Assembly: GCF_011300455.1 (NCBI RefSeq) | Contig: NZ_CP049869.1 | Location: forward strand, 2,507,501-2,571,500 | DNA length: 64,000 nucleotides | Direction: 5' to 3' | From: Sphingomonas piscis | GTDB taxonomy: Bacteria; Pseudomonadota; Alphaproteobacteria; Sphingomonadales; Sphingomonadaceae | In this document: positions 1 through 64,000 of the stretch, one piece after another | Position numbering within the stretch: position 1 is the stretch's first letter | Layout: every line of letters begins with the position of its first letter | Position numbers and translations under genes: made by a program | The notes under the pieces: model-generated | What the model was told of the DNA's origin: nothing | Seen by the model: only the letters and a program-made list of their open reading frames with translations | Database searches by the model: none

Positions 1-333
1 TATTCGCTGCCGGACGCGGCCCGGCTTGCCTTGCTGCTGTCGGCGCAGAGGGAGTTCACCGTTGCGGCCATCAAGCAAATGCTTAAACGATATGCGGAGA
101 CGCTGTGGGGCGAGCGGCGCTTCTTCCAGCTGTTGAACCGAATGCTGTTTCGCGCCGCAACGCCTGACGAGCGGTACCGGGTCCTTGAGCATTTCTACCG
201 TCTACCCGAGGCAACGATTGGGCGCTTCTACGCTGCGGACCTGACCATGGGCGATAAATTGAGAATTTTGACGGGAACACCGCCTGTGCCGATCGGCCGG
301 GCACTGGGCGCCATGCGGAGGCAGGCGGCGTGA
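1..333 (+). CDS. crtY: Lycopene beta-cyclase CrtY, C-terminal part (cut by window edge)
   Basis: The reading frame is open from the first base, so only about the last 110 residues are visible. They contain the family's C-terminal block FFQLLNRMLFRAA, a DERYRVLEHFYRLPE stretch and DKLRILTGTPPVPIG. CrtY cyclises both ends of lycopene to give beta-carotene. The stop codon overlaps the GTG start of crtI (GTGA), so the two are probably translationally coupled in one carotenoid operon. The FAD-binding N-terminus lies outside the window. Assignment rests on the C-terminal motif and the operon context. Confidence 0.9.
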   Translation, partial: YSLPDAARLALLLSAQREFTVAAIKQMLKRYAETLWGERRFFQLLNRMLFRAATPDERYRVLEHFYRLPEATIGRFYAADLTMGDKLRILTGTPPVPIGRALGAMRRQAA

Positions 334-1805
334 GCAGCGCGGCCGTCATTGGCTCCGGCTTCGGCGGACTAGCGCTCGCCATTCGTCTTCAGTCGGCCGG
401 TGTCCAGACCACGATCCTGGAAGGGCGCGATAAGCCGGGCGGACGCGCCTATTATTGGGAAAAGGACGGGCATGTCTTCGACGCCGGCCCAACCGTCATC
501 ACCGATCCCAATTGCCTCAAGGATTTGTGGGATATCACCGGTGCCGACATGGCAGTGGACGTCGAGCTGTTGCCGGTATCTCCATTCTACCGGCTGTCGT
601 GGCCGGACGGCTCCACCTTCGATTATCTGAACGACGACGAGAAATTATTCGCCCAGATCCGCGAACTGGAGCCGAGTGACGTCGAGGGCTATCGCAAGTT
701 CCTGGCCTATTCGGCTGGAGTGTTCGTCGAGGGTTATGAGCGGCTTGGTGCCGTGCCGTTCCTCGATTTCAAGTCGATGCTTGCCGCCGCCCCCAAGCTG
801 GCGCGCTACCAGGCCTGGCGGTCGGTCTATTCGATCGTGTCGGGCTTTGTGCGTCATGAGAAGCTGCGGCAGGCGCTGAGCTTCCACACCCTGCTGGTCG
901 GCGGCAATCCGATGACGACCAGCGCAATCTACGCCTTGATCCACAAGCTAGAGCGGGACGGCGGAGTCTGGTTTGCACGCGGCGGAACGAACAAGCTGGT
1001 TGCTGGAATGGTTCGCCATTTCGAGCGGCTCGGCGGAACGCTGCGGCTCGACGATCCGGTCGAGGAGATCTCGGTCTCCGGCGGCAAGGCCTCCGCTGTT
1101 CGCACCCGCAGCGGCTGGTCCGGTAGGTTCGATGCCGTTGCGTCGAATGCCGATGTCGTTCGCACCTACGACATGCTGGATCATGCGCGCGGAAAGAAAA
1201 GGGCGAAGGCGCTGCGCCGCAAGAGCTTCTCGCCAAGCCTGTTCGTCGTGCATTTTTCCACGACCGGAACCTGGCCGGACATACCCCACCACAGCATTCT
1301 GTTCGGACCGCGTTACAAGGGATTGCTGAACGATATCTACAAGGGCGACCGGCTGGCGGCAGACCCTTCGCTCTACCTGCATCACCCGACCGCCACCGAT
1401 CCAGGCATGGCCCCTCCGGGCAAGGCGACCTTCTATGCTCTGGCGCCTGTTCCCCATCTCGGCAAGGCGCCGCTTGACTGGGCGGTCGAAGGCCCGGCCT
1501 ATGCCAAGCAGGTAATCGCCATCCTCGAGGAGCGCATGATGCCGGGGCTGAGCGGGCGCATCGATCAGCTGTTCCATTTCGGGCCCCGCGAGTTCGACAG
1601 TGAGCTTCAGTCGCACCTCGGTTCCGCCTTCAGCCTGGAACCGGTGCTCACCCAGAGCGCCTACTTCCGCGTTCACAACCGCGACGACGTCATTCCCAAT
1701 CTCTATTTCGTGGGGGCAGGCACCCATCCGGGCGCCGGCATTCCGGGCGTGGTCGGAAGCGCTAAGGCAACGGCGGGGCTGATGCTGGACGAGCTGGCGC
1801 GGTGA
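330..1805 (+). CDS. crtI: Phytoene desaturase CrtI
   Basis: At 491 residues this matches bacterial CrtI. The N-terminus carries a Rossmann FAD-binding motif (GSGFGGLALA, about residues 8-17) followed by the GGRAYYWEKDG segment. The C-terminus has the family signature GAGTHPGAGIPGV with GSAKATAGLM. The enzyme desaturates phytoene to lycopene at the membrane. The GTG start overlaps the crtY stop, and its own TGA overlaps the GTG of crtB, indicating tight operon coupling. No odd features were seen. Confidence 0.97.
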   Translation: MSSAAVIGSGFGGLALAIRLQSAGVQTTILEGRDKPGGRAYYWEKDGHVFDAGPTVITDPNCLKDLWDITGADMAVDVELLPVSPFYRLSWPDGSTFDYLNDDEKLFAQIRELEPSDVEGYRKFLAYSAGVFVEGYERLGAVPFLDFKSMLAAAPKLARYQAWRSVYSIVSGFVRHEKLRQALSFHTLLVGGNPMTTSAIYALIHKLERDGGVWFARGGTNKLVAGMVRHFERLGGTLRLDDPVEEISVSGGKASAVRTRSGWSGRFDAVASNADVVRTYDMLDHARGKKRAKALRRKSFSPSLFVVHFSTTGTWPDIPHHSILFGPRYKGLLNDIYKGDRLAADPSLYLHHPTATDPGMAPPGKATFYALAPVPHLGKAPLDWAVEGPAYAKQVIAILEERMMPGLSGRIDQLFHFGPREFDSELQSHLGSAFSLEPVLTQSAYFRVHNRDDVIPNLYFVGAGTHPGAGIPGVVGSAKATAGLMLDELAR

Positions 1806-2677
1806 CCCGCGACGAGATCGTTGCTGGAGCGTTCGACGCCATCCAGCGCGGTTCCAAGTCCTTCCGCGCTTCGAGTCGCCTGTTCGACCGCGAAACGCGC
1901 GAGCGTGCCTGGCTGCTCTACAGCTGGTGCCGTCATTGCGACGACCAGTGCGACGGGCAGGTGATGGGGCAAGGCTCGGTGGAGCGCGGCAGTGTGGCGG
2001 ACCTTCGCGACAAGACGGCCCGGGTGGTGCGGGGCGAGTCCGTCGCCGAGCTACCGTTCGAGGCGCTTGCGCTGCTGCTCAGCGAACGGCCGGTCCCGCA
2101 GCGCCTGCTCGACGATCATCTTCAGGGATTCGAGCTCGACGCGGCCGGTTGGCAGCCCAAGACGCACCACGATCTCATCCGCTACTGCTACCATGTGGCT
2201 GGGTCGGTCGGGTGCATGATGGCGATCGTCATGGGTGTGCCGGCAGACGACCAGGCTACGCTGGAGCGCGCCTCCGACCTCGGCATCGCCTTTCAGCTGT
2301 CGAACATCGCCCGCGACGTTCGCGAGGACCATCTCAATGGCCGTTGCTACCTTCCCAGTGACTGGCTCGCCGAATTCGGCATCCCGCAGGCCGAGCTGTT
2401 CGCGCCCGAGCACCGCGCTGGCCTGCTGGCGATGGTCGACCGGCTCGTCGGGCTTGTCGACCTGTACGAGGCCCGGTCGCGATCGGGCGTCAACCGGCTG
2501 CCGTTCCGTTCCCGCCTGGCGGTCCTTGCGGCGGCACGGATTTATGGAGCCATCGGTCGGCGGGTAGGCAGTCTGGGCGAAGCTGCGTGGGACGAGCGGG
2601 TCACGATCGGCCGCGCGCGCAAGCTCGGCTTTCTGGTTCCCAGCCTTGCCGAAGCGGTGGTGCGCCGCCGGCCCTGA
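1802..2677 (+). CDS. crtB: Phytoene synthase CrtB
   Basis: This 291-residue protein belongs to the squalene/phytoene synthase family, which condenses two geranylgeranyl diphosphates to phytoene. The two metal-binding aspartate-rich regions are visible: CRHCDDQCD near residue 44 and NIARDVREDHLNGRCYLP near residue 170. The GTG start overlaps the crtI stop (GTGA), and its TGA shares one base with the next ATG (TGATG). It supplies the first committed step for the whole cluster. Confidence 0.96.
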   Translation: MTRDEIVAGAFDAIQRGSKSFRASSRLFDRETRERAWLLYSWCRHCDDQCDGQVMGQGSVERGSVADLRDKTARVVRGESVAELPFEALALLLSERPVPQRLLDDHLQGFELDAAGWQPKTHHDLIRYCYHVAGSVGCMMAIVMGVPADDQATLERASDLGIAFQLSNIARDVREDHLNGRCYLPSDWLAEFGIPQAELFAPEHRAGLLAMVDRLVGLVDLYEARSRSGVNRLPFRSRLAVLAAARIYGAIGRRVGSLGEAAWDERVTIGRARKLGFLVPSLAEAVVRRRP

Positions 2678-3990
2678 TGGCGTACTTCGGTTTCACCTGT
2701 CCGCCGCTTCCCGGACATATCAACCCGATGACCGTGCTTGCGCGGGAGCTCGCAACGCGTGGTCACCGGGTCACCTTTCTCGGCTTTCCCGACATGCGGC
2801 GAAAGCTATCACCGGACCTCGAGTTCAGAAGCTTTGGAGAGAGCGATTGGCCTGACGGCAGCCTGGAGCCATTCCTCAAGCGATTGGGCAAGCTCGGCGG
2901 CCCGCTAAGCCTGCGCCGTCTGATCCTGGACCTTGCGGACTTTGCCGACACAGTGTGTCGCGACCTTCCGGGCGCGCTGGAGGAACTGAAGCCGGATGCG
3001 CTGATCGTCGACCAGGCAGACGCGGCGGGCAGTCTCGTCGCGCGCGCCATTGGGTTGCCTTACGTCAACGTCGCCAATGCTCTCCCGCTCAACATGGAGC
3101 CTGGAGTGCCGCCGCCTGTGTTGGCATGGCCCTACGATCCCACCCCCAAAGGCATCCGTCGCAATCTTGGCGGGTACCGGGTTGCGCGCTTCATCGAGCG
3201 GCCGATCACGAAGGTCATTCGGCGACACGCGGTCCGTCTCGGTCAGCCGGATGTTCGCTTCGCCGAGGACACATTGTCGGAAGTGGCGCAGCTGACCCAA
3301 TGCGTCCGCGGACTCGATTTTCCAAGAGAGCGGCTGCCCGCGAACTTCCATTACGTCGGCCCGCTGCGCGAACGGGATCAGCCGATGGACCTGGGGCTGC
3401 CAAATGACGGGAAGCCGCTGGTCTTCTGCTCTCTCGGTACGCTGCAGGGCTCGCGCCTGTCGATCTTCCGAGCGGTGGCGAAGGCTGTGCAAAGCTTGGA
3501 CCTCCGTCTGCTGATCGCCCATGGTGGAATGCTGAGCGAACGACAGTCGGCAAGCTTGCCGGGCGATCCGATGGTGCGCAGCTTCGTGCCGCAGCGAGCC
3601 GTTCTGGCCAAAAGCGCGCTGGCAATCACTCATTGCGGCTTCAACACAGTGATGGACGCGCTGAGCTTCGGAGTGCCGATGGTCGGCATGCCCCTAGCCT
3701 TTGAGCAGCCGGCGACCGGGGCGCGGCTGGAACGGGCGGGGGTTGGGGAGGTGCTCTACCGCTGGCGGACGCCGGGTCGAATTCGGGACGCCGTTGCGGC
3801 AGCGCTTGCCGATCCTGCCTACCGCGTCAGCGCGGCGGCCCTTCAGGCGGAAATCGCCTTGGCTGGCGGTGTTCGCCGGGCTGCCGACATCATCGAGAGA
3901 GCGACCGGCGCCGCTCCGCCGGAAGGCGCCACCAGGGGACGTGCGGCGCGAGGTGGTGCTCGTGGTGATAGCCGAAGTGAAAGCAGCTGA
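2677..3990 (+). CDS. crtX: Zeaxanthin glucosyltransferase CrtX-like
   Basis: This 437-residue GT1/MGT-type glycosyltransferase starts at the ATG overlapping the crtB stop. The N-terminal PPLPGHINPM segment (acceptor side) and the C-terminal UDP-sugar signature around FVPQRAVLAKSALAITHCGF, then GVPMVGMPLAFEQP, are clear. In carotenoid operons this family glucosylates hydroxylated carotenoids such as zeaxanthin or astaxanthin. The last roughly 30 residues (after ADIIERATG) are Gly/Arg/Ser-rich and unlike the family; this tail is read through the 3' end of convergent crtW, suggesting the native stop was lost. Substrate is inferred from context. Confidence 0.88.
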   Translation: MAYFGFTCPPLPGHINPMTVLARELATRGHRVTFLGFPDMRRKLSPDLEFRSFGESDWPDGSLEPFLKRLGKLGGPLSLRRLILDLADFADTVCRDLPGALEELKPDALIVDQADAAGSLVARAIGLPYVNVANALPLNMEPGVPPPVLAWPYDPTPKGIRRNLGGYRVARFIERPITKVIRRHAVRLGQPDVRFAEDTLSEVAQLTQCVRGLDFPRERLPANFHYVGPLRERDQPMDLGLPNDGKPLVFCSLGTLQGSRLSIFRAVAKAVQSLDLRLLIAHGGMLSERQSASLPGDPMVRSFVPQRAVLAKSALAITHCGFNTVMDALSFGVPMVGMPLAFEQPATGARLERAGVGEVLYRWRTPGRIRDAVAAALADPAYRVSAAALQAEIALAGGVRRAADIIERATGAAPPEGATRGRAARGGARGDSRSESS

Positions 3991-4612
3991 GCAGCGACGC
4001 CAACCAGCCGAAATCATTGGTGCGGGCGTTGTGGCGATCGGCAAATGGATGCGCCTCCTGCCGATGCGGACGATAGGTGCCGAAATAGAAGAGTTGCAGG
4101 GCGGACAATATGGCGGGCAGGGCCCAAAACAGCAGGATGTTGGCGTAGCTTGCACCCAGCAAGAGGTAGGCAATTGTAAGTGCCGTCAGGAAGGCCATTT
4201 GCTGCCACCCGAAATAATGGCGGAAGAAGGTGACGAACCAAGGCCAGAAGCTGGTCGAGTGGTCGACGCTGAAATCCGGATCCCCTGCCGTCCCCGGCTC
4301 CCGATGATGGGACATATGTTCGGCGATCAGGCGGTCGTACCAGAAGCCCGCGTAGAGCAGCAGTGCCATACGTCCGACCCAGCGGTTTAAAGCGGGGCGC
4401 CCCGGCGCAAGCGAGCCATGCATAGCGTCATGCGCGACGATGAACATGCCAACGTTGAGCCAGCAGATCAGCGCGACGATAAGGGGCGCGGCGACGTAAG
4501 TCCCGCGCGTGAGCGGCAGGAAGAATACTGACCAGATATGAAGCGCGAGCCAGCCGCCGATGATCATACCGGCGAGGCTCAGACCCTTTGCAGCCTGTGC
4601 GGAAACGATCAC
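3890..4612 (-). CDS. crtW: Beta-carotene 4-ketolase CrtW
   Basis: This 240-residue membrane di-iron oxygenase adds 4-keto groups to beta-ionone rings. Histidine clusters are visible: HDAMHG, HMSHHREPG and FGYHHEHHLAPH, plus several hydrophobic helices. The GTG start was chosen because it overlaps the crtZ stop (GTGA) and gives the usual CrtW length; a longer open frame upstream is only crtZ in another frame. With crtZ it would turn beta-carotene into astaxanthin-type pigments. Its 3' end overlaps the end of convergent crtX by 101 bases. Confidence 0.95.
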   Translation of the reverse strand: MIVSAQAAKGLSLAGMIIGGWLALHIWSVFFLPLTRGTYVAAPLIVALICWLNVGMFIVAHDAMHGSLAPGRPALNRWVGRMALLLYAGFWYDRLIAEHMSHHREPGTAGDPDFSVDHSTSFWPWFVTFFRHYFGWQQMAFLTALTIAYLLLGASYANILLFWALPAILSALQLFYFGTYRPHRQEAHPFADRHNARTNDFGWLASLLSCFHFGYHHEHHLAPHVPWWRLPAERRRSLSR

Positions 4613-5076
4613 CGTGACCCTTTGAGGCGCGCCAGCAGGCTTGCCACCGGAGGCGCGTAGAGAAAGCCGAAGGAGACACCACCGTCCCGCTCTCGAACCG
4701 AATGGTGAAGCCGATGCGCCTGAACGAGCCTCTTCCCATAAGCTCCCAGCCGCCGCCTGGGGAACGGAATACGCCGGTGAACCATACCGTCGTGGACCAG
4801 GACGTAAAGCAGGCCGTAAACCACGGTCCCGACGCCTGCCCACCACAGTAACGGCCATCTGTTCCCAGCAATGAACAGGCCCACGCTGATCAAGCTGAAG
4901 ATCATCGCATAGAGGTCGTTCCGCTCGAACCACCCAGTCGACGGCTCATGGTGAGAGCGGTGCCATCCCCAGCCCACGCCGTGCATGACGAAGCGGTGGA
5001 TCAGCGTCGCAAACACCTCCATCGCGATCACCGTGGCGATCACAACACCGGCCGCAACAAACGCATCCAAGCCCAT
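4609..5076 (-). CDS. crtZ: Beta-carotene hydroxylase CrtZ
   Basis: This 155-residue fatty-acid-hydroxylase-family membrane protein hydroxylates beta-ionone rings at C3. The histidine motifs are HRFVMHG, WHRSHHEP, HDGMVH and HRLHH, all spaced as in CrtZ. The ATG before GLDAFVAAGVV gives the usual family length; the open frame continues upstream but without similarity. It is the first gene of a two-gene crtZ-crtW unit on the minus strand, coupled by a GTGA overlap, so its promoter should lie in the gap to the right. Confidence 0.95.
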   Translation of the reverse strand: MGLDAFVAAGVVIATVIAMEVFATLIHRFVMHGVGWGWHRSHHEPSTGWFERNDLYAMIFSLISVGLFIAGNRWPLLWWAGVGTVVYGLLYVLVHDGMVHRRIPFPRRRLGAYGKRLVQAHRLHHSVRERDGGVSFGFLYAPPVASLLARLKGSR

Positions 5077-5487
5077 GAAAAGCCTGTAGCTTGAGGTGTT
5101 TGACCGGTCCAGCGAAGAGCGGTCGACATGGCCGAAAGGATGGACTGCTCGGCTTGGAATCTGACCTCTGAGAAGCTGTAGGATGAGGGCGCGGCGGTAC
5201 GGCTCCTTCGAAATACCTACGCAAATTCCACGCCCCGACCGACCAGCCATCCCATCTTACACTACATGCTCCTGCGGCGCACTGGTGAGGAAGGAACAGG
5301 TCTGCTAGCAGGCACCTTGTCCAAGGTAGGCGTGCGTTGACCGACTTAGCTCTTCGCTTGAGGAATTAGGCAGTCGTGCAAAGCTTCAGCAGCGGAGTTC
5401 AGGCGGAAGCTAAACTTCAGATGAAGCAGCTGGCGATCTGATCGGCCACGCTAAGTTGCCGTCGACCAGGCACAGATGAGAGGAACG
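5077..5487. other. Intergenic gap upstream of crtZ
   Basis: About 410 bases between divergent crtZ and the first accessory methyltransferase gene. No reading frame here looks like a protein. It presumably carries the promoters for both directions, but I could not identify convincing -35/-10 boxes. Base composition begins to drop here, marking the left edge of the accessory block. Confidence 0.5.
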
Positions 5488-6243
5488 ATGTCAGACGACT
5501 ATTGGAACACTGTTGGACCGGCGATCCCGGGGGACGTGGCGGAGCAATACACATCTCATCGGCTGGTTCGTGAAGTGATAGGATCTCGGCGAGCACTCAA
5601 GATCCTAGATTTAGGAGCAGGCGACGGTCGGGCCGTGGACCTGTTCGCGAGTATAAATCAGAACTTGACGTACTATGGAGTGGACATCGAAGTTTCACCC
5701 GAGGTCGCATCGCGTAGCCGGGCTGATGTTCAATTCGAGACCTTCAACGGAACCGACCTGCCTTACGACGCCGAGTTTTTTGACATCATTTTCTCTCATC
5801 AAGTGTTTGAGCACGTCGCAAATCCCTTGAAGTTGCTTATGGACGTGAGGCGAGTACTGAAGCCTAGCGGCTCCTTTGTTGGGTCCGTGTCACAGCTAGA
5901 ACCATATCATTCGTTTAGTCTCTGGAACTTCACGATTTATGGCTTTGGAAAGATCCTGTTGAGTGCCGGCCTTAAACTTGAACAGCTGCGGCCAGGGATC
6001 GATGGACCAACCCTTATAATGCGGTCTGCGAGCAATCGTGATCAGCGATATTCAAAATTCTTCGGCGCGACTTCGCCGCTGAACCAGAGACTCATCCGAA
6101 AGGGTGGAAAGGCTGGGATGTCGACGAAGCAGATCAATCATCGGATGTTGCAATATGCTGGCCACATTTGCTTTGTGGCTACACCGGCAGAAACTAATGA
6201 GGCCGTTGCAGCAAACGTAAGTGGTCCGGAGAGTCCAGTTTGA
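5488..6243 (+). CDS. Class I SAM-dependent methyltransferase (type 11)
   Basis: This 251-residue protein has the SAM-binding motif I ILDLGAGDGRAVD near residue 38 and the post-motif FFDIIFSHQVFEHVANP typical of Methyltransf_11 domains, followed by an RRVLKPSGSF strand. ATG 5488 was preferred because GAGGAA lies just upstream; ATG 5476 in the same frame is possible. The C-terminal half does not match a specific function. It lies in the glycan-type accessory block, so a sugar or lipid acceptor is plausible but unproven. Confidence 0.8.
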   Translation: MSDDYWNTVGPAIPGDVAEQYTSHRLVREVIGSRRALKILDLGAGDGRAVDLFASINQNLTYYGVDIEVSPEVASRSRADVQFETFNGTDLPYDAEFFDIIFSHQVFEHVANPLKLLMDVRRVLKPSGSFVGSVSQLEPYHSFSLWNFTIYGFGKILLSAGLKLEQLRPGIDGPTLIMRSASNRDQRYSKFFGATSPLNQRLIRKGGKAGMSTKQINHRMLQYAGHICFVATPAETNEAVAANVSGPESPV

Positions 6244-6270
6244 AGATCACGACAAAGCTTTAACTTCAAT

Positions 6271-7698
6271 CTACAGTTGACTGCTATCCGGCTGGCTGCA
6301 GCGTGGCAGCAGAGAGGTCGTCGATTTTGGCCCGATGACCGGAGTGACTATAAGTTTGCCTTGCACCGAGCGGACAACAAGTTCCTGCGCCGACTGGTTG
6401 AATTCAATTCGTAGCTGACATCTCTGCTGCCCGAGTCTTAGCCCATCGGCGTACGCCCGAATGCGCATAGCTCCCGCGCGATTTAGCACAGCAGGGCTCA
6501 ACTTCAATTTGTGGGTGAGTCCGTCGCCCATCTCACCCTCTTTGATGATCACAGAATTCAAAATGGCCTTGTCCCGAATATTCGCTTCAAGGGTCAAATT
6601 GATCTCAGCGGCGACCGCATCCTTTAGCTCAGCCTCGCTAAGCTCGATGTTCTGCCATAGGCGAACAAACTTTGGCGCGCCCTGCCATTGGAGCCTAAGC
6701 CCGCCAGATGGGTCGGGATTTACCTTACCATGAACATCCGAATTCATGGCCTTGAAGTCGAGGGACCAACATTCAGAAAGCCCCACACGACTTGGCAGTG
6801 CAGCTTCAGACCTTACGTCAGCAAAGGTCTCGTCATTAACGAGCGGGCGCTCATGCTTGAATGCCTCTGGCGCGTCGGACTTAGCCGGATCGAGGAATCC
6901 GTTTAAGGGCAGTTGTCCAACGAGCTTAAGATCGAAGTTGAAGGTTTGCTGAAAGTATTGGTCCAGATCGGAAATTGCCTTGTTATTTCCGCCGTTTGAA
7001 TTGTAAGTCATGTACAAGCTGGCGTCATAACTCACGCCGTCGAGCGGGGTGCGGTAATCCGTGTTTATCACGAACGTCGGCACGCCGTTCCGTGCCAAAT
7101 TCCATCGCAGCCACAAATCGTCTGCCGTCGGGGCCAAGCGCATCGCCGCATCGATGTCCAGCACGCTCTTTGGGAAGAACGCCGTATCATAAAGGATGCC
7201 ATCTTTCCCCGTGCCAACAATCAACAAGCTTGGATTCTGCACTATAGTGCTGCGCATCCATGTCCGATAAGGCGCAAATTGTTGATCCTCGATTACCATG
7301 CGATGACCTCTGAAGGCGATCGAGCATCCTAAGCTTTGGTGAGCAGCAAGAAGATCTGTCAGCCAATTTCTGGGGTATATCGTGTCATCGTCGGCAGTCA
7401 CGACCAGACGAGACAGACCCCAATTCTCCTCAAGATAGGGTAGAAGCTTCCGATAGGGCCCGGTGTTGCGAGTATACTGCACGCGCAATCGGTCCTCGAA
7501 CTCCTCTCCTAGTAAGATGATCTCTGTCGGAAGCTGTGGGACGCCTTCATCAAGAAGATACGGCTCTCTCGACAGATACAGGTTCACCCGAGAAGCGGCG
7601 TAATCCTGCTCGAGTATAGACCTGAGGGTTAAGCATACACTGTCTAACCGACTGCTGATCGTTGTCAGGCAGATGTCCACAAAGCCGTGGTTTATCAT
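6271..7698 (-). CDS. Glycosyltransferase-like protein with C-terminal extension
   Basis: This 475-residue protein opens with DICLTTISSRLDSVCLTLRS, a GT-A-like first strand and helix. A DDDTIYP segment near residue 104 looks like the metal-binding DxD of GT-A enzymes, and TADDLWLRWN near residue 190 resembles the later acidic motif. Residues from about 300 form a separate part rich in alternating hydrophobic residues, possibly a beta-sandwich. Its ATG shares one base with the stop of the preceding 830-residue gene (TGATG), so the two are co-translated. Donor and acceptor are unknown. Confidence 0.7.
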   Translation of the reverse strand: MINHGFVDICLTTISSRLDSVCLTLRSILEQDYAASRVNLYLSREPYLLDEGVPQLPTEIILLGEEFEDRLRVQYTRNTGPYRKLLPYLEENWGLSRLVVTADDDTIYPRNWLTDLLAAHQSLGCSIAFRGHRMVIEDQQFAPYRTWMRSTIVQNPSLLIVGTGKDGILYDTAFFPKSVLDIDAAMRLAPTADDLWLRWNLARNGVPTFVINTDYRTPLDGVSYDASLYMTYNSNGGNNKAISDLDQYFQQTFNFDLKLVGQLPLNGFLDPAKSDAPEAFKHERPLVNDETFADVRSEAALPSRVGLSECWSLDFKAMNSDVHGKVNPDPSGGLRLQWQGAPKFVRLWQNIELSEAELKDAVAAEINLTLEANIRDKAILNSVIIKEGEMGDGLTHKLKLSPAVLNRAGAMRIRAYADGLRLGQQRCQLRIEFNQSAQELVVRSVQGKLIVTPVIGPKSTTSLLPRCSQPDSSQL

Positions 7699-10190
7699 CA
7701 GGCCAACCTGGTAGTTGCAGGCCTCAGTCCGACAGGTATCTGCACTTGGTGGCTCAGTCGTAAAGGCACTCCATCTCGGCGCAGGCTATTAAGATCAGGG
7801 CGGCGAGCCATATTAGCGCGGAACAGTCTGACGTGAGGACCCTTCTCCGCAAGCGCTCGATGAGACAAGGTCTGAGAGCCGGCAAAGCAAAGCACTAGCG
7901 GCAGGGGAAGGTGCGCAACCGCTTGATAGCCGTAGTACGCCATGATCCTATCCCTCATCTCGATGTCGCCACGAGAGCAGACGGCGGCGAAGTCGCCTAC
8001 GTCGCGGAACACTTCTACACGGAACATGGACGTCATTGGGCCGTCACCGAATACTTCAAACTGACCTTCAAGCGCTACGAGACCGGCACCGTTGATGCGG
8101 ATATGTTCCGAAGCAACCACTTGAGCTGCCGGGTTGCGGGACAGGTACTCAATCTGAGCGGCAAAGCGCTGCGGATGCGACCAATCATCGGCGTCCTGGA
8201 TGGCGATGTATTCTCCTTGCGCTCTACGAAGCGCAAGATTGCGTCCCACATAAGGGCCCGCGTTGGTGCTGAGGCGGATCAACTCAGCCTGGTTAAACTT
8301 CGCAACCAGCCGAGCTATCTGATTGGCCTTATCAACATCGCTGGCGTCGTCGACGACGAAAATTTCAACATTCCTCCACGTTTGATTCGAAACGGAGCTT
8401 AGCGCGGCCTCCATCAAACTCATGTCTGGATTGAAGGCCGACATTATGACCGAGACGAGAGGTCCATCGATTTGCGGTAACTCTGTCGCCGTTGAACAGG
8501 CATTACTGAACACATCGAGCGTGGAATTGCCTCTGATCTTTAAAGGAGTAATCGTGCTCGCCGCACACTTCTCAGCGATAATGCTGTCCAACATCTCGCC
8601 ATTACCTGATAAGTTTAAAGCGACAGCGTTCATTGCATCATGATCGTCCAAGAGGCCTGACACGCGGAGCTGCTCTGCCGCTGTGGCATCCGAAAAAATG
8701 ATTGCCGCCAGTTGGCGATTGGCCGCGTCCAGTCCTAAACCGTCTAAGTCTGATACGCGAACACCAAGCTCTCGAAGTTCGTTGGACAACGCCCGTAAGC
8801 TGTCCATCCATTTACGAACGTCTACTTTAGTAAACTCCGCTTCGTCAGCAATAATAGACAGCGCTCTCGCCTTGTCTAACTCCAATACAGCCGCCCGAAA
8901 GCGATCTGTAATGTTAGCGGAAACCTCAATCTTGTCTAAGATCTCTTGTCCAAACTGAGCCTCCACAACGTGTCGTTGATTCGAGGAAAGTAGCCTGTTA
9001 AAGCGTTTTAGTACTTTGGATTTCATGAGCCAAGCCGGCTTGATCCTTATCAGACTGGTGAGGAGCAACGCCATGATCGTATCGTCTGCAAAACTTCGCA
9101 TACTATCTGCCAAAGCAAGGAAATGCTCTTCCGAGACTGGAAGCTCGCCTGCACAAAAAGCAAATGTTGAGTTCAAGGCCACTGGTGAGAGATGAGCGGC
9201 AAGAAATTGGAAGAGCGGCGGGATGACGCCTGGCTCTCGCTGACATAATTTAGAGGCGACAACGACCAGATTGCTGGCAATTGAATCAGCCTCGCTACAT
9301 CGCCGACACAAGTCGAAATATTTCTGAAGCATTGCTTCATTCAGCACCAGCAAGATGTCTCCTCGCAGCGAAAGAGCCGATAAGAAGCTGTCTGCCAGCT
9401 CAAATCGAAATAGAAGATCATCCTGATAGTCGTCAAATGACCTAAGCGTCTTTGTTGCGACTTCCACCGTAAGTTCTGCGGCCCTTAAGCTTAAATCCCG
9501 GAGCAGACAATCGAAGTCCTGCAGTCTACGTTCAACCTCGTTCGCGATCGGCCATCGAGACTGTGGTTGTAATTTAAGAATATGTTGGTGGCCCAACGAA
9601 CCCATCTTGGCAAGACGTTCGAGCTCCTTGGCGTCATCACTGCTTGGAGTACACGCACGTTCGAGTTCTTCTAATTCCGTCTCGGTTAATGGGTGCTGAG
9701 GGATGCAGACGGCAAATCCAATTGTGGGAACAAACAAGTGCTCTTCGTCCTTGCATGCCAGTGCTTCTTCCAGAGGCATGACCATGCTGCCTCCCAGCGT
9801 CGCAATACGTTGAAGCTCAGCGTGAGCAGGATGCCCGAGCTGCAACTTGCCACTTTTTGCCTCATATTCACATCTGACACGCGAGAGCACATACTTGCCG
9901 CCGAAGCGCCAATGTAGGCGAACGGCCTCCACGAGGTAGTCGTTAGCCAGCGAATGTCCGTCAGACAAAATAACGACCGGCTTAGACAAGAGTCGCGGCC
10001 CTGCATCAGCAAGGGAACGCCGAAGAGCATCAAGGCTCAAAAACACGACACAGTGTTCTGCGTTTTCCAACTCGTCGAGGAAACGCGTTGAGTTGGGCGC
10101 AATCAGCAAAGCAAACGCGTCTTCCGGCGCGACGTTCGTTGAAGCAGGCGAAGTATTCACGGTTGGTGAGCGCCAGGGGTGTGCCGCCAT
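7698..10190 (-). CDS. Large protein with C-terminal GT2 glycosyltransferase domain
   Basis: The last roughly 245 of 830 residues are a family 2 glycosyltransferase: LVSVIMSAFNPDMSLMEAALSSVSNQTW, then IFVVDDASD and the DxD-like IQDADD. The first roughly 580 residues, mostly helical in appearance, match nothing I recognise and contain no obvious membrane segments. The ATG chosen lies one base after the stop of the upstream methyltransferase gene; in-frame ATGs farther upstream would overlap that gene and lack a ribosome site. It probably transfers a sugar in surface-glycan assembly, with the N-terminal part perhaps binding partner or acceptor. Confidence 0.75.
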   Translation of the reverse strand: MAAHPWRSPTVNTSPASTNVAPEDAFALLIAPNSTRFLDELENAEHCVVFLSLDALRRSLADAGPRLLSKPVVILSDGHSLANDYLVEAVRLHWRFGGKYVLSRVRCEYEAKSGKLQLGHPAHAELQRIATLGGSMVMPLEEALACKDEEHLFVPTIGFAVCIPQHPLTETELEELERACTPSSDDAKELERLAKMGSLGHQHILKLQPQSRWPIANEVERRLQDFDCLLRDLSLRAAELTVEVATKTLRSFDDYQDDLLFRFELADSFLSALSLRGDILLVLNEAMLQKYFDLCRRCSEADSIASNLVVVASKLCQREPGVIPPLFQFLAAHLSPVALNSTFAFCAGELPVSEEHFLALADSMRSFADDTIMALLLTSLIRIKPAWLMKSKVLKRFNRLLSSNQRHVVEAQFGQEILDKIEVSANITDRFRAAVLELDKARALSIIADEAEFTKVDVRKWMDSLRALSNELRELGVRVSDLDGLGLDAANRQLAAIIFSDATAAEQLRVSGLLDDHDAMNAVALNLSGNGEMLDSIIAEKCAASTITPLKIRGNSTLDVFSNACSTATELPQIDGPLVSVIMSAFNPDMSLMEAALSSVSNQTWRNVEIFVVDDASDVDKANQIARLVAKFNQAELIRLSTNAGPYVGRNLALRRAQGEYIAIQDADDWSHPQRFAAQIEYLSRNPAAQVVASEHIRINGAGLVALEGQFEVFGDGPMTSMFRVEVFRDVGDFAAVCSRGDIEMRDRIMAYYGYQAVAHLPLPLVLCFAGSQTLSHRALAEKGPHVRLFRANMARRPDLNSLRRDGVPLRLSHQVQIPVGLRPATTRLA

Positions 10191-10191
10191 G

Positions 10192-10827
10192 TTAAGTACG
10201 AACTTCGTTCCGAGCGACTGACCTTGACTCCTCATAAACGTAAAAGTCGCTGAACGACGTGTTGTTCGGATCTGACTCATCGTAAGGATACATGTTTGAT
10301 TTGAACATCGTTAGCTCAAAGCCGACGCGGTTGTCCGAAATCCAATTGGTAAACCGCCGATGCCGAACATGCGGTGCCAGCACACCATCTTGGTTGCTTG
10401 AGTATATGATGACTGCACGCCGGGAATGATGGAATAGCTGCTGCATGTGTTTTTCAAAAACATCGTCTTCAACAAGGTGGTAAATGACGTCTAATGATAA
10501 CGTTAGGTCTGCTCTGAAATCGCATTCAACAGCATCAGCGTGAAGAAACTTGATAGCATCGTTTCCATCAAAGGCTCTCTGAGCAAGGTTCAAGACAGTC
10601 GAAGACACGTCGACTCCGATGTAATTCGGGTATTTAGCGCGAGCGAGTTGCGCGCCATCTCCACACCCAAACTCCAAGACAGTTTGAATACCGGCTTCAG
10701 CAACATAGCTGTTGATAAAATTAGCCTTGAACTCAGCAAGTCTGCCATAGGATCCTGCACCGGAGTTACGGCCCGATGCGTAGCGTTCCTCCCAGTATAA
10801 GGCCGAATTCTCTACAAGGCTCTGCAA
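10192..10827 (-). CDS. Class I SAM-dependent methyltransferase
   Basis: About 211 residues. Motif I VLEFGCGDGAQLAR and the following IGVDVSSTVLNLAQ, then SLDVIYHLVEDDVFEKHM, define a SAM-dependent methyltransferase. No ATG is available near the 5' end; TTG 10827 follows GAGGGA by seven bases and was chosen over TTG 10842. It sits immediately upstream of the two glycosyltransferase genes and is probably in one transcript with them. Similar small methyltransferases accompany glycosyltransferases in glycan clusters; the acceptor here is unknown. Confidence 0.75.
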   Translation of the reverse strand: MQSLVENSALYWEERYASGRNSGAGSYGRLAEFKANFINSYVAEAGIQTVLEFGCGDGAQLARAKYPNYIGVDVSSTVLNLAQRAFDGNDAIKFLHADAVECDFRADLTLSLDVIYHLVEDDVFEKHMQQLFHHSRRAVIIYSSNQDGVLAPHVRHRRFTNWISDNRVGFELTMFKSNMYPYDESDPNNTSFSDFYVYEESRSVARNEVRT

Positions 10828-10922
10828 GCTGGTATCCCTCAATTCAGAACTTGTCCGCAGCGTCGAAGCTTGTGAATAAGACAGCGCGGCGCAACATGGG
10901 CATCAATAGCTAGAGCTCGCCT

Positions 10923-11663
10923 TCAATCGCGTATCTTCCGATAGAAGTGAACCGAATGGCTAGTCAATTGCGTCAAAGATGAAACAGGAATGGCTGACAT
11001 TTCGCAATCAGCCTCACTTATAAACTCCGTAAGGTCGATCTTCTTGAAACCTGAGAAGCCCACATCTATACGCTCAAGAAAGTCCTCACTTCCAAACGAT
11101 CTGAGATGGTCGAATTGCCCGAACAATTCATCACGTTCTTCGTGCGAAAGTTCCGGGTTCATGTCTTCTCGATACCATTTTGAAAAGATTGGGACGACAA
11201 ACGCATGGAATCCGCCCACCTGGATTGCCTCATTCATTTGCAGAAGGGTGCTCGTCAAATCTCCAGGTATGTGTTCCAAAACATGTGAATGCACGAGGCC
11301 CTGCACGCCGCCCTTCGGCAGGAACTTGCTTGGAGAGGACAGATCGACATAGCGTACCGGAGTATTCAGCCAATCATAGGATTCAGGAGAGACGTCAGCC
11401 GGTACATAGGCCTCATGAAATAGTTCCTGAAGCACCCGCGCCATTCCCATTTCGGGGGCAAAGTGAAAGACGGGTAAGCCTGAGTTCTTAATGCCTAAAC
11501 GTTTGAATACCAAAGCCAGGAAGCGTCCTCGTTCGTGCGAACCGCAACCGGCACATCGAAGGCGGTTTGGCTTCCCTCGGTAAGCGCCGAATTCTTTACT
11601 TGAGCAAATCGGGCAAGTGACCACCTTACTGTCAACGCTCGATTCATGTTCAGCCGTAAACAT
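10923..11663 (-). CDS. Zinc-knuckle methyltransferase-like protein (paralogue A)
   Basis: About 246 residues. The N-terminus has a likely zinc knuckle, CPIC then CAGCGSHERGR, and the body has a methyltransferase-like HSHVLEHIPGDLT segment, but motif I is degenerate (HFAPEMGMARVLQE). It is clearly paralogous, roughly 60% identical by eye, to the plus-strand gene at 12184. ATG 11663 was used; TTG 11672 in the same frame lies close to an AGGA. Function is unknown; the family occurs in polysaccharide clusters, so glycan modification is only an inference. Confidence 0.72.
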   Translation of the reverse strand: MFTAEHESSVDSKVVTCPICSSKEFGAYRGKPNRLRCAGCGSHERGRFLALVFKRLGIKNSGLPVFHFAPEMGMARVLQELFHEAYVPADVSPESYDWLNTPVRYVDLSSPSKFLPKGGVQGLVHSHVLEHIPGDLTSTLLQMNEAIQVGGFHAFVVPIFSKWYREDMNPELSHEERDELFGQFDHLRSFGSEDFLERIDVGFSGFKKIDLTEFISEADCEMSAIPVSSLTQLTSHSVHFYRKIRD

Positions 11664-12183
11664 TGCTTTCAAGCGTCCTAACGTGAGATGTCAATCTGAT
11701 GTCGCGGGAACAGTGCCTCATCACGCAGGATCAGCAATCTTACCTGAGCAGTGAGGAGCACAGCGAACCGCTGAGATCCTAAGCATTGTTGTGAGCAAGC
11801 TCAATGGCGTGTTCCCAGTGAGTATCAGGCGAGGCTTGATCAAAATCGGGGCAAGTGCGGCAAAACGGCGAGACGGATTGACACTGCTGCCAGCTTGTTA
11901 GTTCTCGGCTGCGCAACGCGGCGTTCCTAAGGCTGAGCGGTGGGGGAATGGGTAAGCACCAAGTCAACACAAAATTCCGAAGGCTTTCAACCCTCCCGGA
12001 CATTCGGCCAAAGGCCCTTTCGATCTGCAGAGAGCATCTCCGATCCGTTGCCGTGAAGGTTCGTCAACCTACTGCAGCTAAATGACCCTCGGCTCATGCT
12101 TGATAAATGAATTCATTTCAGCACTCATCGGCTGATCGTCAGTCAACTTGCGCCCTTTTCCGAGCGTCTCTAGGGGCGACACT
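11664..12183. other. Gap between divergent methyltransferase-like paralogues
   Basis: About 520 bases separate the two divergently oriented paralogues. The only frame of note is a 74-codon minus-strand stretch at 11779-12003 whose end contains QQCQSVSPFCRTCPDF; it has no convincing start signal and may be a gene remnant or chance. Promoters for both paralogues should lie here. AGGGG seven bases before ATG 12184 is the ribosome site for the right-hand gene. Confidence 0.4.
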
Positions 12184-12906
12184 ATGCAACAAACCTCAAC
12201 TGATACTCTTACCTGCCCCATCTGTTTCGGCCACGAGTTTGGTCCATTTAGAGGAAAAGCGACCCGGCTTCGGTGCATTAGCTGCGGTTCGCACGAGCGA
12301 GGCCGTCTGATGGCGCTTGCGCTCCGCGCTATCAATCCTGCCGGCTCTGAACTTCCCGTATACCACTTTGCCCCGGAAAAAGGTGTCGGCAGTGTGCTTC
12401 AGGAAATGTTCGGTGCGTCTTACACACCGGCGGACCTTTCTCCGGAAAACTATGACTGGAGTGAGGTCCCCGTTAAGCGGATCGATTTGTCGCGTTCAAC
12501 AGAGTTTCTTCCAACTAGAGGAGCCCGCGGGCTCGTCCACTCACATGTCCTAGAGCACGTTCCTGGTGATCTCACATCGATTTTGCTTGCAATGAATGCC
12601 GCTGTTGAAGTGGGCGGTTTTCATGCTTTCGTGGTTCCGTTTTTTTCAGAATGGTATCGCGAGGATATGGACCCAAATGTGACCTATGAGGAGCGCGACA
12701 GGCTGTACGGTCAATTCGATCATCTTAGATCGTTCGGCACCCGGGATTTCCTGCAGCGCATTCATCTTGCGTTCTCAAACTTTGAAAAAGTCGATCTGAC
12801 GTCCATCATCAGCTTCGATGACTGCCAAAGGAGCGGGATCCCCGTTACGGCTCTTACTCGTTTGACTAGTCACTCAGTGCATTTTTACTGGAAAACTCAT
12901 CATTAA
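12184..12906 (+). CDS. Zinc-knuckle methyltransferase-like protein (paralogue B)
   Basis: This 240-residue protein repeats the architecture of its minus-strand neighbour: CPIC, then CISCGSHERGR (putative zinc knuckle), HFAPEKGVGSVLQEMF, HSHVLEHVPGDLTSILL, GGFHAFVVPFFSEWYREDM and GQFDHLRSFGTRDFLQRI. The ATG 12184 start is supported by AGGGG seven bases upstream; the open frame extends further 5' without similarity. Long identical motifs shared with the paralogue point to duplication with inversion. Its catalytic status is uncertain because the glycine-rich SAM loop is not obvious. Confidence 0.75.
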   Translation: MQQTSTDTLTCPICFGHEFGPFRGKATRLRCISCGSHERGRLMALALRAINPAGSELPVYHFAPEKGVGSVLQEMFGASYTPADLSPENYDWSEVPVKRIDLSRSTEFLPTRGARGLVHSHVLEHVPGDLTSILLAMNAAVEVGGFHAFVVPFFSEWYREDMDPNVTYEERDRLYGQFDHLRSFGTRDFLQRIHLAFSNFEKVDLTSIISFDDCQRSGIPVTALTRLTSHSVHFYWKTHH

Positions 12907-12943
12907 GTAGACTACATAGTAGCCTACAAGGCACCAACGCTTC

Positions 12944-13405
12944 TCAAATCATTTCCGGCGGCTCTGCGCTTAGCGTTAGGGGCGCACTTTGCCGCTCACA
13001 GGCCTGCTGCCAGCGGCGTTCGCGGCCTGTCTTATAACCTCTTCTCCATCCCGCTATTCGCGCCAGCCTCTCCTCATTCATCAGGATTGGTGATGCTCGC
13101 GGATGGAGAGGCGAGTTGAGCTTGGGAGGGTGAACAATTCCTGTGTCTCGAACCTCTCTCTCGCGAATATCTGGTCCAACGCATCCTCGTGATGCGGTCT
13201 TTACGGGCGTTCGCCGATAATCGGGTAAAGGACCCCATTGCCATTGTTTGCGGGTAGAGAGGGCTGAGTTGCGGTTGAGCCAATCCTGTGCATGCCAAGA
13301 TGCAGTATAAGCTTTGCCATCGCCTAACGTGTATAGCGGACTGACATGTCGAAGTTCGAGAACTACCTTGGCGAACTCCGCTTTCCACCCATTGAAGACG
13401 TCCGC
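12944..13405 (-). pseudogene. Start-less open frame, probable gene remnant
   Basis: Reading the minus strand from 13405, 153 codons are open to a TGA at 12944, but the frame contains no ATG, GTG or TTG before its last third and begins directly after a TAA inside a repeat. The translated text is protein-like: GWKAEFAKVVLELRHV, then ASWHAQDWLNRN and, near the end, RLARIAGWRRGYKTGRERRW. I do not recognise the family. The most likely reading is a gene truncated at its 5' end by the repeat at 13384-13440. A chance open frame cannot be excluded. Confidence 0.35.
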
Positions 13406-13440
13406 TTAAGGTCTGCAATCGACCCATCGCGGACATTCAG
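13384..13440 (+). repeat. Dispersed short repeat, locus 1 (two units)
   Basis: Two degenerate copies of a unit close to ACCCATYGCGGACRTTCAG: one at 13384-13402 (CCACCCATTGAAGACGTCC) and one at 13419-13440 (TCGACCCATCGCGGACATTCAG without its first bases gives the core). It lies directly upstream of the FkbM-type gene. The same unit recurs at 14178-14234 and 15372-15393. Comparable intergenic repeats with a GCGGACATT core are, to my recollection, common in sphingomonads. Confidence 0.6.
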
Positions 13441-13530
13441 TGGCCCCAACGATTTCGTGCTTCTTCATAACCGGATTTGAAAAGAAATGTCTCAGCCTTT
13501 ATGGTCCTATCTCGAAGTAGGATCCACAGG

Positions 13531-14124
13531 ATGAAATGGCTGAAACTTCCGCCTGAACGAACTGGAATCATCGCCAGACATTGGCACAACGAAGGCTGGT
13601 ATGAGCATCGGATGCTCAGCCACATTCAGGCACTAAGAATTGAAGGCGCTTATCTAGACGTGGGCGCAAATATAGGAAACCACACGGTCTTCTTTGCTTC
13701 CGAATGTCCTTCGACACATGTCTATGCGGTGGAGCCGAGCGATGAAGCCATTGGTGTTCTCAACGAGTTCGCGGAGTTGAACGACTTAGCGAGCAAGATC
13801 ACTGTCATCCCTTATGCCGCAAGCGATTCTGACACGATTGAGGTCGAGTTCCCCCGCAAGGGAGTTGTTCCGTTCAAGGCGGTGAAGCTGGACGAAGTAG
13901 TTGCTCCTGGCATCAAGCTAGTCAAAATGGACATCGAAGGCGCCGAACCCTCCGCCCTTCGTGGCATGACGCGGATATTAGCCGAAGATCAACCACGCCT
14001 GTTCATCGAAGCCCACACCGACGAAGACATGGCCGCAACTCTCTCGGTGATCGGTCCTCTCGGCTATCGTGCGACGGGTAACGTGTTCAACGCGTCTCCG
14101 ACTTACGAGTTTGTCTTGGACTGA
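13531..14124 (+). CDS. FkbM-family methyltransferase
   Basis: About 197 residues. YLDVGANIGNHTVFFA is the FkbM-type SAM motif, followed by VYAVEPSDEAIGVL, then LVKMDIEGAEPSALRGM and PRLFIEAH, the characteristic late motifs. ATG 13531 is preferred because AGGA lies eight bases upstream; the frame is also open to TTG 13477 and ATG 13501. FkbM-type enzymes methylate hydroxyls on sugars or macrolides; here a glycan acceptor is likely from the adjacent glycosyltransferase. Copies of a short repeat flank the gene on both sides. Confidence 0.85.
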   Translation: MKWLKLPPERTGIIARHWHNEGWYEHRMLSHIQALRIEGAYLDVGANIGNHTVFFASECPSTHVYAVEPSDEAIGVLNEFAELNDLASKITVIPYAASDSDTIEVEFPRKGVVPFKAVKLDEVVAPGIKLVKMDIEGAEPSALRGMTRILAEDQPRLFIEAHTDEDMAATLSVIGPLGYRATGNVFNASPTYEFVLD

Positions 14125-14177
14125 ATCGTCTGATGCCGATCGCGGCTTTATTGAAGAGGTCACTGACGCGTCGGCTA

Positions 14178-14234
14178 TCCACCCATCGCGGACGTTCAGC
14201 AGCGGGCTGCAATCGCCCCGTTGCAGACGTTCAC
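14178..14234 (+). repeat. Dispersed short repeat, locus 2 (two units)
   Basis: Two direct copies of the unit near ACCCATYGCGGACRTTCAG, at 14178-14199 (ACCCATCGCGGACGTTCAG) and 14213-14234 (CCCCGTTGCAGACGTTCAC), separated by 13 bases. They fill most of the gap between the FkbM-type gene and the GT61-type gene. Confidence 0.6.
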
Positions 14235-14256
14235 TTCGCCTTATAAATCGAAGGGC

Positions 14257-15393
14257 ATGGGGCGGCGGCATTTTTATGGCTTTGCGCCGGGCGAGGCAGA
14301 GCATCGGCTCAAAAAGGTCGTCCAACGCCCTGATCCGGGGCTCCCGCTGATCCATAAGCTCCACGAAGTTATCGCCATTCCAGGGCTCGCCAGCCTCTAC
14401 ACTACAGAGGGACATCGCATTGACGAGGCCGCAGAGATGACGCTCTCGCCCGCAGCGCCGGCTCGTCTCAAAGACAAGCTCAGGGTTCGACCAAAAGCGG
14501 AAGTCGGCGTGCCCGCAAACCTCAACATCATTGACGGACCGGTCCTGTTCGCAGGGCATCTGACACCCCACTATGGGCATTTCTTAATCGACAGCATGTC
14601 GCGGCTGTGGGCCAGAGACATGTTTCCTAAACTCCCTGTTTTATTTACCAGACCGCCTGTCGAAGATGGCTGGCGTCAATTCAGTAGGGACGTGTTCGAT
14701 GCGTTGGGGCTTTCCGCTCGCATCATTCCAGCCGACGAGCCGACGCTGTTCCGAGAGGTCGTTTGTCCGGGCACTTCCTTCGAGTATCGATGGAAGGCCT
14801 TTTCAGTTGCTGATGAGCCTCACACCGCGGCTGCCAGGAAGCTTAACAGCGGCGCTAGAGGTTGGCGTCGACCCGTCTATCTAAGCCGCACCGGATTGCC
14901 TGACGCTTCGGATGTGATCGGCAAGGGGCGTGGGAAGATCCGTAGGAGCGATGCCGAACCGGAACTAGAGGCGGAATTGTCGAGGCGCGGCTTCGATGTG
15001 GTTCGTCCTGAAACTTTGCGGCTGTGTGATCAGATTTCCCTTTTTGAACAGGCCCCACTCATCTTGGGCATCATCGGGTCCGCCCTGCACACCGCGTTGT
15101 TTTCGCAATTTGGACGAGCAAATATAGCGGTGATTACATGGGGCCGTGGTTTTGAGAATTGTCTTTTAATAGACTCGCTGAAGGAACACCGTTCATTCTA
15201 TATCAAGTCAATTGGAGGGCCCAACGAAGAGCGTGAACACTCCCTTGACGTGGCGCTGACAATCAGACTCCTGGAACAGGCGGGACTGGTATCGACGCGC
15301 ACGCAAGTGGGCTTAACGGCCAGCCGCCCCCTGCGGTGTAGGTTAATGCGTATCTACTTGCCGCTCCGACTTACACCCGTTGCGGACGTTTAG
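14257..15393 (+). CDS. GT61-type glycosyltransferase (DUF563)
   Basis: About 378 residues. GHLTPHYGHFLIDSMSRLW is the hallmark of GT61 proteins, and the C-terminal half has PVYLSRTGLPD and IIGSALHTALFSQF, matching the family's later conserved segments. ATG 14257 was chosen because the upstream part of the frame lies in a repeat and would need a TTG start; the ribosome site is weak either way. The last residues (PVADV) are read from another copy of the repeat, so the native C-terminus may have been altered. Sugar specificity is unknown. Confidence 0.78.
   Translation: MGRRHFYGFAPGEAEHRLKKVVQRPDPGLPLIHKLHEVIAIPGLASLYTTEGHRIDEAAEMTLSPAAPARLKDKLRVRPKAEVGVPANLNIIDGPVLFAGHLTPHYGHFLIDSMSRLWARDMFPKLPVLFTRPPVEDGWRQFSRDVFDALGLSARIIPADEPTLFREVVCPGTSFEYRWKAFSVADEPHTAAARKLNSGARGWRRPVYLSRTGLPDASDVIGKGRGKIRRSDAEPELEAELSRRGFDVVRPETLRLCDQISLFEQAPLILGIIGSALHTALFSQFGRANIAVITWGRGFENCLLIDSLKEHRSFYIKSIGGPNEEREHSLDVALTIRLLEQAGLVSTRTQVGLTASRPLRCRLMRIYLPLRLTPVADV
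15372..15393 (+). repeat. Dispersed short repeat, locus 3 (one unit)
   Basis: A single unit reading ACACCCGTTGCGGACGTTTAG, matching the ACCCATYGCGGACRTTCAG consensus with few changes. It overlaps the 3' end of the GT61-type gene and supplies its stop codon. Confidence 0.5.
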
Positions 15394-15683
15394 CGAAGGT
15401 TCGCACCTCCATTTCGCACTTGCAACGACTAGCGACTTCGCCTTGCTGACTGATCGAATAGATTCATATGTGAAGGGTTCACGAAGGAGTTGAGCGTGCA
15501 AAGGTGCACATGCGTCGACCCTTTCTGCTAGGTTCGTCCAAGTAGCTTGATCTACGGCGTTCCCACTCCTGATTTTCCCACCCAAGCGCGGAGGTAAGAA
15601 GGACGTTTCTGGCAATGAGGACCAATCTCAGCACGACGTGTCGCAACCATCCTCTTTGGACTTGAGGCAGAGAACGACTATAG

Positions 15684-16099
15684 CCTTTTGCGACAGTCAC
15701 ACCGATGCGACACGTCGGGCATTCGGCGGCAATGAGGGAGTCCCGAGCGGTGGGCCGTGCGTTCCTGAAGGAGCGCTACCCTAAACTGTCTGGTGTTGAT
15801 CCGAACGAGACTCATTAGCCTCGCAATGGTCGGAGCTGCTGCAAACGCTGAAGGATTACGAAAAGAGCCCTACTATTAAGCCTAAGTCTCGCAAGGACAT
15901 TGTGTCGCCCTATAGATCGCCTCACCGCTGCCTCCGGGTTTCATTCTCCAGCGCTGACCTCTTGACCCTTTTGAGGGTGAGCCGGTCGGGGCGATCTTCC
16001 CATTGTCCTTATCGGCCCGATGCGGCAGCGGCTCTTGAAGTGGGCAGTCGGGCCGCTCAGCTGATCGCGCGCCGCCGCAAAGTGCGAAACCACTCCTAA
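15684..16099 (+). pseudogene. Probable frameshifted gene remnant
   Basis: Two consecutive plus-strand frames look protein-like and could be one broken gene. Frame one, open from 15684 to TAG 15818, ends AVGRAFLKERYPKLSGVDPN; frame two, from about 15821 to TAA 16099, begins SQWSELLQTLKDYEKSP and continues with IKPKSRKDIVSPYRS. The join would need a shift near 15815. I do not recognise the family. The rest of the 783-base gap between the GT61-type gene and tRNA-Lys shows nothing further. Evidence is limited to residue composition. Confidence 0.3.
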
Positions 16100-16176
16100 A
16101 GGTTACCTAGCGACTAAGCGGTCAATAGGTGATGGCGCTGCGCGCTCAAAGATCCTAGCTAAGTGTCTGACAAGTA

Positions 16177-16252
<76 letters not shown>

Positions 16253-16353
16253 ACTGCCATTCTGGCGGAGCGCTCCGGAGCCTGTGGCTGGGCGCGCGGC
16301 AGGCCGGTAGCATGGCGGTTTGGCATGCGCAACAGCGGAACCGTTGATTGCGC

Positions 16354-17466
16354 TTAGCTGAGCGTTGACCCTGTCCGCTGCTGCCGTTCGAATGACATCA
16401 ACAGCCCAAGGCAGATCATTACCGTCATTACCGCCGATCCGCCGAAGCTTACCATCGGCAGAGGAATGCCGACCACCGGCGCCAGGCCCATCACCATCAT
16501 CAGGTTGATGCAGGCATAGAAGAAGATCGTGGCGGAAAGGCCTGCCGCCGCGAGCTGGCCGAAGCGGGTCTTCGCATTGACGCTGACCTTCATGCCCCAT
16601 CGGATCACCATGAAGTAAGCAAAGATCAGGACGACTCCGCCGACGAGCCCCCATTCCTCGACCATGGTGGCGAAGGCGAAGTCGGTATGACCCTCGGGCA
16701 GATAGTCGAGATGGCTCTGGCTTCCGTTAAGATAGCCTTTCCCGAATATGCCGCCAGATCCGATCGCGATCTTCGACTGACTGATATGGTAGCCCGCACC
16801 AAGAGGGTCGCTTTCCGGATCGAGAAAGATCAAAACCCGCTTGCGCTGATATTCATGCATCAGCGCGAAGGCCAATGGCAGGGCCGCGGCGATTGCCGTT
16901 GCTGACCCAATAAAATACCACATAGGCAAACCGGCCACGAACATGACGACCGCGCCGCCGAACAGCACCATCAGCGACGTCCCAAGGTCTGGCTGTAGCA
17001 TCACAAAGGCGACCGGCACGCCGGTAAGAGCAAGCGCAGGCCACAACGCCCGCCACCGCCGGATGTCTCCTGCGGGAAGAAGATCGTAGAAGCGCGCGAG
17101 CGTCAACACGATCGCCGGCTTCATGAACTCGCTCGGCTGCAGCCGGATGAAGCCGAGGTCGATCCAACGCTGCGCGCCCTTGCCGACGAAACCGACCATG
17201 TCGACGACGATGAGCATGATCAGGATCGCGGCGTAGGCAGGGAAGACAAAAGCCTTGATCGTCTGTTCCTTGATGCCGGAGATGACCATCGCCATTCCGA
17301 GGAAGGCGCAGATGGTAATGCCCTGCTTCAAAGCCCACGGCTGGGCGGACCCGCCCGCCGCCGAATAGAGCGTGATGAGCCCGATGCCGGAGATGGCGGC
17401 AACCAGAAAGATCAGGCGCCACGGCAGGCGCGCGAGCGGCTGGGGAATGATGGCGGAGGAGATCAT
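16354..17466 (-). CDS. rodA: Rod shape-determining protein RodA (SEDS glycosyltransferase)
   Basis: This 370-residue polytopic membrane protein is a SEDS-family peptidoglycan polymerase. Family segments include QRWIDLGFIRLQPSEFMKPA, LQPDLGTSLM and GIPLPMVSFGGSA. It works with the transpeptidase PBP2 in lateral wall growth. Its ATG overlaps the stop of mrdA by four bases (ATGA), so it is translated from the mre/mrd operon as the last gene. Length matches known RodA. Confidence 0.97.
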   Translation of the reverse strand: MISSAIIPQPLARLPWRLIFLVAAISGIGLITLYSAAGGSAQPWALKQGITICAFLGMAMVISGIKEQTIKAFVFPAYAAILIMLIVVDMVGFVGKGAQRWIDLGFIRLQPSEFMKPAIVLTLARFYDLLPAGDIRRWRALWPALALTGVPVAFVMLQPDLGTSLMVLFGGAVVMFVAGLPMWYFIGSATAIAAALPLAFALMHEYQRKRVLIFLDPESDPLGAGYHISQSKIAIGSGGIFGKGYLNGSQSHLDYLPEGHTDFAFATMVEEWGLVGGVVLIFAYFMVIRWGMKVSVNAKTRFGQLAAAGLSATIFFYACINLMMVMGLAPVVGIPLPMVSFGGSAVMTVMICLGLLMSFERQQRTGSTLS

Positions 17467-19388
17467 TCGGGGATCGGTGGCTTGATCTCGGCCGCGGCCT
17501 TGATTGCCTCGTTTCTGCGCGCATTGCGCTCAGCCAGCGTGCCACCCCACTGTTGCTCGAAACCGCTCAGCGCATTCATCGCTTTTTTGCGGTCGAACAG
17601 GAAGGTCAGGGCATCCTTGACGATCGGAGCCGCGGCGCGTGCACCACCCATGCCATGCTCGATCACGCAGGCGCCGGCATAGCGCGGCCGGTCATGGGGT
17701 GCGAAGAAGACGAACAGGCCGTGATCGCGGTAACGCCAATCTCCGCCCTGGCCCCGCTGGCTGCCGGCGATTCGCCGCACCTGCGCCGTGCCCGTCTTCC
17801 CGCACATCTGGATATCCGGAAAGGGCAGGCGGCTGGCACCGGCGGTGCCGTCGCCGTTGACCACTTCCCACATGCCGCCACGTACCGCATCCAGGTGCGC
17901 CTGCGGAATGTCGAGCGCCGCTGCCGGATTTTTGTGCACCCCGATCAGCTGCGGCTGAACGTTGCGCCCCGAGGCGATTCGGGCTGCCATGACTGCGAGC
18001 TGCAGCGGATTGAGGATCAGGAAGCCCTGACCGATCGAAGCGTTCAGCGTGTCGGAGTTCGTCCAGTCCGGACGTTCGAGAAAACCTTTCGTGTCGTGAT
18101 AGCGCCGATTCTTCCAGGCGCTGTCCGGAACGGTTCCGTAGCTCTGGCTGACCACCGGCAAGTCGAACTTCTGACCCAGACCCAGCATGCGCGCCATCGG
18201 CGCGATCTTGTCGTAGCCGATGCGGTTACCCATCGCGTAGAAATAGGTGTTGCAGCTCTTGGCGATGGCGCGGTGCATATCGACCGCGCCGTGGCGTCCG
18301 AGGCACCGGAAGAAGCGGTTGCCGAGACGGTAGCCCCCGGGACAGTTGATCCGCTCCTTGGGATCGATGCCATGGGCTTGAAGCGCTAAGCCGTTCATCG
18401 GCTTGATCGTCGAGCCTGGCGGATAAAGCGAGTTGAGGACCTTGTTGAGCAGTGGCTTGCGGGGATCCTTCGACAGCGAGCTCCATTCCTTGCGGCCGAT
18501 GCCGTCCGAGAAGTTGTTGGGGTCGTAGGAGGGCATGGAGACCATGGCGAGGATGTCGCCCGTCCAGCAATCCAATATGACGCAGGACCCGCTTTCCTCA
18601 CCCATCCTGCGCGCGGTGAATTCCTGCAGGTCGGCGTCGATCGACAATTGTACCTGTGCGCCGCTGCGGTCGGGTTTCGGCGTGAGTTCGCGAACCAGCT
18701 TGCCGCGCGCGGTTAGCTCGACCCGCTGTCCTCCGGGAATGCCGCGCAGGCGCGGCTCCAGCGTCTTTTCCAGTCCTTCCTTGCCGATCTTGAAGCCGGG
18801 CGTGATGAGAAGGGGGTTCTTCTCCTTTTCATATTCGGCGGCCGAGGCCGACCCGACATAGCCGATCAGGTGGCCGACGGCTGGACCGTCGGGATAGTAT
18901 CGGGAAAAGCCGCGCATCGGCTGGACGCCCGGAAGCTCGGGCAACCGGACCGTGACCGCCGCGTAGCGGTCGTAGGGCACGTTTTCCGCCACCTGGATCG
19001 GCTGATAGCCCTTCTTGGTCTTGAGTTCGTCGATCAGCCGCTGAACATCGTCGACCGTCAGCTCGAGTACTTGGGCGAGGGTGCGCAACGTATGTTCGAC
19101 ATTTTCCAGCTGATCGGGAATGATGTCGACCCGGAAGTCGCTGCGGTTGATCGCCATCGGCCTTCCATGGCGGTCGACCAGCCACCCGCGGCGCGGCGGC
19201 ACGACGATCAGCTGGACGCGGTTGCTTTCCGACAGCAGCTGATAATGCTCGTTCTGTGCAATGGACAGCCAGCCCAGGCGGCCGACCAGCAAAGCGCCGA
19301 CGGCAGCCTGAGCGCCGCCGATCAGGGTCATTCGCCGCGAAAAAGTCAGCGACTGGTGGACGGAGGTGAAGCGCTTGGGACTCTTCAC
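17463..19388 (-). CDS. mrdA: Penicillin-binding protein 2 (peptidoglycan transpeptidase)
   Basis: This 641-residue PBP2 has one N-terminal membrane helix (about residues 20-40), a dimerisation region, and a transpeptidase domain with the SxxK motif at Ser326 (PPGSTIKP), the SxN motif in SKSCNTY and the KTG motif in CGKTGTAQV. It crosslinks peptidoglycan during elongation, partnered by RodA. A GTG start overlaps the mreD stop (GTGA). The C-terminus has a short charged tail after the catalytic domain. Confidence 0.97.
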   Translation of the reverse strand: MKSPKRFTSVHQSLTFSRRMTLIGGAQAAVGALLVGRLGWLSIAQNEHYQLLSESNRVQLIVVPPRRGWLVDRHGRPMAINRSDFRVDIIPDQLENVEHTLRTLAQVLELTVDDVQRLIDELKTKKGYQPIQVAENVPYDRYAAVTVRLPELPGVQPMRGFSRYYPDGPAVGHLIGYVGSASAAEYEKEKNPLLITPGFKIGKEGLEKTLEPRLRGIPGGQRVELTARGKLVRELTPKPDRSGAQVQLSIDADLQEFTARRMGEESGSCVILDCWTGDILAMVSMPSYDPNNFSDGIGRKEWSSLSKDPRKPLLNKVLNSLYPPGSTIKPMNGLALQAHGIDPKERINCPGGYRLGNRFFRCLGRHGAVDMHRAIAKSCNTYFYAMGNRIGYDKIAPMARMLGLGQKFDLPVVSQSYGTVPDSAWKNRRYHDTKGFLERPDWTNSDTLNASIGQGFLILNPLQLAVMAARIASGRNVQPQLIGVHKNPAAALDIPQAHLDAVRGGMWEVVNGDGTAGASRLPFPDIQMCGKTGTAQVRRIAGSQRGQGGDWRYRDHGLFVFFAPHDRPRYAGACVIEHGMGGARAAAPIVKDALTFLFDRKKAMNALSGFEQQWGGTLAERNARRNEAIKAAAEIKPPIPE

Positions 19389-19906
19389 CGGCCCAGCCTC
19401 CAGCGATCGACCATCGTCACCAGCCAGGCCGCGATCGGGAAGACGAAGATGGAGAGCAGTAAGGAGGGAACGGCGGCATTATATTCCAGCTGCGCACCCG
19501 TTATGACATCCACTCGCCACCGGACCCAGCTGCTTGCCATCAAGAGGAGCGTGGCGAGCAGCCACTCGATCCAATAGTCCCGCCACATGGTACGCCGGTC
19601 CAGCAGGTCGAGGATGAGCATGCAGGCGGGCCAGAGGAACGCCGAAAGTCCAACCGGCAGGCCGGCGATCAGGTCGTTCGCTAAGCCGAGCGGGGCTGCC
19701 CACCAGGCCGGCCAGGGATCGGACCTCAGGAGACGCCATCCAAGTAGTGCGAGCAGGCCGAAGTCCGGATACCACCCCGTCAGGGACACGATCGGGAGCA
19801 GGTTGAGCATGGACGCGCCGACCACCGACAAGGCCGGGATGATCTTGGCCAGTCGCCGCGGCCCCTGACCGATCCTCTGCTTGTTGCCGAGAGCCGCACG
19901 CACCAT
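19385..19906 (-). CDS. mreD: Rod shape-determining protein MreD
   Basis: A 173-residue hydrophobic protein with several membrane segments (MLNLLPIVSLTGWYPDFGLLALLGWRLL is the core; split by short loops). MreD proteins are poorly conserved, so the call rests on length, hydrophobicity, the LLALLGW and AAPLGLANDLIAGLPVG segments and its place between mreC and mrdA. It shares one base with the mreC stop and overlaps mrdA by four bases. Confidence 0.9.
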   Translation of the reverse strand: MVRAALGNKQRIGQGPRRLAKIIPALSVVGASMLNLLPIVSLTGWYPDFGLLALLGWRLLRSDPWPAWWAAPLGLANDLIAGLPVGLSAFLWPACMLILDLLDRRTMWRDYWIEWLLATLLLMASSWVRWRVDVITGAQLEYNAAVPSLLLSIFVFPIAAWLVTMVDRWRLGR

Positions 19907-20780
19907 CAGCGCTGCTCTGCCACATCCCGGGTTTCGTTGGCCTGAACCTCCGGCTCATACGCTTGTTCGACCACGGCAAAATTGACCCGCGCAGGATCGG
20001 CGAGAGGCATCGCGATCGCCCCATATTCGTCAAGCCTCACGACCCGCGCGACGGGTATCAAGGGCGGATAAATGCCACCGGTGCCCGAAGTGACGATGAT
20101 GTCGCCCCGCCGAAAGGGGTTTTGGCCGACTTCCAGCGGCCGAACGGCGACCGTGCCATCGCCTCGGCCTTCGGCGATGACCGGAACCGCGCCGCGAAGA
20201 AGGGTAGCGGGCACCTGGCTCAATTTGTCGGAGATCAGCATCACGCGTGACGCCAGACGGCCGACATCGGTAACCTGGCCGATGAGGCCCTGCGCTGCGC
20301 GGACCGGCATGCGGGTCTGGACACCGTCGCCGCTTCCCGCGGACAGGATGGCGAACCGCCGGAGACTGCCGAAGGAAGATCCGACGATACGCCCGGTTGC
20401 AACCACCCGGGGCTCCGCTCGCGCAATCGCAGAGTGGCCTTCAGCTGCTGATTTTCCTGAAGGATCGTGCGCGCCAGCACGAGCTGCTGACGCATTGCGT
20501 CCCGCTCTTGCTTCAGCTTGCCGTTCTGTCGTGCCGCGTCCCAGTAATTGCCGGCCCCGCCGACCAGACCGCCAGCGGTCTCACTAACTTCGTTCAGCCC
20601 GCTGGTGATCGGTGCCGTCGCGTCCAGCGCCGCGCCGCGAAGGGATGCGAAGCGGTCGGGTGCAAGCAACGAGATAGCAAGCAGGATGAGGCCCACGATG
20701 ATGCCCGCAACCAGCGCGATGAAGCTGAAGAACAGCCCATATTGTGCTCGCCTGGACCAGCCGGGGCGCGGGGGCGCCAC
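19906..20780 (-). pseudogene. mreC: Rod shape-determining protein MreC, split by a single-base frameshift
   Basis: The N-terminal part (GTG 20780 onward) has a cytoplasmic tip, a membrane helix near residues 13-40 and a coiled coil (KLKQERDAMRQQLVLARTILQENQQLK). The beta-barrel part lies in another frame: VVATGRIVGSSFGSLRRFAI through GTGGIYPPLIPVARV. The frames join if one base is added to the four-base G run at 20409-20412 (C run in the gene), restoring ERSPRVVATGR and a normal 291-residue MreC. MreC links MreB to the periplasmic wall machinery and is usually indispensable in rod-shaped cells, so a sequence error is more likely than gene loss. Confidence 0.88.
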
Positions 20781-20796
20781 TGTTCAGCGATCCGAT

Positions 20797-23772
<2,976 letters not shown>

Positions 23773-23778
23773 GCCCGC

Positions 23779-25341
23779 TCAGAACTTGGCCAGCGTGAAG
23801 CTGTCCACGTCCAGAAACCCACCCTTCGCTCCCGGATTGTAGCAGGATATGGCGATCTGCTCGCCCTGGAAGGTTCCGGTCCGCCAGTCGAACTTCAGAG
23901 GGAAGGTTCCGCCGACATAGGTCCACCTCCGGGCGTCGAGGCTGTACGCGACCCGGCCCAGGTCGGAGGTGAAATCCAGGTCGGTGCGCAGCCAGACATT
24001 GCCGCCGCGAATTGCAATTGCGCGCTCGCGGACTTCCGTCTTGGGACCTTCGACTGTCGACTCCGTGACCTGCATGCGCAGGGATCGGCGTCCCCCGGAC
24101 TCGCCTGAGATCGCAAGCTGGGGGCTGAACTTGCCGAAGGTACCAAGGCCGCAGACATCGCCCTGGCGGATGCCGGCGAGGGACGCCTTGATCGTCGCTC
24201 GGGCGCGTGGACCCTGGCCCTTCTGAACCAGCGTGTTGCGGGCGCTCCAAAGATCGGGAGCGCGAGTGGCGTGCAGGCGCAGGAAGCCGGGACGCTGGGT
24301 AAGCGACCAGCGGCTATTGTCCGGATTGTGGTTCCACTGCCACTGCAGGCCCAGGGTACGGCCTGCGAAATTGTCGGTAGTCGGCGGTTCGGAAAATGGC
24401 TGCCCCTGAATTGGCTTAAGGGCACGATCGGGAACGCGGCCGGGCTGCTCGGGCGTCCCCCAAACCGGCCAGCCGTCCACCCAATGAACGGGGCTGATGT
24501 TGGTCATCCGCCCGATGGAGCCAGCGTCAAACATGACGAAGCCGAAGTCGCGTCCGTCCGGAAGGTCGACCAAAGCCCCCTGGTGGCCGCCGGTCTTGCC
24601 GCTGGTGCTGATCTGCGGGCGAGTTTCCCATGGGCCGTCGAGGCTCTTCGAGCGGGATACGAGAAGCTCAAGCCGGCGTGGGAGGGCATTGAAGAGGTAG
24701 TAAGTGCCCTTGCGCTTGATCAGCTTGGAGCCTTCGATACCCTGCACATAATGAATGACCTTGCTCGAGGTGACGGCGGTCAGATCCTTGTTTAGCGACA
24801 GCAGGGTGACGGTCCCGTCGGAGCCGATCGACGTCGCGATATAGGCTTTTCCGTCGTCATCGAAGAAGAGTCCGGGATCGAAGGCTTCACGGTCTATTTC
24901 GTTGTAGGTCCAGGGACCCGTGATCGCCTTGCTTCGGTAGATGCGCGTCTTGTGTCCGACGGGCGTGATCGCGATGTAGAATGTGCCCCCGTGGTGACGC
25001 AGGCTGGCGGCGAAAAAGCCGGTCCGATAACTGCCGCCGTCCTCCAGGTCGAACTTCGGGCTGCCGTCCAGTCGCGGCACGACATGACCGACGATCTTCC
25101 AGTTCACGAGGTCGCGTGAATGGAGGAGGGTGACGCCGGGGGCGTTCGCGAATGTGGTCGAGACGAAGTAGAAGTCCTCGCCGACGCGGATGATGTCCGG
25201 ATCGGGATAGTCCGCATACAAAATCGGGTTGCGGAACGTGCCGTCACCCTGATCCGATCGCCAGACCTGGGCCTGTGCGGCGCTAAGACCGGCCATCGCA
25301 AGGACCGTCGCACTCGCAAGCCAAGCCGCCTTCACCATCAT
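23779..25341 (-). CDS. Secreted glycoside hydrolase family 43 protein (beta-xylosidase/arabinofuranosidase type)
   Basis: 520 residues with an N-terminal signal peptide (AWLASATVLAMAGLSAAQAQ). The five-blade propeller's catalytic residues are visible: base Asp in YADYPDPDIIRVG, pKa-modulating Asp in FDPGLFFDDDGKAY, and acid Glu in VQGIEGSKLI. The C-terminal part, from about residue 310, resembles the beta-sandwich that accompanies many GH43 xylosidases. AGGAG lies nine bases before the first ATG. It probably releases xylose or arabinose from plant-type oligosaccharides in the periplasm; specificity cannot be told from sequence. Confidence 0.9.
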   Translation of the reverse strand: MMVKAAWLASATVLAMAGLSAAQAQVWRSDQGDGTFRNPILYADYPDPDIIRVGEDFYFVSTTFANAPGVTLLHSRDLVNWKIVGHVVPRLDGSPKFDLEDGGSYRTGFFAASLRHHGGTFYIAITPVGHKTRIYRSKAITGPWTYNEIDREAFDPGLFFDDDGKAYIATSIGSDGTVTLLSLNKDLTAVTSSKVIHYVQGIEGSKLIKRKGTYYLFNALPRRLELLVSRSKSLDGPWETRPQISTSGKTGGHQGALVDLPDGRDFGFVMFDAGSIGRMTNISPVHWVDGWPVWGTPEQPGRVPDRALKPIQGQPFSEPPTTDNFAGRTLGLQWQWNHNPDNSRWSLTQRPGFLRLHATRAPDLWSARNTLVQKGQGPRARATIKASLAGIRQGDVCGLGTFGKFSPQLAISGESGGRRSLRMQVTESTVEGPKTEVRERAIAIRGGNVWLRTDLDFTSDLGRVAYSLDARRWTYVGGTFPLKFDWRTGTFQGEQIAISCYNPGAKGGFLDVDSFTLAKF

Positions 25342-25353
25342 CGGGCAGATCTC

Positions 25354-26634
25354 CTAGTCGCCCTTGGGCCCAAGGTAAGACGGGCCGTAAACCGCCTCTC
25401 GAAAGTCGTGGTGAAGAGTCCCGTCGAACGGTTGCTTCTGAACCAGGAAAACGGCAGCAAGATCGTTGGCGGGATCGATCCAGAACAGGGTGGTCATCGC
25501 ACCGTCCCAGAAGAATTCGCCGAGCGCACCGCGGTTCTCCGCCGCGGTTTGCGGCTGGGCGGTGCGGACGAAGAAGTCGAAGCCGAAGCCGCCGCTGCCC
25601 TTGCTTCCAAGCCATTGCCGTTCGGTGACCCTGGCATCCAGGTGATCGGTCGCCATCAACTTGACGGTGGAAGGCTTGAGCAGGCGCACACCATTGTAGC
25701 TGCCTTTGCCGAGCAGCATGCGCGCGAAGCGCATATAATCGTCGATGGAGGAGACGAGGCCGGCACCGCCCATTGTCAGCTTGGCGCCGGAAAAGTTCAT
25801 CCGCTTGATCGCCGCCTCGGGCTGGCGGACCAACTTGCCGTCCACGACCTCGTACGGTGTCGCAAGTCGGGCATAGCGCTCGGCAGGCTGAGTCCAACCG
25901 GTCTCCTTCATCCCGAGCGGGTCGAGGATATGGCTGCGGACGTATTGCTCCAGCGTCGTGCCGGTAAGCTTCTCGATCAACGCTGCCTGAACGTCGACCG
26001 CCACACTGTAGCGCCACTGGGTGCCAGGCTCGAACTGTAGAGGGACAGTCGCATTCTTGCGGCTGAAGGCCGAAAGGTCTTCATTGAGATTCAAGGGCTC
26101 GACCTGGGCGAATATCTTCTCCGGGTAGGTATCGCCCGGACCGTAGCTGAAGCCCGCGGTGTGACGCAGGATGTCGCGCACCAGGATCGGTCGGTCGGGA
26201 GCCTTCAGGATCGGCTTGCCCGATGCATCCATGCCCGCAAACACCTTGGTTTGCGCATATTCCGGCAGATATTTGAAAAGCGGGTCGTCCAGCCCGAAGC
26301 GCTTGTCTTCCCAAAGCTGCATCAGCGCGACGCCGGTTACCGGCTTCGTCATCGAAAAGATCTGGAACAACGTGTCGCGGCGGATCAGACGTTTGGCTTC
26401 GCGATCCGCAAAGCCTGCACTTCCGAAGTAAACCTCGCGGCCGCCTTTGTAGATCAGGGCTTCCGCGCCGGCGATGCGGCCGCTGCTCACCATCTGCGCA
26501 AGCGCTCGGTCGATCCGCGCCTTGTTGATCGAGAAGGTTGCGGCCGACGCGCTTTTCGCCGACTGGGCGGCCGCAGCCGGAACTGCCGTAGTTGCCAACA
26601 TGGCCGCAACCACGATCGACATCGAAGCTTTCAA
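25354..26634 (-). CDS. Secreted serine hydrolase, class C beta-lactamase family
   Basis: About 426 residues. The catalytic SxxK motif is FSMTKPVTG (Ser94 with this start), and WRYSVAVDV supplies the YxN-like tyrosine. These features match the beta-lactamase/DD-peptidase/esterase (EstB-like) family. TTG 26634 was preferred because GGGAGG lies four bases upstream and it adds Lys to the signal peptide (MLKASMSIVVAAMLATTAVPA); ATG 26622 is the alternative. It lies just downstream of nothing related, in tandem with the GH43 gene. An esterase or peptidase is as likely as a true beta-lactamase. Confidence 0.82.
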   Translation of the reverse strand: MKASMSIVVAAMLATTAVPAAAAQSAKSASAATFSINKARIDRALAQMVSSGRIAGAEALIYKGGREVYFGSAGFADREAKRLIRRDTLFQIFSMTKPVTGVALMQLWEDKRFGLDDPLFKYLPEYAQTKVFAGMDASGKPILKAPDRPILVRDILRHTAGFSYGPGDTYPEKIFAQVEPLNLNEDLSAFSRKNATVPLQFEPGTQWRYSVAVDVQAALIEKLTGTTLEQYVRSHILDPLGMKETGWTQPAERYARLATPYEVVDGKLVRQPEAAIKRMNFSGAKLTMGGAGLVSSIDDYMRFARMLLGKGSYNGVRLLKPSTVKLMATDHLDARVTERQWLGSKGSGGFGFDFFVRTAQPQTAAENRGALGEFFWDGAMTTLFWIDPANDLAAVFLVQKQPFDGTLHHDFREAVYGPSYLGPKGD

Positions 26635-26741
26635 CACACCCTCCCAAGCTTTTATTTGCTCAAGGCTTAGCGGCGGCAGAGGCACTGGGGAAGCGCTGCT
26701 GTGCTTGCGCTTGCCCGCACTCTGCCGCATCACGCGAGGCC

Positions 26742-27404
26742 ATGAACCCAGTCGATCTCGCCAGCCTGTTGTGTTCCCGCTTGTGCCACGATCTGATGTC
26801 GCCGGTGGGAGCATTGAATAACGGTCTCGAACTGCTTGCCGACGAGCAGGATCCGGAAATGCGCGACAAGTGCCTGGAACTGCTTGGGGAAAGCGCCCGG
26901 GCGTCGGCCAACAAATTGAAATTCTTTCGCTTGGCTTTCGGCGCCGGCGGCGGGTTTGGCGAGGCGATCGACACCCGCGAAGCACACGCCGCTCTGCAAG
27001 GCCTGTATGGGGCGGAAAAGCGGATTGAACTCGGCTGGATGGTGAGCGATGCGAAGCTGCCGAAGGGCGCGGTGAAGCTTCTGCTCAATCTGGCAATGAT
27101 CGCCGGCGACGCGCTCGTGCGTGGCGGGCGCCTCGATATCGGCGCGGAGAGCCGCGACGGAACCATCGAAATGGTGATTCGGGCCGAAGGGCCGCGGCTG
27201 CTGCTCGACCCAAGCTTCCGTGAGACGCTTCAGCGCGGCGCAGCAGGGACCGTCGAGCCACGCGCCGCCGGAGCCTGGCTGGCGCACGATCTCGTGCAGG
27301 AAGCGGGGGGTACCTTGCAGCTCTCCGATCCCCACGACGAACTTCTGTTGATCGGCGTAACGCTGCCGCCTCAGGCCGCCTCGACAAGCTCGGGACAGGG
27401 CTAA
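26742..27404 (+). CDS. chpT: Histidine phosphotransferase ChpT
   Basis: 220 residues. The N-terminal helix carries the phospho-acceptor His in LCSRLCHDLMSPVGALNNGLELL (split here only for naming), the ChpT hallmark, and the C-terminal part is a degenerate ATPase-like fold (LLLNLAMIAGDALVRGG). In alphaproteobacteria ChpT relays phosphate from CckA to CtrA and CpdR. GCGAGG precedes ATG 26742. It lies directly ahead of the chemotaxis operon, fitting CtrA control of motility. A DivL-like gene from the same network lies at 60052. Confidence 0.88.
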   Translation: MNPVDLASLLCSRLCHDLMSPVGALNNGLELLADEQDPEMRDKCLELLGESARASANKLKFFRLAFGAGGGFGEAIDTREAHAALQGLYGAEKRIELGWMVSDAKLPKGAVKLLLNLAMIAGDALVRGGRLDIGAESRDGTIEMVIRAEGPRLLLDPSFRETLQRGAAGTVEPRAAGAWLAHDLVQEAGGTLQLSDPHDELLLIGVTLPPQAASTSSGQG

Positions 27405-27464
27405 CTCAGCGTTAACACCTCGCGGCCATAAGGTCATCCGCAGGAGCGGGGACTTGAGGCACGC

Positions 27465-29807
27465 ATGGACGATCTGATTTCCGATTTCGTTGCCGAGTGC
27501 AGGGAGATGCTCGAAGCCTTGGGCGGCGAGATCGTCGCCTGGGAAGCAGCGCCCGACGACCGCGCCCGCCTCGACAGCATTTTTCGCTTTGTCCACACGG
27601 TGAAGGGTAATTGCGGCTTCTTCGATTTTCCACGGCTCGAGCACCTCAGCCATGCGGCCGAGGATGCGCTGGCAGACGTTCGCGCCAATCGTCGCTCGGC
27701 AGACGTTGGACTGGTCAGCGCCGTTTTGGCGGTCATCGACCGCATCGGCGAGATGATCGGCACCATTGAAGCGGGCGAAAAGATCCCCGATGGTGACGAT
27801 AGCGATTTGATCGATGCCCTGGCGCCTGGAGCCGAGACGTCGGCAACGCCCACGGCTGCGGTCGTTGCTGACGGCACGGTCGGCAAGACGGCAACTCCGC
27901 GGACGATCCGCCTTTCGGTTGAACTGCTCGACCGGGTGATGAGCGGCGTGTCGGACATGGTGCTGGCCCGTAACGAGCTTGCCCGCCGGCTTCGCGAAGC
28001 GCCGGGCGATGTGGCCGTGGACGGCGCCTTCGAACGCCTTTCCCTGATCATTGCGGAGATGCGCGACTCCATCACCCGCACCCGCATGCAGCGGATCGAG
28101 AACCTGTTCGTGGCTTTGCCGCGGATGGTTCGGGACCTCTCGGGTGAGCTGGGTAAGCAGGTGCTGGTCGATATCGACGGCGGCGATGTCGAGCTGGATC
28201 GCGAGATGATCGAAATGATCCGCGATCCCTTGACCCATATCATCCGTAACGCGGTCGACCACGGGATCGAAACTCCCGCAGAGCGACTGAAGTCCGGAAA
28301 GCGCGAAATCGGCATTCTTTCGGTATCGGCACGCCAGTCGGGCAACCAGATCCTGATCGACATCCAGGATGACGGTCGAGGCATCAACGGCCAGCGGCTG
28401 GTCGAGAAGGCCATTGCGTCCGGCAGCATCGAGAAGAAGGATGCAGGACACCTCAGCCCACGCGAACAGCTGGCGCTGATCTTCGAACCCGGTCTGTCGA
28501 CCGCCAAGGAAGTGACCGCCATTTCCGGGCGCGGCGTCGGCATGGACGTTGTGCGATCGAACGTCGAGCGAATTGGCGGCATCGTCGAAGTAGACAGCCG
28601 CCTGGGCGAAGGAACGCGCATGACGTTGCGCGTCCCGCTGACGCTGACCATCATCCCCGCGCTCACCCTGACCATCGGCGGGCAACATTTCGCCATTCCG
28701 AGGTCGGCGATCGAAGAAATCGTGCGCACCAATGGCGACAGCGTGACCCGGGAGCAGGTCGGCGGCGCCGGAATTGCAACGATTCGCGGCCGCCGCGTTC
28801 CCGAAGTGGCGTTAGCCGATGTGCTGGGCCTGGAGAGCAACCTGCCTTCCGACGCCCGCACCCTGATCGTGCTCCGCCCGGCGGGCGGCGACCTTTATGC
28901 GCTCGCCGTCGACCGGATCGACGATCACGAGGAGCTCGTCGTGAAACCGGCCGCGCCAGCGGTAATGGCGACCGGGCTCTACGCCGGCACGACCCTCGCA
29001 GACGATGGCAGCCCAATCCTTCTGTTCGACCCTGCCGGACTTGCAACAGTTGCCGGTGTGAAGCTGGAGATGCATGAGCGCGGCGCCCGGGTTGCCGAGG
29101 GCCAGGCCGCCCAGAACGACAATGAAGTGCCGGTGTTGCTGTTCCGCGGCCTCGACGGAAGCCGCCGCGCGATGCGTCTGGCAATCGTCGACCGGATCGA
29201 GGAAGTCCCGATCGCATCCATCAAGAAAAGCGCGGGACGGCTTCGCGCACAGCTCGGCGAATCCATCCTGCCGCTCGTTGGAGCCGACGGGGTCGATCTG
29301 CCTGCGGACAAGATCCGCCTGTTCCGCCTCAACGATGGCGAAAGCGAGATCGGCTACGCGTTCCATGAAGTGATCGACATGGCGAGCATCGATGGCGACG
29401 TGATCGGCGCCGAGAAGCCGGGTGAAGTTGCGGGCGTCACGCTGATCGGCGGTGAGCCGGCCGAACTGGTCGATGCCCACTGGCTGTTCGCAACCCATCG
29501 CGCTGGCGGTCGCCGGGGCAAGAAGATGCCGGTCTGCAAATTGCCGAGCGACGATCCCTGGATGCAGAACATGCTCCGCCCGATCGTCGAGGCTGCCGGC
29601 TATCGGGTCATCGGCGACGGGGTAGAGGAAAAGGCCGATCTGGTCATTGCATCGGAGGGCAGCGACCTTCCGGCCGAGGAGGGAGGCCGCTTGATCCGGC
29701 TGCGCTCGACGCCGGAAACCGGCAGCGCCGACGATGCGAGCATCTACCGCTATGACCGCGCCGGGCTGCTGATGGCGCTCAAGACCGCAAGCGCGGGAGG
29801 CAAGTGA
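27465..29807 (+). CDS. cheA: Chemotaxis histidine kinase CheA with extended C-terminus
   Basis: 780 residues. An Hpt domain comes first with phospho-acceptor His44 (FVHTVKGNCGFFDF); no CheY-binding P2 domain is evident. Then come a dimerisation helix pair, the GHKL ATPase (IIRNAVDHGIETP, IQDDGRGING, SGRGVGMDVV) and a CheW-like P5 domain from about residue 388. From about 552 a second CheW-like part follows, and from about 685 (MPVCKLPSDDPW) a receiver-like fold without the usual acidic pocket. CheA phosphorylates CheY and CheB in response to receptors. Its stop overlaps cheW (TGATG). Confidence 0.95.
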   Translation: MDDLISDFVAECREMLEALGGEIVAWEAAPDDRARLDSIFRFVHTVKGNCGFFDFPRLEHLSHAAEDALADVRANRRSADVGLVSAVLAVIDRIGEMIGTIEAGEKIPDGDDSDLIDALAPGAETSATPTAAVVADGTVGKTATPRTIRLSVELLDRVMSGVSDMVLARNELARRLREAPGDVAVDGAFERLSLIIAEMRDSITRTRMQRIENLFVALPRMVRDLSGELGKQVLVDIDGGDVELDREMIEMIRDPLTHIIRNAVDHGIETPAERLKSGKREIGILSVSARQSGNQILIDIQDDGRGINGQRLVEKAIASGSIEKKDAGHLSPREQLALIFEPGLSTAKEVTAISGRGVGMDVVRSNVERIGGIVEVDSRLGEGTRMTLRVPLTLTIIPALTLTIGGQHFAIPRSAIEEIVRTNGDSVTREQVGGAGIATIRGRRVPEVALADVLGLESNLPSDARTLIVLRPAGGDLYALAVDRIDDHEELVVKPAAPAVMATGLYAGTTLADDGSPILLFDPAGLATVAGVKLEMHERGARVAEGQAAQNDNEVPVLLFRGLDGSRRAMRLAIVDRIEEVPIASIKKSAGRLRAQLGESILPLVGADGVDLPADKIRLFRLNDGESEIGYAFHEVIDMASIDGDVIGAEKPGEVAGVTLIGGEPAELVDAHWLFATHRAGGRRGKKMPVCKLPSDDPWMQNMLRPIVEAAGYRVIGDGVEEKADLVIASEGSDLPAEEGGRLIRLRSTPETGSADDASIYRYDRAGLLMALKTASAGGK

Positions 29808-30244
29808 TGAAGGAATTGCTGCTCGTTGCGAAGATCGGGGGCGAACGCGTCGCACTACCTGCGTCGGCAGTGGAATCGGTTGTCGAACTCGACACATTGA
29901 TCCCGGTCCCGCGCGCCGCACCGCACGTCGCCGGCCTGTCGGCCCTGCGCAGCCGTGTCCTGACGGTAATCGATTGCCGCCGCTCTCTGGAATTGGGCAA
30001 GAGCGAGCAGACCGAACGTGTCCGCGAGGCGGTTGTGATCGAACTGGACGGCCATCACTATGCCCTGACGGTCGACACGGTCGAGGACGTGCTTGCCGCA
30101 ACGTCGGATCCGCAGCCGGTTCGCGCCGGGATGGGTTCAGGCTGGGAGCGGGTCTCTACCGGAATGGTCGAAACGGAGCAGGGACCGATGCTGCTGCTCG
30201 ATGTGATGGCGCTGATCGCCGGACCGGAAGCCAAGGCGGCTTAA
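29807..30244 (+). CDS. cheW: Chemotaxis coupling protein CheW
   Basis: 145 residues forming a single CheW domain: VESVVELDTLIPVPRAAPHV, GLSALRSRVLTVIDCR and VDTVEDVL are typical. CheW bridges receptors and CheA in the signalling array. ATG 29807 shares a base with the cheA stop and has GGAGG six bases upstream, which decides this start over GTG 29804. It lacks the usual N-terminal extension but is otherwise ordinary. Confidence 0.93.
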   Translation: MKELLLVAKIGGERVALPASAVESVVELDTLIPVPRAAPHVAGLSALRSRVLTVIDCRRSLELGKSEQTERVREAVVIELDGHHYALTVDTVEDVLAATSDPQPVRAGMGSGWERVSTGMVETEQGPMLLLDVMALIAGPEAKAA

Positions 30245-30302
30245 GGTCTTCGTTACCCTTGTTGTTTAAACAGCCAATATGGCGAATGCGGGAATCCAAG
30301 GC

Positions 30303-30668
30303 ATGAAAAGCTGTTTGATCGTCGATGACTCCAAGGTGATCCGCAAGGTCGCCCGGCACATCCTCGAAACCCTTGAATTTGAAGTCGAGGAAGCGGGAGA
30401 CGGACAGGAAGCGCTCACGCGCTGCGAGTCCAAGATGCCGGACGTGGTCCTGCTCGACTGGAACATGCCGGTGATGAGCGGAATGGAGTTTCTCCGTCTG
30501 CTTCGCCAGCGCGGTCATGAGGATCAGCCCAAGGTCGTTTTCTGCACCACCGAAAACGACATGGCGCACATCCGCGCGGCGCTCGAAGCGGGCGCAGACG
30601 AATATGTGATGAAGCCGTTCGACCGCGAAACGCTGCACATCAAGCTTCAGCTCGTCGGCGTCGCGTAA
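30303..30668 (+). CDS. cheY: Chemotaxis response regulator CheY
   Basis: A single receiver domain of about 121 residues: acidic pocket in LIVDDSKVIRKVA, phospho-acceptor Asp in VVLLDWNMPVMSG, the switch Thr in VFCTTENDM and the Lys in VMKPFDRE. Phosphorylated CheY binds the flagellar motor switch. ATG 30303 starts right at the first strand, as in other CheY proteins; ATG 30279 is in frame but lacks a ribosome site. Confidence 0.93.
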   Translation: MKSCLIVDDSKVIRKVARHILETLEFEVEEAGDGQEALTRCESKMPDVVLLDWNMPVMSGMEFLRLLRQRGHEDQPKVVFCTTENDMAHIRAALEAGADEYVMKPFDRETLHIKLQLVGVA

Positions 30669-30678
30669 GGCCTCCGGC

Positions 30679-31785
30679 GTGGAACGGGCGCTCGCTAGAA
30701 CGCCGGACCGCCGGACCGACGCACGCGGAGGCCGGCGCATCCGGCTGATGATTGTCGACGATTCGATGGTCGCCCGCGCCGTTCTGACGCGGATGATCGA
30801 GGCGGACCCGGCGTTCGAGATCGTCGCCGTCGCCGGGACCGCGGAGGATGCTCTGGAGGCGCTCGCCGCGGTCCGCGTCGACATTGTCCTGCTTGACCTC
30901 GACATGCCGGGTGAGGGCGGGCTCAAGTCCATTCCGCGGATCCTTGATGCCGCCGCCGGCGCGAAGGTGATCATCGTTTCGTCCACGGCTGAAGAGGGGG
31001 CGGAGGAGACTGTCGCTGCGTTGGCGCTCGGTGCTACCGACACGATGCCAAAGCCGGGCACGAGCCGTTTCGCCGGCCGCTTTTCGGAAGTTCTCGTCAG
31101 CAAGCTGAAGGCGATCGGCTTCGCCAATCACCAGCAGGCCGCATCGTTCCAGCCGGTGATCGCGGGCGCTCAGCCCCCGCTGCGGGCAATGACGGCCGGT
31201 GCCATCGACCTTGTCGCGATCGGTGCCTCCACTGGCGGAATCCACGCGCTCGACACTCTGTTTCAGCACCTGCCGCGTCAGATCGGCATCCCCATCTTGG
31301 TCACGCAGCATCTGCCCGGGCCTTTCATGCCCATCTTCGCGCGGCAACTCGGAGCGACCGCCCGGCGCGAGGCCCTGGTTGCCGAAGAAGGGATGCAGCT
31401 GCTTCCCGACCGGATCATCATCGCGCCCGGCGATTCCCATCTGACCGTCGCCCGTTCAGGCGGCGTTCCCGTCGTGCACCTTGTTCAAGGCCCGGTGAAG
31501 AGCGGCTGCTTGCCATCGGTCGACCCGATGCTTGCGTCCGTGGGCCAGATCTTCCGCGAGCGCGCGCTTGGCATCATCCTCACGGGCATGGGCCGCGACG
31601 GGGTCGAGGGGTCGAGCAGCCTTGTCGCTGCCGGCGGCTCCGTGCTCGCCCAGGACGAGGCAACGTCCGCGGTCTGGGGGATGCCGCGCGCGGTCCTCGA
31701 GGCAGGTTTTGCAAGTGCGGTCCTGCCGCCGGAGAAGATTGCTCGACGAGTGGCGTCCCGTGTCGAGACCGATCCATGCAGGTAA
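30679..31785 (+). CDS. cheB: Chemotaxis protein-glutamate methylesterase CheB
   Basis: 368 residues. The N-terminal receiver has LMIVDDSMVARAVL and phospho-Asp in IVLLDLDMPGEGG; the C-terminal methylesterase has the catalytic Ser in AIGASTGG, His in VTQHLPGPF and Asp in TGMGRDGVEG. It removes methyl groups from chemoreceptor glutamates for adaptation. The GTG start follows cheY closely, and the 3' end overlaps cheR by ten bases. An Arg-rich N-terminal extension of about 20 residues precedes the receiver. Confidence 0.95.
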   Translation: MERALARTPDRRTDARGGRRIRLMIVDDSMVARAVLTRMIEADPAFEIVAVAGTAEDALEALAAVRVDIVLLDLDMPGEGGLKSIPRILDAAAGAKVIIVSSTAEEGAEETVAALALGATDTMPKPGTSRFAGRFSEVLVSKLKAIGFANHQQAASFQPVIAGAQPPLRAMTAGAIDLVAIGASTGGIHALDTLFQHLPRQIGIPILVTQHLPGPFMPIFARQLGATARREALVAEEGMQLLPDRIIIAPGDSHLTVARSGGVPVVHLVQGPVKSGCLPSVDPMLASVGQIFRERALGIILTGMGRDGVEGSSSLVAAGGSVLAQDEATSAVWGMPRAVLEAGFASAVLPPEKIARRVASRVETDPCR

Positions 31786-32639
31786 GCGATAGCTCCAGCC
31801 GCATTCTTGCCGGCCTTTTGGAGGCGCGCACCGGCCAGCAGCTGACCATGAGCCGGCGCTGGCGGATCGAGACCGCTCTGTCGAGCCTGCTCAAGGAGCG
31901 TGGCATCGGGACACTCGATGAACTGATCACCATCCTTGTGATGGGACGAGAACCGGCCCTGTCGAACATGGTCGTGGAGGCTCTGTTGAACAACGAAACC
32001 TATTTCTTCCGTGACCGCGGACCTTTCGACCTGCTGGCCAAGCATGCGCTGCCCCAGCTTCGTCAGTCGCGTGAACGGACCAAGCGGATCAGCATCTGGT
32101 CGGCCGGCTGCTCCACCGGCCAGGAGGCCTATTCGCTCGCGATGCTGTTCGCGTCCAAGCCCGATCTCTGGACGGGCTGGACGGTGGACATCCTGGGCAC
32201 GGACGTCTCTACCGACGTGATCGACCGGGCACGTGGTGGAACCTATACCCAGTTCGAAGTTCAGCGGGGCTTGGGCATCAATGAGATGGTGCGCTGGTTC
32301 GAGGAGTCGGGCGAGGGTTGGCGGGCCAACGAGCAATTGCGACGCATGGTCCGCTTTCAGGTTCACAACATCCTTGAAGCTTCTCCGCATCCTGGACAGT
32401 TCGACATCATCCTGTGCCGTAATGTGCTCCTCTACTTCAGCGCCGAAAAGCGGCTCGCCGCCTTTGATCGGTTGACCAGGTCTCTGGCCGAGGACGGCCG
32501 ACTGATGCTGGGCGCGGGCGAAACGGTAATCGGCTCGACGAGCCTGCTCGAAGCCGACCAGGAGGCGCGCGGACTCTACAAGTTCGTTGAAGGCGGCAAG
32601 CCGGCAACCAACCCGGTGAGGACCGCCCTAGGGGCTTGA
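31776..32639 (+). CDS. cheR: Chemotaxis protein methyltransferase CheR
   Basis: 287 residues. The N-terminal helical domain includes NNETYFFRD, and the SAM domain has IWSAGCSTGQEAYSLAML, DILGTDVSTDVID and the late FDIILCRNVLLYF motif, all typical of CheR. It methylates glutamates of chemoreceptors such as the one at 54343. Its ATG lies within the end of cheB, implying coupling. It closes the che operon, which lacks cheD and cheZ. Confidence 0.95.
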   Translation: MQVSDSSSRILAGLLEARTGQQLTMSRRWRIETALSSLLKERGIGTLDELITILVMGREPALSNMVVEALLNNETYFFRDRGPFDLLAKHALPQLRQSRERTKRISIWSAGCSTGQEAYSLAMLFASKPDLWTGWTVDILGTDVSTDVIDRARGGTYTQFEVQRGLGINEMVRWFEESGEGWRANEQLRRMVRFQVHNILEASPHPGQFDIILCRNVLLYFSAEKRLAAFDRLTRSLAEDGRLMLGAGETVIGSTSLLEADQEARGLYKFVEGGKPATNPVRTALGA

Positions 32640-32671
32640 CCCTTCCCCAAGCTCATGCGCCTGTTGTGCGC

Positions 32672-33355
32672 ATGATCGAGACGGTTTCGCGACCATCGCC
32701 CAATTTCAACGAGCGTTCGCTGCCGGTCTCGATGATCGTGCTTCACTATACCGGCATGCCAGACTGCGAAGGCGCGCTCGACCGGCTGACCTCGCCCGAT
32801 GCGCAGGTTTCCTGCCATTACCTCGTCGATGAGAAAGGGACGATCTACAGCCTTGTCGACGAGGACAAGCGAGCCTGGCACGCGGGCAAGTCGCGGTGGC
32901 GCGGGATTACCGACGTAAATTCAGCCAGCATTGGGATCGAGATCGTGAACCCGGGCCACGAGTTCGGCTACCGCCCCTTTCCGGATGAGCAGATTGCCTC
33001 GGTCATCCCGCTGGTTGCCGAGATCAAGGAGCGACACCGTATCGGCCGCGGCAATGTCGTCGGCCATTCGGATGTTGCTCCCGCGCGTAAGGAAGATCCG
33101 GGCGAGCTGTTCCCTTGGGATGCGCTGGCAAAGCGGCGGCTGGCGATGCCCAGTCCGACACGCGACCTACTGGACCCTTGCTGGAGCGATGCCGGGTTTC
33201 TCCTCGCGCTCGAGCGGTTCGGCTACGACGTGACCGATGAAACGAAAGCGGTGATAGCCTTCCAGCGGCGATTCCGGCCCAACATCATCGATGGTATCAT
33301 CGACGGGGAATGCCGGGCTAAGCTCCTCTCACTGCTGCTGCCGAGGCCCGAATAG
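32672..33355 (+). CDS. N-acetylmuramoyl-L-alanine amidase (AmpD/AmiD-like)
   Basis: About 227 residues. The amidase_2 zinc site is visible: His in MIVLHYTGM, His in VVGHSDVAPARKEDPG, with SCHYLVDEKGTIYSLVDE and ASIGIEIVNPG between them. The C-terminal part (TDETKAVIAFQRRFRPN) is a peptidoglycan-binding helix bundle. It cleaves stem peptides from muramic acid, feeding wall recycling. ATG 32672 was chosen; TTG 32636 overlaps the cheR stop and is a possible coupled start. No signal peptide is evident, so a cytoplasmic AmpD-like role is plausible. Confidence 0.9.
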   Translation: MIETVSRPSPNFNERSLPVSMIVLHYTGMPDCEGALDRLTSPDAQVSCHYLVDEKGTIYSLVDEDKRAWHAGKSRWRGITDVNSASIGIEIVNPGHEFGYRPFPDEQIASVIPLVAEIKERHRIGRGNVVGHSDVAPARKEDPGELFPWDALAKRRLAMPSPTRDLLDPCWSDAGFLLALERFGYDVTDETKAVIAFQRRFRPNIIDGIIDGECRAKLLSLLLPRPE

Positions 33356-33491
33356 AGCATTTTCGGTCAGGCAGGGTCCTCTCCGCCGCCGCAGAGCATT
33401 CCCACCAGGAGGGCTCATGAGGAGCGACACAGGACGTCACCCGTCATGGAAGTCACCAGGCTATTCCTGCCACTCGCCTGAGGTCCGGGGT

Positions 33492-33510
33492 GGGCGGCTG
33501 GTCGCCGCCC
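33492..33510. terminator. Stem-loop between convergent genes
   Basis: GGGCGGC, five-base loop, GCCGCCC form a perfect seven-base stem between the 3' ends of the amidase gene and the SWIB gene. No T run follows on either strand, so its role as a terminator is uncertain. Confidence 0.35.
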
Positions 33511-33522
33511 GCCTCACTCTCC

Positions 33523-33864
33523 TTAGCTTTTTGGTGCGGTGAGGTGCTTGGAGAGATGCTTGTTCATCTCGAACATGCTGACGGATTTCTTGCCGAAGAT
33601 TTTGGACAGTTTGTCGTCGCCGTTGATCTGCCGGCGGTCCTTGGCGTCCTGAAGGTCGTTCTTCTTGATGTAAGCCCACACCTTGCTGACCACCTCGCTG
33701 CGGGGCAGGTCCTTCGCGCCGACGATCTCGGCCAGTTCGGGGGAGGGGGTTACTGGGGCGGTGATTCCGCCGCGAGCACCGCCGGCCTTCTTGCCGGTTG
33801 CCTTGACCTTCTTCTCCGCCGCCGCGGTTTCCTGCTTGCCGCGTGTTTCAGCCGAACGTGCCAT
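33523..33864 (-). CDS. SWIB/MDM2 domain protein
   Basis: 113 residues. A Lys/Ala-rich N-terminal tail of about 38 residues precedes a SWIB domain: ELAEIVGAKDLPRSEVVSK, VWAYIKKNDLQDAKDRRQIN and DDKLSKIFGKKSVSMFEMNK match the fold. In eukaryotes the domain is part of chromatin remodellers; small bacterial versions are often basic and possibly DNA-associated, but their role is unclear. It is a single-gene unit between the amidase gene and rnpB. Confidence 0.9.
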   Translation of the reverse strand: MARSAETRGKQETAAAEKKVKATGKKAGGARGGITAPVTPSPELAEIVGAKDLPRSEVVSKVWAYIKKNDLQDAKDRRQINGDDKLSKIFGKKSVSMFEMNKHLSKHLTAPKS

Positions 33865-33960
33865 TGATCTCTCCCGTTGCGCCTTTCTGGCGTGTGAGCG
33901 TCAATACGAAGGAGGCGGCCATTCGTTGCGAGACAATACCGCTTGGCCTATAGCCGTCGG

Positions 33961-34331
33961 GCCAGAGGGCCGGGCGGCCGCGACTCCTGCTTGCAGGGGG
34001 CGAGGAAAGTCCGGGCTCCACGGAACAACGGTGCCGGGTAACGCCCGGCGGGCGGCGCAAGCGGCTCAGGGAAAGTGCCACAGAAAGCATACCGCCCGTC
34101 CTTGGACGGGTAAGGTCGAAAGGGTGCGGCAAGAGCGCACCGCGCGGCTGGCAACAGGCGCGGCACGGTAAACCCCACTGGGTGCAAAACCGAATAGGGG
34201 CGGCAGATGGGCCTGTTCCGGCTCGCCGCCCGGGTTGGTTGCTTGAGGCGTGGGGCGACCCACGCCCTAGAGGAATGGTCGCACAGGCATCGCAAGATGC
34301 TGGACAGAACCCGGCTTATAGGCCCTCTGGC
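33961..34331 (+). ncRNA. rnpB: RNase P RNA (class A)
   Basis: The ends pair through GCCAGAGGG and CCCTCTGGC (P1). The universally conserved GAGGAAAGTCCGGGCTCC (CR-I/P4 5' strand) and ACAGAACCCGGCTTATAG (CR-V/P4 3' strand) are both present in the right order, with a GGGTAAGGTCGAAAGGGTGC segment and CCCCACTGGGTGCAAAACCG between. Length near 371 bases fits alphaproteobacterial class A RNA. It is the catalytic RNA that matures tRNA 5' ends. Exact ends may differ by a few bases. Confidence 0.95.
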
Positions 34332-34376
34332 ATTCTCCCCTCGCAACCGGCGGGGGTCACGACTAGTTAGGCGAAC

Positions 34377-34918
34377 ATGGCTCGGCGGCAGACGCGATCG
34401 AACGACTGGGGATTTCCCCGTTGGCGGCCCTACGGCAGCGGCTCAACGGAGGCTGCGAAGGTGCGGCTGTGCGACCGTGAAGGCTGCGTGGAGGTCGGTG
34501 ACCGGCCCGCCCCAAGGCGCCCAATAGCCCGGAACGCTGGTATTTCTGCGAGGCGCATGCCGCCGAGTATAACAAGGGCTGGGACTATTTCGCAGGGCTC
34601 GACGCCGAGGAAGCGGCGCGGCGCGAGGCGGATGAACAGCGGGGTAACAACGGTTACCGGCAGTCGGCGCAATGGCAGTGGGGCGGCCCGGGCGACGGTA
34701 CACGAAGCCGCGACGAGATGCGGGCGCTTGATGCGCTCGGGCTGGACAGCGATGCCGACATGGCAGCGGTGAAGGCTGCGCACCGCAAGCTCGCCAAGGA
34801 AAACCACCCCGACCTGAAGCCCGGCGATGCGGATGCGGCCAAGCGCTTCCAGCAGGTGCAGGCTGCTTATGACGTGCTGCGCAAGGCGGACGAGCGCCGC
34901 CAGGAGACGAAGGCCTAG
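34377..34918 (+). pseudogene. DnaJ-domain protein, split by a single-base frameshift
   Basis: The first 45 codons (MARRQTRSNDWGFPRW, VRLCDREGCVEVGDRPAP) and the rest (KAPNSPERWYFCEAHAAEYN, WDYFAGLDAEEAARRE, then a J domain with KLAKENHPDLKPGDA) lie in different frames. Adding one C to the run at 34510-34513 joins them into a protein of about 180 residues with a cysteine-containing N-terminal part and a C-terminal J domain bearing HPD. J-domain proteins stimulate Hsp70. Homopolymer position suggests sequence error. Its stop overlaps that of convergent sufE. Confidence 0.82.
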
Positions 34919-35328
34919 GCCGCCAGCCGCTCGGCGGTATCCTTCACCAGCGCGATCATGTTTGGAACGCCCTGCGTCCGGTTGGCGCTGAGCTGCCGCG
35001 ATAGGTCGAATGGGGCGAGCGCGGCGGCGATGTCCATCGCAGCGACCTCGGATGCCGGCCTGTCCTGCACGGCGGCGAGCACCAGCGCGACGATGCCCTT
35101 GGTAATTGCGGCGTTGCTGTCGGCCAGGAAGTGGAGCCGACCGTCTGGCTGCGGCGTCGGATAGACCCAGACCGAAGCGGAACAGCCGCGCACCTTCGTG
35201 GCGTCCGTCTTGATCGCGTCGGGCATAGGCTCCAGCTTTCGGCCCAAGTCGATCAGCAACCGGTAACGATCCTCGCCGTCGAGAAACTCATATTCGTCGA
35301 GGAGGTCTTGAAGTGGCGGCAGTGTCAT
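34915..35328 (-). CDS. sufE: Cysteine desulfuration protein SufE
   Basis: 137 residues. The sulfur-accepting Cys49 sits in VRGCSASVWV, the SufE hallmark, followed by ADSNAAITKGIVALVLA and a C-terminal LSANRTQGVPNMI helix. SufE takes persulfide from SufS and passes it to the SufBCD scaffold. The 3' end overlaps the dnaJ-like gene by four bases within the palindrome CCTAGG, so both stops are read from the same bases. Confidence 0.95.
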   Translation of the reverse strand: MTLPPLQDLLDEYEFLDGEDRYRLLIDLGRKLEPMPDAIKTDATKVRGCSASVWVYPTPQPDGRLHFLADSNAAITKGIVALVLAAVQDRPASEVAAMDIAAALAPFDLSRQLSANRTQGVPNMIALVKDTAERLAA

Positions 35329-35360
35329 TGCAGGCGCCTAGCACCCGTGACTGGCCGCTT

Positions 35361-35633
35361 CTAGCGGTCGCGCAGTTCGTCGATCTGGCGGGACAGGCTG
35401 TTTTCCTTGTCGACCGTGATCCGCTCCAGCACCTTCAGCCGCTCCTTGAGTTCCGCGACCTCCTGCCGGAGGCGAAGCGTTTCCGCACTCTCCTTCCCGG
35501 TGGGTTGCTCAAAAGGGTGGTTGAGGCCGCGCTGGCGCCGTCCACGGCCATGACCGAGTTCCATTTTCTTGATGATGATGGCGGCAAGAAATGACATGCC
35601 GATGATGATGAGGACGAACTCAAAGGGGTTCAT
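35361..35633 (-). CDS. Small membrane-anchored coiled-coil protein of psp operon (PspB-like, third extra)
   Basis: 90 residues: an N-terminal membrane helix (FEFVLIIIGMSFLAAIII), a basic stretch (GRGRRQRG), then a coiled coil ending LKERLKVLERITVDKENSL and IDELRDR. The architecture and the ERI-type motif match PspB and the PspC tail, so I read it as a PspB relative, but no named family is certain. It is the last of six genes in the psp transcript and overlaps its upstream neighbour by four bases. Confidence 0.7.
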   Translation of the reverse strand: MNPFEFVLIIIGMSFLAAIIIKKMELGHGRGRRQRGLNHPFEQPTGKESAETLRLRQEVAELKERLKVLERITVDKENSLSRQIDELRDR

Positions 35634-35917
35634 TGCAATTCATCCTTCGCCTGAAGCCTGGGGCGGTCACGCAAAGCTTCGATCTGGGCGGCGGTCTGTA
35701 CGCCGCTATCCGTGGCGATTTGTTCGAGGACTCTGACGCGACTCTCAAGTCGCTCCACTTGCGCGGCATATTGCGCGGCTTTCTCCGCGACCAGCTTGGC
35801 TTCCATCTCCAGCTGCCGTTCCTTCAGCCGGAACCAGGGCTTGATGAACACACCACCGATGATAGCAAGGAGACCGCAGCTGATGCCGAGGATCGGGATA
35901 AGAAGGGGACTGATCAC
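35630..35917 (-). CDS. Small membrane-anchored coiled-coil protein of psp operon (PspB-like, second extra)
   Basis: 95 residues with an N-terminal membrane helix (LLIPILGISCGLLAIIGGVF), a short basic segment (KPWFRLKER) and a long coiled coil that ends RLESRVRVLEQIATD and AQIEALRDRPR. The repeated RVLEQI-type motif links it to its neighbours. Overlaps of four bases on both sides imply stoichiometric translation with them. The function is unknown; a role in the Psp membrane complex is inferred. Confidence 0.7.
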   Translation of the reverse strand: MISPLLIPILGISCGLLAIIGGVFIKPWFRLKERQLEMEAKLVAEKAAQYAAQVERLESRVRVLEQIATDSGVQTAAQIEALRDRPRLQAKDELQ

Positions 35918-36258
35918 GCATTCCCTCCTTTCCCGAGCGCGAGTGCGTCGATCTCCCGGGCCAGCTTCGACGGTTGATCGGTGATGATCCGCTCCACCGT
36001 TTCTAGCCGATCCTTGATGGACCCGAGTTCGGCGCGCAGCTGCGCATTCTCGTTCGTCAGCAGCTTGATCCGCTCGATCGACTCCTGATCCGACTTGGGA
36101 TGGATCGGAAGGCCCCAGCTATTCTGCAGCGGATAGCCGTTCTTGATCTTGAGCCAGGTGGACAGCAGCGAGCCGCCGACGCTGACCGCCACGATCACGA
36201 CAATGAAGGGAAGCAGTCCCATCAGCAATTGGACAAGCTTCATGACATCCGGGTTCAT
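35914..36258 (-). CDS. Small membrane-anchored coiled-coil protein of psp operon (PspB-like, first extra)
   Basis: 114 residues with a membrane helix (LLMGLLPFIVVIVAVSVGGS), a middle loop (NGYPLQNSWGLPIHP) and a coiled coil with KDRLETVERIITDQPSKLA and REIDAL at its end. The RLETVERIITD segment closely matches those of PspB, PspC and the two following proteins. It lies 19 bases after pspC. Assigned to the Psp system by context and motif; no named family is certain. Confidence 0.7.
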   Translation of the reverse strand: MNPDVMKLVQLLMGLLPFIVVIVAVSVGGSLLSTWLKIKNGYPLQNSWGLPIHPKSDQESIERIKLLTNENAQLRAELGSIKDRLETVERIITDQPSKLAREIDALALGKGGNA

Positions 36259-36277
36259 GCCTTGAGTCCCCTTGTTT

Positions 36278-36691
36278 TTAGCGGAGCTGCTCGATTTCGC
36301 GGGCGAGCGACCGGTTCTCGGTGGTTACATAGCTTTCGACGTCGGCGAGCCGCCGGTCGATTTCGCGCAAACGCGAGCGAATGTCGCGAGCCGTGCGGGA
36401 CGGGGATTGGCGAACGCTTTGCCAGAATTGGCGTTCCTCGGGCGCTGCATAGTCGAACTCCGCCGGCTTACGCGGCATGATCAGACCCGCGACGAAGTAG
36501 AAGGGGATGGTGCCGCCGCCAGTGAGGAAGTGCGCGGCAACCATGCAGACCCGGACCAAGGTCACGTCGAACCCTGCGTAGTCGGCAATCCCTGCGCAAA
36601 CGCCCATCACCTTGCCGTTGGCTTTGTCACGGTAAAGTCGGGTGCGGCTCGGCGGTTGAAGGTCGGGCCGTTCGAAAATGTCGTTGGCCAT
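36278..36691 (-). CDS. pspC: Phage shock protein C
   Basis: 137 residues. The N-terminal PspC domain is clear: TRLYRDKANGKVMGVCAGIA, DYAGFDVTLVRVCMV and a membrane helix ending FYFVAGLIMPRKP. The cytoplasmic tail ends with EIDRRLADVESYVTTENR and LAREIEQLR, the motif shared with the adjacent small proteins. PspC with PspB senses envelope stress and releases PspA from PspF. Its ATG shares one base with the pspB stop. Confidence 0.93.
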   Translation of the reverse strand: MANDIFERPDLQPPSRTRLYRDKANGKVMGVCAGIADYAGFDVTLVRVCMVAAHFLTGGGTIPFYFVAGLIMPRKPAEFDYAAPEERQFWQSVRQSPSRTARDIRSRLREIDRRLADVESYVTTENRSLAREIEQLR

Positions 36692-36963
36692 TACTCAACG
36701 TCCTTCAGCAGGCGGGTGCTTTCACGACCGGGCAGGCACTGCTGCTTCCAGTCGGGATTTTCGAGCGTCATGATGCGCTCGATGGTGCAGAGGCGATCGT
36801 CAAGCCGGCGTGCCGCTTCGTACAGGTCGTCGAGCAGTTTCTCGTCACCCTGGGTTAGGGTGGCCGCCTGCTTCCACTTGGTAACGTAATGGAAGATTAG
36901 CCACGGCAACCCCAGAAACAGGATTCCGATCGCCATGATCGGGATGATGAATTCGCCTTCCAT
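36691..36963 (-). CDS. pspB: Phage shock protein B
   Basis: 90 residues: an N-terminal membrane helix (IIPIMAIGILFLGLPWLIFH) followed by WKQAATLTQGDEKLLDDLYE, the PspB-family coiled-coil start, and RRLDDRLCTIERIMTLENPD. It starts four bases after the pspA stop. With PspC it forms the membrane arm of the phage-shock response. Length and gene order are standard for PspB. Confidence 0.92.
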   Translation of the reverse strand: MEGEFIIPIMAIGILFLGLPWLIFHYVTKWKQAATLTQGDEKLLDDLYEAARRLDDRLCTIERIMTLENPDWKQQCLPGRESTRLLKDVE

Positions 36964-36967
36964 GTGA

Positions 36968-37636
36968 TTACTTCCCCTTCGCGGCCAGTGCCGCCTTCAA
37001 AGCTTCGAGTTCAGCGTCGACCTTGTCGGACGCTTTCAGCTCCGCGATTTCTTCTTCAAGGCTCTTTGGCCCCGTCATTCCCAGCGCGTCGGCGCGGCCC
37101 TCGGCGAAGTCCGCCCGCCGTTCGAGCAGGTCGAAGCGGCTGAAGGCGTCTTCCGCCCGATTGCCGTTCATCAGCTCGCGCGCCTTGGCGCGAGTGACCG
37201 CGCTCTCGTAGCGGTTGGCGATGCTGTTCTGCCGCGCGCGCGCTTCACGCAGCTTGCCCTGCAGCTTGGCGATATCGGCTTCATAGCCTTTGAGCGTCTC
37301 GTTGAGGCCGCCCATCTCAGCCTTGAGCGCGTCCGCCATGTCAGCGGCCTTCTGGCGCTCGATCAGCGCAGCCTTGGCAAGATCCTCACGGTTCTTCGAT
37401 AATGCGAGCTCGGCCTTTTCGGTCCAGCTTTCCTGCAATTCGTCGAGGCGGCGCTGCTGGCGCTGCATGTCTTTATGATCGGCGATCAACCGAGCGGCGG
37501 AGGCGCGGACCTCAACCAACGTCTCTTCCATCTCCAGGATGATCATGCGGATCATCCGCGACGGATCCTCGGCGCGGTCGAGCATCTCCGTCATGTTCGC
37601 CGCGAAAATGTCCCGTGCTCGGGAAAATACACTCAT
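36968..37636 (-). CDS. pspA: Phage shock protein A
   Basis: 222 residues, nearly all helical, belonging to the PspA/Vipp1 (ESCRT-III-like) family: MSVFSRARDIFAANMTEMLD is the amphipathic N-terminus, then EDPSRMIRMIILEMEETLVE and SRFDLLERRADFAEGRADAL. It binds and stabilises stressed membranes and inhibits PspF. ATG 37636 has GGAG eight bases upstream; the frame extends further but without similarity. A sigma-54 promoter lies about 45 bases upstream. Confidence 0.96.
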   Translation of the reverse strand: MSVFSRARDIFAANMTEMLDRAEDPSRMIRMIILEMEETLVEVRASAARLIADHKDMQRQQRRLDELQESWTEKAELALSKNREDLAKAALIERQKAADMADALKAEMGGLNETLKGYEADIAKLQGKLREARARQNSIANRYESAVTRAKARELMNGNRAEDAFSRFDLLERRADFAEGRADALGMTGPKSLEEEIAELKASDKVDAELEALKAALAAKGK

Positions 37637-37680
37637 TCTCGGCACTCCAAAAACTTCATCAGGCCTGTGCCTAACCTTAA

Positions 37681-37695
37681 GCACGGACCGTGCCA
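37681..37695 (-). promoter_or_regulatory. Sigma-54 promoter for the psp operon
   Basis: On the minus strand TGGCACGGTCCGTGC matches the -24/-12 consensus TGGCACGNNNNTTGC at all but one base, with GG and GC exactly twelve bases apart. It lies 45-59 bases upstream of the pspA ATG and faces it; the enhancer-binding protein PspF is encoded divergently next door. The bases also form an inverted repeat, GCACGG-A-CCGTGC. Confidence 0.82.
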
Positions 37696-37788
37696 GTCTC
37701 ATGAGAGTGGCGGAAATATGAGAAAATGGCTGTTTTCTGCTGTGAAATATCTTGCCAAGTGATGGTGAAGCACGCCAAGTTTCGGTGA

Positions 37789-38838
37789 GTGGAACGCGCC
37801 AACCAATTCGTCGGCCAGAGCCTTGCCTTTCTCGATGCCGTTGAGCGGGCGAGCCGTGCCGCGCAGCTCAACCGGCCCGTGCTGGTGATCGGCGAACGCG
37901 GGACTGGCAAGGAACTCATTGCGGAACGGCTTCACCATCTGTCGTCGCGCTGGTCGGGGCCGCTCGTCACGATGAACTGCGCTGCGCTGCCCGAGAATCT
38001 GATCGAGGCGGAACTGTTCGGTCATGAAGCAGGCAGCTTCACCGGTGCCGGCAAGACCCGCCACGGACGGTTCGAGGAAGCCGATGGCGGAACGCTGTTT
38101 CTGGACGAACTTGCAACCTTGTCGTCGCCCGCGCAGGACCGTTTGTTGAGGGCGGTCGAATATGGCGAGATCACCCGCATCGGCGCATCCAAGCCGGTCA
38201 AGGTCGACGTCAGAATCGTCGCGGCAACCAACGAACATCTGCCCGCCCTGGTCGACCAGGGTCGCTTTCGCGCCGACCTGCTCGACCGCCTGTCGTTCGA
38301 AGTCGTCACGCTGCCACCGCTGCGGGAGCGCAAGGATGACATCCCACTGCTTGCAGAACACTTTGCGCGACGGATGGCGGCAGAGCTGGAGTGGGACAAT
38401 TGGCCCGGGTTCAGCGCCGGGGCAATGGCCGAACTCGAGCACTACGCGTGGCCCGGCAATGTCCGCGAACTCAGAAACGTAGTGGAACGTGCTGTGTACC
38501 GATGGGAAGATCCGGAACGGTCCGTCGACGCCATCCAGTTCGATCCTTTCCAGTCGCCGTGGGCACCGCTCGCGGCTGGCGAAACGATTTCCGTGCCGCA
38601 ATCTGCTGCCGTCAGCGCAGCCCCGTTCGAAGAGGCCGTGGCAGCCGCACCGCAACCGCCCGCCAGCACCAATGATTTCCGCGGCGCCGTTGCGGCTTAT
38701 GAGCGGGCGCTGCTTGAAGACGCTATGGCGCGCAACCGCTTCAACCAGCGTGCGACCGCAAGCGCTCTTGGCCTAAGCTACGACCAGCTTCGCCACGCGC
38801 TCCGCCGGCACAAGCTTCTCGACGGCGAAGCGGCCTGA
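37789..38838 (+). CDS. pspF: Psp operon transcriptional activator PspF (sigma-54 enhancer-binding protein)
   Basis: 349 residues without a receiver or other N-terminal sensory domain, as in PspF. The AAA+ domain has Walker A GERGTGKELIAE, the sigma-54 contact loop LFGHEAGSFTGA, Walker B GTLFLDELATL and an arginine-finger region; the C-terminus ends with a Fis-type helix-turn-helix (NQRATASALGLSYDQLRHAL). It opens the sigma-54 promoter of the divergent psp operon and is held inactive by PspA. GTG 37789 is used as start; no ATG fits nearby. Confidence 0.93.
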   Translation: MERANQFVGQSLAFLDAVERASRAAQLNRPVLVIGERGTGKELIAERLHHLSSRWSGPLVTMNCAALPENLIEAELFGHEAGSFTGAGKTRHGRFEEADGGTLFLDELATLSSPAQDRLLRAVEYGEITRIGASKPVKVDVRIVAATNEHLPALVDQGRFRADLLDRLSFEVVTLPPLRERKDDIPLLAEHFARRMAAELEWDNWPGFSAGAMAELEHYAWPGNVRELRNVVERAVYRWEDPERSVDAIQFDPFQSPWAPLAAGETISVPQSAAVSAAPFEEAVAAAPQPPASTNDFRGAVAAYERALLEDAMARNRFNQRATASALGLSYDQLRHALRRHKLLDGEAA

Positions 38839-38846
38839 CGTGGGTT

Positions 38847-39146
38847 GTGAGTAAGCCCGGGACCCAGTGGATGCCGGCACCTCAGGCAAGTTCGGAAGAT
38901 TACGCCCGCGGTCAGCGCGACGGCCTACGGCTTGCGCTTGCGGTTCTTGCGTCGGAGGAGGCGAAATGGTCCGCGCTGCTGGGCGAAAGCGCGTCATACC
39001 GAACCAATGTCGTTCGTGAAGTGCGCCACAAGACGCTGCAGGTCGCCCAGAAGAGACTGGAAACCGTACTCAACCGCCTTTCGCCGAAGGATCGGACCGA
39101 AGTCGACGCCGAGCTGGAATCCGCGCTCGAGAAAATTGGGCTTTAG
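38847..39146 (+). CDS. Hypothetical protein
   Basis: 99 residues, soluble and mostly helical in appearance (DYARGQRDGLRLALAVLASE, NVVREVRHKTLQVAQKRLET). I do not recognise the family. GTG 38847 lies eight bases after the pspF stop; ATG 38871 is an alternative start. The composition is ordinary coding sequence for this genome. Its place after pspF suggests co-transcription but not necessarily a Psp role. Confidence 0.6.
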   Translation: MSKPGTQWMPAPQASSEDYARGQRDGLRLALAVLASEEAKWSALLGESASYRTNVVREVRHKTLQVAQKRLETVLNRLSPKDRTEVDAELESALEKIGL

Positions 39147-39223
39147 AGAGGGCCAACCCCGCGTTGACTTGCAACGCGGTCGGCGTAGGGGCGGTGCAAA
39201 CCTCAACGACAGGAGCAAGCACG

Positions 39224-39850
39224 ATGCCCTTCAATCTCCCGGAACTACCCTATGCGAAGGATGCGCTTGGCGAGTTCATGTCCGCCGAGACGCTCACCTA
39301 TCACCATGACAAGCATCACAACGCCTATGTCGTGCGCACCAACGAGCTGATCGCGGAGAAGGGTCTGGACGGCCGCTCGTTGGTGGACGTCATTCGCCAC
39401 GCCAAGGGCGCGGGTGAAAACGTCCTCTACAACCAGAGCGCGCAGATCTGGAACCACACCTTTTATTGGCACTGCCTAGCGCCCGCCGAAGGACAGAAGC
39501 CGACCGGCCGCCTGGCGCAGTTGATCGAGGAAGGCTTCGGCACTCCGGAGAACCTGCTTGCGGCGCTGAAGAAGGAGGCAGTCGGCCACTTCTCCAATGG
39601 CTGGGCTTGGCTGGTGCTTGACGGCGACAAGCTGAAGGTGACTTCGCTTCACGATGCAGACACGCCGGTCGCCTATGAGGGGATGAAGCCGCTGTTCACC
39701 CTCGATGTGTGGGAGCACGCCTACTACATAGATTACCGCAATGTCCGCGCGGACTTTGCTGAAAAGGTGCTCGGCAACATCGTCAATTGGGACTTCGTCG
39801 CGCAAAACCTCGACGGCGCCGGCGAAACGCGGGCCGACCAGCAGAGCTAA
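39224..39850 (+). CDS. sodB: Superoxide dismutase (Fe type)
   Basis: 208 residues. Metal ligands are His27 (TYHHDKHHNAY), His78 (IWNHTFYW), Asp161 and His165 (LDVWEHAYYIDYRN). The VGHFSNGWAWLVL segment and FWN-like second-shell pattern fit the Fe/Mn superoxide dismutase family, more like the iron form. The enzyme dismutates superoxide in the cytoplasm. GGAGC seven bases before ATG 39224 decides the start over upstream in-frame codons. Confidence 0.95.
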   Translation: MPFNLPELPYAKDALGEFMSAETLTYHHDKHHNAYVVRTNELIAEKGLDGRSLVDVIRHAKGAGENVLYNQSAQIWNHTFYWHCLAPAEGQKPTGRLAQLIEEGFGTPENLLAALKKEAVGHFSNGWAWLVLDGDKLKVTSLHDADTPVAYEGMKPLFTLDVWEHAYYIDYRNVRADFAEKVLGNIVNWDFVAQNLDGAGETRADQQS

Positions 39851-39897
39851 GCTGCGCAGGATCGGTTACAGGAGGGCGGTGGCTTCGGCTGCCGCCC

Positions 39898-40659
39898 TTA
39901 TTGTTTGAGGCGATAGCCCGTCTTGAAGATCCACCAGATGGTGGAAAGGCAGATCAGGAAGAAGAGGAAGGTCGCCGCCAGGCTGACGCCCACCGGCACG
40001 TCTGCCTGCCCGAAGAAAGTCCAGCGGAAACCGTTGATAAGGTAGACGACCGGATTGAAGTAAGTGATCGTGCGCCAGGGCTGGCCGAGCATGTCGGTCG
40101 AGTAAAAGGCGCCCCCGAGGAAGGTGAGGGGCGTCACCACCAGTAGCGGGATGATCTGGAGCTGCTCGAACCCTTTGGCCCAAATGCCCACGATGAACCC
40201 GAACAGGCAGAAGGTTGTGGCGACCAGCACTAGGTAGAGCAGCATCCATAAGGGATGCTCGATGTGGACGTCGACGAACAGGTTGGCGGTTGCCAGGATG
40301 ACCAGCGCAACGATCATCGCCTTGCTGGCCGCGGCGCCGACATAGCCGATCACCGTCTCTACCGCTGACAAGGGTGCCGAGAGGATTTCGTAGATGGTGC
40401 CGGTAAAACGCGGCATGTGAATGCCAAAGCTAGCGTTGAAAATGCTCTCGTTGAACAGCGACAGCATCATCAGGCCCGGCACGATGAAGCTGCCGTAGTC
40501 GACGCCGTTGAGCTCACTGATGCGGCCGCCGATCGCCGCGCCGAACACGATAAAATAAAGCGAGGTGGTAATGACCGGCACCGCGAGCCCGGTCCAGAGC
40601 GTCCGCCGGAAGCGGTGCATCTCGAACTTGTAGATGGCTCCGATGCCCCGCCAGTTCAT
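39898..40659 (-). CDS. ABC-2 type transporter permease
   Basis: 253 residues with six predicted membrane segments. The arrangement, the N-terminal [27 protein letters not shown] (split by the first helix), and the C-terminal [20 protein letters not shown] and [13 protein letters not shown] segments are typical of ABC-2 permeases of the YadH/NodJ type. It overlaps the ATPase gene upstream by four bases, so the two make one exporter. Substrate is unknown; relatives export polysaccharide, lipids or drugs. Confidence 0.9.
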
Positions 40660-41593
40660 GCCGCTGCCCTTTGCTGGTGGATGAGGCCGACGAAGATGTC
40701 CTCCAGGCTGGATTGCTTGGTATCAAGGTCCTTGAAGCCTATCCCTGCCTCCCGCATCACCGCAATCAGGGATGCGACGCCGGTGCGGTCGGCTTTCGCG
40801 TCGAATTCGTAGGTGAGGGTGTTGCCATCCCGGCTCAACTGCGGGTTCCATTGGGCGAGCGCCGGGGGGACCGATTGCAGTGGCTCGGCGAGCTGGAGGT
40901 GCAGGACCTTGCGGCCAAGCTTCTTCATCAGCTCGTTCTTCTCCTCGACGAGGATGAGTTCGCCCATGTTGATCACGCCCACCCGGTCGGCCATCTCCTC
41001 CGCTTCCTCGATATAATGGGTGGTAAGGATGATGGTGGTGCCGCGCTCGCGAAGCTGCCGGACCAGGTTCCACATGTCGCGCCGAAGCTCGACGTCGACA
41101 CCGGCGGTCGGCTCGTCGAGGAACAAAATGTCGGGATCGTGGGCCAGGGCCTTGGCGATCATCACGCGCCGCTTCATGCCCCCGACAGGTCTTTCAGGAT
41201 GTTGTTGCGCTTGTCCCACAGCGACAGCGACTTGAGGATCTCCTCGACCCTCGCGCCGTCAGGCTTGCGGCCAAACAGCTCGCGGCTGAAGCTCACGGTG
41301 TTGATCAAAGGCTCGAAGACATCGAGCGTAAGTTCCTGAGGAACAAGGCCGATCCGCTTGCGTGCTTCGCGGTAGAAGCTCTGCCAGTTCTTCCCGTCGA
41401 CCAGCACCTCGCCGGACGTTGGCCTTACGATCCCGCAGATGATGCTGATCAGCGTCGTCTTGCCGGCGCCGTTGGGTCCCAAGAGCGCGAAGATCTCGCC
41501 GCGGCGGATATCGAGGTCAAAACTTTTCAGCGCCTCCGTGCCGGACGCGTAAGCTTTGCGCAGACCGCGGATCGAGAGGATGTTTTCGCTCAT
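40656..41593 (-). pseudogene. ABC transporter ATPase, split by a single-base frameshift
   Basis: The N-terminal part ([20 protein letters not shown], Walker [12 protein letters not shown]) and the C-terminal part ([15 protein letters not shown], Walker [13 protein letters not shown]) are in different frames, breaking inside the LSGGMKRR signature. Adding one base to the five-base C run at 41179-41183 restores the signature and a normal protein of about 312 residues of the YadG type. It pairs with the overlapping permease gene. The position in a homopolymer makes a sequence error likely. Confidence 0.88.
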
Positions 41594-42198
41594 TCGACGG
41601 GCGCCCCCTTGGCGACTTCATTTTTGGCGTCGGTATCCAGTCCGTGGCGCAGAAGCATCGGCATGTTGGCGACGGCGAAGATGAAGGAGACGATCGATAC
41701 GCCCCAGACCTTCAGTGTCAGCCAGGTATCGAAGGTCACCGTCGCGCGCATGACTTCGTTGGCGACCGCAAGGACCAGGAAGAAGACCGCCCAGTTTCGG
41801 CTCAGCTTGAGCCAGCCGTCGTCGGTGAGCCCTGGAAAGACGGGGCCAAACAGCCACTTGAGCAGTGGCTTTCGCTTCAGCAGGCCGACAAACAGCGTGG
41901 CTGTGAACAGCAGATAGATGATGGTCGGCTTCATCTGGATGAATTTCGGGTCGCGCAGATAGAGCGTGATCGCGCCGAAGCCGACGATCAGCGCGGTCGA
42001 CAGCCACACCATCGGCGACACACGCTTCACGACGACCAGACCGACGATGATCGAAATCACTGCCGCGACCATGAACGCGAGGGTGGCGGCTAGCGTTCCC
42101 TGGAGCCCCGATCCCGCGAACTTGTAGGCGGCAAAGAAGACCAGCAGCGGCCCATAGTCGAGCAGCAGGGTCCAGCTCGATCCCTTTTTCTCGCTCAT
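41590..42198 (-). CDS. yciB: Inner membrane protein YciB/IspZ (septation protein A family)
   Basis: 202 residues with about five membrane segments. [16 protein letters not shown], the [18 protein letters not shown] segment and [18 protein letters not shown] are characteristic of the family. The family is implicated in cell division and envelope integrity, with mechanism unresolved. It overlaps the ABC ATPase start by four bases and ftsY by four bases, so it sits in one long minus-strand operon. Confidence 0.93.
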
Positions 42199-43112
42199 TC
42201 GGGCGGCAGTCCGGCGATCGCACGGGCGACCGCGCGGGGATCAAAGGGACGAAGGTCAGATACGCCTTCGCCGACGCCGATGGCGTAAATCGGCAGCCCG
42301 AACTTCTCGGCGGCGGCCACCATAACACCGCCGCGAGCGGTGCCGTCCAGCTTAGTCATCAACAGCCCCGTCACACCCGCCGTTTCCCTGAACACCTCGA
42401 CCTGCGCAAGCGCGTTCTGTCCCGTCGTGGCGTCGAGCACGAGCAGGACGTCGTGCGGCGCATCGGGGTTGAGCCGGCCTAACACCCTGCGGATCTTGGA
42501 CAATTCGTCCATCAGGTGGGTCTTGTTCTGGAGCCGCCCCGCGGTGTCGACGATCAGCACGTCCTCGCCGGTGGCGGTTGCCTGTTTGACGCCGTCGAAG
42601 ACGATGCCGGCGGGATCGCCGCCTTCCTTGCCGGAGATGACGGGCGCGCCGATGCGGTCGCCCCAGATCCTCAGTTGCTCGATTGCGGCCGCGCGGAAGG
42701 TGTCGCCAGCGGCCAGCAGGACGCCATAGTCCTCGTCCTTGAGCCAGGCCCCGAGCTTGCCGATCGTCGTCGTCTTGCCAGAGCCGTTGACGCCAATGAC
42801 GAGGATCACGTGTGGGCGAGGAAAACCGTATACTTCCAGCGGTTTGGCGACCGGCGCTAAGATCTTCTCGATCTCCTCGGCAAGGATGGTCCGAAGGCCG
42901 CGTTCGTCCAGTTGCTCGTAGCGGCGGGCAGCGATGGCATCACGGATGCGCTTCGACGCCTCCGGGCCGAGGTCGGAGGCGATCAGTGCCTCTTCGATGT
43001 CGTCCAGGGTCGATGTGTCGAGTGCCGCCTTGGTGGCGAGGCCGGTGAGATTGTCGGCGACCTTCTCCGCTGTCTTGGCGAACCCGCCCCGCAGGCGATC
43101 GAGCCAGCTCAT
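42195..43112 (-). CDS. ftsY: Signal recognition particle receptor FtsY
   Basis: 305 residues: an N-terminal helical N domain, then the GTPase G domain with GVNGSGKTTTIGKLGAWL, LLAAGDTFRAAAIEQL, DVLIVDTAGRLQNK, MTKLDGTARGG and the closing IYAIGVGEGVSDLRPF. It docks ribosome-SRP complexes at the membrane. It lacks the long acidic A domain seen in enterics, as is usual in alphaproteobacteria. The SRP partner ffh lies at 45775. Overlaps of four bases join it to yciB and mtaB. Confidence 0.96.
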   Translation of the reverse strand: MSWLDRLRGGFAKTAEKVADNLTGLATKAALDTSTLDDIEEALIASDLGPEASKRIRDAIAARRYEQLDERGLRTILAEEIEKILAPVAKPLEVYGFPRPHVILVIGVNGSGKTTTIGKLGAWLKDEDYGVLLAAGDTFRAAAIEQLRIWGDRIGAPVISGKEGGDPAGIVFDGVKQATATGEDVLIVDTAGRLQNKTHLMDELSKIRRVLGRLNPDAPHDVLLVLDATTGQNALAQVEVFRETAGVTGLLMTKLDGTARGGVMVAAAEKFGLPIYAIGVGEGVSDLRPFDPRAVARAIAGLPPE

Positions 43113-44251
43113 GCGGGCACCGCGATCAGCTCGCCAGTCGACACGCCGCTGATCCGCACGTCATGGACCTCGCCGCGCGCTGCACCGTCGAGCCGAACCG
43201 GTGCGAAAGCGTCGGTGTGCCCCTTGCCGGGCGCCTCGACCAGCATGCGCTGGCGGCTGCCCACCAAAGCTTCCAGCCAGCCGGCGCGACGGACTGCGGC
43301 CGCCTCACGCAAGCGGGCAGCGCGAGCCTTGACGATTTCCCGCTCGACCTGCGGCATCCGGGCGGCGGGCGTGTTCGGGCGCGGAGAAAAGGGGAAGATG
43401 TGACCGGCGATCACGTCGCAATCGTCCAGCAGTTTCAATGTGTTCAGCGCCATATCCTCAGTTTCGGTCGGAAAGCCGGCGATTAGGTCGGCGCCAATGG
43501 TGGCGTCCGGCCGCGCGGCCTTGATGCGCTCAACCGTGCGCACCGCCTGCGCTCGGTTATGGCGACGCTTCATGCGCTTCAGCACCATGTCGTCACCGGC
43601 CTGAAGCGAAAGATGGAAATGTGGCATCAGTCGCGGCTCGCTCGCGATCAGCTCAAGCAATGCCTCGTCCATCTCGACGCTGTCGAGCGAGGAGAGGCGG
43701 AGGCGCTGAAGGCGCGGCTCAGCGGCGAGCAGGCGCTGGCAAAGCGTGCCGAGGCCGCCTTCGTAATCGGTGACGTCGACGCCGGTTAGGACGATTTCCT
43801 GCGCGCCCCTGTCAATTTCAAGGGCAACGGCCCGGCGCACCTCCTCGAATGGCACCGACCGGCTTGGCCCGCGTGCCTGCCAGATGGAACAGAAGGTGCA
43901 GCTATGATCGCAACCGGTTTGCACCGCCACGAAGCTCTTCACCTTGTGCAGCAGCCCGGCAGAAGCAAGCGCCGGACCGGCCGTGTGGCCCGTGCGGACC
44001 TCGTCGACCTCGGGCATTGTGCTGAAGCTTTGCGGATCAAGCTCGGCGGCGCAGCCGGTGACGATCACCCGTGCATCCGGACGATCGCGCTTGGCACGGC
44101 GAATGGCCTGGCGAGTCTGGCGGACGGCCTCGTTTGTGACCGCACAGCTGTTGACCAGGATCCAGTCAGCATCCGCCGGCGCCGAGCGCTTTAGCGTCTC
44201 GCTTTCGGCGAAGTTGAGGCGGCAGCCGAGAGTGATGGCCTCGACGCTCAT
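43109..44251 (-). CDS. mtaB: tRNA t6A37 methylthiotransferase MtaB
   Basis: 380 residues. The N-terminal MTTase domain has Cys10, Cys36 and Cys67 for one Fe-S cluster; the radical-SAM motif CDHSCTFC supplies Cys114, Cys118 and Cys121 for the other; a TRAM-like domain closes the protein. It inserts a methylthio group at C2 of t6A37 in ANN-decoding tRNAs. MtaB is separated from MiaB by motif spacing and shorter length. It overlaps dapF by four bases (ATGA). Confidence 0.92.
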   Translation of the reverse strand: MSVEAITLGCRLNFAESETLKRSAPADADWILVNSCAVTNEAVRQTRQAIRRAKRDRPDARVIVTGCAAELDPQSFSTMPEVDEVRTGHTAGPALASAGLLHKVKSFVAVQTGCDHSCTFCSIWQARGPSRSVPFEEVRRAVALEIDRGAQEIVLTGVDVTDYEGGLGTLCQRLLAAEPRLQRLRLSSLDSVEMDEALLELIASEPRLMPHFHLSLQAGDDMVLKRMKRRHNRAQAVRTVERIKAARPDATIGADLIAGFPTETEDMALNTLKLLDDCDVIAGHIFPFSPRPNTPAARMPQVEREIVKARAARLREAAAVRRAGWLEALVGSRQRMLVEAPGKGHTDAFAPVRLDGAARGEVHDVRISGVSTGELIAVPA

Positions 44252-45048
44252 GACAGCGCCTCAAGATCGAGCTCGCCCGAAAAGACGTGGGTTGCGCCGC
44301 CTCGCATAAACACGGACCCGCCGGGCTCCCAGGCGATGGTCAGCGACCCGCCAGGCATCGTAATGCGGACCGGCGAGGTCAGGCGCTTCGACGCAATGGC
44401 AGCAACGGCAGTTGCGCAGGCGCCGGTCCCACAGGCGAGGGTGAGGCCTGCACCGCGCTCAAAGGTGCGCAATCGGATGCCGTCAGCCCCAACCGATGCG
44501 ACATTGACGTTGATGCGTTCGGGAAACGCCGCGTCATTCTCGATCGTCGGGCCGATACGCTCCAAAGGGACTTCGTCGAGATCATCGACGAAGAAGACAA
44601 CGTGCGGATTGCCCACGTTGACCGCGCGCGGGCTTGCGAGTTCGTCCCAGGCCATGGGCAAGGCAGCGGTATCCATCGGGTAGGCGAGAGGAATCGCTTC
44701 CCAATCGAAGCGCGGCTCTCCCATGTCCACTTCGACGTCCCCGGCCTCGTTGCTGCCATGAAGCAGCCCGCCGCCAGTCTCGACCGAGCCGACGCCAGTT
44801 AGCGCGAAGACGCACCGGGTAGCATTGCCGCAGCTTTCGACCTCTCCTCCATCCTGATTCCAGATGCGCATCTTGAGGTCGGCCGCGTCGGAAGGCTCGA
44901 GCACGATTAGCTGGTCGCAGCCGACCCCGGTGCGGCGGTCGGCAATGGCGCGCGCGCGATCCGCAGACATGCTGAACGGCTCGGATCGTGCGTCCACGAT
45001 CACGAAGTCATTGCCCAACCCATGCATCTTGTGGAAGTGGCGCTTCAT
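44248..45048 (-). CDS. dapF: Diaminopimelate epimerase DapF
   Basis: 266 residues. Catalytic Cys73 (ESCGNATRC) and Cys206 (LACGTGACA) form the two-base mechanism that turns LL- into meso-diaminopimelate for peptidoglycan and lysine. MKRHFHKMHGLGNDFVIVD is the usual N-terminus, which sets the start at 45048 rather than farther upstream. It is the first gene of the dapF-mtaB-ftsY-yciB-ABC unit. The gap to the divergent gene at 45130 should hold its promoter. Confidence 0.96.
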   Translation of the reverse strand: MKRHFHKMHGLGNDFVIVDARSEPFSMSADRARAIADRRTGVGCDQLIVLEPSDAADLKMRIWNQDGGEVESCGNATRCVFALTGVGSVETGGGLLHGSNEAGDVEVDMGEPRFDWEAIPLAYPMDTAALPMAWDELASPRAVNVGNPHVVFFVDDLDEVPLERIGPTIENDAAFPERINVNVASVGADGIRLRTFERGAGLTLACGTGACATAVAAIASKRLTSPVRITMPGGSLTIAWEPGGSVFMRGGATHVFSGELDLEALS

Positions 45049-45129
45049 CTGTGCCGCGCGACTTAGGGAGCGAGGGCACAAGTGTCCACCGGACGTGCCA
45101 CCTTCGGCCGCCATGAGAGTTGAGCAACG

Positions 45130-45645
45130 ATGCCTAAAGCCGCCACCGATATCATGCAGGAAATCCTGTTCGCTGCCATCGTCGACGGCGTGGATGCGCT
45201 GAAGGCCGCGTCCAAGGGCGTGCCGAATACCTTGCTCCGGGATGTGCAGAGCCTGCATCGCAATGCCACCTTTGCCGACCTGCCGAAGGAGCTTCAGGAC
45301 TCAATCGGGCAAAGCGTGCGGGCCGCGTTCACGAGGCTGCTGAAGGAAGGCTATTCGGTGGCGCCAAGCAGCACCGTTCCGCAGCGCCCGGCGAGCCCAA
45401 TCCCCGACCGCCGGTTCGACCGCGACCGCCCGCGCAGCGGCCCCGGGCGTGGAGCCGGCGATCGTCCGCGCGGGGATCGCCCCGGCGGCGGACGTCCCGG
45501 TGGGCGCCCTGGCGGAGATCGGCCGGGTGGCGGGCGGCCCGGTGGCGGCAGACCGGGCGGGGCAAGCCGCGCGGGCCCAAACCGGAGTGAGTTGAAACGG
45601 TTGGCGCTTTCGGCTAGAGGCGCGCTCGTCTTTCCAAAGGCATGA
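45130..45645 (+). CDS. Hypothetical protein with Gly/Arg/Pro-rich repeats
   Basis: 171 residues. The first 80 are helical and soluble (DIMQEILFAAIVDGVDALKA, LPKELQDSIGQSVRAAF). Residues 95-150 are a disordered tract of repeated GDRPGGGRPGG-type units, rich in Arg, Gly and Pro, followed by a short basic end. RGG-like tracts often bind RNA, and the gene lies just ahead of the SRP/ribosome cluster, but no family is certain. A rho-independent terminator follows, so it is a single-gene unit. Confidence 0.7.
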   Translation: MPKAATDIMQEILFAAIVDGVDALKAASKGVPNTLLRDVQSLHRNATFADLPKELQDSIGQSVRAAFTRLLKEGYSVAPSSTVPQRPASPIPDRRFDRDRPRSGPGRGAGDRPRGDRPGGGRPGGRPGGDRPGGGRPGGGRPGGASRAGPNRSELKRLALSARGALVFPKA

Positions 45646-45669
45646 CATCGATGACGCGTCCACGGGCGC

Positions 45670-45705
45670 ACGCCGGCCAACGAGGTTTCGTCCGCCGGCG
45701 TTTTT
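45670..45705 (+). terminator. Rho-independent terminator after the Gly/Arg/Pro-repeat gene
   Basis: CGCCGGC (45671-45677) pairs with GCCGGCG (45694-45700), with an inner ACGA/TCGT extension around GGTT, and TTTTT follows. It ends the 45130 transcript before ffh. Confidence 0.85.
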
Positions 45706-45774
45706 CCGTTTGGGCCCTCGTTCCGGCAGGGACAGGTCCCATATGGCTCGCGGATCATCGGCAGGAGTGAGTGC

Positions 45775-47241
45775 ATGTTCGATAGTCTGAGCGACCGGCT
45801 CGGCAATGTTTTCGACAAGCTTCGCGGGCGCGGCGCGCTCAGCGAGGCCGACGTGCGCTCGGCGATGCGCGAGGTGCGCGTGGCCCTGCTCGAGGCGGAT
45901 GTGGCACTGCCCGTCGCCCGCGACTTCGTCGACAAGGCGACCGAGAAGGCCGTCGGCCAGGAAGTGCTGCGCTCGGTCACGCCGGGGCAGATGGTCGTCA
46001 AGATCGTCAACGACGCACTGATCGAGATGCTGGGCTCCGACACTGCGGAGCTGAACGTTGCGGTGAACCCACCTGCCGTGATCATGATGGTCGGTCTTCA
46101 AGGCTCGGGTAAGACGACCACTACTGCCAAGCTTGCAAAGCGGCTGACGGAGAAAGAGCGCAAGAAGGTCCTGATGGCCTCGCTCGACGTTGCCCGTCCG
46201 GCGGCGCAGGAGCAGCTTGCGGTGCTTGGCCGTCAGGCGAATGTAGAGACGCTGCCGATCGTCACCGGTCAGCAGCCGGTGGACATCGCCAAGCGGGCGC
46301 TGCAGTCGGCGCGGCTTCAGGGCTTTGACGTTGTCCTGCTCGACACCGCCGGCCGCCTGCACGTCGACGATGCGCTGATGGGCGAGATGAAGGCGGTTGC
46401 GGCCGCCTCCAGCCCGACCGAGACCTTGCTGGTGGTCGACAGCCTGACCGGCCAGGATGCGGTCAACGTCGCCAAGGGCTTTGCCGGCGAGGTCGATCTT
46501 ACCGGCGTGGTGCTGACCCGGATGGACGGCGATGCGCGCGGCGGCGCGGCGCTGTCGATGCGCGCGGTCACCGGCAAGCCGATCAAGTTCGCCGGTGTCG
46601 GCGAGGGCCTGGATGCGATCGAGCCGTTCCACCCGCAGCGGGTCGCTGGCCGGATCCTCGGCATGGGCGACGTCGTCAGCTTGGTCGAGAGGGCTGCCGA
46701 GACGATCCAGGTCGAGGATGCGGAGAAGCTCGCGGCCAAGATGGCCAAGGGCAAGTTCGACCTTGACGACCTGCGCATGCAGCTTGGCCAGATGCAGAAG
46801 ATGGGCGGCCTTGGCGCGCTCGCGTCGATGATGCCGGGCATGAAGGGCATGAAGGGCGCGATGGAAAAAGCGCAGGACACCAAGGCGCTGGTCCACCTCG
46901 AGGCTATGCTGTCGTCGATGACCGCCAAGGAGCGCGCGCGGCCCGACCTCATTAACGCCAAGCGCAAGATCCGCATCGCCAAGGGTAGTGGCCGCACCGT
47001 TCAGGAGGTCAACAAGCTCCTGAAGATGCACCAGGAAATGGAAACGGTCATGAAGAAGCTGAAGAAGATGGGCGGGCTTGGGAAGCTCGCGTCGCTCTTC
47101 GGCGGTGGCGGCGGCTTGCCCGGCCTTGGCGGCGGTGGCGGACTGCCCACGGGTTTCGGTGGCGGACCGGCGATGCCCGGCCTTGGCGGCGGATCGCCGT
47201 TCAACCTGCCGCCGGGCTTCGACAAATTTTCTAAGAAATAA
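45775..47241 (+). CDS. ffh: Signal recognition particle protein Ffh
   Basis: 488 residues. N domain, GTPase domain (GLQGSGKTTTTAKLAKRL, SLDVARPAAQEQL, DVVLLDTAGRLHVD, LTRMDGDARGGAAL) and a Met-rich M domain (QMQKMGGLGALASMMPGMKG) that binds SRP RNA and signal peptides. The C-terminus has a Gly-rich tail (GGGGGLPGLGGG). AGGAGTGA lies six bases before the ATG. It heads the ffh-rpsP-rimM cluster and works with FtsY, encoded nearby. Confidence 0.97.
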   Translation: MFDSLSDRLGNVFDKLRGRGALSEADVRSAMREVRVALLEADVALPVARDFVDKATEKAVGQEVLRSVTPGQMVVKIVNDALIEMLGSDTAELNVAVNPPAVIMMVGLQGSGKTTTTAKLAKRLTEKERKKVLMASLDVARPAAQEQLAVLGRQANVETLPIVTGQQPVDIAKRALQSARLQGFDVVLLDTAGRLHVDDALMGEMKAVAAASSPTETLLVVDSLTGQDAVNVAKGFAGEVDLTGVVLTRMDGDARGGAALSMRAVTGKPIKFAGVGEGLDAIEPFHPQRVAGRILGMGDVVSLVERAAETIQVEDAEKLAAKMAKGKFDLDDLRMQLGQMQKMGGLGALASMMPGMKGMKGAMEKAQDTKALVHLEAMLSSMTAKERARPDLINAKRKIRIAKGSGRTVQEVNKLLKMHQEMETVMKKLKKMGGLGKLASLFGGGGGLPGLGGGGGLPTGFGGGPAMPGLGGGSPFNLPPGFDKFSKK

Positions 47242-47266
47242 GCGAATAGAAAGAAGGAAGTAGAAT

Positions 47267-47812
47267 ATGGCACTTGCAATCAGGCTCGCCCGTGGCGGCG
47301 CGAAGAAGCGTCCTTATTACCGCATCGTGGTGGCCGACAGCCGCTCCCCGCGTGACGGCCGCTTCATCGAGAAGGTCGGCACCTACAACCCGCTGCTCGC
47401 GAAGGATTCGCCCGAGCGCGTGAAGCTGGACGGCGAGCGCATCTCGCACTGGTTGTCGGTCGGCGCCCAGCCGTCGGACCGCGTGCTTCGTTTCCTCGAT
47501 GCCGCCGGCATCAAGGAGCGCGCTGCCCGCAACAACCCGAACAAGGCGAAGCCGGGCGAGAAGGCCACGGAGCGCGCTGAAGAGCGTGCGGCCAAGGAAG
47601 CCGAAGCCGCTGAAGCGGCGGCAGCAGCCGCTGCTGCGCCTGCCGAAGAGGCTCCCGCCGAGGAGGCACCTACGGCTGACGCCGAGTCCACTGCGGAGCC
47701 GGCCGAAGGCGGCGACGACACGCCTCCGGCCACCGAAGGCTCGCCCGAGGGCGCCGAGGCTGCCGGCGAAGGCGCTTCCGCTGAAGAACCCGCCGAAGGC
47801 GCGGCTCAGTAA
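47267..47812 (+). CDS. rpsP: 30S ribosomal protein S16 with long acidic/Ala-rich tail
   Basis: The first 80 residues are a normal S16: [40 protein letters not shown] and NPLLAKD. The remaining roughly 100 residues are an Ala/Glu/Pro-rich tail ([29 protein letters not shown]), making 181 residues in all against about 80-90 for the core family. Long tails on S16 occur in alphaproteobacteria. S16 stabilises the 30S body. Good AAGGAAG ribosome site; rimM follows by three bases. Confidence 0.97.
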
Positions 47813-47815
47813 GCC

Positions 47816-48319
47816 ATGACGGATGCAGGTGACGGCGGAGAGGGCAGGGTTGCGCTCGCCGCTGTTGCCGGCGCCCATGGTGTTAGGGGCGAAGTGCGGC
47901 TGAAGCTGTTCACGGATTCCTCTGCCAACCTCTTGCTCCACCAAACATTGCTCGTCGGCGGACAGCCGCGGCGGCTCCTGTCCGTCCGCGATGGCGGCAA
48001 GACGTCAGTGGCGCGATTTGAAGGTGTCGGCGACCGCTCCGCAGCCGAGGCGCTAAGGGGCAGCCTGATCGAAGTCGGCCGCGATGCGCTGTCGCCGCTC
48101 GACGAGGGCGAATATTATCACTCGGACCTGATCGGCTTGCCCTGCTTCGACCTTGATGGTGCATCGGTCGGCACCGTCACGGCGGTCGAGAATTTCGGTG
48201 CCGGCGATCTGTTGGAGGTCGAGAAGGCCGACGGCCGGAAGTCGCTAATCCCCTTCCGGCCTGGCATCGCCGACCTCGAGGATGGCCGCGTCCTGCTAGA
48301 CCCGGATTTTCTCGCCTAA
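47816..48319 (+). CDS. rimM: 16S rRNA processing/ribosome maturation factor RimM
   Basis: 167 residues: N-terminal RimM domain ([20 protein letters not shown]) and C-terminal PRC barrel ([33 protein letters not shown]). RimM assists 30S head assembly at S19. The ATG lies three bases after rpsP. Its 3' end overlaps the end of an antisense oxidoreductase gene by four bases, which separates it from trmD. Confidence 0.96.
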
Positions 48320-49275
48320 CTTCCGCTCTCGGCTTCTTCCATCACGCGGGTCGGTTCACGCAGCATCGGGCTCTGCTTGGCCAGATCATTGCGGATCGTC
48401 GTGGCAGCGACTCCGCCTTCGCCCATGGCATGGCTGATCTGGTCAAGTCCGAGCACCACGTCCCCTGCGGCAAATAGGCCCGGCACGCTGCAGCGCTGAT
48501 GGTCGTCGACCTTGATGCAGGCGTCGTTCGACAGGTTGGCGCCGACCATCTCCGCCAATTGCGTGTGCGTGTCGGAACCAAGGGCGGGATAGACGCTGTC
48601 GAAAGTATAGGTGCCCTCAGCGGTTTCTATGACGATGCAGTCCTTCGCGGCCGCGACGGCCTGTGCGGGGCCGTTCACCGCCTTGATGCCCGCCGCCTCC
48701 AGCTTTTCCTGATCCTCGGCGTTGAGCTGCAGCGCGGTGTCGGGCGCGATCAGGGTAACGTCGGCGGTATAGCTGCGGATAAAAATGGCTTCGGCGACGC
48801 CATGGCTGTCACTGCCGATTACGCCCACCTTCTTGTCGGTCACCTCATAGCCGTCGCAGATCGGACAATAGCGAATGAGCCCACGCGACATGGCTTCGTC
48901 GTGGAGGTCTTCATCCATCTGAGGACGGCGGTTGGTGACTCCAGTTGCGAGCAGGACGGTCCGCGCCTGAAGACTTCCCGAGCCCCAGGTAGCGGTGAAC
49001 AGGCCGGTGCCTTCGTCCCGCTCCAGCTTGGTAACGCGATCCTGGACGATCTTGGCGCCATATTTCTGCGCTTGAGACCGCATCCGCTCAAGCAGTTCCT
49101 TGCCGTTGATGCCGTCGGGGAAGCCGGCATGGTTGTGGCTGCACGGTATCCAGCTAGCGCGGCTCTTGCCGGCGTCCACGACCAGGATGTCGAGATGGAA
49201 GCGGGCAAGATAGATGGCAGCCGTCAGCCCGGCAGGTCCGCCGCCAATCACGATGCAGTCGAGGGGTTCGTCCAT
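48316..49275 (-). CDS. Thioredoxin reductase-like NAD(P)/FAD oxidoreductase
   Basis: 319 residues. FAD-binding [20 protein letters not shown], a CPICDG redox pair near residue 140 as in thioredoxin reductases, NAD-binding [14 protein letters not shown] (the usual second Gly replaced by Asp), and the closing [18 protein letters not shown]. It probably transfers electrons from NADPH to a small disulfide protein or ferredoxin, but the altered dinucleotide loop makes the partner unsure. It is encoded antisense between rimM and trmD. Confidence 0.9.
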
Positions 49276-49323
49276 CCCGCCCCAATGGATTGTGATGAGG
49301 CAAGTTCCGGACTAGCCGGGCGC

Positions 49324-50070
49324 ATGACGTTCGCGGCTACCGTCTTGACCTTATATCCGGAAGTCTTCCCCGGTCCGCTCGGCTTCAGCCTGGCGGGGCG
49401 GGCGCTCGATGCGGGCACCTGGTCGCTTGAGACCAAAAACATCCGCGATTTCGCGACTGACAAGCATCGCAGCGTCGACGACACTCCGGCCGGCGGGGGG
49501 GCGGGCATGGTACTGAAGCCCGACGTGCTCGCCGCCGCGCTCGATCATGTGGCGGACCGCGATCTTCAGCGACGGCCGATGCTGGCGATGACCCCACGCG
49601 GGGCGCCGCTGACACAAGCCCGCGTGCGGGAGCTTGCGGCAGGTCCGGGCGCGATCATCCTGTGCGGCCGGTTTGAAGGCTTTGACGAGCGAATCTTCGA
49701 GGCGCGGCCGGTGGAGCCCGTTTCCATCGGCGACTATGTGCTTTCGGGCGGCGAACTCGGGGCGATGGTGCTTCTGGACGCTTGCGTTCGGCTGCTTCCC
49801 GGAGTAATGGGCTCGGCCTCCAGCGGTGAGGAAGAGAGCTTCGAAACGGGGCTTCTCGAATATCCGCATTATACCCGACCACTCATATGGGAAGGGCGCA
49901 CGATCCCCGAAGTGCTGCGGTCGGGGGATCATGCGAAGATTGCCGCGTGGCGACACGAACAGGCGGTCAACGATACACGGCTAAGGCGGCCGGACCTGAT
50001 CGAGCGCCATGGGGGCGCATCGCAGGCACCGCCCTCTGGCGCGCGGCAACGAGATACGAAGGCGAAGTGA
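49324..50070 (+). CDS. trmD: tRNA (guanine-N1-)-methyltransferase TrmD
   Basis: 248 residues. The trefoil-knot SAM site is seen in [12 protein letters not shown] and [13 protein letters not shown] (split by the knot), with [14 protein letters not shown] at the start and [11 protein letters not shown] in the C-terminal domain. TrmD makes m1G37, preventing frameshifting. ATG 49324 matches the family N-terminus; the longer open frame upstream is antisense to the oxidoreductase. rplS follows by one base. Confidence 0.97.
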
Positions 50071-50071
50071 C

Positions 50072-50470
50072 ATGAACCTGATCCAGACCCTTGAGCGCGA
50101 AGCAATTGAAGCGCTGGTCGAGACCCGCCCCATTCCGGAATTCCGCCCCGGCGATACTTTGCGCGTCGGCGTAAAGGTCATCGAAGGCGACCGTACCCGC
50201 GTTCAGAACTTCGAAGGCGTCTGCATCGCCCGGTCGAACAAGGGCATCGGATCGAGCTTCACCGTTCGGAAGATCAGCTTCGGTGAGGGCGTCGAGCGCG
50301 TCTTCCCGCTTTATTCGCCGACGATCGACTCGATCGAGGTCGTGCGCCGCGGTGCCGTCCGTCGTGCCAAGCTCTACTATCTGCGTGGCCGCACGGGTAA
50401 GTCGGCGCGTATCGCCGAGCGCCGCGACCCGCGCCGGGAAGCTGCAAAGGCCGAAGCCGCCGACGCTTAA
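50072..50470 (+). CDS. rplS: 50S ribosomal protein L19
   Basis: 132 residues. [40 protein letters not shown] and [20 protein letters not shown] are conserved L19 segments. L19 lies at the interface of the subunits. ATG 50072 has an AAGGCGA site and lies one base after the trmD stop. A terminator follows, ending the rpsP-rimM-trmD-rplS set. Confidence 0.98.
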
Positions 50471-50500
50471 GCTTCTCAACGCACTGCAAATGCGCAACAA

Positions 50501-50530
50501 AGGGGCGTCCGTTCATCGGGCGCCCTTTTT
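50501..50530 (+). terminator. Rho-independent terminator after rplS
   Basis: GGGCGTCC pairs with GGGCGCCC across GTTCATC (with one G-U pair), and CTTTTT follows. It lies about 30 bases after the rplS stop. Confidence 0.88.
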
Positions 50531-50552
50531 CTATTGCAGGAAGATTCGTGCC

Positions 50553-52790
50553 TTGCGTTCACCTCTGTTTGCCGTCGCCGCCGCCTTCCTGATGACCACC
50601 GCCGCTCACGCCGCACTGCCGGTCCCGGCCGGCGTTGCGCAGCAGCCGCTTACCCTGGAGCGGGTGTTTGCGAGCCCGTCGTTGGCCGGGTCGACACCGC
50701 GCGGGGTTAAGCTGTCGCCGGACGGGCGCTACCTCACCATGCTTCGCAACCGAACGGACGAGCTGGAGCGCTATGATCTGTGGGCGCTCGACACCAACGG
50801 CGGCAATTGGCGCATGCTGGTCGACAGCAAGACGGTCGGGTCCGGCGCGGCGCTCAGCGAGGCCGAGAAGATGCAGCGCGAGCGTAAGCGGCTTGCCGGC
50901 CTTCGCGGCATCGTCACCTACGACTGGTCGCAGGACGGGAAGAAAATTCTCGTTCCGCTCGACGGCGATCTCTACCTCGCCGGCCTTGATGGAACCGTGA
51001 AGCGGCTCACCCAGAGCAAGGAGGGTGAGCTCAACCCCGTCATCAGCCCAAAGGGCAAATATGTCAGCTTTGTCCGTGATCAGAAGCTATGGGCAGGTCC
51101 GGTTGGCGTTGCCGCCAAGGCGATCACGCCGGGCGGAGGCACCGTCCATTATGGCGAGGCCGAGTTCGTCGCTCAGGAGGAGCTGGACCGCTTCACTGGT
51201 TACTGGTGGTCGCCCAATGACGACCGCATTGCCGTTCAGTGGTTTGACGAGAAGAATGTCGGCATTGTTACCCGTACTTCGATCGGTGCCGAAGAGACGA
51301 CGACGTTCGAACAGCGCTACCCCGCCGCGGGCACGCCGAACATCGTTCCGCACCTGATCCTTACCGATCCCGACGGGCGCAACAAGGTCGAGGTCGACCT
51401 TGGCGTCGACAAGGACATCTATCTGGCACGGGTGGACTGGGCAAAGGATGGAAAGACGCTCTTCGTTCAGCGTCTGAGCCGTGCCCAGGACCGGATCGAC
51501 ATGCTGGCCGTCGATCCGAAGACCGGCAAGTCGCGACTTCTGTTCAGCGACAAGGCGGCGGCCGGTCACTGGATCAATCTCACCGACAATTACCGCATCC
51601 TTGGCGACGGCAGCATCATCTGGTGGTCGGAGCGTGACGGGCTGGGTCAGCTTTACCGGTTCAACGATGGCCAGTGGACACGGCTCACGGACGGCAAGTC
51701 CTATGTCATGGAACTCGAAGGCGTCGACGAAGCGGGCGGACGGATCTTCTATCAGGCCAACCCGGACGTGGTTTCCCCTCAGATCTACAGCCTCGACCTG
51801 GCAAAGCCCGGGACAGCCGGCCGTCTGCTCACAGACCCGGCATTCAAGAATTCGGCGAGCATGGACGAGGAGGCAACGCGCCTGATCGTCACCCGCTCAT
51901 CACCCGAGCAACCCAGCCAGGTCTATCTCGCCGATACCAGCGGCCGACAAATCGCCTGGGTCGAAGAAAACCGGCTCGACGCCAAGCATCCGTATGCCCC
52001 CTATTTGGCAAGCCACGAGCCGACCCGGTACGGCACGATCAAGGCGGCGGACGGCAGCGACCTGCACTACATGATGGTGGTGCCGTCGGGGCTGAAGCCG
52101 GGCCAGCGCGCGCCGGTCTTCTTCGAACATTATGGCGGGCCGCATAATCAGTCGGTGACCCGAAGCTGGTCGGGTGCGCTGACCCAATATCTGGTCGACC
52201 GCGGCTACATCTACTTCGAGCTGGACAATCGCGGCTCCGCCAACCGCAGCGTCGCATTCGAGAAGCAAATCAACCGCGCCATGGGCGGGGTCGAGGTCGA
52301 AGACCAGAAAGCCGGCGTCCAGTTCCTCAAGACCCTGCCGTTCGTCGACGGCAACAAGATCGCCACCTACGGCTGGTCGTACGGCGGATACATGACACTC
52401 AAGATGCTGGAGGCCGACCCTGGCCTCTACGCCGCCGGCATCGCCGGTGCGCCGGTGACGAAGTGGGAATTGTACGACACCGCTTATACAGAGCGCTACC
52501 TCGGCAATCCGAACACCGAGCCGGACAGCTACGAGCGCTCCAACGCGCTGGCGGACGCCGGAAAGATCCGCGATCCGCTACTGGTGATCCATGGCATGAG
52601 CGATGACAATGTCGTCTTCCAGAACAGCACGGTGCTGTTCGCCAAGCTTCAACAGCAAGGCGTGCCGTTCGACATCATGGTCTATCCAGGCGCCACTCAT
52701 GCGGTAGCGGGCGAAAAGCTCAAGGTGCACACGTGGAAGACGATTTTACGCTTCCTTGACCAGCATCTTAAGGGCAGTCCAACGAAGTAA
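50553..52790 (+). CDS. Secreted S9 family peptidase (dipeptidyl peptidase IV-like)
   Basis: 745 residues. TTG 50553 was chosen because AGGAAG lies nine bases upstream and it gives a full signal peptide (RSPLFAVAAAFLMTTAAHA); no ATG fits better. An eight-bladed propeller (TPRGVKLSPDGRYLTMLRN, YWWSPNDDRIAVQWFDEKN) precedes the alpha/beta hydrolase with Ser609 in GWSYGGYM, Asp684/685 in GMSDDNVVF and His716 in GATHAVAG. It removes dipeptides from peptides in the periplasm. Glu pairs of the DPP-IV active site are plausible at AEFVAQEELDR. Confidence 0.92.
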   Translation: MRSPLFAVAAAFLMTTAAHAALPVPAGVAQQPLTLERVFASPSLAGSTPRGVKLSPDGRYLTMLRNRTDELERYDLWALDTNGGNWRMLVDSKTVGSGAALSEAEKMQRERKRLAGLRGIVTYDWSQDGKKILVPLDGDLYLAGLDGTVKRLTQSKEGELNPVISPKGKYVSFVRDQKLWAGPVGVAAKAITPGGGTVHYGEAEFVAQEELDRFTGYWWSPNDDRIAVQWFDEKNVGIVTRTSIGAEETTTFEQRYPAAGTPNIVPHLILTDPDGRNKVEVDLGVDKDIYLARVDWAKDGKTLFVQRLSRAQDRIDMLAVDPKTGKSRLLFSDKAAAGHWINLTDNYRILGDGSIIWWSERDGLGQLYRFNDGQWTRLTDGKSYVMELEGVDEAGGRIFYQANPDVVSPQIYSLDLAKPGTAGRLLTDPAFKNSASMDEEATRLIVTRSSPEQPSQVYLADTSGRQIAWVEENRLDAKHPYAPYLASHEPTRYGTIKAADGSDLHYMMVVPSGLKPGQRAPVFFEHYGGPHNQSVTRSWSGALTQYLVDRGYIYFELDNRGSANRSVAFEKQINRAMGGVEVEDQKAGVQFLKTLPFVDGNKIATYGWSYGGYMTLKMLEADPGLYAAGIAGAPVTKWELYDTAYTERYLGNPNTEPDSYERSNALADAGKIRDPLLVIHGMSDDNVVFQNSTVLFAKLQQQGVPFDIMVYPGATHAVAGEKLKVHTWKTILRFLDQHLKGSPTK

Positions 52791-52861
52791 GTTGGGATCC
52801 CAAACACTGGACTTTTGGCGGCCATCCCCATATCGGGCGCGCATCCACAAGGAGTGAAGTC

Positions 52862-53890
52862 ATGGGCTACCGCGTCGTAGTCGCTGGCGCGACGGGCAAC
52901 GTCGGCCGCGAAATGCTGAACATCCTCGCCGAGCGGCAGTTTCCCGCCGACGAGATCGCCGTTGTCGCGTCCGCGCGCTCGACCGGCGACATGATCGAGT
53001 TCGGCGACACTGACCGCAAGCTCAAGGTCCAGAATATTGAGCATTTCGATCCGACCGGGTGGGACATGGCCCTGTTTGCGGTGGGGTCTGAAGCGACCGC
53101 GATCCACGCGCCGCGCTTCGCCGCTGCTGGCTGCACGGTGATCGACAACAGCTCGCTTTACCGCATGGATCCGGACGTGCCGCTGATCGTGCCGGAAGTG
53201 AATGCCGACGCCATTGCGCTGCACACCAAGAAGAACATCATCGCCAACCCTAACTGCTCGACCGCGCAAATGGTTGTGGCGCTGAAGCCGCTGCACGACG
53301 TTGCCAAGATCAAGCGCGTCGTCGTCGCGACATATCAGTCGGTTTCAGGCGCCGGCAAGCAGGGCATGGACGAGCTGTTCGAGCAGTCGCGCAACATCTT
53401 CGTCGGCGATCCTGCCGAGCCGAAGAAGTTCACCAAGCAGATCGCCTTCAACGTTATCCCGCACATCGACAAGTTCCTCGACGACGGCTCGACCAAGGAG
53501 GAATGGAAGATGGTGGTCGAGACCAAGAAGATCCTTGATCCCAAGATCAAGGTCACCGCGACTTGCGTCCGCGTGCCGGTGTTCGTCGGCCATTCCGAAG
53601 CGATCAATATCGAGTTCGAGAATGAAATCTCGGCCAAGCAGGCCCAGGAAATCCTGCGCGAAGCGCCGGGCGTGATGCTGGTCGATAAGCGCGAAGATGG
53701 CGGCTACGTCACGCCGATCGAGTGCGTCGGCGACTACGCCACCTACATCAGTCGTGTGCGCGAGGATTCGACGGTGGAGAACGGCCTGTCGCTGTGGTGC
53801 GTGTCCGACAACCTCCGCAAGGGCGCCGCGCTGAACGCCGTGCAGATTGCCGAGCTGCTTGGCCGCAAGCACCTGAAGAAGGCGGCGTAA
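52862..53890 (+). CDS. asd: Aspartate-semialdehyde dehydrogenase
   Basis: 342 residues. NADP-binding VVVAGATGNVGREML, catalytic Cys132 in IIANPNCSTAQM, and SVSGAGKQGMDELFEQ with VFVGHSEAINIEFE later. It reduces aspartyl phosphate in the route to lysine, threonine, methionine and meso-diaminopimelate, linking functionally with dapF. AAGGAGTG precedes the ATG. Confidence 0.96.
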   Translation: MGYRVVVAGATGNVGREMLNILAERQFPADEIAVVASARSTGDMIEFGDTDRKLKVQNIEHFDPTGWDMALFAVGSEATAIHAPRFAAAGCTVIDNSSLYRMDPDVPLIVPEVNADAIALHTKKNIIANPNCSTAQMVVALKPLHDVAKIKRVVVATYQSVSGAGKQGMDELFEQSRNIFVGDPAEPKKFTKQIAFNVIPHIDKFLDDGSTKEEWKMVVETKKILDPKIKVTATCVRVPVFVGHSEAINIEFENEISAKQAQEILREAPGVMLVDKREDGGYVTPIECVGDYATYISRVREDSTVENGLSLWCVSDNLRKGAALNAVQIAELLGRKHLKKAA

Positions 53891-54340
53891 GTGCCGGCGC
53901 CGGTCGCAATGACCGGCGGCTGCGCCTGCGGGCGCATACGCTTCACCGCCGACGCCGACAGCGACGACGCCTACCTGTGCCACTGCCGCATGTGTCAGCG
54001 GGCGACCGGCAGCGTCTCCATCGCTTTCATGGGCATCAAGAAGGCGAAGGTGCGCTGGGAGCAGGAGCCGGACTGGTACGTATCGTCGCCGATCGCCCGG
54101 CGTCCCTATTGCCGGGAATGCGGCACATCGCTCGGTTTCGAATTTCCGGACAGCGATGCGATGGATCTCACGGTCGCCAGCTTCGACGATCCCTCAAAGT
54201 TCAAGCCTCGTCACCACTATGCCGTTGAGAGCATGCACGAAGCATGGCTCGACACATCCGCGCTTCCACGAATTCGGACGGAGGATAATCCGAACGTTGT
54301 GAAGCGCTGGCTGAAAGCGACGGGCAGGCTGCCCGACTGA
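53891..54340 (+). CDS. GFA-family (CENP-V domain) protein
   Basis: 149 residues. Zinc-binding cysteines appear in GGCACGRIRF, CHCRMCQRATG and PYCRECGTSLGF, the pattern of the glutathione-dependent formaldehyde-activating family. The family is broad and most members lack a proven reaction. GTG 53891 follows the asd stop directly, so co-transcription is likely; a functional link is not evident. Confidence 0.9.
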   Translation: MPAPVAMTGGCACGRIRFTADADSDDAYLCHCRMCQRATGSVSIAFMGIKKAKVRWEQEPDWYVSSPIARRPYCRECGTSLGFEFPDSDAMDLTVASFDDPSKFKPRHHYAVESMHEAWLDTSALPRIRTEDNPNVVKRWLKATGRLPD

Positions 54341-54342
54341 CC

Positions 54343-55746
54343 TCAGTCGTCGCGGTAGGCGAGTTCGAAATTACCCCAGCGCTGGCCGCCGAAGTAGAGC
54401 GGAACGAAGACGTTCTTCACCGGCACGAAGCGGTCGCCAAGCTCCATCCGGTAGGTTCCGAGCATGGCCGGCTTGTCGCTCTCCACGGCCTTGCGCGTCG
54501 TCTCGTCCATGAAAATGCGCTTGTTGCGGCAATTGGCGTCATTCCACACCGGATCCCTGCTGGGCGGCTGGCTACGCTCGCTGAGATGCGTCGGCAGATA
54601 GCCGTTCACGTCGGTGATGGCCGAGCCGATGATGCGCGGATCCCCCGCTTTGAAGCGGTCGAGGATCGGTCGGACATAGGCGTCGGCGAAGTTGCAGAAG
54701 CGGCTGTCATACTGCTCAGGATTGGAGCCCTGGATCAGCCGATAGTCGCGGTCGAACACATCATCCATCGTGATCATGTTGCCGGCAAGCCCGCGCTCAA
54801 CTGCTTGAGTGATCATTCGCGCCGCGTCCTGCGCCGTCAGGATCAGCGGCGTATCGTCGATAGCCGCCCCGGAGTTTGCGAGCGTGTCGAGCATGGTGTT
54901 GGAAAGCTGCTCCAGCCCATGCAGGCGATCCTCCGCCTTAACGAGGTCGCGGCCGTTGACGCGGATGTCACTGGCAAAGCCGGTCAGGCCCGCCTTCACC
55001 CGGTCCACGCTTAGCTGGATGAGCCCCGTCGAATTAGCGATGCCGTCGGTGCGCTGGTCGACCAGTTCCACGATCTCTGCCACTTCGCGAACATTGTTAC
55101 TGATCTCGTGGAACGTGCTTTGTGCGGCTCGGCTACGCTCGACACCCCGGCGGATCTCAGACGTGACGGCGCCGGCTTCGCGGTTCAACTCGCCGATCGT
55201 CGCCGCGATCTGGGTGGTTGCCGCGCGTGTGTCATGGGCCAGCTTCTTCACTTCGGACGCAACCACCGCGAAGCTGCGACCGGCGTCGCCGGCGCGAGCG
55301 GCCTCGATGGTGGCATTCAGCGCCAGCATGTTGGTCTTGCGGGCGATCACCTCGATGCTGGTCGACACGACCTCGACCTGGTGCATTGCCTCCGCAAAGC
55401 CCGCCAGACGGTCGCCGAGTTGCACGACCAGGTCGGTAATGCCCTTGAAGTCGGCAATCGTCGCCTCGATGGCTTCGCGACCGAGGTGAAGCTTGGACTT
55501 GGCCTGTTCCGATAGCTGTCGCGCCTGGTCGGTCGCCTCGGCGACCTGCGCCTGATCAACGAGCAGGGTGCCCGTGACCTCTTCCAGCTGGTCGAGCACT
55601 TTCAAATTCTGCTGGAGGCGCGAGGCGACGCCTTGCACATAGCCGGAGACGTCGCTGCATTCCATGGACAAGGTGCCGCAGTCCCGCGCCACCGCGCGGA
55701 TGGCGTCTTCGGCGACCTGTTCAATGCCGTGCGTGGCCAACATCAT
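54343..55746 (-). CDS. Soluble methyl-accepting chemotaxis protein with C-terminal sensor-like domain
   Basis: 467 residues without membrane helices. Residues 60-300 are the signalling coiled coil, with hairpin tip [20 protein letters not shown] and [18 protein letters not shown]. Residues from about 330 form a separate domain: [31 protein letters not shown] and [19 protein letters not shown], a pattern I know from ligand-binding parts of other chemoreceptors, there placed before the signalling domain. It should feed the CheA/CheW pair encoded at 27-30 kb. A GGGAG lies just before two adjacent ATGs. Confidence 0.88.
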
Positions 55747-56073
55747 GCTCCCGCTAACCTAGGTTGGCCTTAGAAAGCAGTTCCTGCGACTTTCTTAACC
55801 GCGTTTCATGGTGCCACGGCTTTGTCGTCGCAGAGACCCAAAATCGTGAGTTTTTCCAGTACGTAGGTGCAGGGTTTGCAATCCAGGTTGCACAGGTTTC
55901 AGCGGCGGCCGTGGTCATCCGCCGGCATCGTTGCAAAGTGGAAGTGCGACTGACATGTCTCCAAGCATGACATCGCAAGACGTTCCACCCAGAATGCAGA
56001 CGTGGGTTTACCTCCCGGGCGTGCTCCGGGGAACGCTGCTCGTCACTGCGACGATCCGAAGCATTCGCGTTCT
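55747..56073. other. Intergenic gap between divergent chemoreceptor and hydrolase genes
   Basis: About 330 bases. No frame here looks like a gene. It should hold promoters for both neighbours; I could not assign boxes with confidence. The open frame of the hydrolase extends into the right end without similarity. Confidence 0.45.
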
Positions 56074-56832
56074 ATGACAGCTGCGAAGGTGCAGCACTGG
56101 AACGCGTCCGACGGGGTCGAGCTTGCTTTTCACGAAGTGGGTGAGGGAGCGCCCGTTATTCTCCTGCACGGTCTTTTTTCTAGTGCTGAGGTGAACTGGA
56201 TCAAGTTCGGGCATGCAGCGAGAATTGCCGAGCAAGGCTTTCGCGTGATCATGCCGGACCTCAGGGCACACGGCCTCAGCGGCAAGCCTCACGATCCCGG
56301 TGCTTACCCGAAGAACATTCTAGTCCGCGATCTTCACGAACTGATCGCGAGGCTCGACTTAACCGAATACCTGCTCGGCGGATTTTCGCTGGGGGCGCGG
56401 ACCGTGCTCGAGGCGGTGGTCGGCGGCATGATGCCCGAACGTGCGGTCCTCGCGGGGATTGGTTCGGACGTGCTGACCAATTGGTCACGGCGAAGCGGTT
56501 TTTTTCTGGAAGCGATCCGGCGCTTCAATGAAGTGGAGCGCGGGGACCCTCATTGGCTGTCGGTCCAGTTCATGAAGACGATGAAGATTGACCGCGTCGC
56601 CGCTACGCAACTTCTCGGCAGCATGGTCGACTACGACAGTAGTGATGCCGTCGCCGCCGCCTTCACCATGCCGACCTTGGTCGTTTGCGGTAGCGAGGAT
56701 GATGAGAACGGGTCAGCAGAGGATTTAGCGCGACTGATCGGTGCGCAGTTCACCGAAATTCCCGGCACTCATATGAGTTCGGTCACGAGCCCCGAACTTG
56801 GCATGGCGATCGCGCATTTTCTGGCGTCTTGA
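56074..56832 (+). CDS. Alpha/beta hydrolase
   Basis: 252 residues with the alpha/beta hydrolase fold: APVILLHGLFSSAEVNW (oxyanion hole), nucleophile Ser105 in LGGFSLGARTVLE, acid in VVCGSEDDENG and a His in PGTHMSSV. Such enzymes cleave esters or related bonds; the substrate is not deducible. ATG 56074 matches the family N-terminus; an upstream ATG at 56002 lacks similarity. It is a single-gene unit ending in a stem-loop. Confidence 0.88.
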   Translation: MTAAKVQHWNASDGVELAFHEVGEGAPVILLHGLFSSAEVNWIKFGHAARIAEQGFRVIMPDLRAHGLSGKPHDPGAYPKNILVRDLHELIARLDLTEYLLGGFSLGARTVLEAVVGGMMPERAVLAGIGSDVLTNWSRRSGFFLEAIRRFNEVERGDPHWLSVQFMKTMKIDRVAATQLLGSMVDYDSSDAVAAAFTMPTLVVCGSEDDENGSAEDLARLIGAQFTEIPGTHMSSVTSPELGMAIAHFLAS

Positions 56833-56840
56833 CGCAAGAA

Positions 56841-56864
56841 GGGGCGCCTCTTTCGAGACGCCCC
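56841..56864. terminator. Stem-loop between convergent genes
   Basis: GGGGCG-C-CTC, loop TTTC, GAG-A-CGCCCC form a ten-base stem with one mismatch between the ends of the hydrolase gene and the convergent gene at 56884. It could stop transcription from both sides, though no T run follows. Confidence 0.6.
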
Positions 56865-56883
56865 ATTAACCTAGATCCTTGGT

Positions 56884-57204
56884 CTACAGGTCGGAAGTTC
56901 CGCCCGACGAACCCACGCCTGCATTGCCAAGGTTGGTCGAGCCAGTCGTTCCAAGATCGCCCGACTGGCGGCTGCTGAGCTGCTCCGACCACTGTCCGAT
57001 CTGGTCGCTAAGACCGCTTAGCTGCTCGCTGATCTGGTTGCGGCGCGACCAGAGGAATACGCCTGCGCCGACGGCGGCGGCAGCCGCCACCGCGGCGGTC
57101 GCCGGACGCTCGCGGGCATAGTCCACGACGGCGCCGCCGGTATACTGGCTACGGCTGTCGCGATTGCTGTTGTTCCGGTTGCTTCGATTATTGTTGTTCG
57201 CCAT
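56884..57204 (-). CDS. Small membrane protein with Asn/Ser-rich N-terminus
   Basis: 106 residues. An Asn/Arg/Ser-rich start (NNNNRSNRNNSNRDSRS) is followed by one membrane helix (TAAVAAAAAVGAGVFLW) and a polar, probably helical then Gly/Ser-rich tail. AGGAG lies six bases before ATG 57204. The layout resembles the DUF883-like class of ribosome- or membrane-associated small proteins, but I cannot assign it with confidence. Confidence 0.65.
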   Translation of the reverse strand: MANNNNRSNRNNSNRDSRSQYTGGAVVDYARERPATAAVAAAAAVGAGVFLWSRRNQISEQLSGLSDQIGQWSEQLSSRQSGDLGTTGSTNLGNAGVGSSGGTSDL

Positions 57205-57312
57205 CTCGGCTCTCCTTTTGAAAGGTGTCGACAAGCCAAACGCCCAAGGGCGCTAAGCGTTTCGACTCTCTGTTCACAGGCGGCGAGCCGATAAGGCTGC
57301 GCGGCGAAGCGC

Positions 57313-57792
57313 TTAGAGCTGACCCAACAAGGTTTCGGCGCTGGAAGCGCTATATTCGCCAGGCGCTTCGACGTTCAGCTGCTCAACCACGGCGTCGTTG
57401 ACGATCATGGAATAACGTTGGCTGCGCTTGCCCATTCCGAACTTGGAGCCGTCGAAGGACAGCCCGATCGCCTCGGCAAAGGCACCGTTCCCATCCGCCA
57501 GCATGGTAATGTCTTCCGACCCGTCGCTCTTGTTCCAGGCCGCCATCACGAACGGATCGTTGACCGAGATGCACGCAATCTCGTCGACGCCCTTGCCCTT
57601 CAGCTCGCCGGCTTTCTCGACGAAGCTCGGCAGATGGCGCGCGGAGCAAGTGGGCGTGTAGGCGCCTGGAACCGCGAACAGCGCCACGCGCTTGCCGCCG
57701 AAATATTCGCCGGTAGTCGTAGGTTGCGGACCATCCACGCCGGCAATGGTAAGCGGCAGTTCAGGCAGGCGGTCGCCAATGGAAATGGTCAT
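57313..57792 (-). CDS. Peroxiredoxin (Prx5-like)
   Basis: 159 residues. Peroxidatic Cys49 lies in VPGAYTPTCSARHLPSFVE, the AhpC/TSA-type Prx5 motif, followed by ISVNDPFVMAAWNK and a RYSMIVNDAVVEQLNVE segment. It reduces peroxides with glutathione or thioredoxin as donor. A GGAGAGA site precedes ATG 57792; the open frame upstream is antisense to yqgE. It is divergent from yqgE across about 96 bases. Confidence 0.95.
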   Translation of the reverse strand: MTISIGDRLPELPLTIAGVDGPQPTTTGEYFGGKRVALFAVPGAYTPTCSARHLPSFVEKAGELKGKGVDEIACISVNDPFVMAAWNKSDGSEDITMLADGNGAFAEAIGLSFDGSKFGMGKRSQRYSMIVNDAVVEQLNVEAPGEYSASSAETLLGQL

Positions 57793-57888
57793 GTTCTCTC
57801 TCCAAGCTTGGACGAGCCGCGCCATAGGACGGTCAAACAGCCGCCTCAAGACTTGCTCCCGACACTTGGCGATTCCATTGTCGGTGCA

Positions 57889-58449
57889 ATGACAACGCCG
57901 CCTTTCCTCTCCGGCAAGATGCTGCTCGCCATGCCTGGAATGGCGGATCCACGGTTTGAGCGATCGGTGACGTTGTTGTGCGTCCATGACGAAAATGGTG
58001 CTGTCGGCATCGGCATCGGTCAGAAGCGCGCCGGGATGCGGTTTCGAGCCTTGTTGAAGCAGCTCGACATCGATCCGGGGCAGGCGCCGGATTGCGCGGT
58101 CCACCATGGCGGACCGGTAGAGCCGGGACGAGGGTTCGTTCTTCACTCGAGCGATTGGGGCGGCCAGGATTCGCTTCACGTCGGCGGCGTTTGCACGATG
58201 ACCGGCACCATCGACGTCCTGAAGGCGATCGCGGAGGGGCGTGGACCCAAGCAGTGGGTAGTCGCGCTGGGCTATGCAGGCTGGGGTGCCGGTCAGCTGG
58301 AGGAAGAAATGACTCGCCACGGCTGGTTTGCGGCGGAGGGGCGTGCGCAGATCCTGTTCGACACGCCCACCGACGAGCGCTGGGCCGCTTGCTTCAAGGC
58401 GGAGGGTATCGATCCGCGCCTGCTTTCGAGCGAAACCGGCGCTGCTTGA
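57889..58449 (+). CDS. YqgE/AlgH family protein
   Basis: 186 residues. FLSGKMLLAMPGMADPRFER, VTLLCVHDENGAVGI, GGPVEPGRGFVLH and ALGYAGWGAGQLEEEM are conserved segments of the UPF0301 family. Its role is unproven; members affect alginate regulation in Pseudomonas. The ATG matches the family start. It ends six bases before the palindromic operator ahead of ahcY. Confidence 0.93.
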   Translation: MTTPPFLSGKMLLAMPGMADPRFERSVTLLCVHDENGAVGIGIGQKRAGMRFRALLKQLDIDPGQAPDCAVHHGGPVEPGRGFVLHSSDWGGQDSLHVGGVCTMTGTIDVLKAIAEGRGPKQWVVALGYAGWGAGQLEEEMTRHGWFAAEGRAQILFDTPTDERWAACFKAEGIDPRLLSSETGAA

Positions 58450-58454
58450 TCAAC

Positions 58455-58474
58455 ATATAAAGATATCTTTATAT
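58455..58474. promoter_or_regulatory. Perfect 20-base palindrome, probable operator for ahcY
   Basis: ATATAAAGATATCTTTATAT is its own reverse complement and stands out as AT-rich in GC-rich surroundings, 85 bases before the ahcY start. The size and symmetry fit a dimeric regulator such as the ArsR-family SahR/SamR proteins that control S-adenosylhomocysteine metabolism in proteobacteria; that link is an inference from memory. Confidence 0.7.
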
Positions 58475-58558
58475 TTGCCTTTTAGCGCGTGCGCCGCTAG
58501 GTGCGCCAGCATCCGCGCAAGCAGGCGCGCTCTCATTTCCTGAACGGAGACTATCGAC

Positions 58559-59971
58559 GTGGCGACCCAGGCTGAAACCCGTTTCGACGACTATGTGGTG
58601 AAGGATCTCAGCCTCGCTGACTTCGGCCGCAAGGAAATTGAGATCGCCGAGACCGAAATGCCGGGTCTGATGGCGCTGCGCGACGAGTTCGGCGCGTCCA
58701 AGCCGCTGACCGGCGCCCGCATCACCGGTTCGCTGCACATGACCATTCAGACCGCCGTGCTGATCGAGACCCTCGCCGATCTGGGCGCCGAGATCCGTTG
58801 GGCCTCGTGCAACATCTTCTCGACCCAGGACCATGCCGCTGCCGCCATCGCCGCGCGCGGCATCCCCGTGTTCGCCATCAAGGGCGAAACGCTGGAGGAA
58901 TATTGGGACTATGTGGTCCGAATCTTCGATTGGGGCCAGGACACGACCTGCAACATGATCCTGGACGACGGCGGCGACGCCACCATGTTTGCCTTGTGGG
59001 GCGCGCGCGTCGAGGCGGGTGAGGAACTGTTCACGCCCTCGAACGAGGAAGAGGAAATTTTCGTTGCCACCCTGCAGCGCTTCCTCAAGGAGCGTCCGGG
59101 CTACCTCACCAAGACGGTCCAGAACATCAAAGGCGTGTCGGAAGAGACCACCACCGGCGTCCACCGCCTCTACGACCTCGCCAAGCAGGGCAAGCTCCCG
59201 TTCCCGGCGATCAACGTCAACGACAGCGTGACAAAGTCGAAGTTCGACAATCTCTACGGCTGCAAGGAGTCGCTGGTAGACGCCATTCGCCGGGCGACCG
59301 ACGTGATGCTGGCCGGCAAGGTCGCAACCGTTGCCGGCTTTGGCGACGTCGGCAAGGGCTCCGCCGCTTCGCTCCGCAACGGCGGCGCACGCGTGCTGGT
59401 CACCGAAGTCGATCCCATCTGCGCGCTCCAGGCCGCGATGGAAGGCTATGAAGTCGTGACGATGGAAGAAGCGGCGACCCGCTCGGACATCTTCGTCACC
59501 GCTACCGGCAACATGGACGTCATCACGCTCGACCACATGCGCGCGATGAAGAACATGGCGATTGTCTGCAACATCGGCCACTTCGACAGCGAGATACAGA
59601 TCGGTGCGCTGAGCAACATGAAGTGGACGGAGATCAAGCCGCAGGTCGACGAGGTCGAGTTCCCGGACGGCAAGAAGATCATCGTGCTCGCCAAAGGCCG
59701 CCTGGTGAACCTGGGCTGCGCGACCGGCCACCCGAGCTTCGTGATGAGCTCCTCCTTCACCAACCAGGTGCTGGCTCAGATCGAGCTGTGGACCGGCGGC
59801 GAGAAGTATAAGAACGACGTCTACGTCCTTCCCAAGCATCTCGACGAGAAGGTGGCGGCGCTTCACCTCGACAAGCTGGGCGTGAAGCTCACCAAGCTGA
59901 ACGACAAGCAGGCCGCATACATCGGTGTCAGCACCGAAGGCCCGTTCAAGCCGGAACATTACCGCTACTAA
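58559..59971 (+). CDS. ahcY: Adenosylhomocysteinase
   Basis: 470 residues. NAD-binding [20 protein letters not shown], substrate segments [15 protein letters not shown] and [19 protein letters not shown], and the C-terminal [20 protein letters not shown] with the ...YRY end are all typical. The enzyme splits S-adenosylhomocysteine, the product of all methyltransferases, into homocysteine and adenosine. The GTG start has GGAGA about nine bases upstream. It is a single-gene unit flanked by the palindrome and a strong hairpin. Confidence 0.98.
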
Positions 59972-59984
59972 ACAGAGCCGCGTG

Positions 59985-60019
59985 ATTAGGGGCTTTGCAG
60001 CGGCGCTGCGGCCCCTAAT
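59985..60019 (+). terminator. Strong hairpin after ahcY
   Basis: ATTAGGGGC pairs with GCCCCTAAT, and inside GCAGC pairs with GCTGC around GGC. No T run follows. It most likely ends the ahcY transcript before the DivL-like gene. Confidence 0.7.
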
Positions 60020-60051
60020 GTCACCGCGATGACGGACGGCGGGCAGGGGCA

Positions 60052-62406
60052 ATGACAGGCGAGACGACAATCTTCGTCGCGCTTGGGCTCGCCTTCGTCT
60101 GGCTGGCAGTGGGCGTAACGCTGGCACTCGTGGGTGCTCGCCGGGTACGCGATGCGAGCCGCCTCGGTGCCCGCCTTCAAGACATGCGATCGCTGGTCGC
60201 ATCGTCGCCGAGCCGGGCGATCCTGATCCACCCCGGCGGTGGGGTCGAAGCCGACCCACGGTTGATTCGCGAACTCGGCTTCGAAACGGCGCCGAAGAAG
60301 ATCGACGATCTTGCCGGCGACGAAAGGGGTCTGGCCAGCGTAGATGGCGCCGCGTTGATCTCTGCGCTGCGAAACGCCGCGATTTCGGGCGAACGGGTTG
60401 AAATGACCGTTCGTGTCGCGGGCAGCAGCCGCATCCTGCGGGCGGAAGCGGGGCCTGCACCAGCGCCGCGCGCCCCCGGTACCATGCTGTTGTGGCTAAG
60501 CGACGTCACCGCGGGCGAGGAAGGTAAGGCGGAGATCTCCCGCCGCCTCGGCCAGACGGAGGCGGCGCTCAACTCTTTGACCCACCTCATCGAAGCGGCC
60601 CCCTTCCCAATGTGGTACCGCAATCCGGAGTTGGAGCTTGGGCTCGTCAATTCCGCCTTCGTGGCTGCCGTTGAGGCGCGGGACGCTGCGGACGTGATCG
60701 GCCGCGGCATTGAATTGGTCGATGGTGCCGGCAGCCAGGCGGCGCGCGAAGCGGCCAAGCGAGCCCTTGCCAACAGCACACCCGACATCCGCATGCAGCC
60801 GGCGATCATCAACGGTGAACGCCGCATGCTCCGGGTGGCCAATGTGCCGCTGCCGACAGGCGCAGTAGCGGGCTTTGCCGTTGACGTTCAGGACTTGGAA
60901 GACGCCCGTTCCGAGCTGGCGCGGCATATCCAGTCGCAGCGCGAACTGGCGGACCACATGACGGCGGGCGCGATCCAGTTCGATGCCGATCGCACCGTGA
61001 ACTTCTACAATCGGCCGTTCGCGGTTCTGGCTCAGCTGGACCCGGAATGGCTGAGCGACCAGCCGGAGTTCGACCGCGTCTTGGAGCGAATGCGCGACAA
61101 CAACCGGTTGCCGGAAACGCGCGACTTTCCGGCATGGAAGGAAGAAAGACGTGGCTGGTTCACCAGTGCGGAGGAGGTGCTGGAGGAGGAGTGGATCCTC
61201 CCCAACGGCGATCACTTGCGGCTGGTCGCGCAACCGATCCCCGACGGCGGGCTCCGCATGTTCCTGGAGGATCGGACGGAGCAGGTGCGGCTCGCTTCCG
61301 CGCGCGACACATTGCTTCGGGTCCGCGCAGCGACGTTCGACAATCTGTTTGAGTCCATCGCGGTGTTCGCGAGCGATGGGCGCCTCTACTTGTGGAACCG
61401 CCGCTTCAGCGATGTCTGGGACTTGGACGATAGCTGGCTGAGCGAACACCCGCGCGTCGATGAGCTGGTGCCCGCAATGGCGCGGAAGCTCGTCAACCCA
61501 ACGGCAGCTGCGCAGATCCGGGAGGTCGTTCGCCAGACCACCAACGAACGCAAGGCTGCGAGCGGCCGGATTTCGATGACGGACGGGCGCTATTTCCAGT
61601 TCGCCGCCGTTCCGCTTCCCGATGGCAATGCCCTGCTGACCTTCCTGGACGTCACGGACTCGAGCCGGATCGAGGCGGCGCTTCGCGAACGCGCTGCGGC
61701 GTTGGAGGAGGCGGACCGCGTCAAGACCGACTTCGTCGCCAATATGAGCTACGAACTGCGGACGCCTCTGACCTCGATCGGCGGCTTCGCGGAGATGATC
61801 GCCAACGGCTACGCCGGCGAGCTTAGCCCGACCGCCGAAGACTACGTCAAAGCGATCCTCGATGCGGTGGCGCGGTTGTCGCGCCTGGTCGACGATGTGC
61901 TCGATCTTACGACGGGCGATGCGCGCGGTGTGACGCTCGATCGTGAGCGGGTCGATGTTGGCGGCCTATGCCGGACGGCATTGCAGGCCGCGTCGCAGCG
62001 CTCGGCGGAGAAGTCGCAGAAGCTGGAGGCAGTGATCGATCCGTCGACCGGCTATGTGACGGGAGATGCGCGCCGGCTCCGGGAGTCCATGGAGCATGTG
62101 CTCTACAATGCGGTCGCCTATACCGACCCCAAGGGAACCATCCGTCTTGAAGCCAAGGGCGACGATACCAGCGTCACCGTGACGATCGCGGACAATGGGT
62201 CCGGTATACCGGCGGAGGACATGCCGCGCGTGTTCGATCGCTTCCACCGGGTCGCCGAGGCGAATGTCAGCGGCGAAGCGGCGCTTGGCCTCGGCCTGCC
62301 GTTGACTCGACAGTTCATCGAAGCGCACGGCGGGACGGTTCAACTGGACAGTGAAGTCGGCAAGGGCACGCGCGTCACCATGACCATCCCTCGTGGCACC
62401 CGGTGA
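60052..62406 (+). CDS. divL: DivL-like PAS histidine-kinase homologue with Tyr at the phospho-acceptor site
   Basis: 784 residues: one N-terminal membrane helix (about 7-28), three or four PAS-like domains (roughly 45-150, 175-285, 300-410, 430-540), a dimerisation helix and a GHKL ATPase with HVLYNAVAYTDPKG, IADNGSGIP and LGLGLPLTRQF. The H-box reads FVANMSYELRTPL, so Tyr567 replaces the His, the hallmark of DivL. In Caulobacter DivL controls CckA and thus CtrA. The downstream order tsaE, amgK, murU fits my recollection of alphaproteobacterial divL loci. Its stop overlaps tsaE (GTGA). Confidence 0.88.
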   Translation: MTGETTIFVALGLAFVWLAVGVTLALVGARRVRDASRLGARLQDMRSLVASSPSRAILIHPGGGVEADPRLIRELGFETAPKKIDDLAGDERGLASVDGAALISALRNAAISGERVEMTVRVAGSSRILRAEAGPAPAPRAPGTMLLWLSDVTAGEEGKAEISRRLGQTEAALNSLTHLIEAAPFPMWYRNPELELGLVNSAFVAAVEARDAADVIGRGIELVDGAGSQAAREAAKRALANSTPDIRMQPAIINGERRMLRVANVPLPTGAVAGFAVDVQDLEDARSELARHIQSQRELADHMTAGAIQFDADRTVNFYNRPFAVLAQLDPEWLSDQPEFDRVLERMRDNNRLPETRDFPAWKEERRGWFTSAEEVLEEEWILPNGDHLRLVAQPIPDGGLRMFLEDRTEQVRLASARDTLLRVRAATFDNLFESIAVFASDGRLYLWNRRFSDVWDLDDSWLSEHPRVDELVPAMARKLVNPTAAAQIREVVRQTTNERKAASGRISMTDGRYFQFAAVPLPDGNALLTFLDVTDSSRIEAALRERAAALEEADRVKTDFVANMSYELRTPLTSIGGFAEMIANGYAGELSPTAEDYVKAILDAVARLSRLVDDVLDLTTGDARGVTLDRERVDVGGLCRTALQAASQRSAEKSQKLEAVIDPSTGYVTGDARRLRESMEHVLYNAVAYTDPKGTIRLEAKGDDTSVTVTIADNGSGIPAEDMPRVFDRFHRVAEANVSGEAALGLGLPLTRQFIEAHGGTVQLDSEVGKGTRVTMTIPRGTR

Positions 62407-62821
62407 TCCTGGTGGACGAGGGGGCGACCCGCGCGGCGGGTGGGCGGCTTGCAGCCGCTGCGCGCGAAGGCGATGTGATCCTGCTGTCCGGCGATTTGGG
62501 GGCGGGCAAGACGACTCTGGCGCGGGGCTTTCTTGAAGCGTTGGGCCATGCAGGCGACGTGCCGAGCCCCAGCTTTGCAATCGTCCAGCCCTACGACGCG
62601 TTGGTGCCGCCTGTGTGGCATGTCGATCTCTATCGGATCGAGGATGCTGGCGAGTTGGCCGAACTCGGCCTCGATGCCGCGGACGATGGCATTCTGCTGG
62701 TTGAATGGCCGGAACGCGCGGGCGAGGGCGCATGGCCGCACGCCTTGCGGCTGACCTTGAAGGCCGAAGCAAGCGGCGCGCGATCCTTGACAGCAATCGT
62801 TCCTCCGGCATGGGAACAACG

Positions 62822-62837
<16 letters not shown>
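62403..62837 (+). CDS. tsaE: tRNA t6A37 biosynthesis ATPase TsaE
   Basis: 144 residues with Walker A LSGDLGAGKTTLARGF and the family segments VPSPSFAIVQPYD, VWHVDLYRIEDAGEL and ILLVEWPER. It partners TsaB/TsaD in making t6A37, the substrate that MtaB, encoded at 43109, further modifies. The GTG start overlaps the divL stop. Confidence 0.95.

Positions 62838-64000
<1,163 letters not shown>

What the first reader, a model, noticed from the sequence alone, without database searches (positions are those of the whole stretch)
35361..37702. Expanded phage-shock operon: five consecutive membrane proteins share one coiled-coil motif
After pspA come PspB, PspC and three small proteins of 90-114 residues, each with one N-terminal membrane helix. 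All five end with a related segment: DRLCTIERIMT (PspB), RRLADVESYVT (PspC), DRLETVERIIT, SRVRVLEQIAT and ERLKVLERITV, usually followed 7-10 residues later by an EIxxL-type end. This looks like repeated duplication of a PspB-type interaction helix, and the ATGA overlaps suggest fixed stoichiometry. A mixed PspB-like oligomer sensing envelope stress is a testable idea; standard Psp systems have one PspB.
Basis: partly seen in the sequence, partly recalled or inferred. Interest (0 to 1): 0.8.

Follow-up and report, generated by a model that had tools for sequence, protein, structure and literature searches.

The report
Psp operon with spare docking helices
Sphingomonad bacteria carry, in their membrane-stress (phage-shock) operon, a variable set of small unannotated membrane proteins that end in the same helix as the known stress proteins PspC and PspB, which suggests that many different membrane anchors plug into one shared repair machine.

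Summary
After pspA-pspB-pspC lie three small single-membrane-helix proteins (D, E, F), and the five membrane proteins share one C-terminal segment, complete in PspC, D, E, F and shorter in PspB. It is not generic coiled coil: it beats shuffles that keep hydrophobic and charge positions (0 of 2000), and the six best genome-wide matches to a D/E/F profile are E, F, D, PspC, the PspC of a second psp operon, and PspB (the last three are weak). All 163 genomes examined of the family (Sphingomonadaceae) have at least one such protein; complete psp operons of the family hold 1-7. Orphan relatives occur in other Proteobacteria, in 31 of 31 sampled genomes together with PspB. One family member lacks PspB, has a PspC without its C-terminal helix, and keeps the helix only on E- and F-type proteins. 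Best reading: a portable docking helix, by sequence the part of PspC that binds PspA in Yersinia, mounted on alternative anchors. Copy number varies, so 'fixed stoichiometry' is not supported. A 2024 survey already notes PspB duplicates in psp operons, so this is a new variant of a known system. Binding is untested.

The parts
37789..38838 (+). pspF, sigma-54 enhancer-binding activator, divergent from pspA
   Evidence: Sigma54_activat PF00158 E=3.5e-60 plus Fis-type HTH
37680..37695 (-). sigma-54 type -24/-12 promoter-like site TGGCACGGTCCGTGCT, 43 nt before the pspA start codon
   Evidence: only match with at most 1 mismatch in the 64-kb window, in the right place and strand; by number alone not above chance (mean 1.01 in shuffles)
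36968..37636 (-). pspA, 222 aa
   Evidence: TIGR02977 257.8 bits, over its cut-off of 242.95, aligned from residue 1
36691..36963 (-). pspB, 90 aa; shared helix near 36766-36810 (short form, no EIxxL end)
   Evidence: PF06667 84.9 bits, TIGR02976 78.3 bits; sixth match of the D/E/F profile in the genome, E=0.59
36278..36691 (-). pspC, 137 aa; C-terminal helix at about 36281-36406
   Evidence: TIGR02978 127 bits; PspC C-terminal profile E=4.1e-13; predicted helix 97-136
35914..36258 (-). gene D, 114 aa: one membrane helix, conserved GYPLxNSWG linker, C-terminal module at 35938-36033
   Evidence: second-best match in the genome to a PspC C-terminal profile, E=0.011; D family vs PspC family hhalign E=6.7e-8 over 38 columns; predicted helices 3-40 and 57-111
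35630..35917 (-). gene E, 95 aa, GTG start: one membrane helix, AEKAAQYA segment, C-terminal module at 35663-35764
   Evidence: best match to the module profile (E was one of its 17 rows); E family vs PspC family hhalign E=4.1e-6 over 43 columns
35361..35633 (-). gene F, 90 aa: one membrane helix, C-terminal module at 35364-35465
   Evidence: TIGR02978 PspC model aligned over its positions 46-121, E=0.0067, below cut-off; module profile (F was one of its 17 rows)
34915..35328 (-). sufE-family gene after the operon, same strand, 32 nt after F; landmark in relatives
   Evidence: PF02657 E=2.9e-34; 98 non-redundant psp loci with sufE downstream were used as complete

Best explanation
D, E and F are membrane anchors that carry extra copies of the Psp docking helix. 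SHOWN here: the C-terminal module of D/E/F is related to the C-terminal helix of PspC and, over a shorter stretch, to that of PspB; the rest of each protein (membrane helix, linker) is far less alike between types; the genes sit in a PspF-type psp operon. FROM THE LITERATURE: in Yersinia the cytoplasmic C-terminal domain of PspC binds PspA in the on state, which frees PspF; a 2016 title says that PspB and PspC cytoplasmic domains silence the response by interacting. INFERRED: each extra protein offers the same kind of helix to the same partners, PspA and/or the PspB-PspC pair, from a different membrane anchor, so that several envelope inputs, or more docking sites, feed one PspA pool. It would be a modular adaptor set of variable copy number rather than a complex of fixed composition.
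For: Pattern-preserving shuffles, 0 of 2000. Own genome: a profile of PspC C-termini only (11 of 12 rows from outside the family) finds PspC (4.1e-13) then D (0.011), next 0.29; the D/E/F profile ranks E, F, D, PspC (0.0083), a hit inside a second PspC (0.031), PspB (0.59). Family-level hhalign places the D-PspC and E-PspC matches on the C-terminal modules and beats pattern-preserving column shuffles, 0 of 200 in each of three comparisons, while PspA, a real coiled coil, scores like the shuffles. Within an operon, unlike types (G left out) share 45% identity in the module against 26% before it, module higher in 498 of 539 pairs. 163 of 163 family genomes have at least one copy. Outside the family 31 of 31 genomes with a copy have PspB, against 69 of 376 overall, Fisher p about 2e-26 without correction for ancestry; 17 of 17 genera. 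G053: no PspB match, PspC of 88 aa without the helix, E and F retained. Second operon pspA2-pspC2-G in the genus: 20 of 20 G genes found directly follow pspC2. Module also on a soluble, zinc-ribbon-like protein (L199). Mechanism: PMC5596341 introduction (passage).
Against: No binding was tested; no complex prediction was possible. D, E and F miss every curated cut-off. Against PspB, window E and F taken singly are not significant. Profile E-values to PspC in the own genome are modest (0.008-0.011), and the second PspC and PspB matches (0.031, 0.59) would not stand alone. The best column shuffle came near the observed score (42.6 against 47.3; 30.0 against 34.2). Copies outside the family are not beside psp genes in any of the 14 neighbourhoods read, so they may do something else. 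The co-occurrence test does not correct for ancestry, and one module-positive genome of the order, G042 (71% complete), has no PspC match. The E. coli leucine zipper reported to matter (residues 77-98, PMC3068692 legend) may cover only the first part of the module, and that paper cites a topology with the PspC C-terminus in the periplasm.
Confidence: 0.57

Rival explanations
1. Mixed PspB-like oligomer: the helices bind one another and PspB/PspC, forming a hetero-oligomeric sensor or a tunable silencer of PspC, with no direct contact to PspA.
For: Shared helix and single-helix architecture as in PspB. E-type proteins approach the PspB model over most of its length in two genomes (23.5 and 22.4 bits against a cut-off of 25.6). 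A 2016 title cited in PMC5596341 says PspB and PspC cytoplasmic domains interact to silence the response. PspB self-associates and binds PspC through membrane regions in E. coli (PMC3068692 abstract).
Against: The D/E/F helix matches PspC's over a longer stretch than PspB's, and PspC's reported partner in the on state is PspA. Copy number 1-7 argues against a set stoichiometry. G053 has such proteins with neither PspB nor a PspC helix to pair with.
Confidence: 0.22
2. Effectors rather than regulators: the proteins act like PspG or PspD, stabilising the membrane once induced, and the amphipathic C-terminal helix lies on the membrane surface.
For: Position late in an inducible-type operon; small single-span proteins; PspG is described as a Psp effector in E. 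coli (PMC3068692).
Against: The sequence relation is to PspB and PspC; no PspG or PspD model is among the hits. A lipid-binding helix would not obviously need the strongly conserved R-E-I-T/D-I-L positions.
Confidence: 0.12
3. Convergent short coiled coil: five small membrane proteins with look-alike helices and no common function.
For: The segment is only about 34 residues; single-pair tests of E and F with PspB fail; generic coiled-coil models match D weakly.
Against: Pattern-preserving shuffles, genome-wide ranking, hhalign column shuffles and the PspA control; presence in 163 of 163 family genomes.
Confidence: 0.05

Closest known systems
PspB (PF06667, TIGR02976)
   Same: one N-terminal membrane helix, short cytoplasmic helical part, psp operon; shared helix aligned over 23 columns
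   Different: D, E, F fall below both cut-offs; they have the EIxxL end that PspB lacks; several recurring types; up to 7 per operon
PspC C-terminal domain (TIGR02978, about positions 72-121)
   Same: module including EIxxL; weak matches of PspB (80-117), D (72-121) and F (46-121) to this model; 38-43 columns by hhalign
   Different: D, E, F lack the PspC membrane domain PF04024
[quoted passage not shown]
   Same: same general phenomenon, one clause each; the host of AOL22920.1 was not checked here
   Different: no types, copy numbers or orders in the sections and passages read; 'Sphingomon' occurs 0 times in the main text; supplements not seen
E. coli PspD and PspG
   Same: extra small Psp proteins
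   Different: no PspD or PspG model among the hits of D, E, F at E up to 10 in Pfam or NCBIfam (HMMER filters drop most weak hits)

Membership tests
Proteobacterial Psp system (pspF-pspABC) | PspA, PspB, PspC over curated cut-offs in one operon | tested here: met
Proteobacterial Psp system (pspF-pspABC) | divergent PspF-like activator | tested here: met
Proteobacterial Psp system (pspF-pspABC) | sigma-54 promoter before pspA | tested here: inconclusive
   one-mismatch site in the right place, but the count in the window is not above chance
PspB family | PF06667 at 25.6 bits or TIGR02976 at 51.7 bits for D, E, F | tested here: not met
   best: F 7.8 bits on PF06667, D 9.8 bits on TIGR02976, E none
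PspB family | single N-terminal membrane helix then cytoplasmic helix | tested here: met
   hydropathy and charge, single-chain model of D; topology by the positive-inside rule only
PspB family | binds PspC and is needed for signalling | not testable with these tools
   needs an experiment
PspC family | PspC membrane domain PF04024 in D, E, F | tested here: not met
PspC C-terminal docking helix | sequence relation of the module to PspC's C-terminus beyond coiled-coil pattern | tested here: met
PspC C-terminal docking helix | binds PspA | not testable with these tools
   stated for Yersinia PspC (PMC5596341 introduction, passage), unknown for D/E/F

The most novel reading that the evidence does not exclude
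The Psp response of sphingomonads, and in a reduced form of other Proteobacteria, is not a single PspB-PspC sensor but a modular adaptor system: one portable docking helix mounted on interchangeable membrane anchors (single-span proteins, PspC, even a soluble zinc-ribbon-like protein), each reporting a different envelope state to the same PspA. In at least one lineage the helix has moved wholly off PspC and PspB onto such adaptors.
Probability: 0.42. Interest if true: 0.76.

Novelty: new variant of a known kind. Interest (0 to 1): 0.6.

Why it matters
How PspB and PspC pass a membrane-stress signal to PspA is, to my knowledge, poorly resolved in structure; no solved structure matched the window's PspB or PspC by sequence at E up to 1. 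Here the putative docking helix is found apart from the PspC sensor domain many times over, giving a large natural set of helices and anchors with which the docking step can be tested directly. It would also give a testable function to thousands of small, mostly unnamed proteins (5537, 5288 and 2418 hits at E up to 0.001, best 120 of each listed; the three sets are not disjoint).

Tried and rejected
Generic coiled coil: rejected. Phage origin of D/E/F: PHROGs gave only E=0.022 and 0.076 for D, nothing for E and F at E up to 0.1. Solved structures: none for PspC or PspB; the module profile gave chance-level hits, best 0.19. Internal terminators: two minus-strand terminator-like sites in 34900-37800, one at the start of pspB (36942-36926) and one before pspA (37675-37658), none among D, E, F.

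Limits of the counts. A regular expression missed the orphan in L102, and the ORF maps missed the copy in g35, found later by profile. Operon counts use a simple ORF caller with long ORFs trimmed to a later start. 63 of the 98 complete loci are named loci fetched by similarity to D, so the D-rich orders are over-represented; in the 35 others, 5 (all outside the family) have none and 30 have 1-7, and the commonest orders are D-E-F and D2-D-E-F with 3 each. Types come from HMMs built on seeds that I chose by pattern; every one of 597 proteins was put in the nearest type, 17 of them ambiguously. The module profile under-counts type G. One search counts copies anywhere in the genome, not only in the operon. 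In the co-occurrence count one of 32 non-family genomes (G776) was dropped because its hit was PspC itself (L198); of the remaining 31 the ORF was read in 15 and in 16 the hit was told apart from pspB by coordinates only (other contig or more than 90 kb away), with pspC assumed beside pspB. The base rate 69 of 376 includes two weak PspB matches below the cut-off. hhalign E-values are for single comparisons. With gappy columns removed, D against E aligned over 77 columns, not only the module, so D and E may be related over most of their length. In some searches PspA was given with a start 9 nt too far downstream; one search uses 37636.

Literature seen: PMC11237479 sections 8 and 17 whole plus passages; passages only of PMC5596341, PMC3068692, PMC3467454, PMC9239133 ('Sphingo' 0 times), PMC9241875 (one sentence that all Qipengyuania strains have psp genes) and PMC5443232 (a table head naming PspC); the rest as search listings. 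Searches behind 'little in print'; subscription papers, preprints and supplements were not seen. The 2015 and 2016 Flores-Kim and Darwin papers were not read, only their titles in a reference list.
Full report
WHAT IS THERE. The minus strand from 37636 to 35361 holds pspA, pspB, pspC and three small genes, here called D (114 aa), E (95 aa, GTG start) and F (90 aa), followed after 32 nt by a sufE-family gene. pspF lies divergently at 37789-38838. The only match within one mismatch to the sigma-54 -24/-12 consensus in the 64-kb window is on the right strand, 43 nt before pspA; the number alone is not above chance. The genes are packed: 4 nt, TAATG, 19 nt, GTGA and ATGA junctions. D, E, F and PspB each have one hydrophobic helix near the N-terminus with positive charge after it, which by the positive-inside rule puts the C-terminal part in the cytoplasm.

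IS THE SHARED SEGMENT REAL. Summed local alignment scores of the five cytoplasmic parts (518) were never reached in 2000 shuffles of composition (mean 245, sd 15) nor in 2000 shuffles that keep every hydrophobic, positive, negative and other position (mean 293, sd 22). The pairs among D, E, F and the pairs C-D, C-F carry most of the signal; B-E and B-F alone are not significant (539 and 495 of 2000 in the stricter test). A profile of PspC C-termini, eleven of its twelve rows from families outside Sphingomonadaceae and one from a Sphingomonadaceae genome (L002), was run against the six frames of the whole 2.72-Mb genome: PspC came first (4.1e-13), D second (0.011), the third hit was 0.29. A profile of D/E/F-type modules (17 rows, among them the window's own three) returned E, F, D, then PspC (0.0083), then a hit in frame inside the PspC of a second psp operon (0.031), then PspB (0.59); two further hits had E above 1. 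The six best matches in the genome are therefore all Psp membrane proteins; three of them were in the profile, and the last two would not stand alone.

At family level, hhalign of the D family (44 rows) and E family (38 rows) against the PspC family (40 rows), given at full length, aligned the C-terminal 38 and 43 columns (E=6.7e-8 and 4.1e-6); D against E gave 6.6e-17 over 43 columns, and 77 columns when gappy columns were removed. Column shuffles that keep the hydrophobic/charge class did not reach these scores (0 of 200 in each of three comparisons; the nearest were 42.6 against 47.3 and 30.0 against 34.2), and the PspA family, a genuine coiled coil, scored in the range of the shuffles. The D/E/F module against PspB's C-terminus aligned over 23 columns (E=1.6e-7), PspC against PspB over 22 (1.5e-4). 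So the module comes in a long form with an EIxxL end (PspC, D, E, F) and a short form without it (PspB, and type G below). AlphaFold models, single chains only, give D a membrane helix 3-40 and a helix 57-111 (mean pLDDT 75, pTM 0.31, weak at the very end) and PspC a C-terminal helix 97-136 (mean pLDDT 83).

DISTRIBUTION. In 246 genomes of the order, 219 have at least one module protein at E<=1e-4 somewhere in the genome; all 163 of the window's own family do, with 1 to 7 copies, against 56 of 83 genomes of other families, 47 of these with one copy and 9 with two. A separate draw over the class found 6 of 289, five of them of the family. Of 98 non-redundant psp loci with sufE downstream, 93 have 1-7 module genes and the 5 with none are outside the family; 63 of the 98 were fetched by similarity to D, and among the other 35 the figures are 30 and 5. 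Five types recur, which I call D2, D, E, F, G; the commonest orders are D2-D-E-F-G (14), D2-D-E-F (11) and D-E-F (10, as in the window), the first two favoured by the way the loci were fetched. Unlike types within one operon (G left out) are 45% identical in the module and 26% before it; the module is the more similar part in 498 of 539 pairs. In Sphingomonas parapaucimobilis the four genes between pspC and the SufE gene are annotated only as hypothetical proteins.

BEYOND THE FAMILY. In 397 genomes drawn from the phylum, 53 have a module protein; 21 of them are the 21 of the family. Of the other 32, one hit was PspC itself and was dropped. All 31 remaining genomes also have PspB by PF06667, whereas 69 of the 376 non-family genomes do (Fisher p about 2e-26; 17 of 17 genera; not corrected for ancestry, which may inflate it greatly). 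In the order scan one non-family genome with a module protein, G042 (71% complete), has no PspC match; the other 55 do, and 11 of the 12 genomes without PspC lack the module too. The 14 orphan neighbourhoods that I read contain no pspA, B, C or F within about 9.5 kb, so the link there is by genome, not by operon. Some orphans come close to the PspB model, for example 40.7 bits against the TIGR02976 cut-off of 51.7.

NATURAL EXPERIMENTS. (i) Genome G053 of the same family (draft, 40 contigs, rated 100% complete) has no PspB match and only a PspC of 88 aa that ends before the C-terminal helix; the operon reads pspA - short pspC - E - F, and the only module copies found by profile at E<=0.01 are E and F. 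(ii) Two of the three loci that I read from family f8 of the order (L005, L070; not L071) have, after a normal pspC, a second PspC domain without the helix followed by an F-like module protein. (iii) One sphingomonad (G030) has the module on a soluble protein with a zinc-ribbon-like N-terminus (L199; nearest Pfam match PF20097, DUF6487, E=1.5e-4, below its cut-off). (iv) The window's own genome has a second psp operon, pspA2 - pspC2 - G, elsewhere; pspA2 is 84% identical to pspA over 206 residues. G is found in 20 of 21 genomes of the genus and directly follows pspC2 in 20 of 20, with pspA2 visible in 15 of 20 of these short loci.

MECHANISM. [quoted passage not shown] a reference title there says that PspB and PspC cytoplasmic domains interact to silence the response (passages). 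In E. coli a putative leucine zipper of PspC (residues 77-98) is needed for PspA interaction (PMC3068692, abstract and legend); it may cover only the first part of the module. The module multiplied in sphingomonads is by sequence the C-terminal part of PspC. The economical inference is that D2/D/E/F present further copies of the docking helix to the same partners, from anchors that differ in membrane helix and linker, and that short-form proteins (PspB, G) may play the silencing role. Steps shown: relation of the modules, operon membership, distribution, loss from PspC and absence of PspB in one lineage. Steps inferred: binding to PspA or PspB/PspC, different inputs, regulatory effect.

NOVELTY. 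[quoted passage not shown] The sections and passages read there, and the passages read in PMC9239133, contain nothing on sphingomonads, on types or on copy number of such genes. Nine searches of open-licence papers listed no dedicated description; two sphingomonad genome papers from those lists mention psp only in passing. I therefore file it as a new variant of a known kind.

Noticed in passing
G000:C1:1983289-1984742 (L205:2790-4243): Second psp operon in the same genome: pspA2 (84% identical to pspA over 206 residues), a divergent pspC2 whose end reads NDELAREIEALRE, and a G-type module protein; G follows pspC2 in 20 of 20 loci from 21 genomes of the genus.
   Followed up: yes
L201 (G053:C1:127500-137000), 3306-4907: psp operon without pspB and with a PspC that lacks the C-terminal helix; two module proteins follow.
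   Followed up: yes
L199 (G030:C6), 4228-4617: Soluble zinc-ribbon-like protein (weak match to DUF6487) that ends in the same module, away from psp.
   Followed up: partly
L138, L151, L155, L159, L161: PspC-domain ORFs of 59-62 aa without any C-terminal helix in loci that also hold a psp operon.
   Followed up: no
L149 (QDFQ01000001.1): Record titled Arthrobacter sp. TPD3018 encodes a close relative of D (50% identity), otherwise seen in sphingomonads; probably mislabelled or contaminated.
   Followed up: no
NZ_CP155749.1 (L204): An 880-kb Sphingomonas parapaucimobilis record called a plasmid holds the psp operon, ftsY and superoxide dismutase genes; it may be a piece of chromosome.
   Followed up: no
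window 33962-34334: RNase P RNA, class A (RF00010, 290.9 bits), plus strand.
   Followed up: no
L205:2693-2830: Small open frame with a signal-peptide-like start just before pspA2 (read by eye); a short hypothetical gene also precedes pspA in L204.
   Followed up: no
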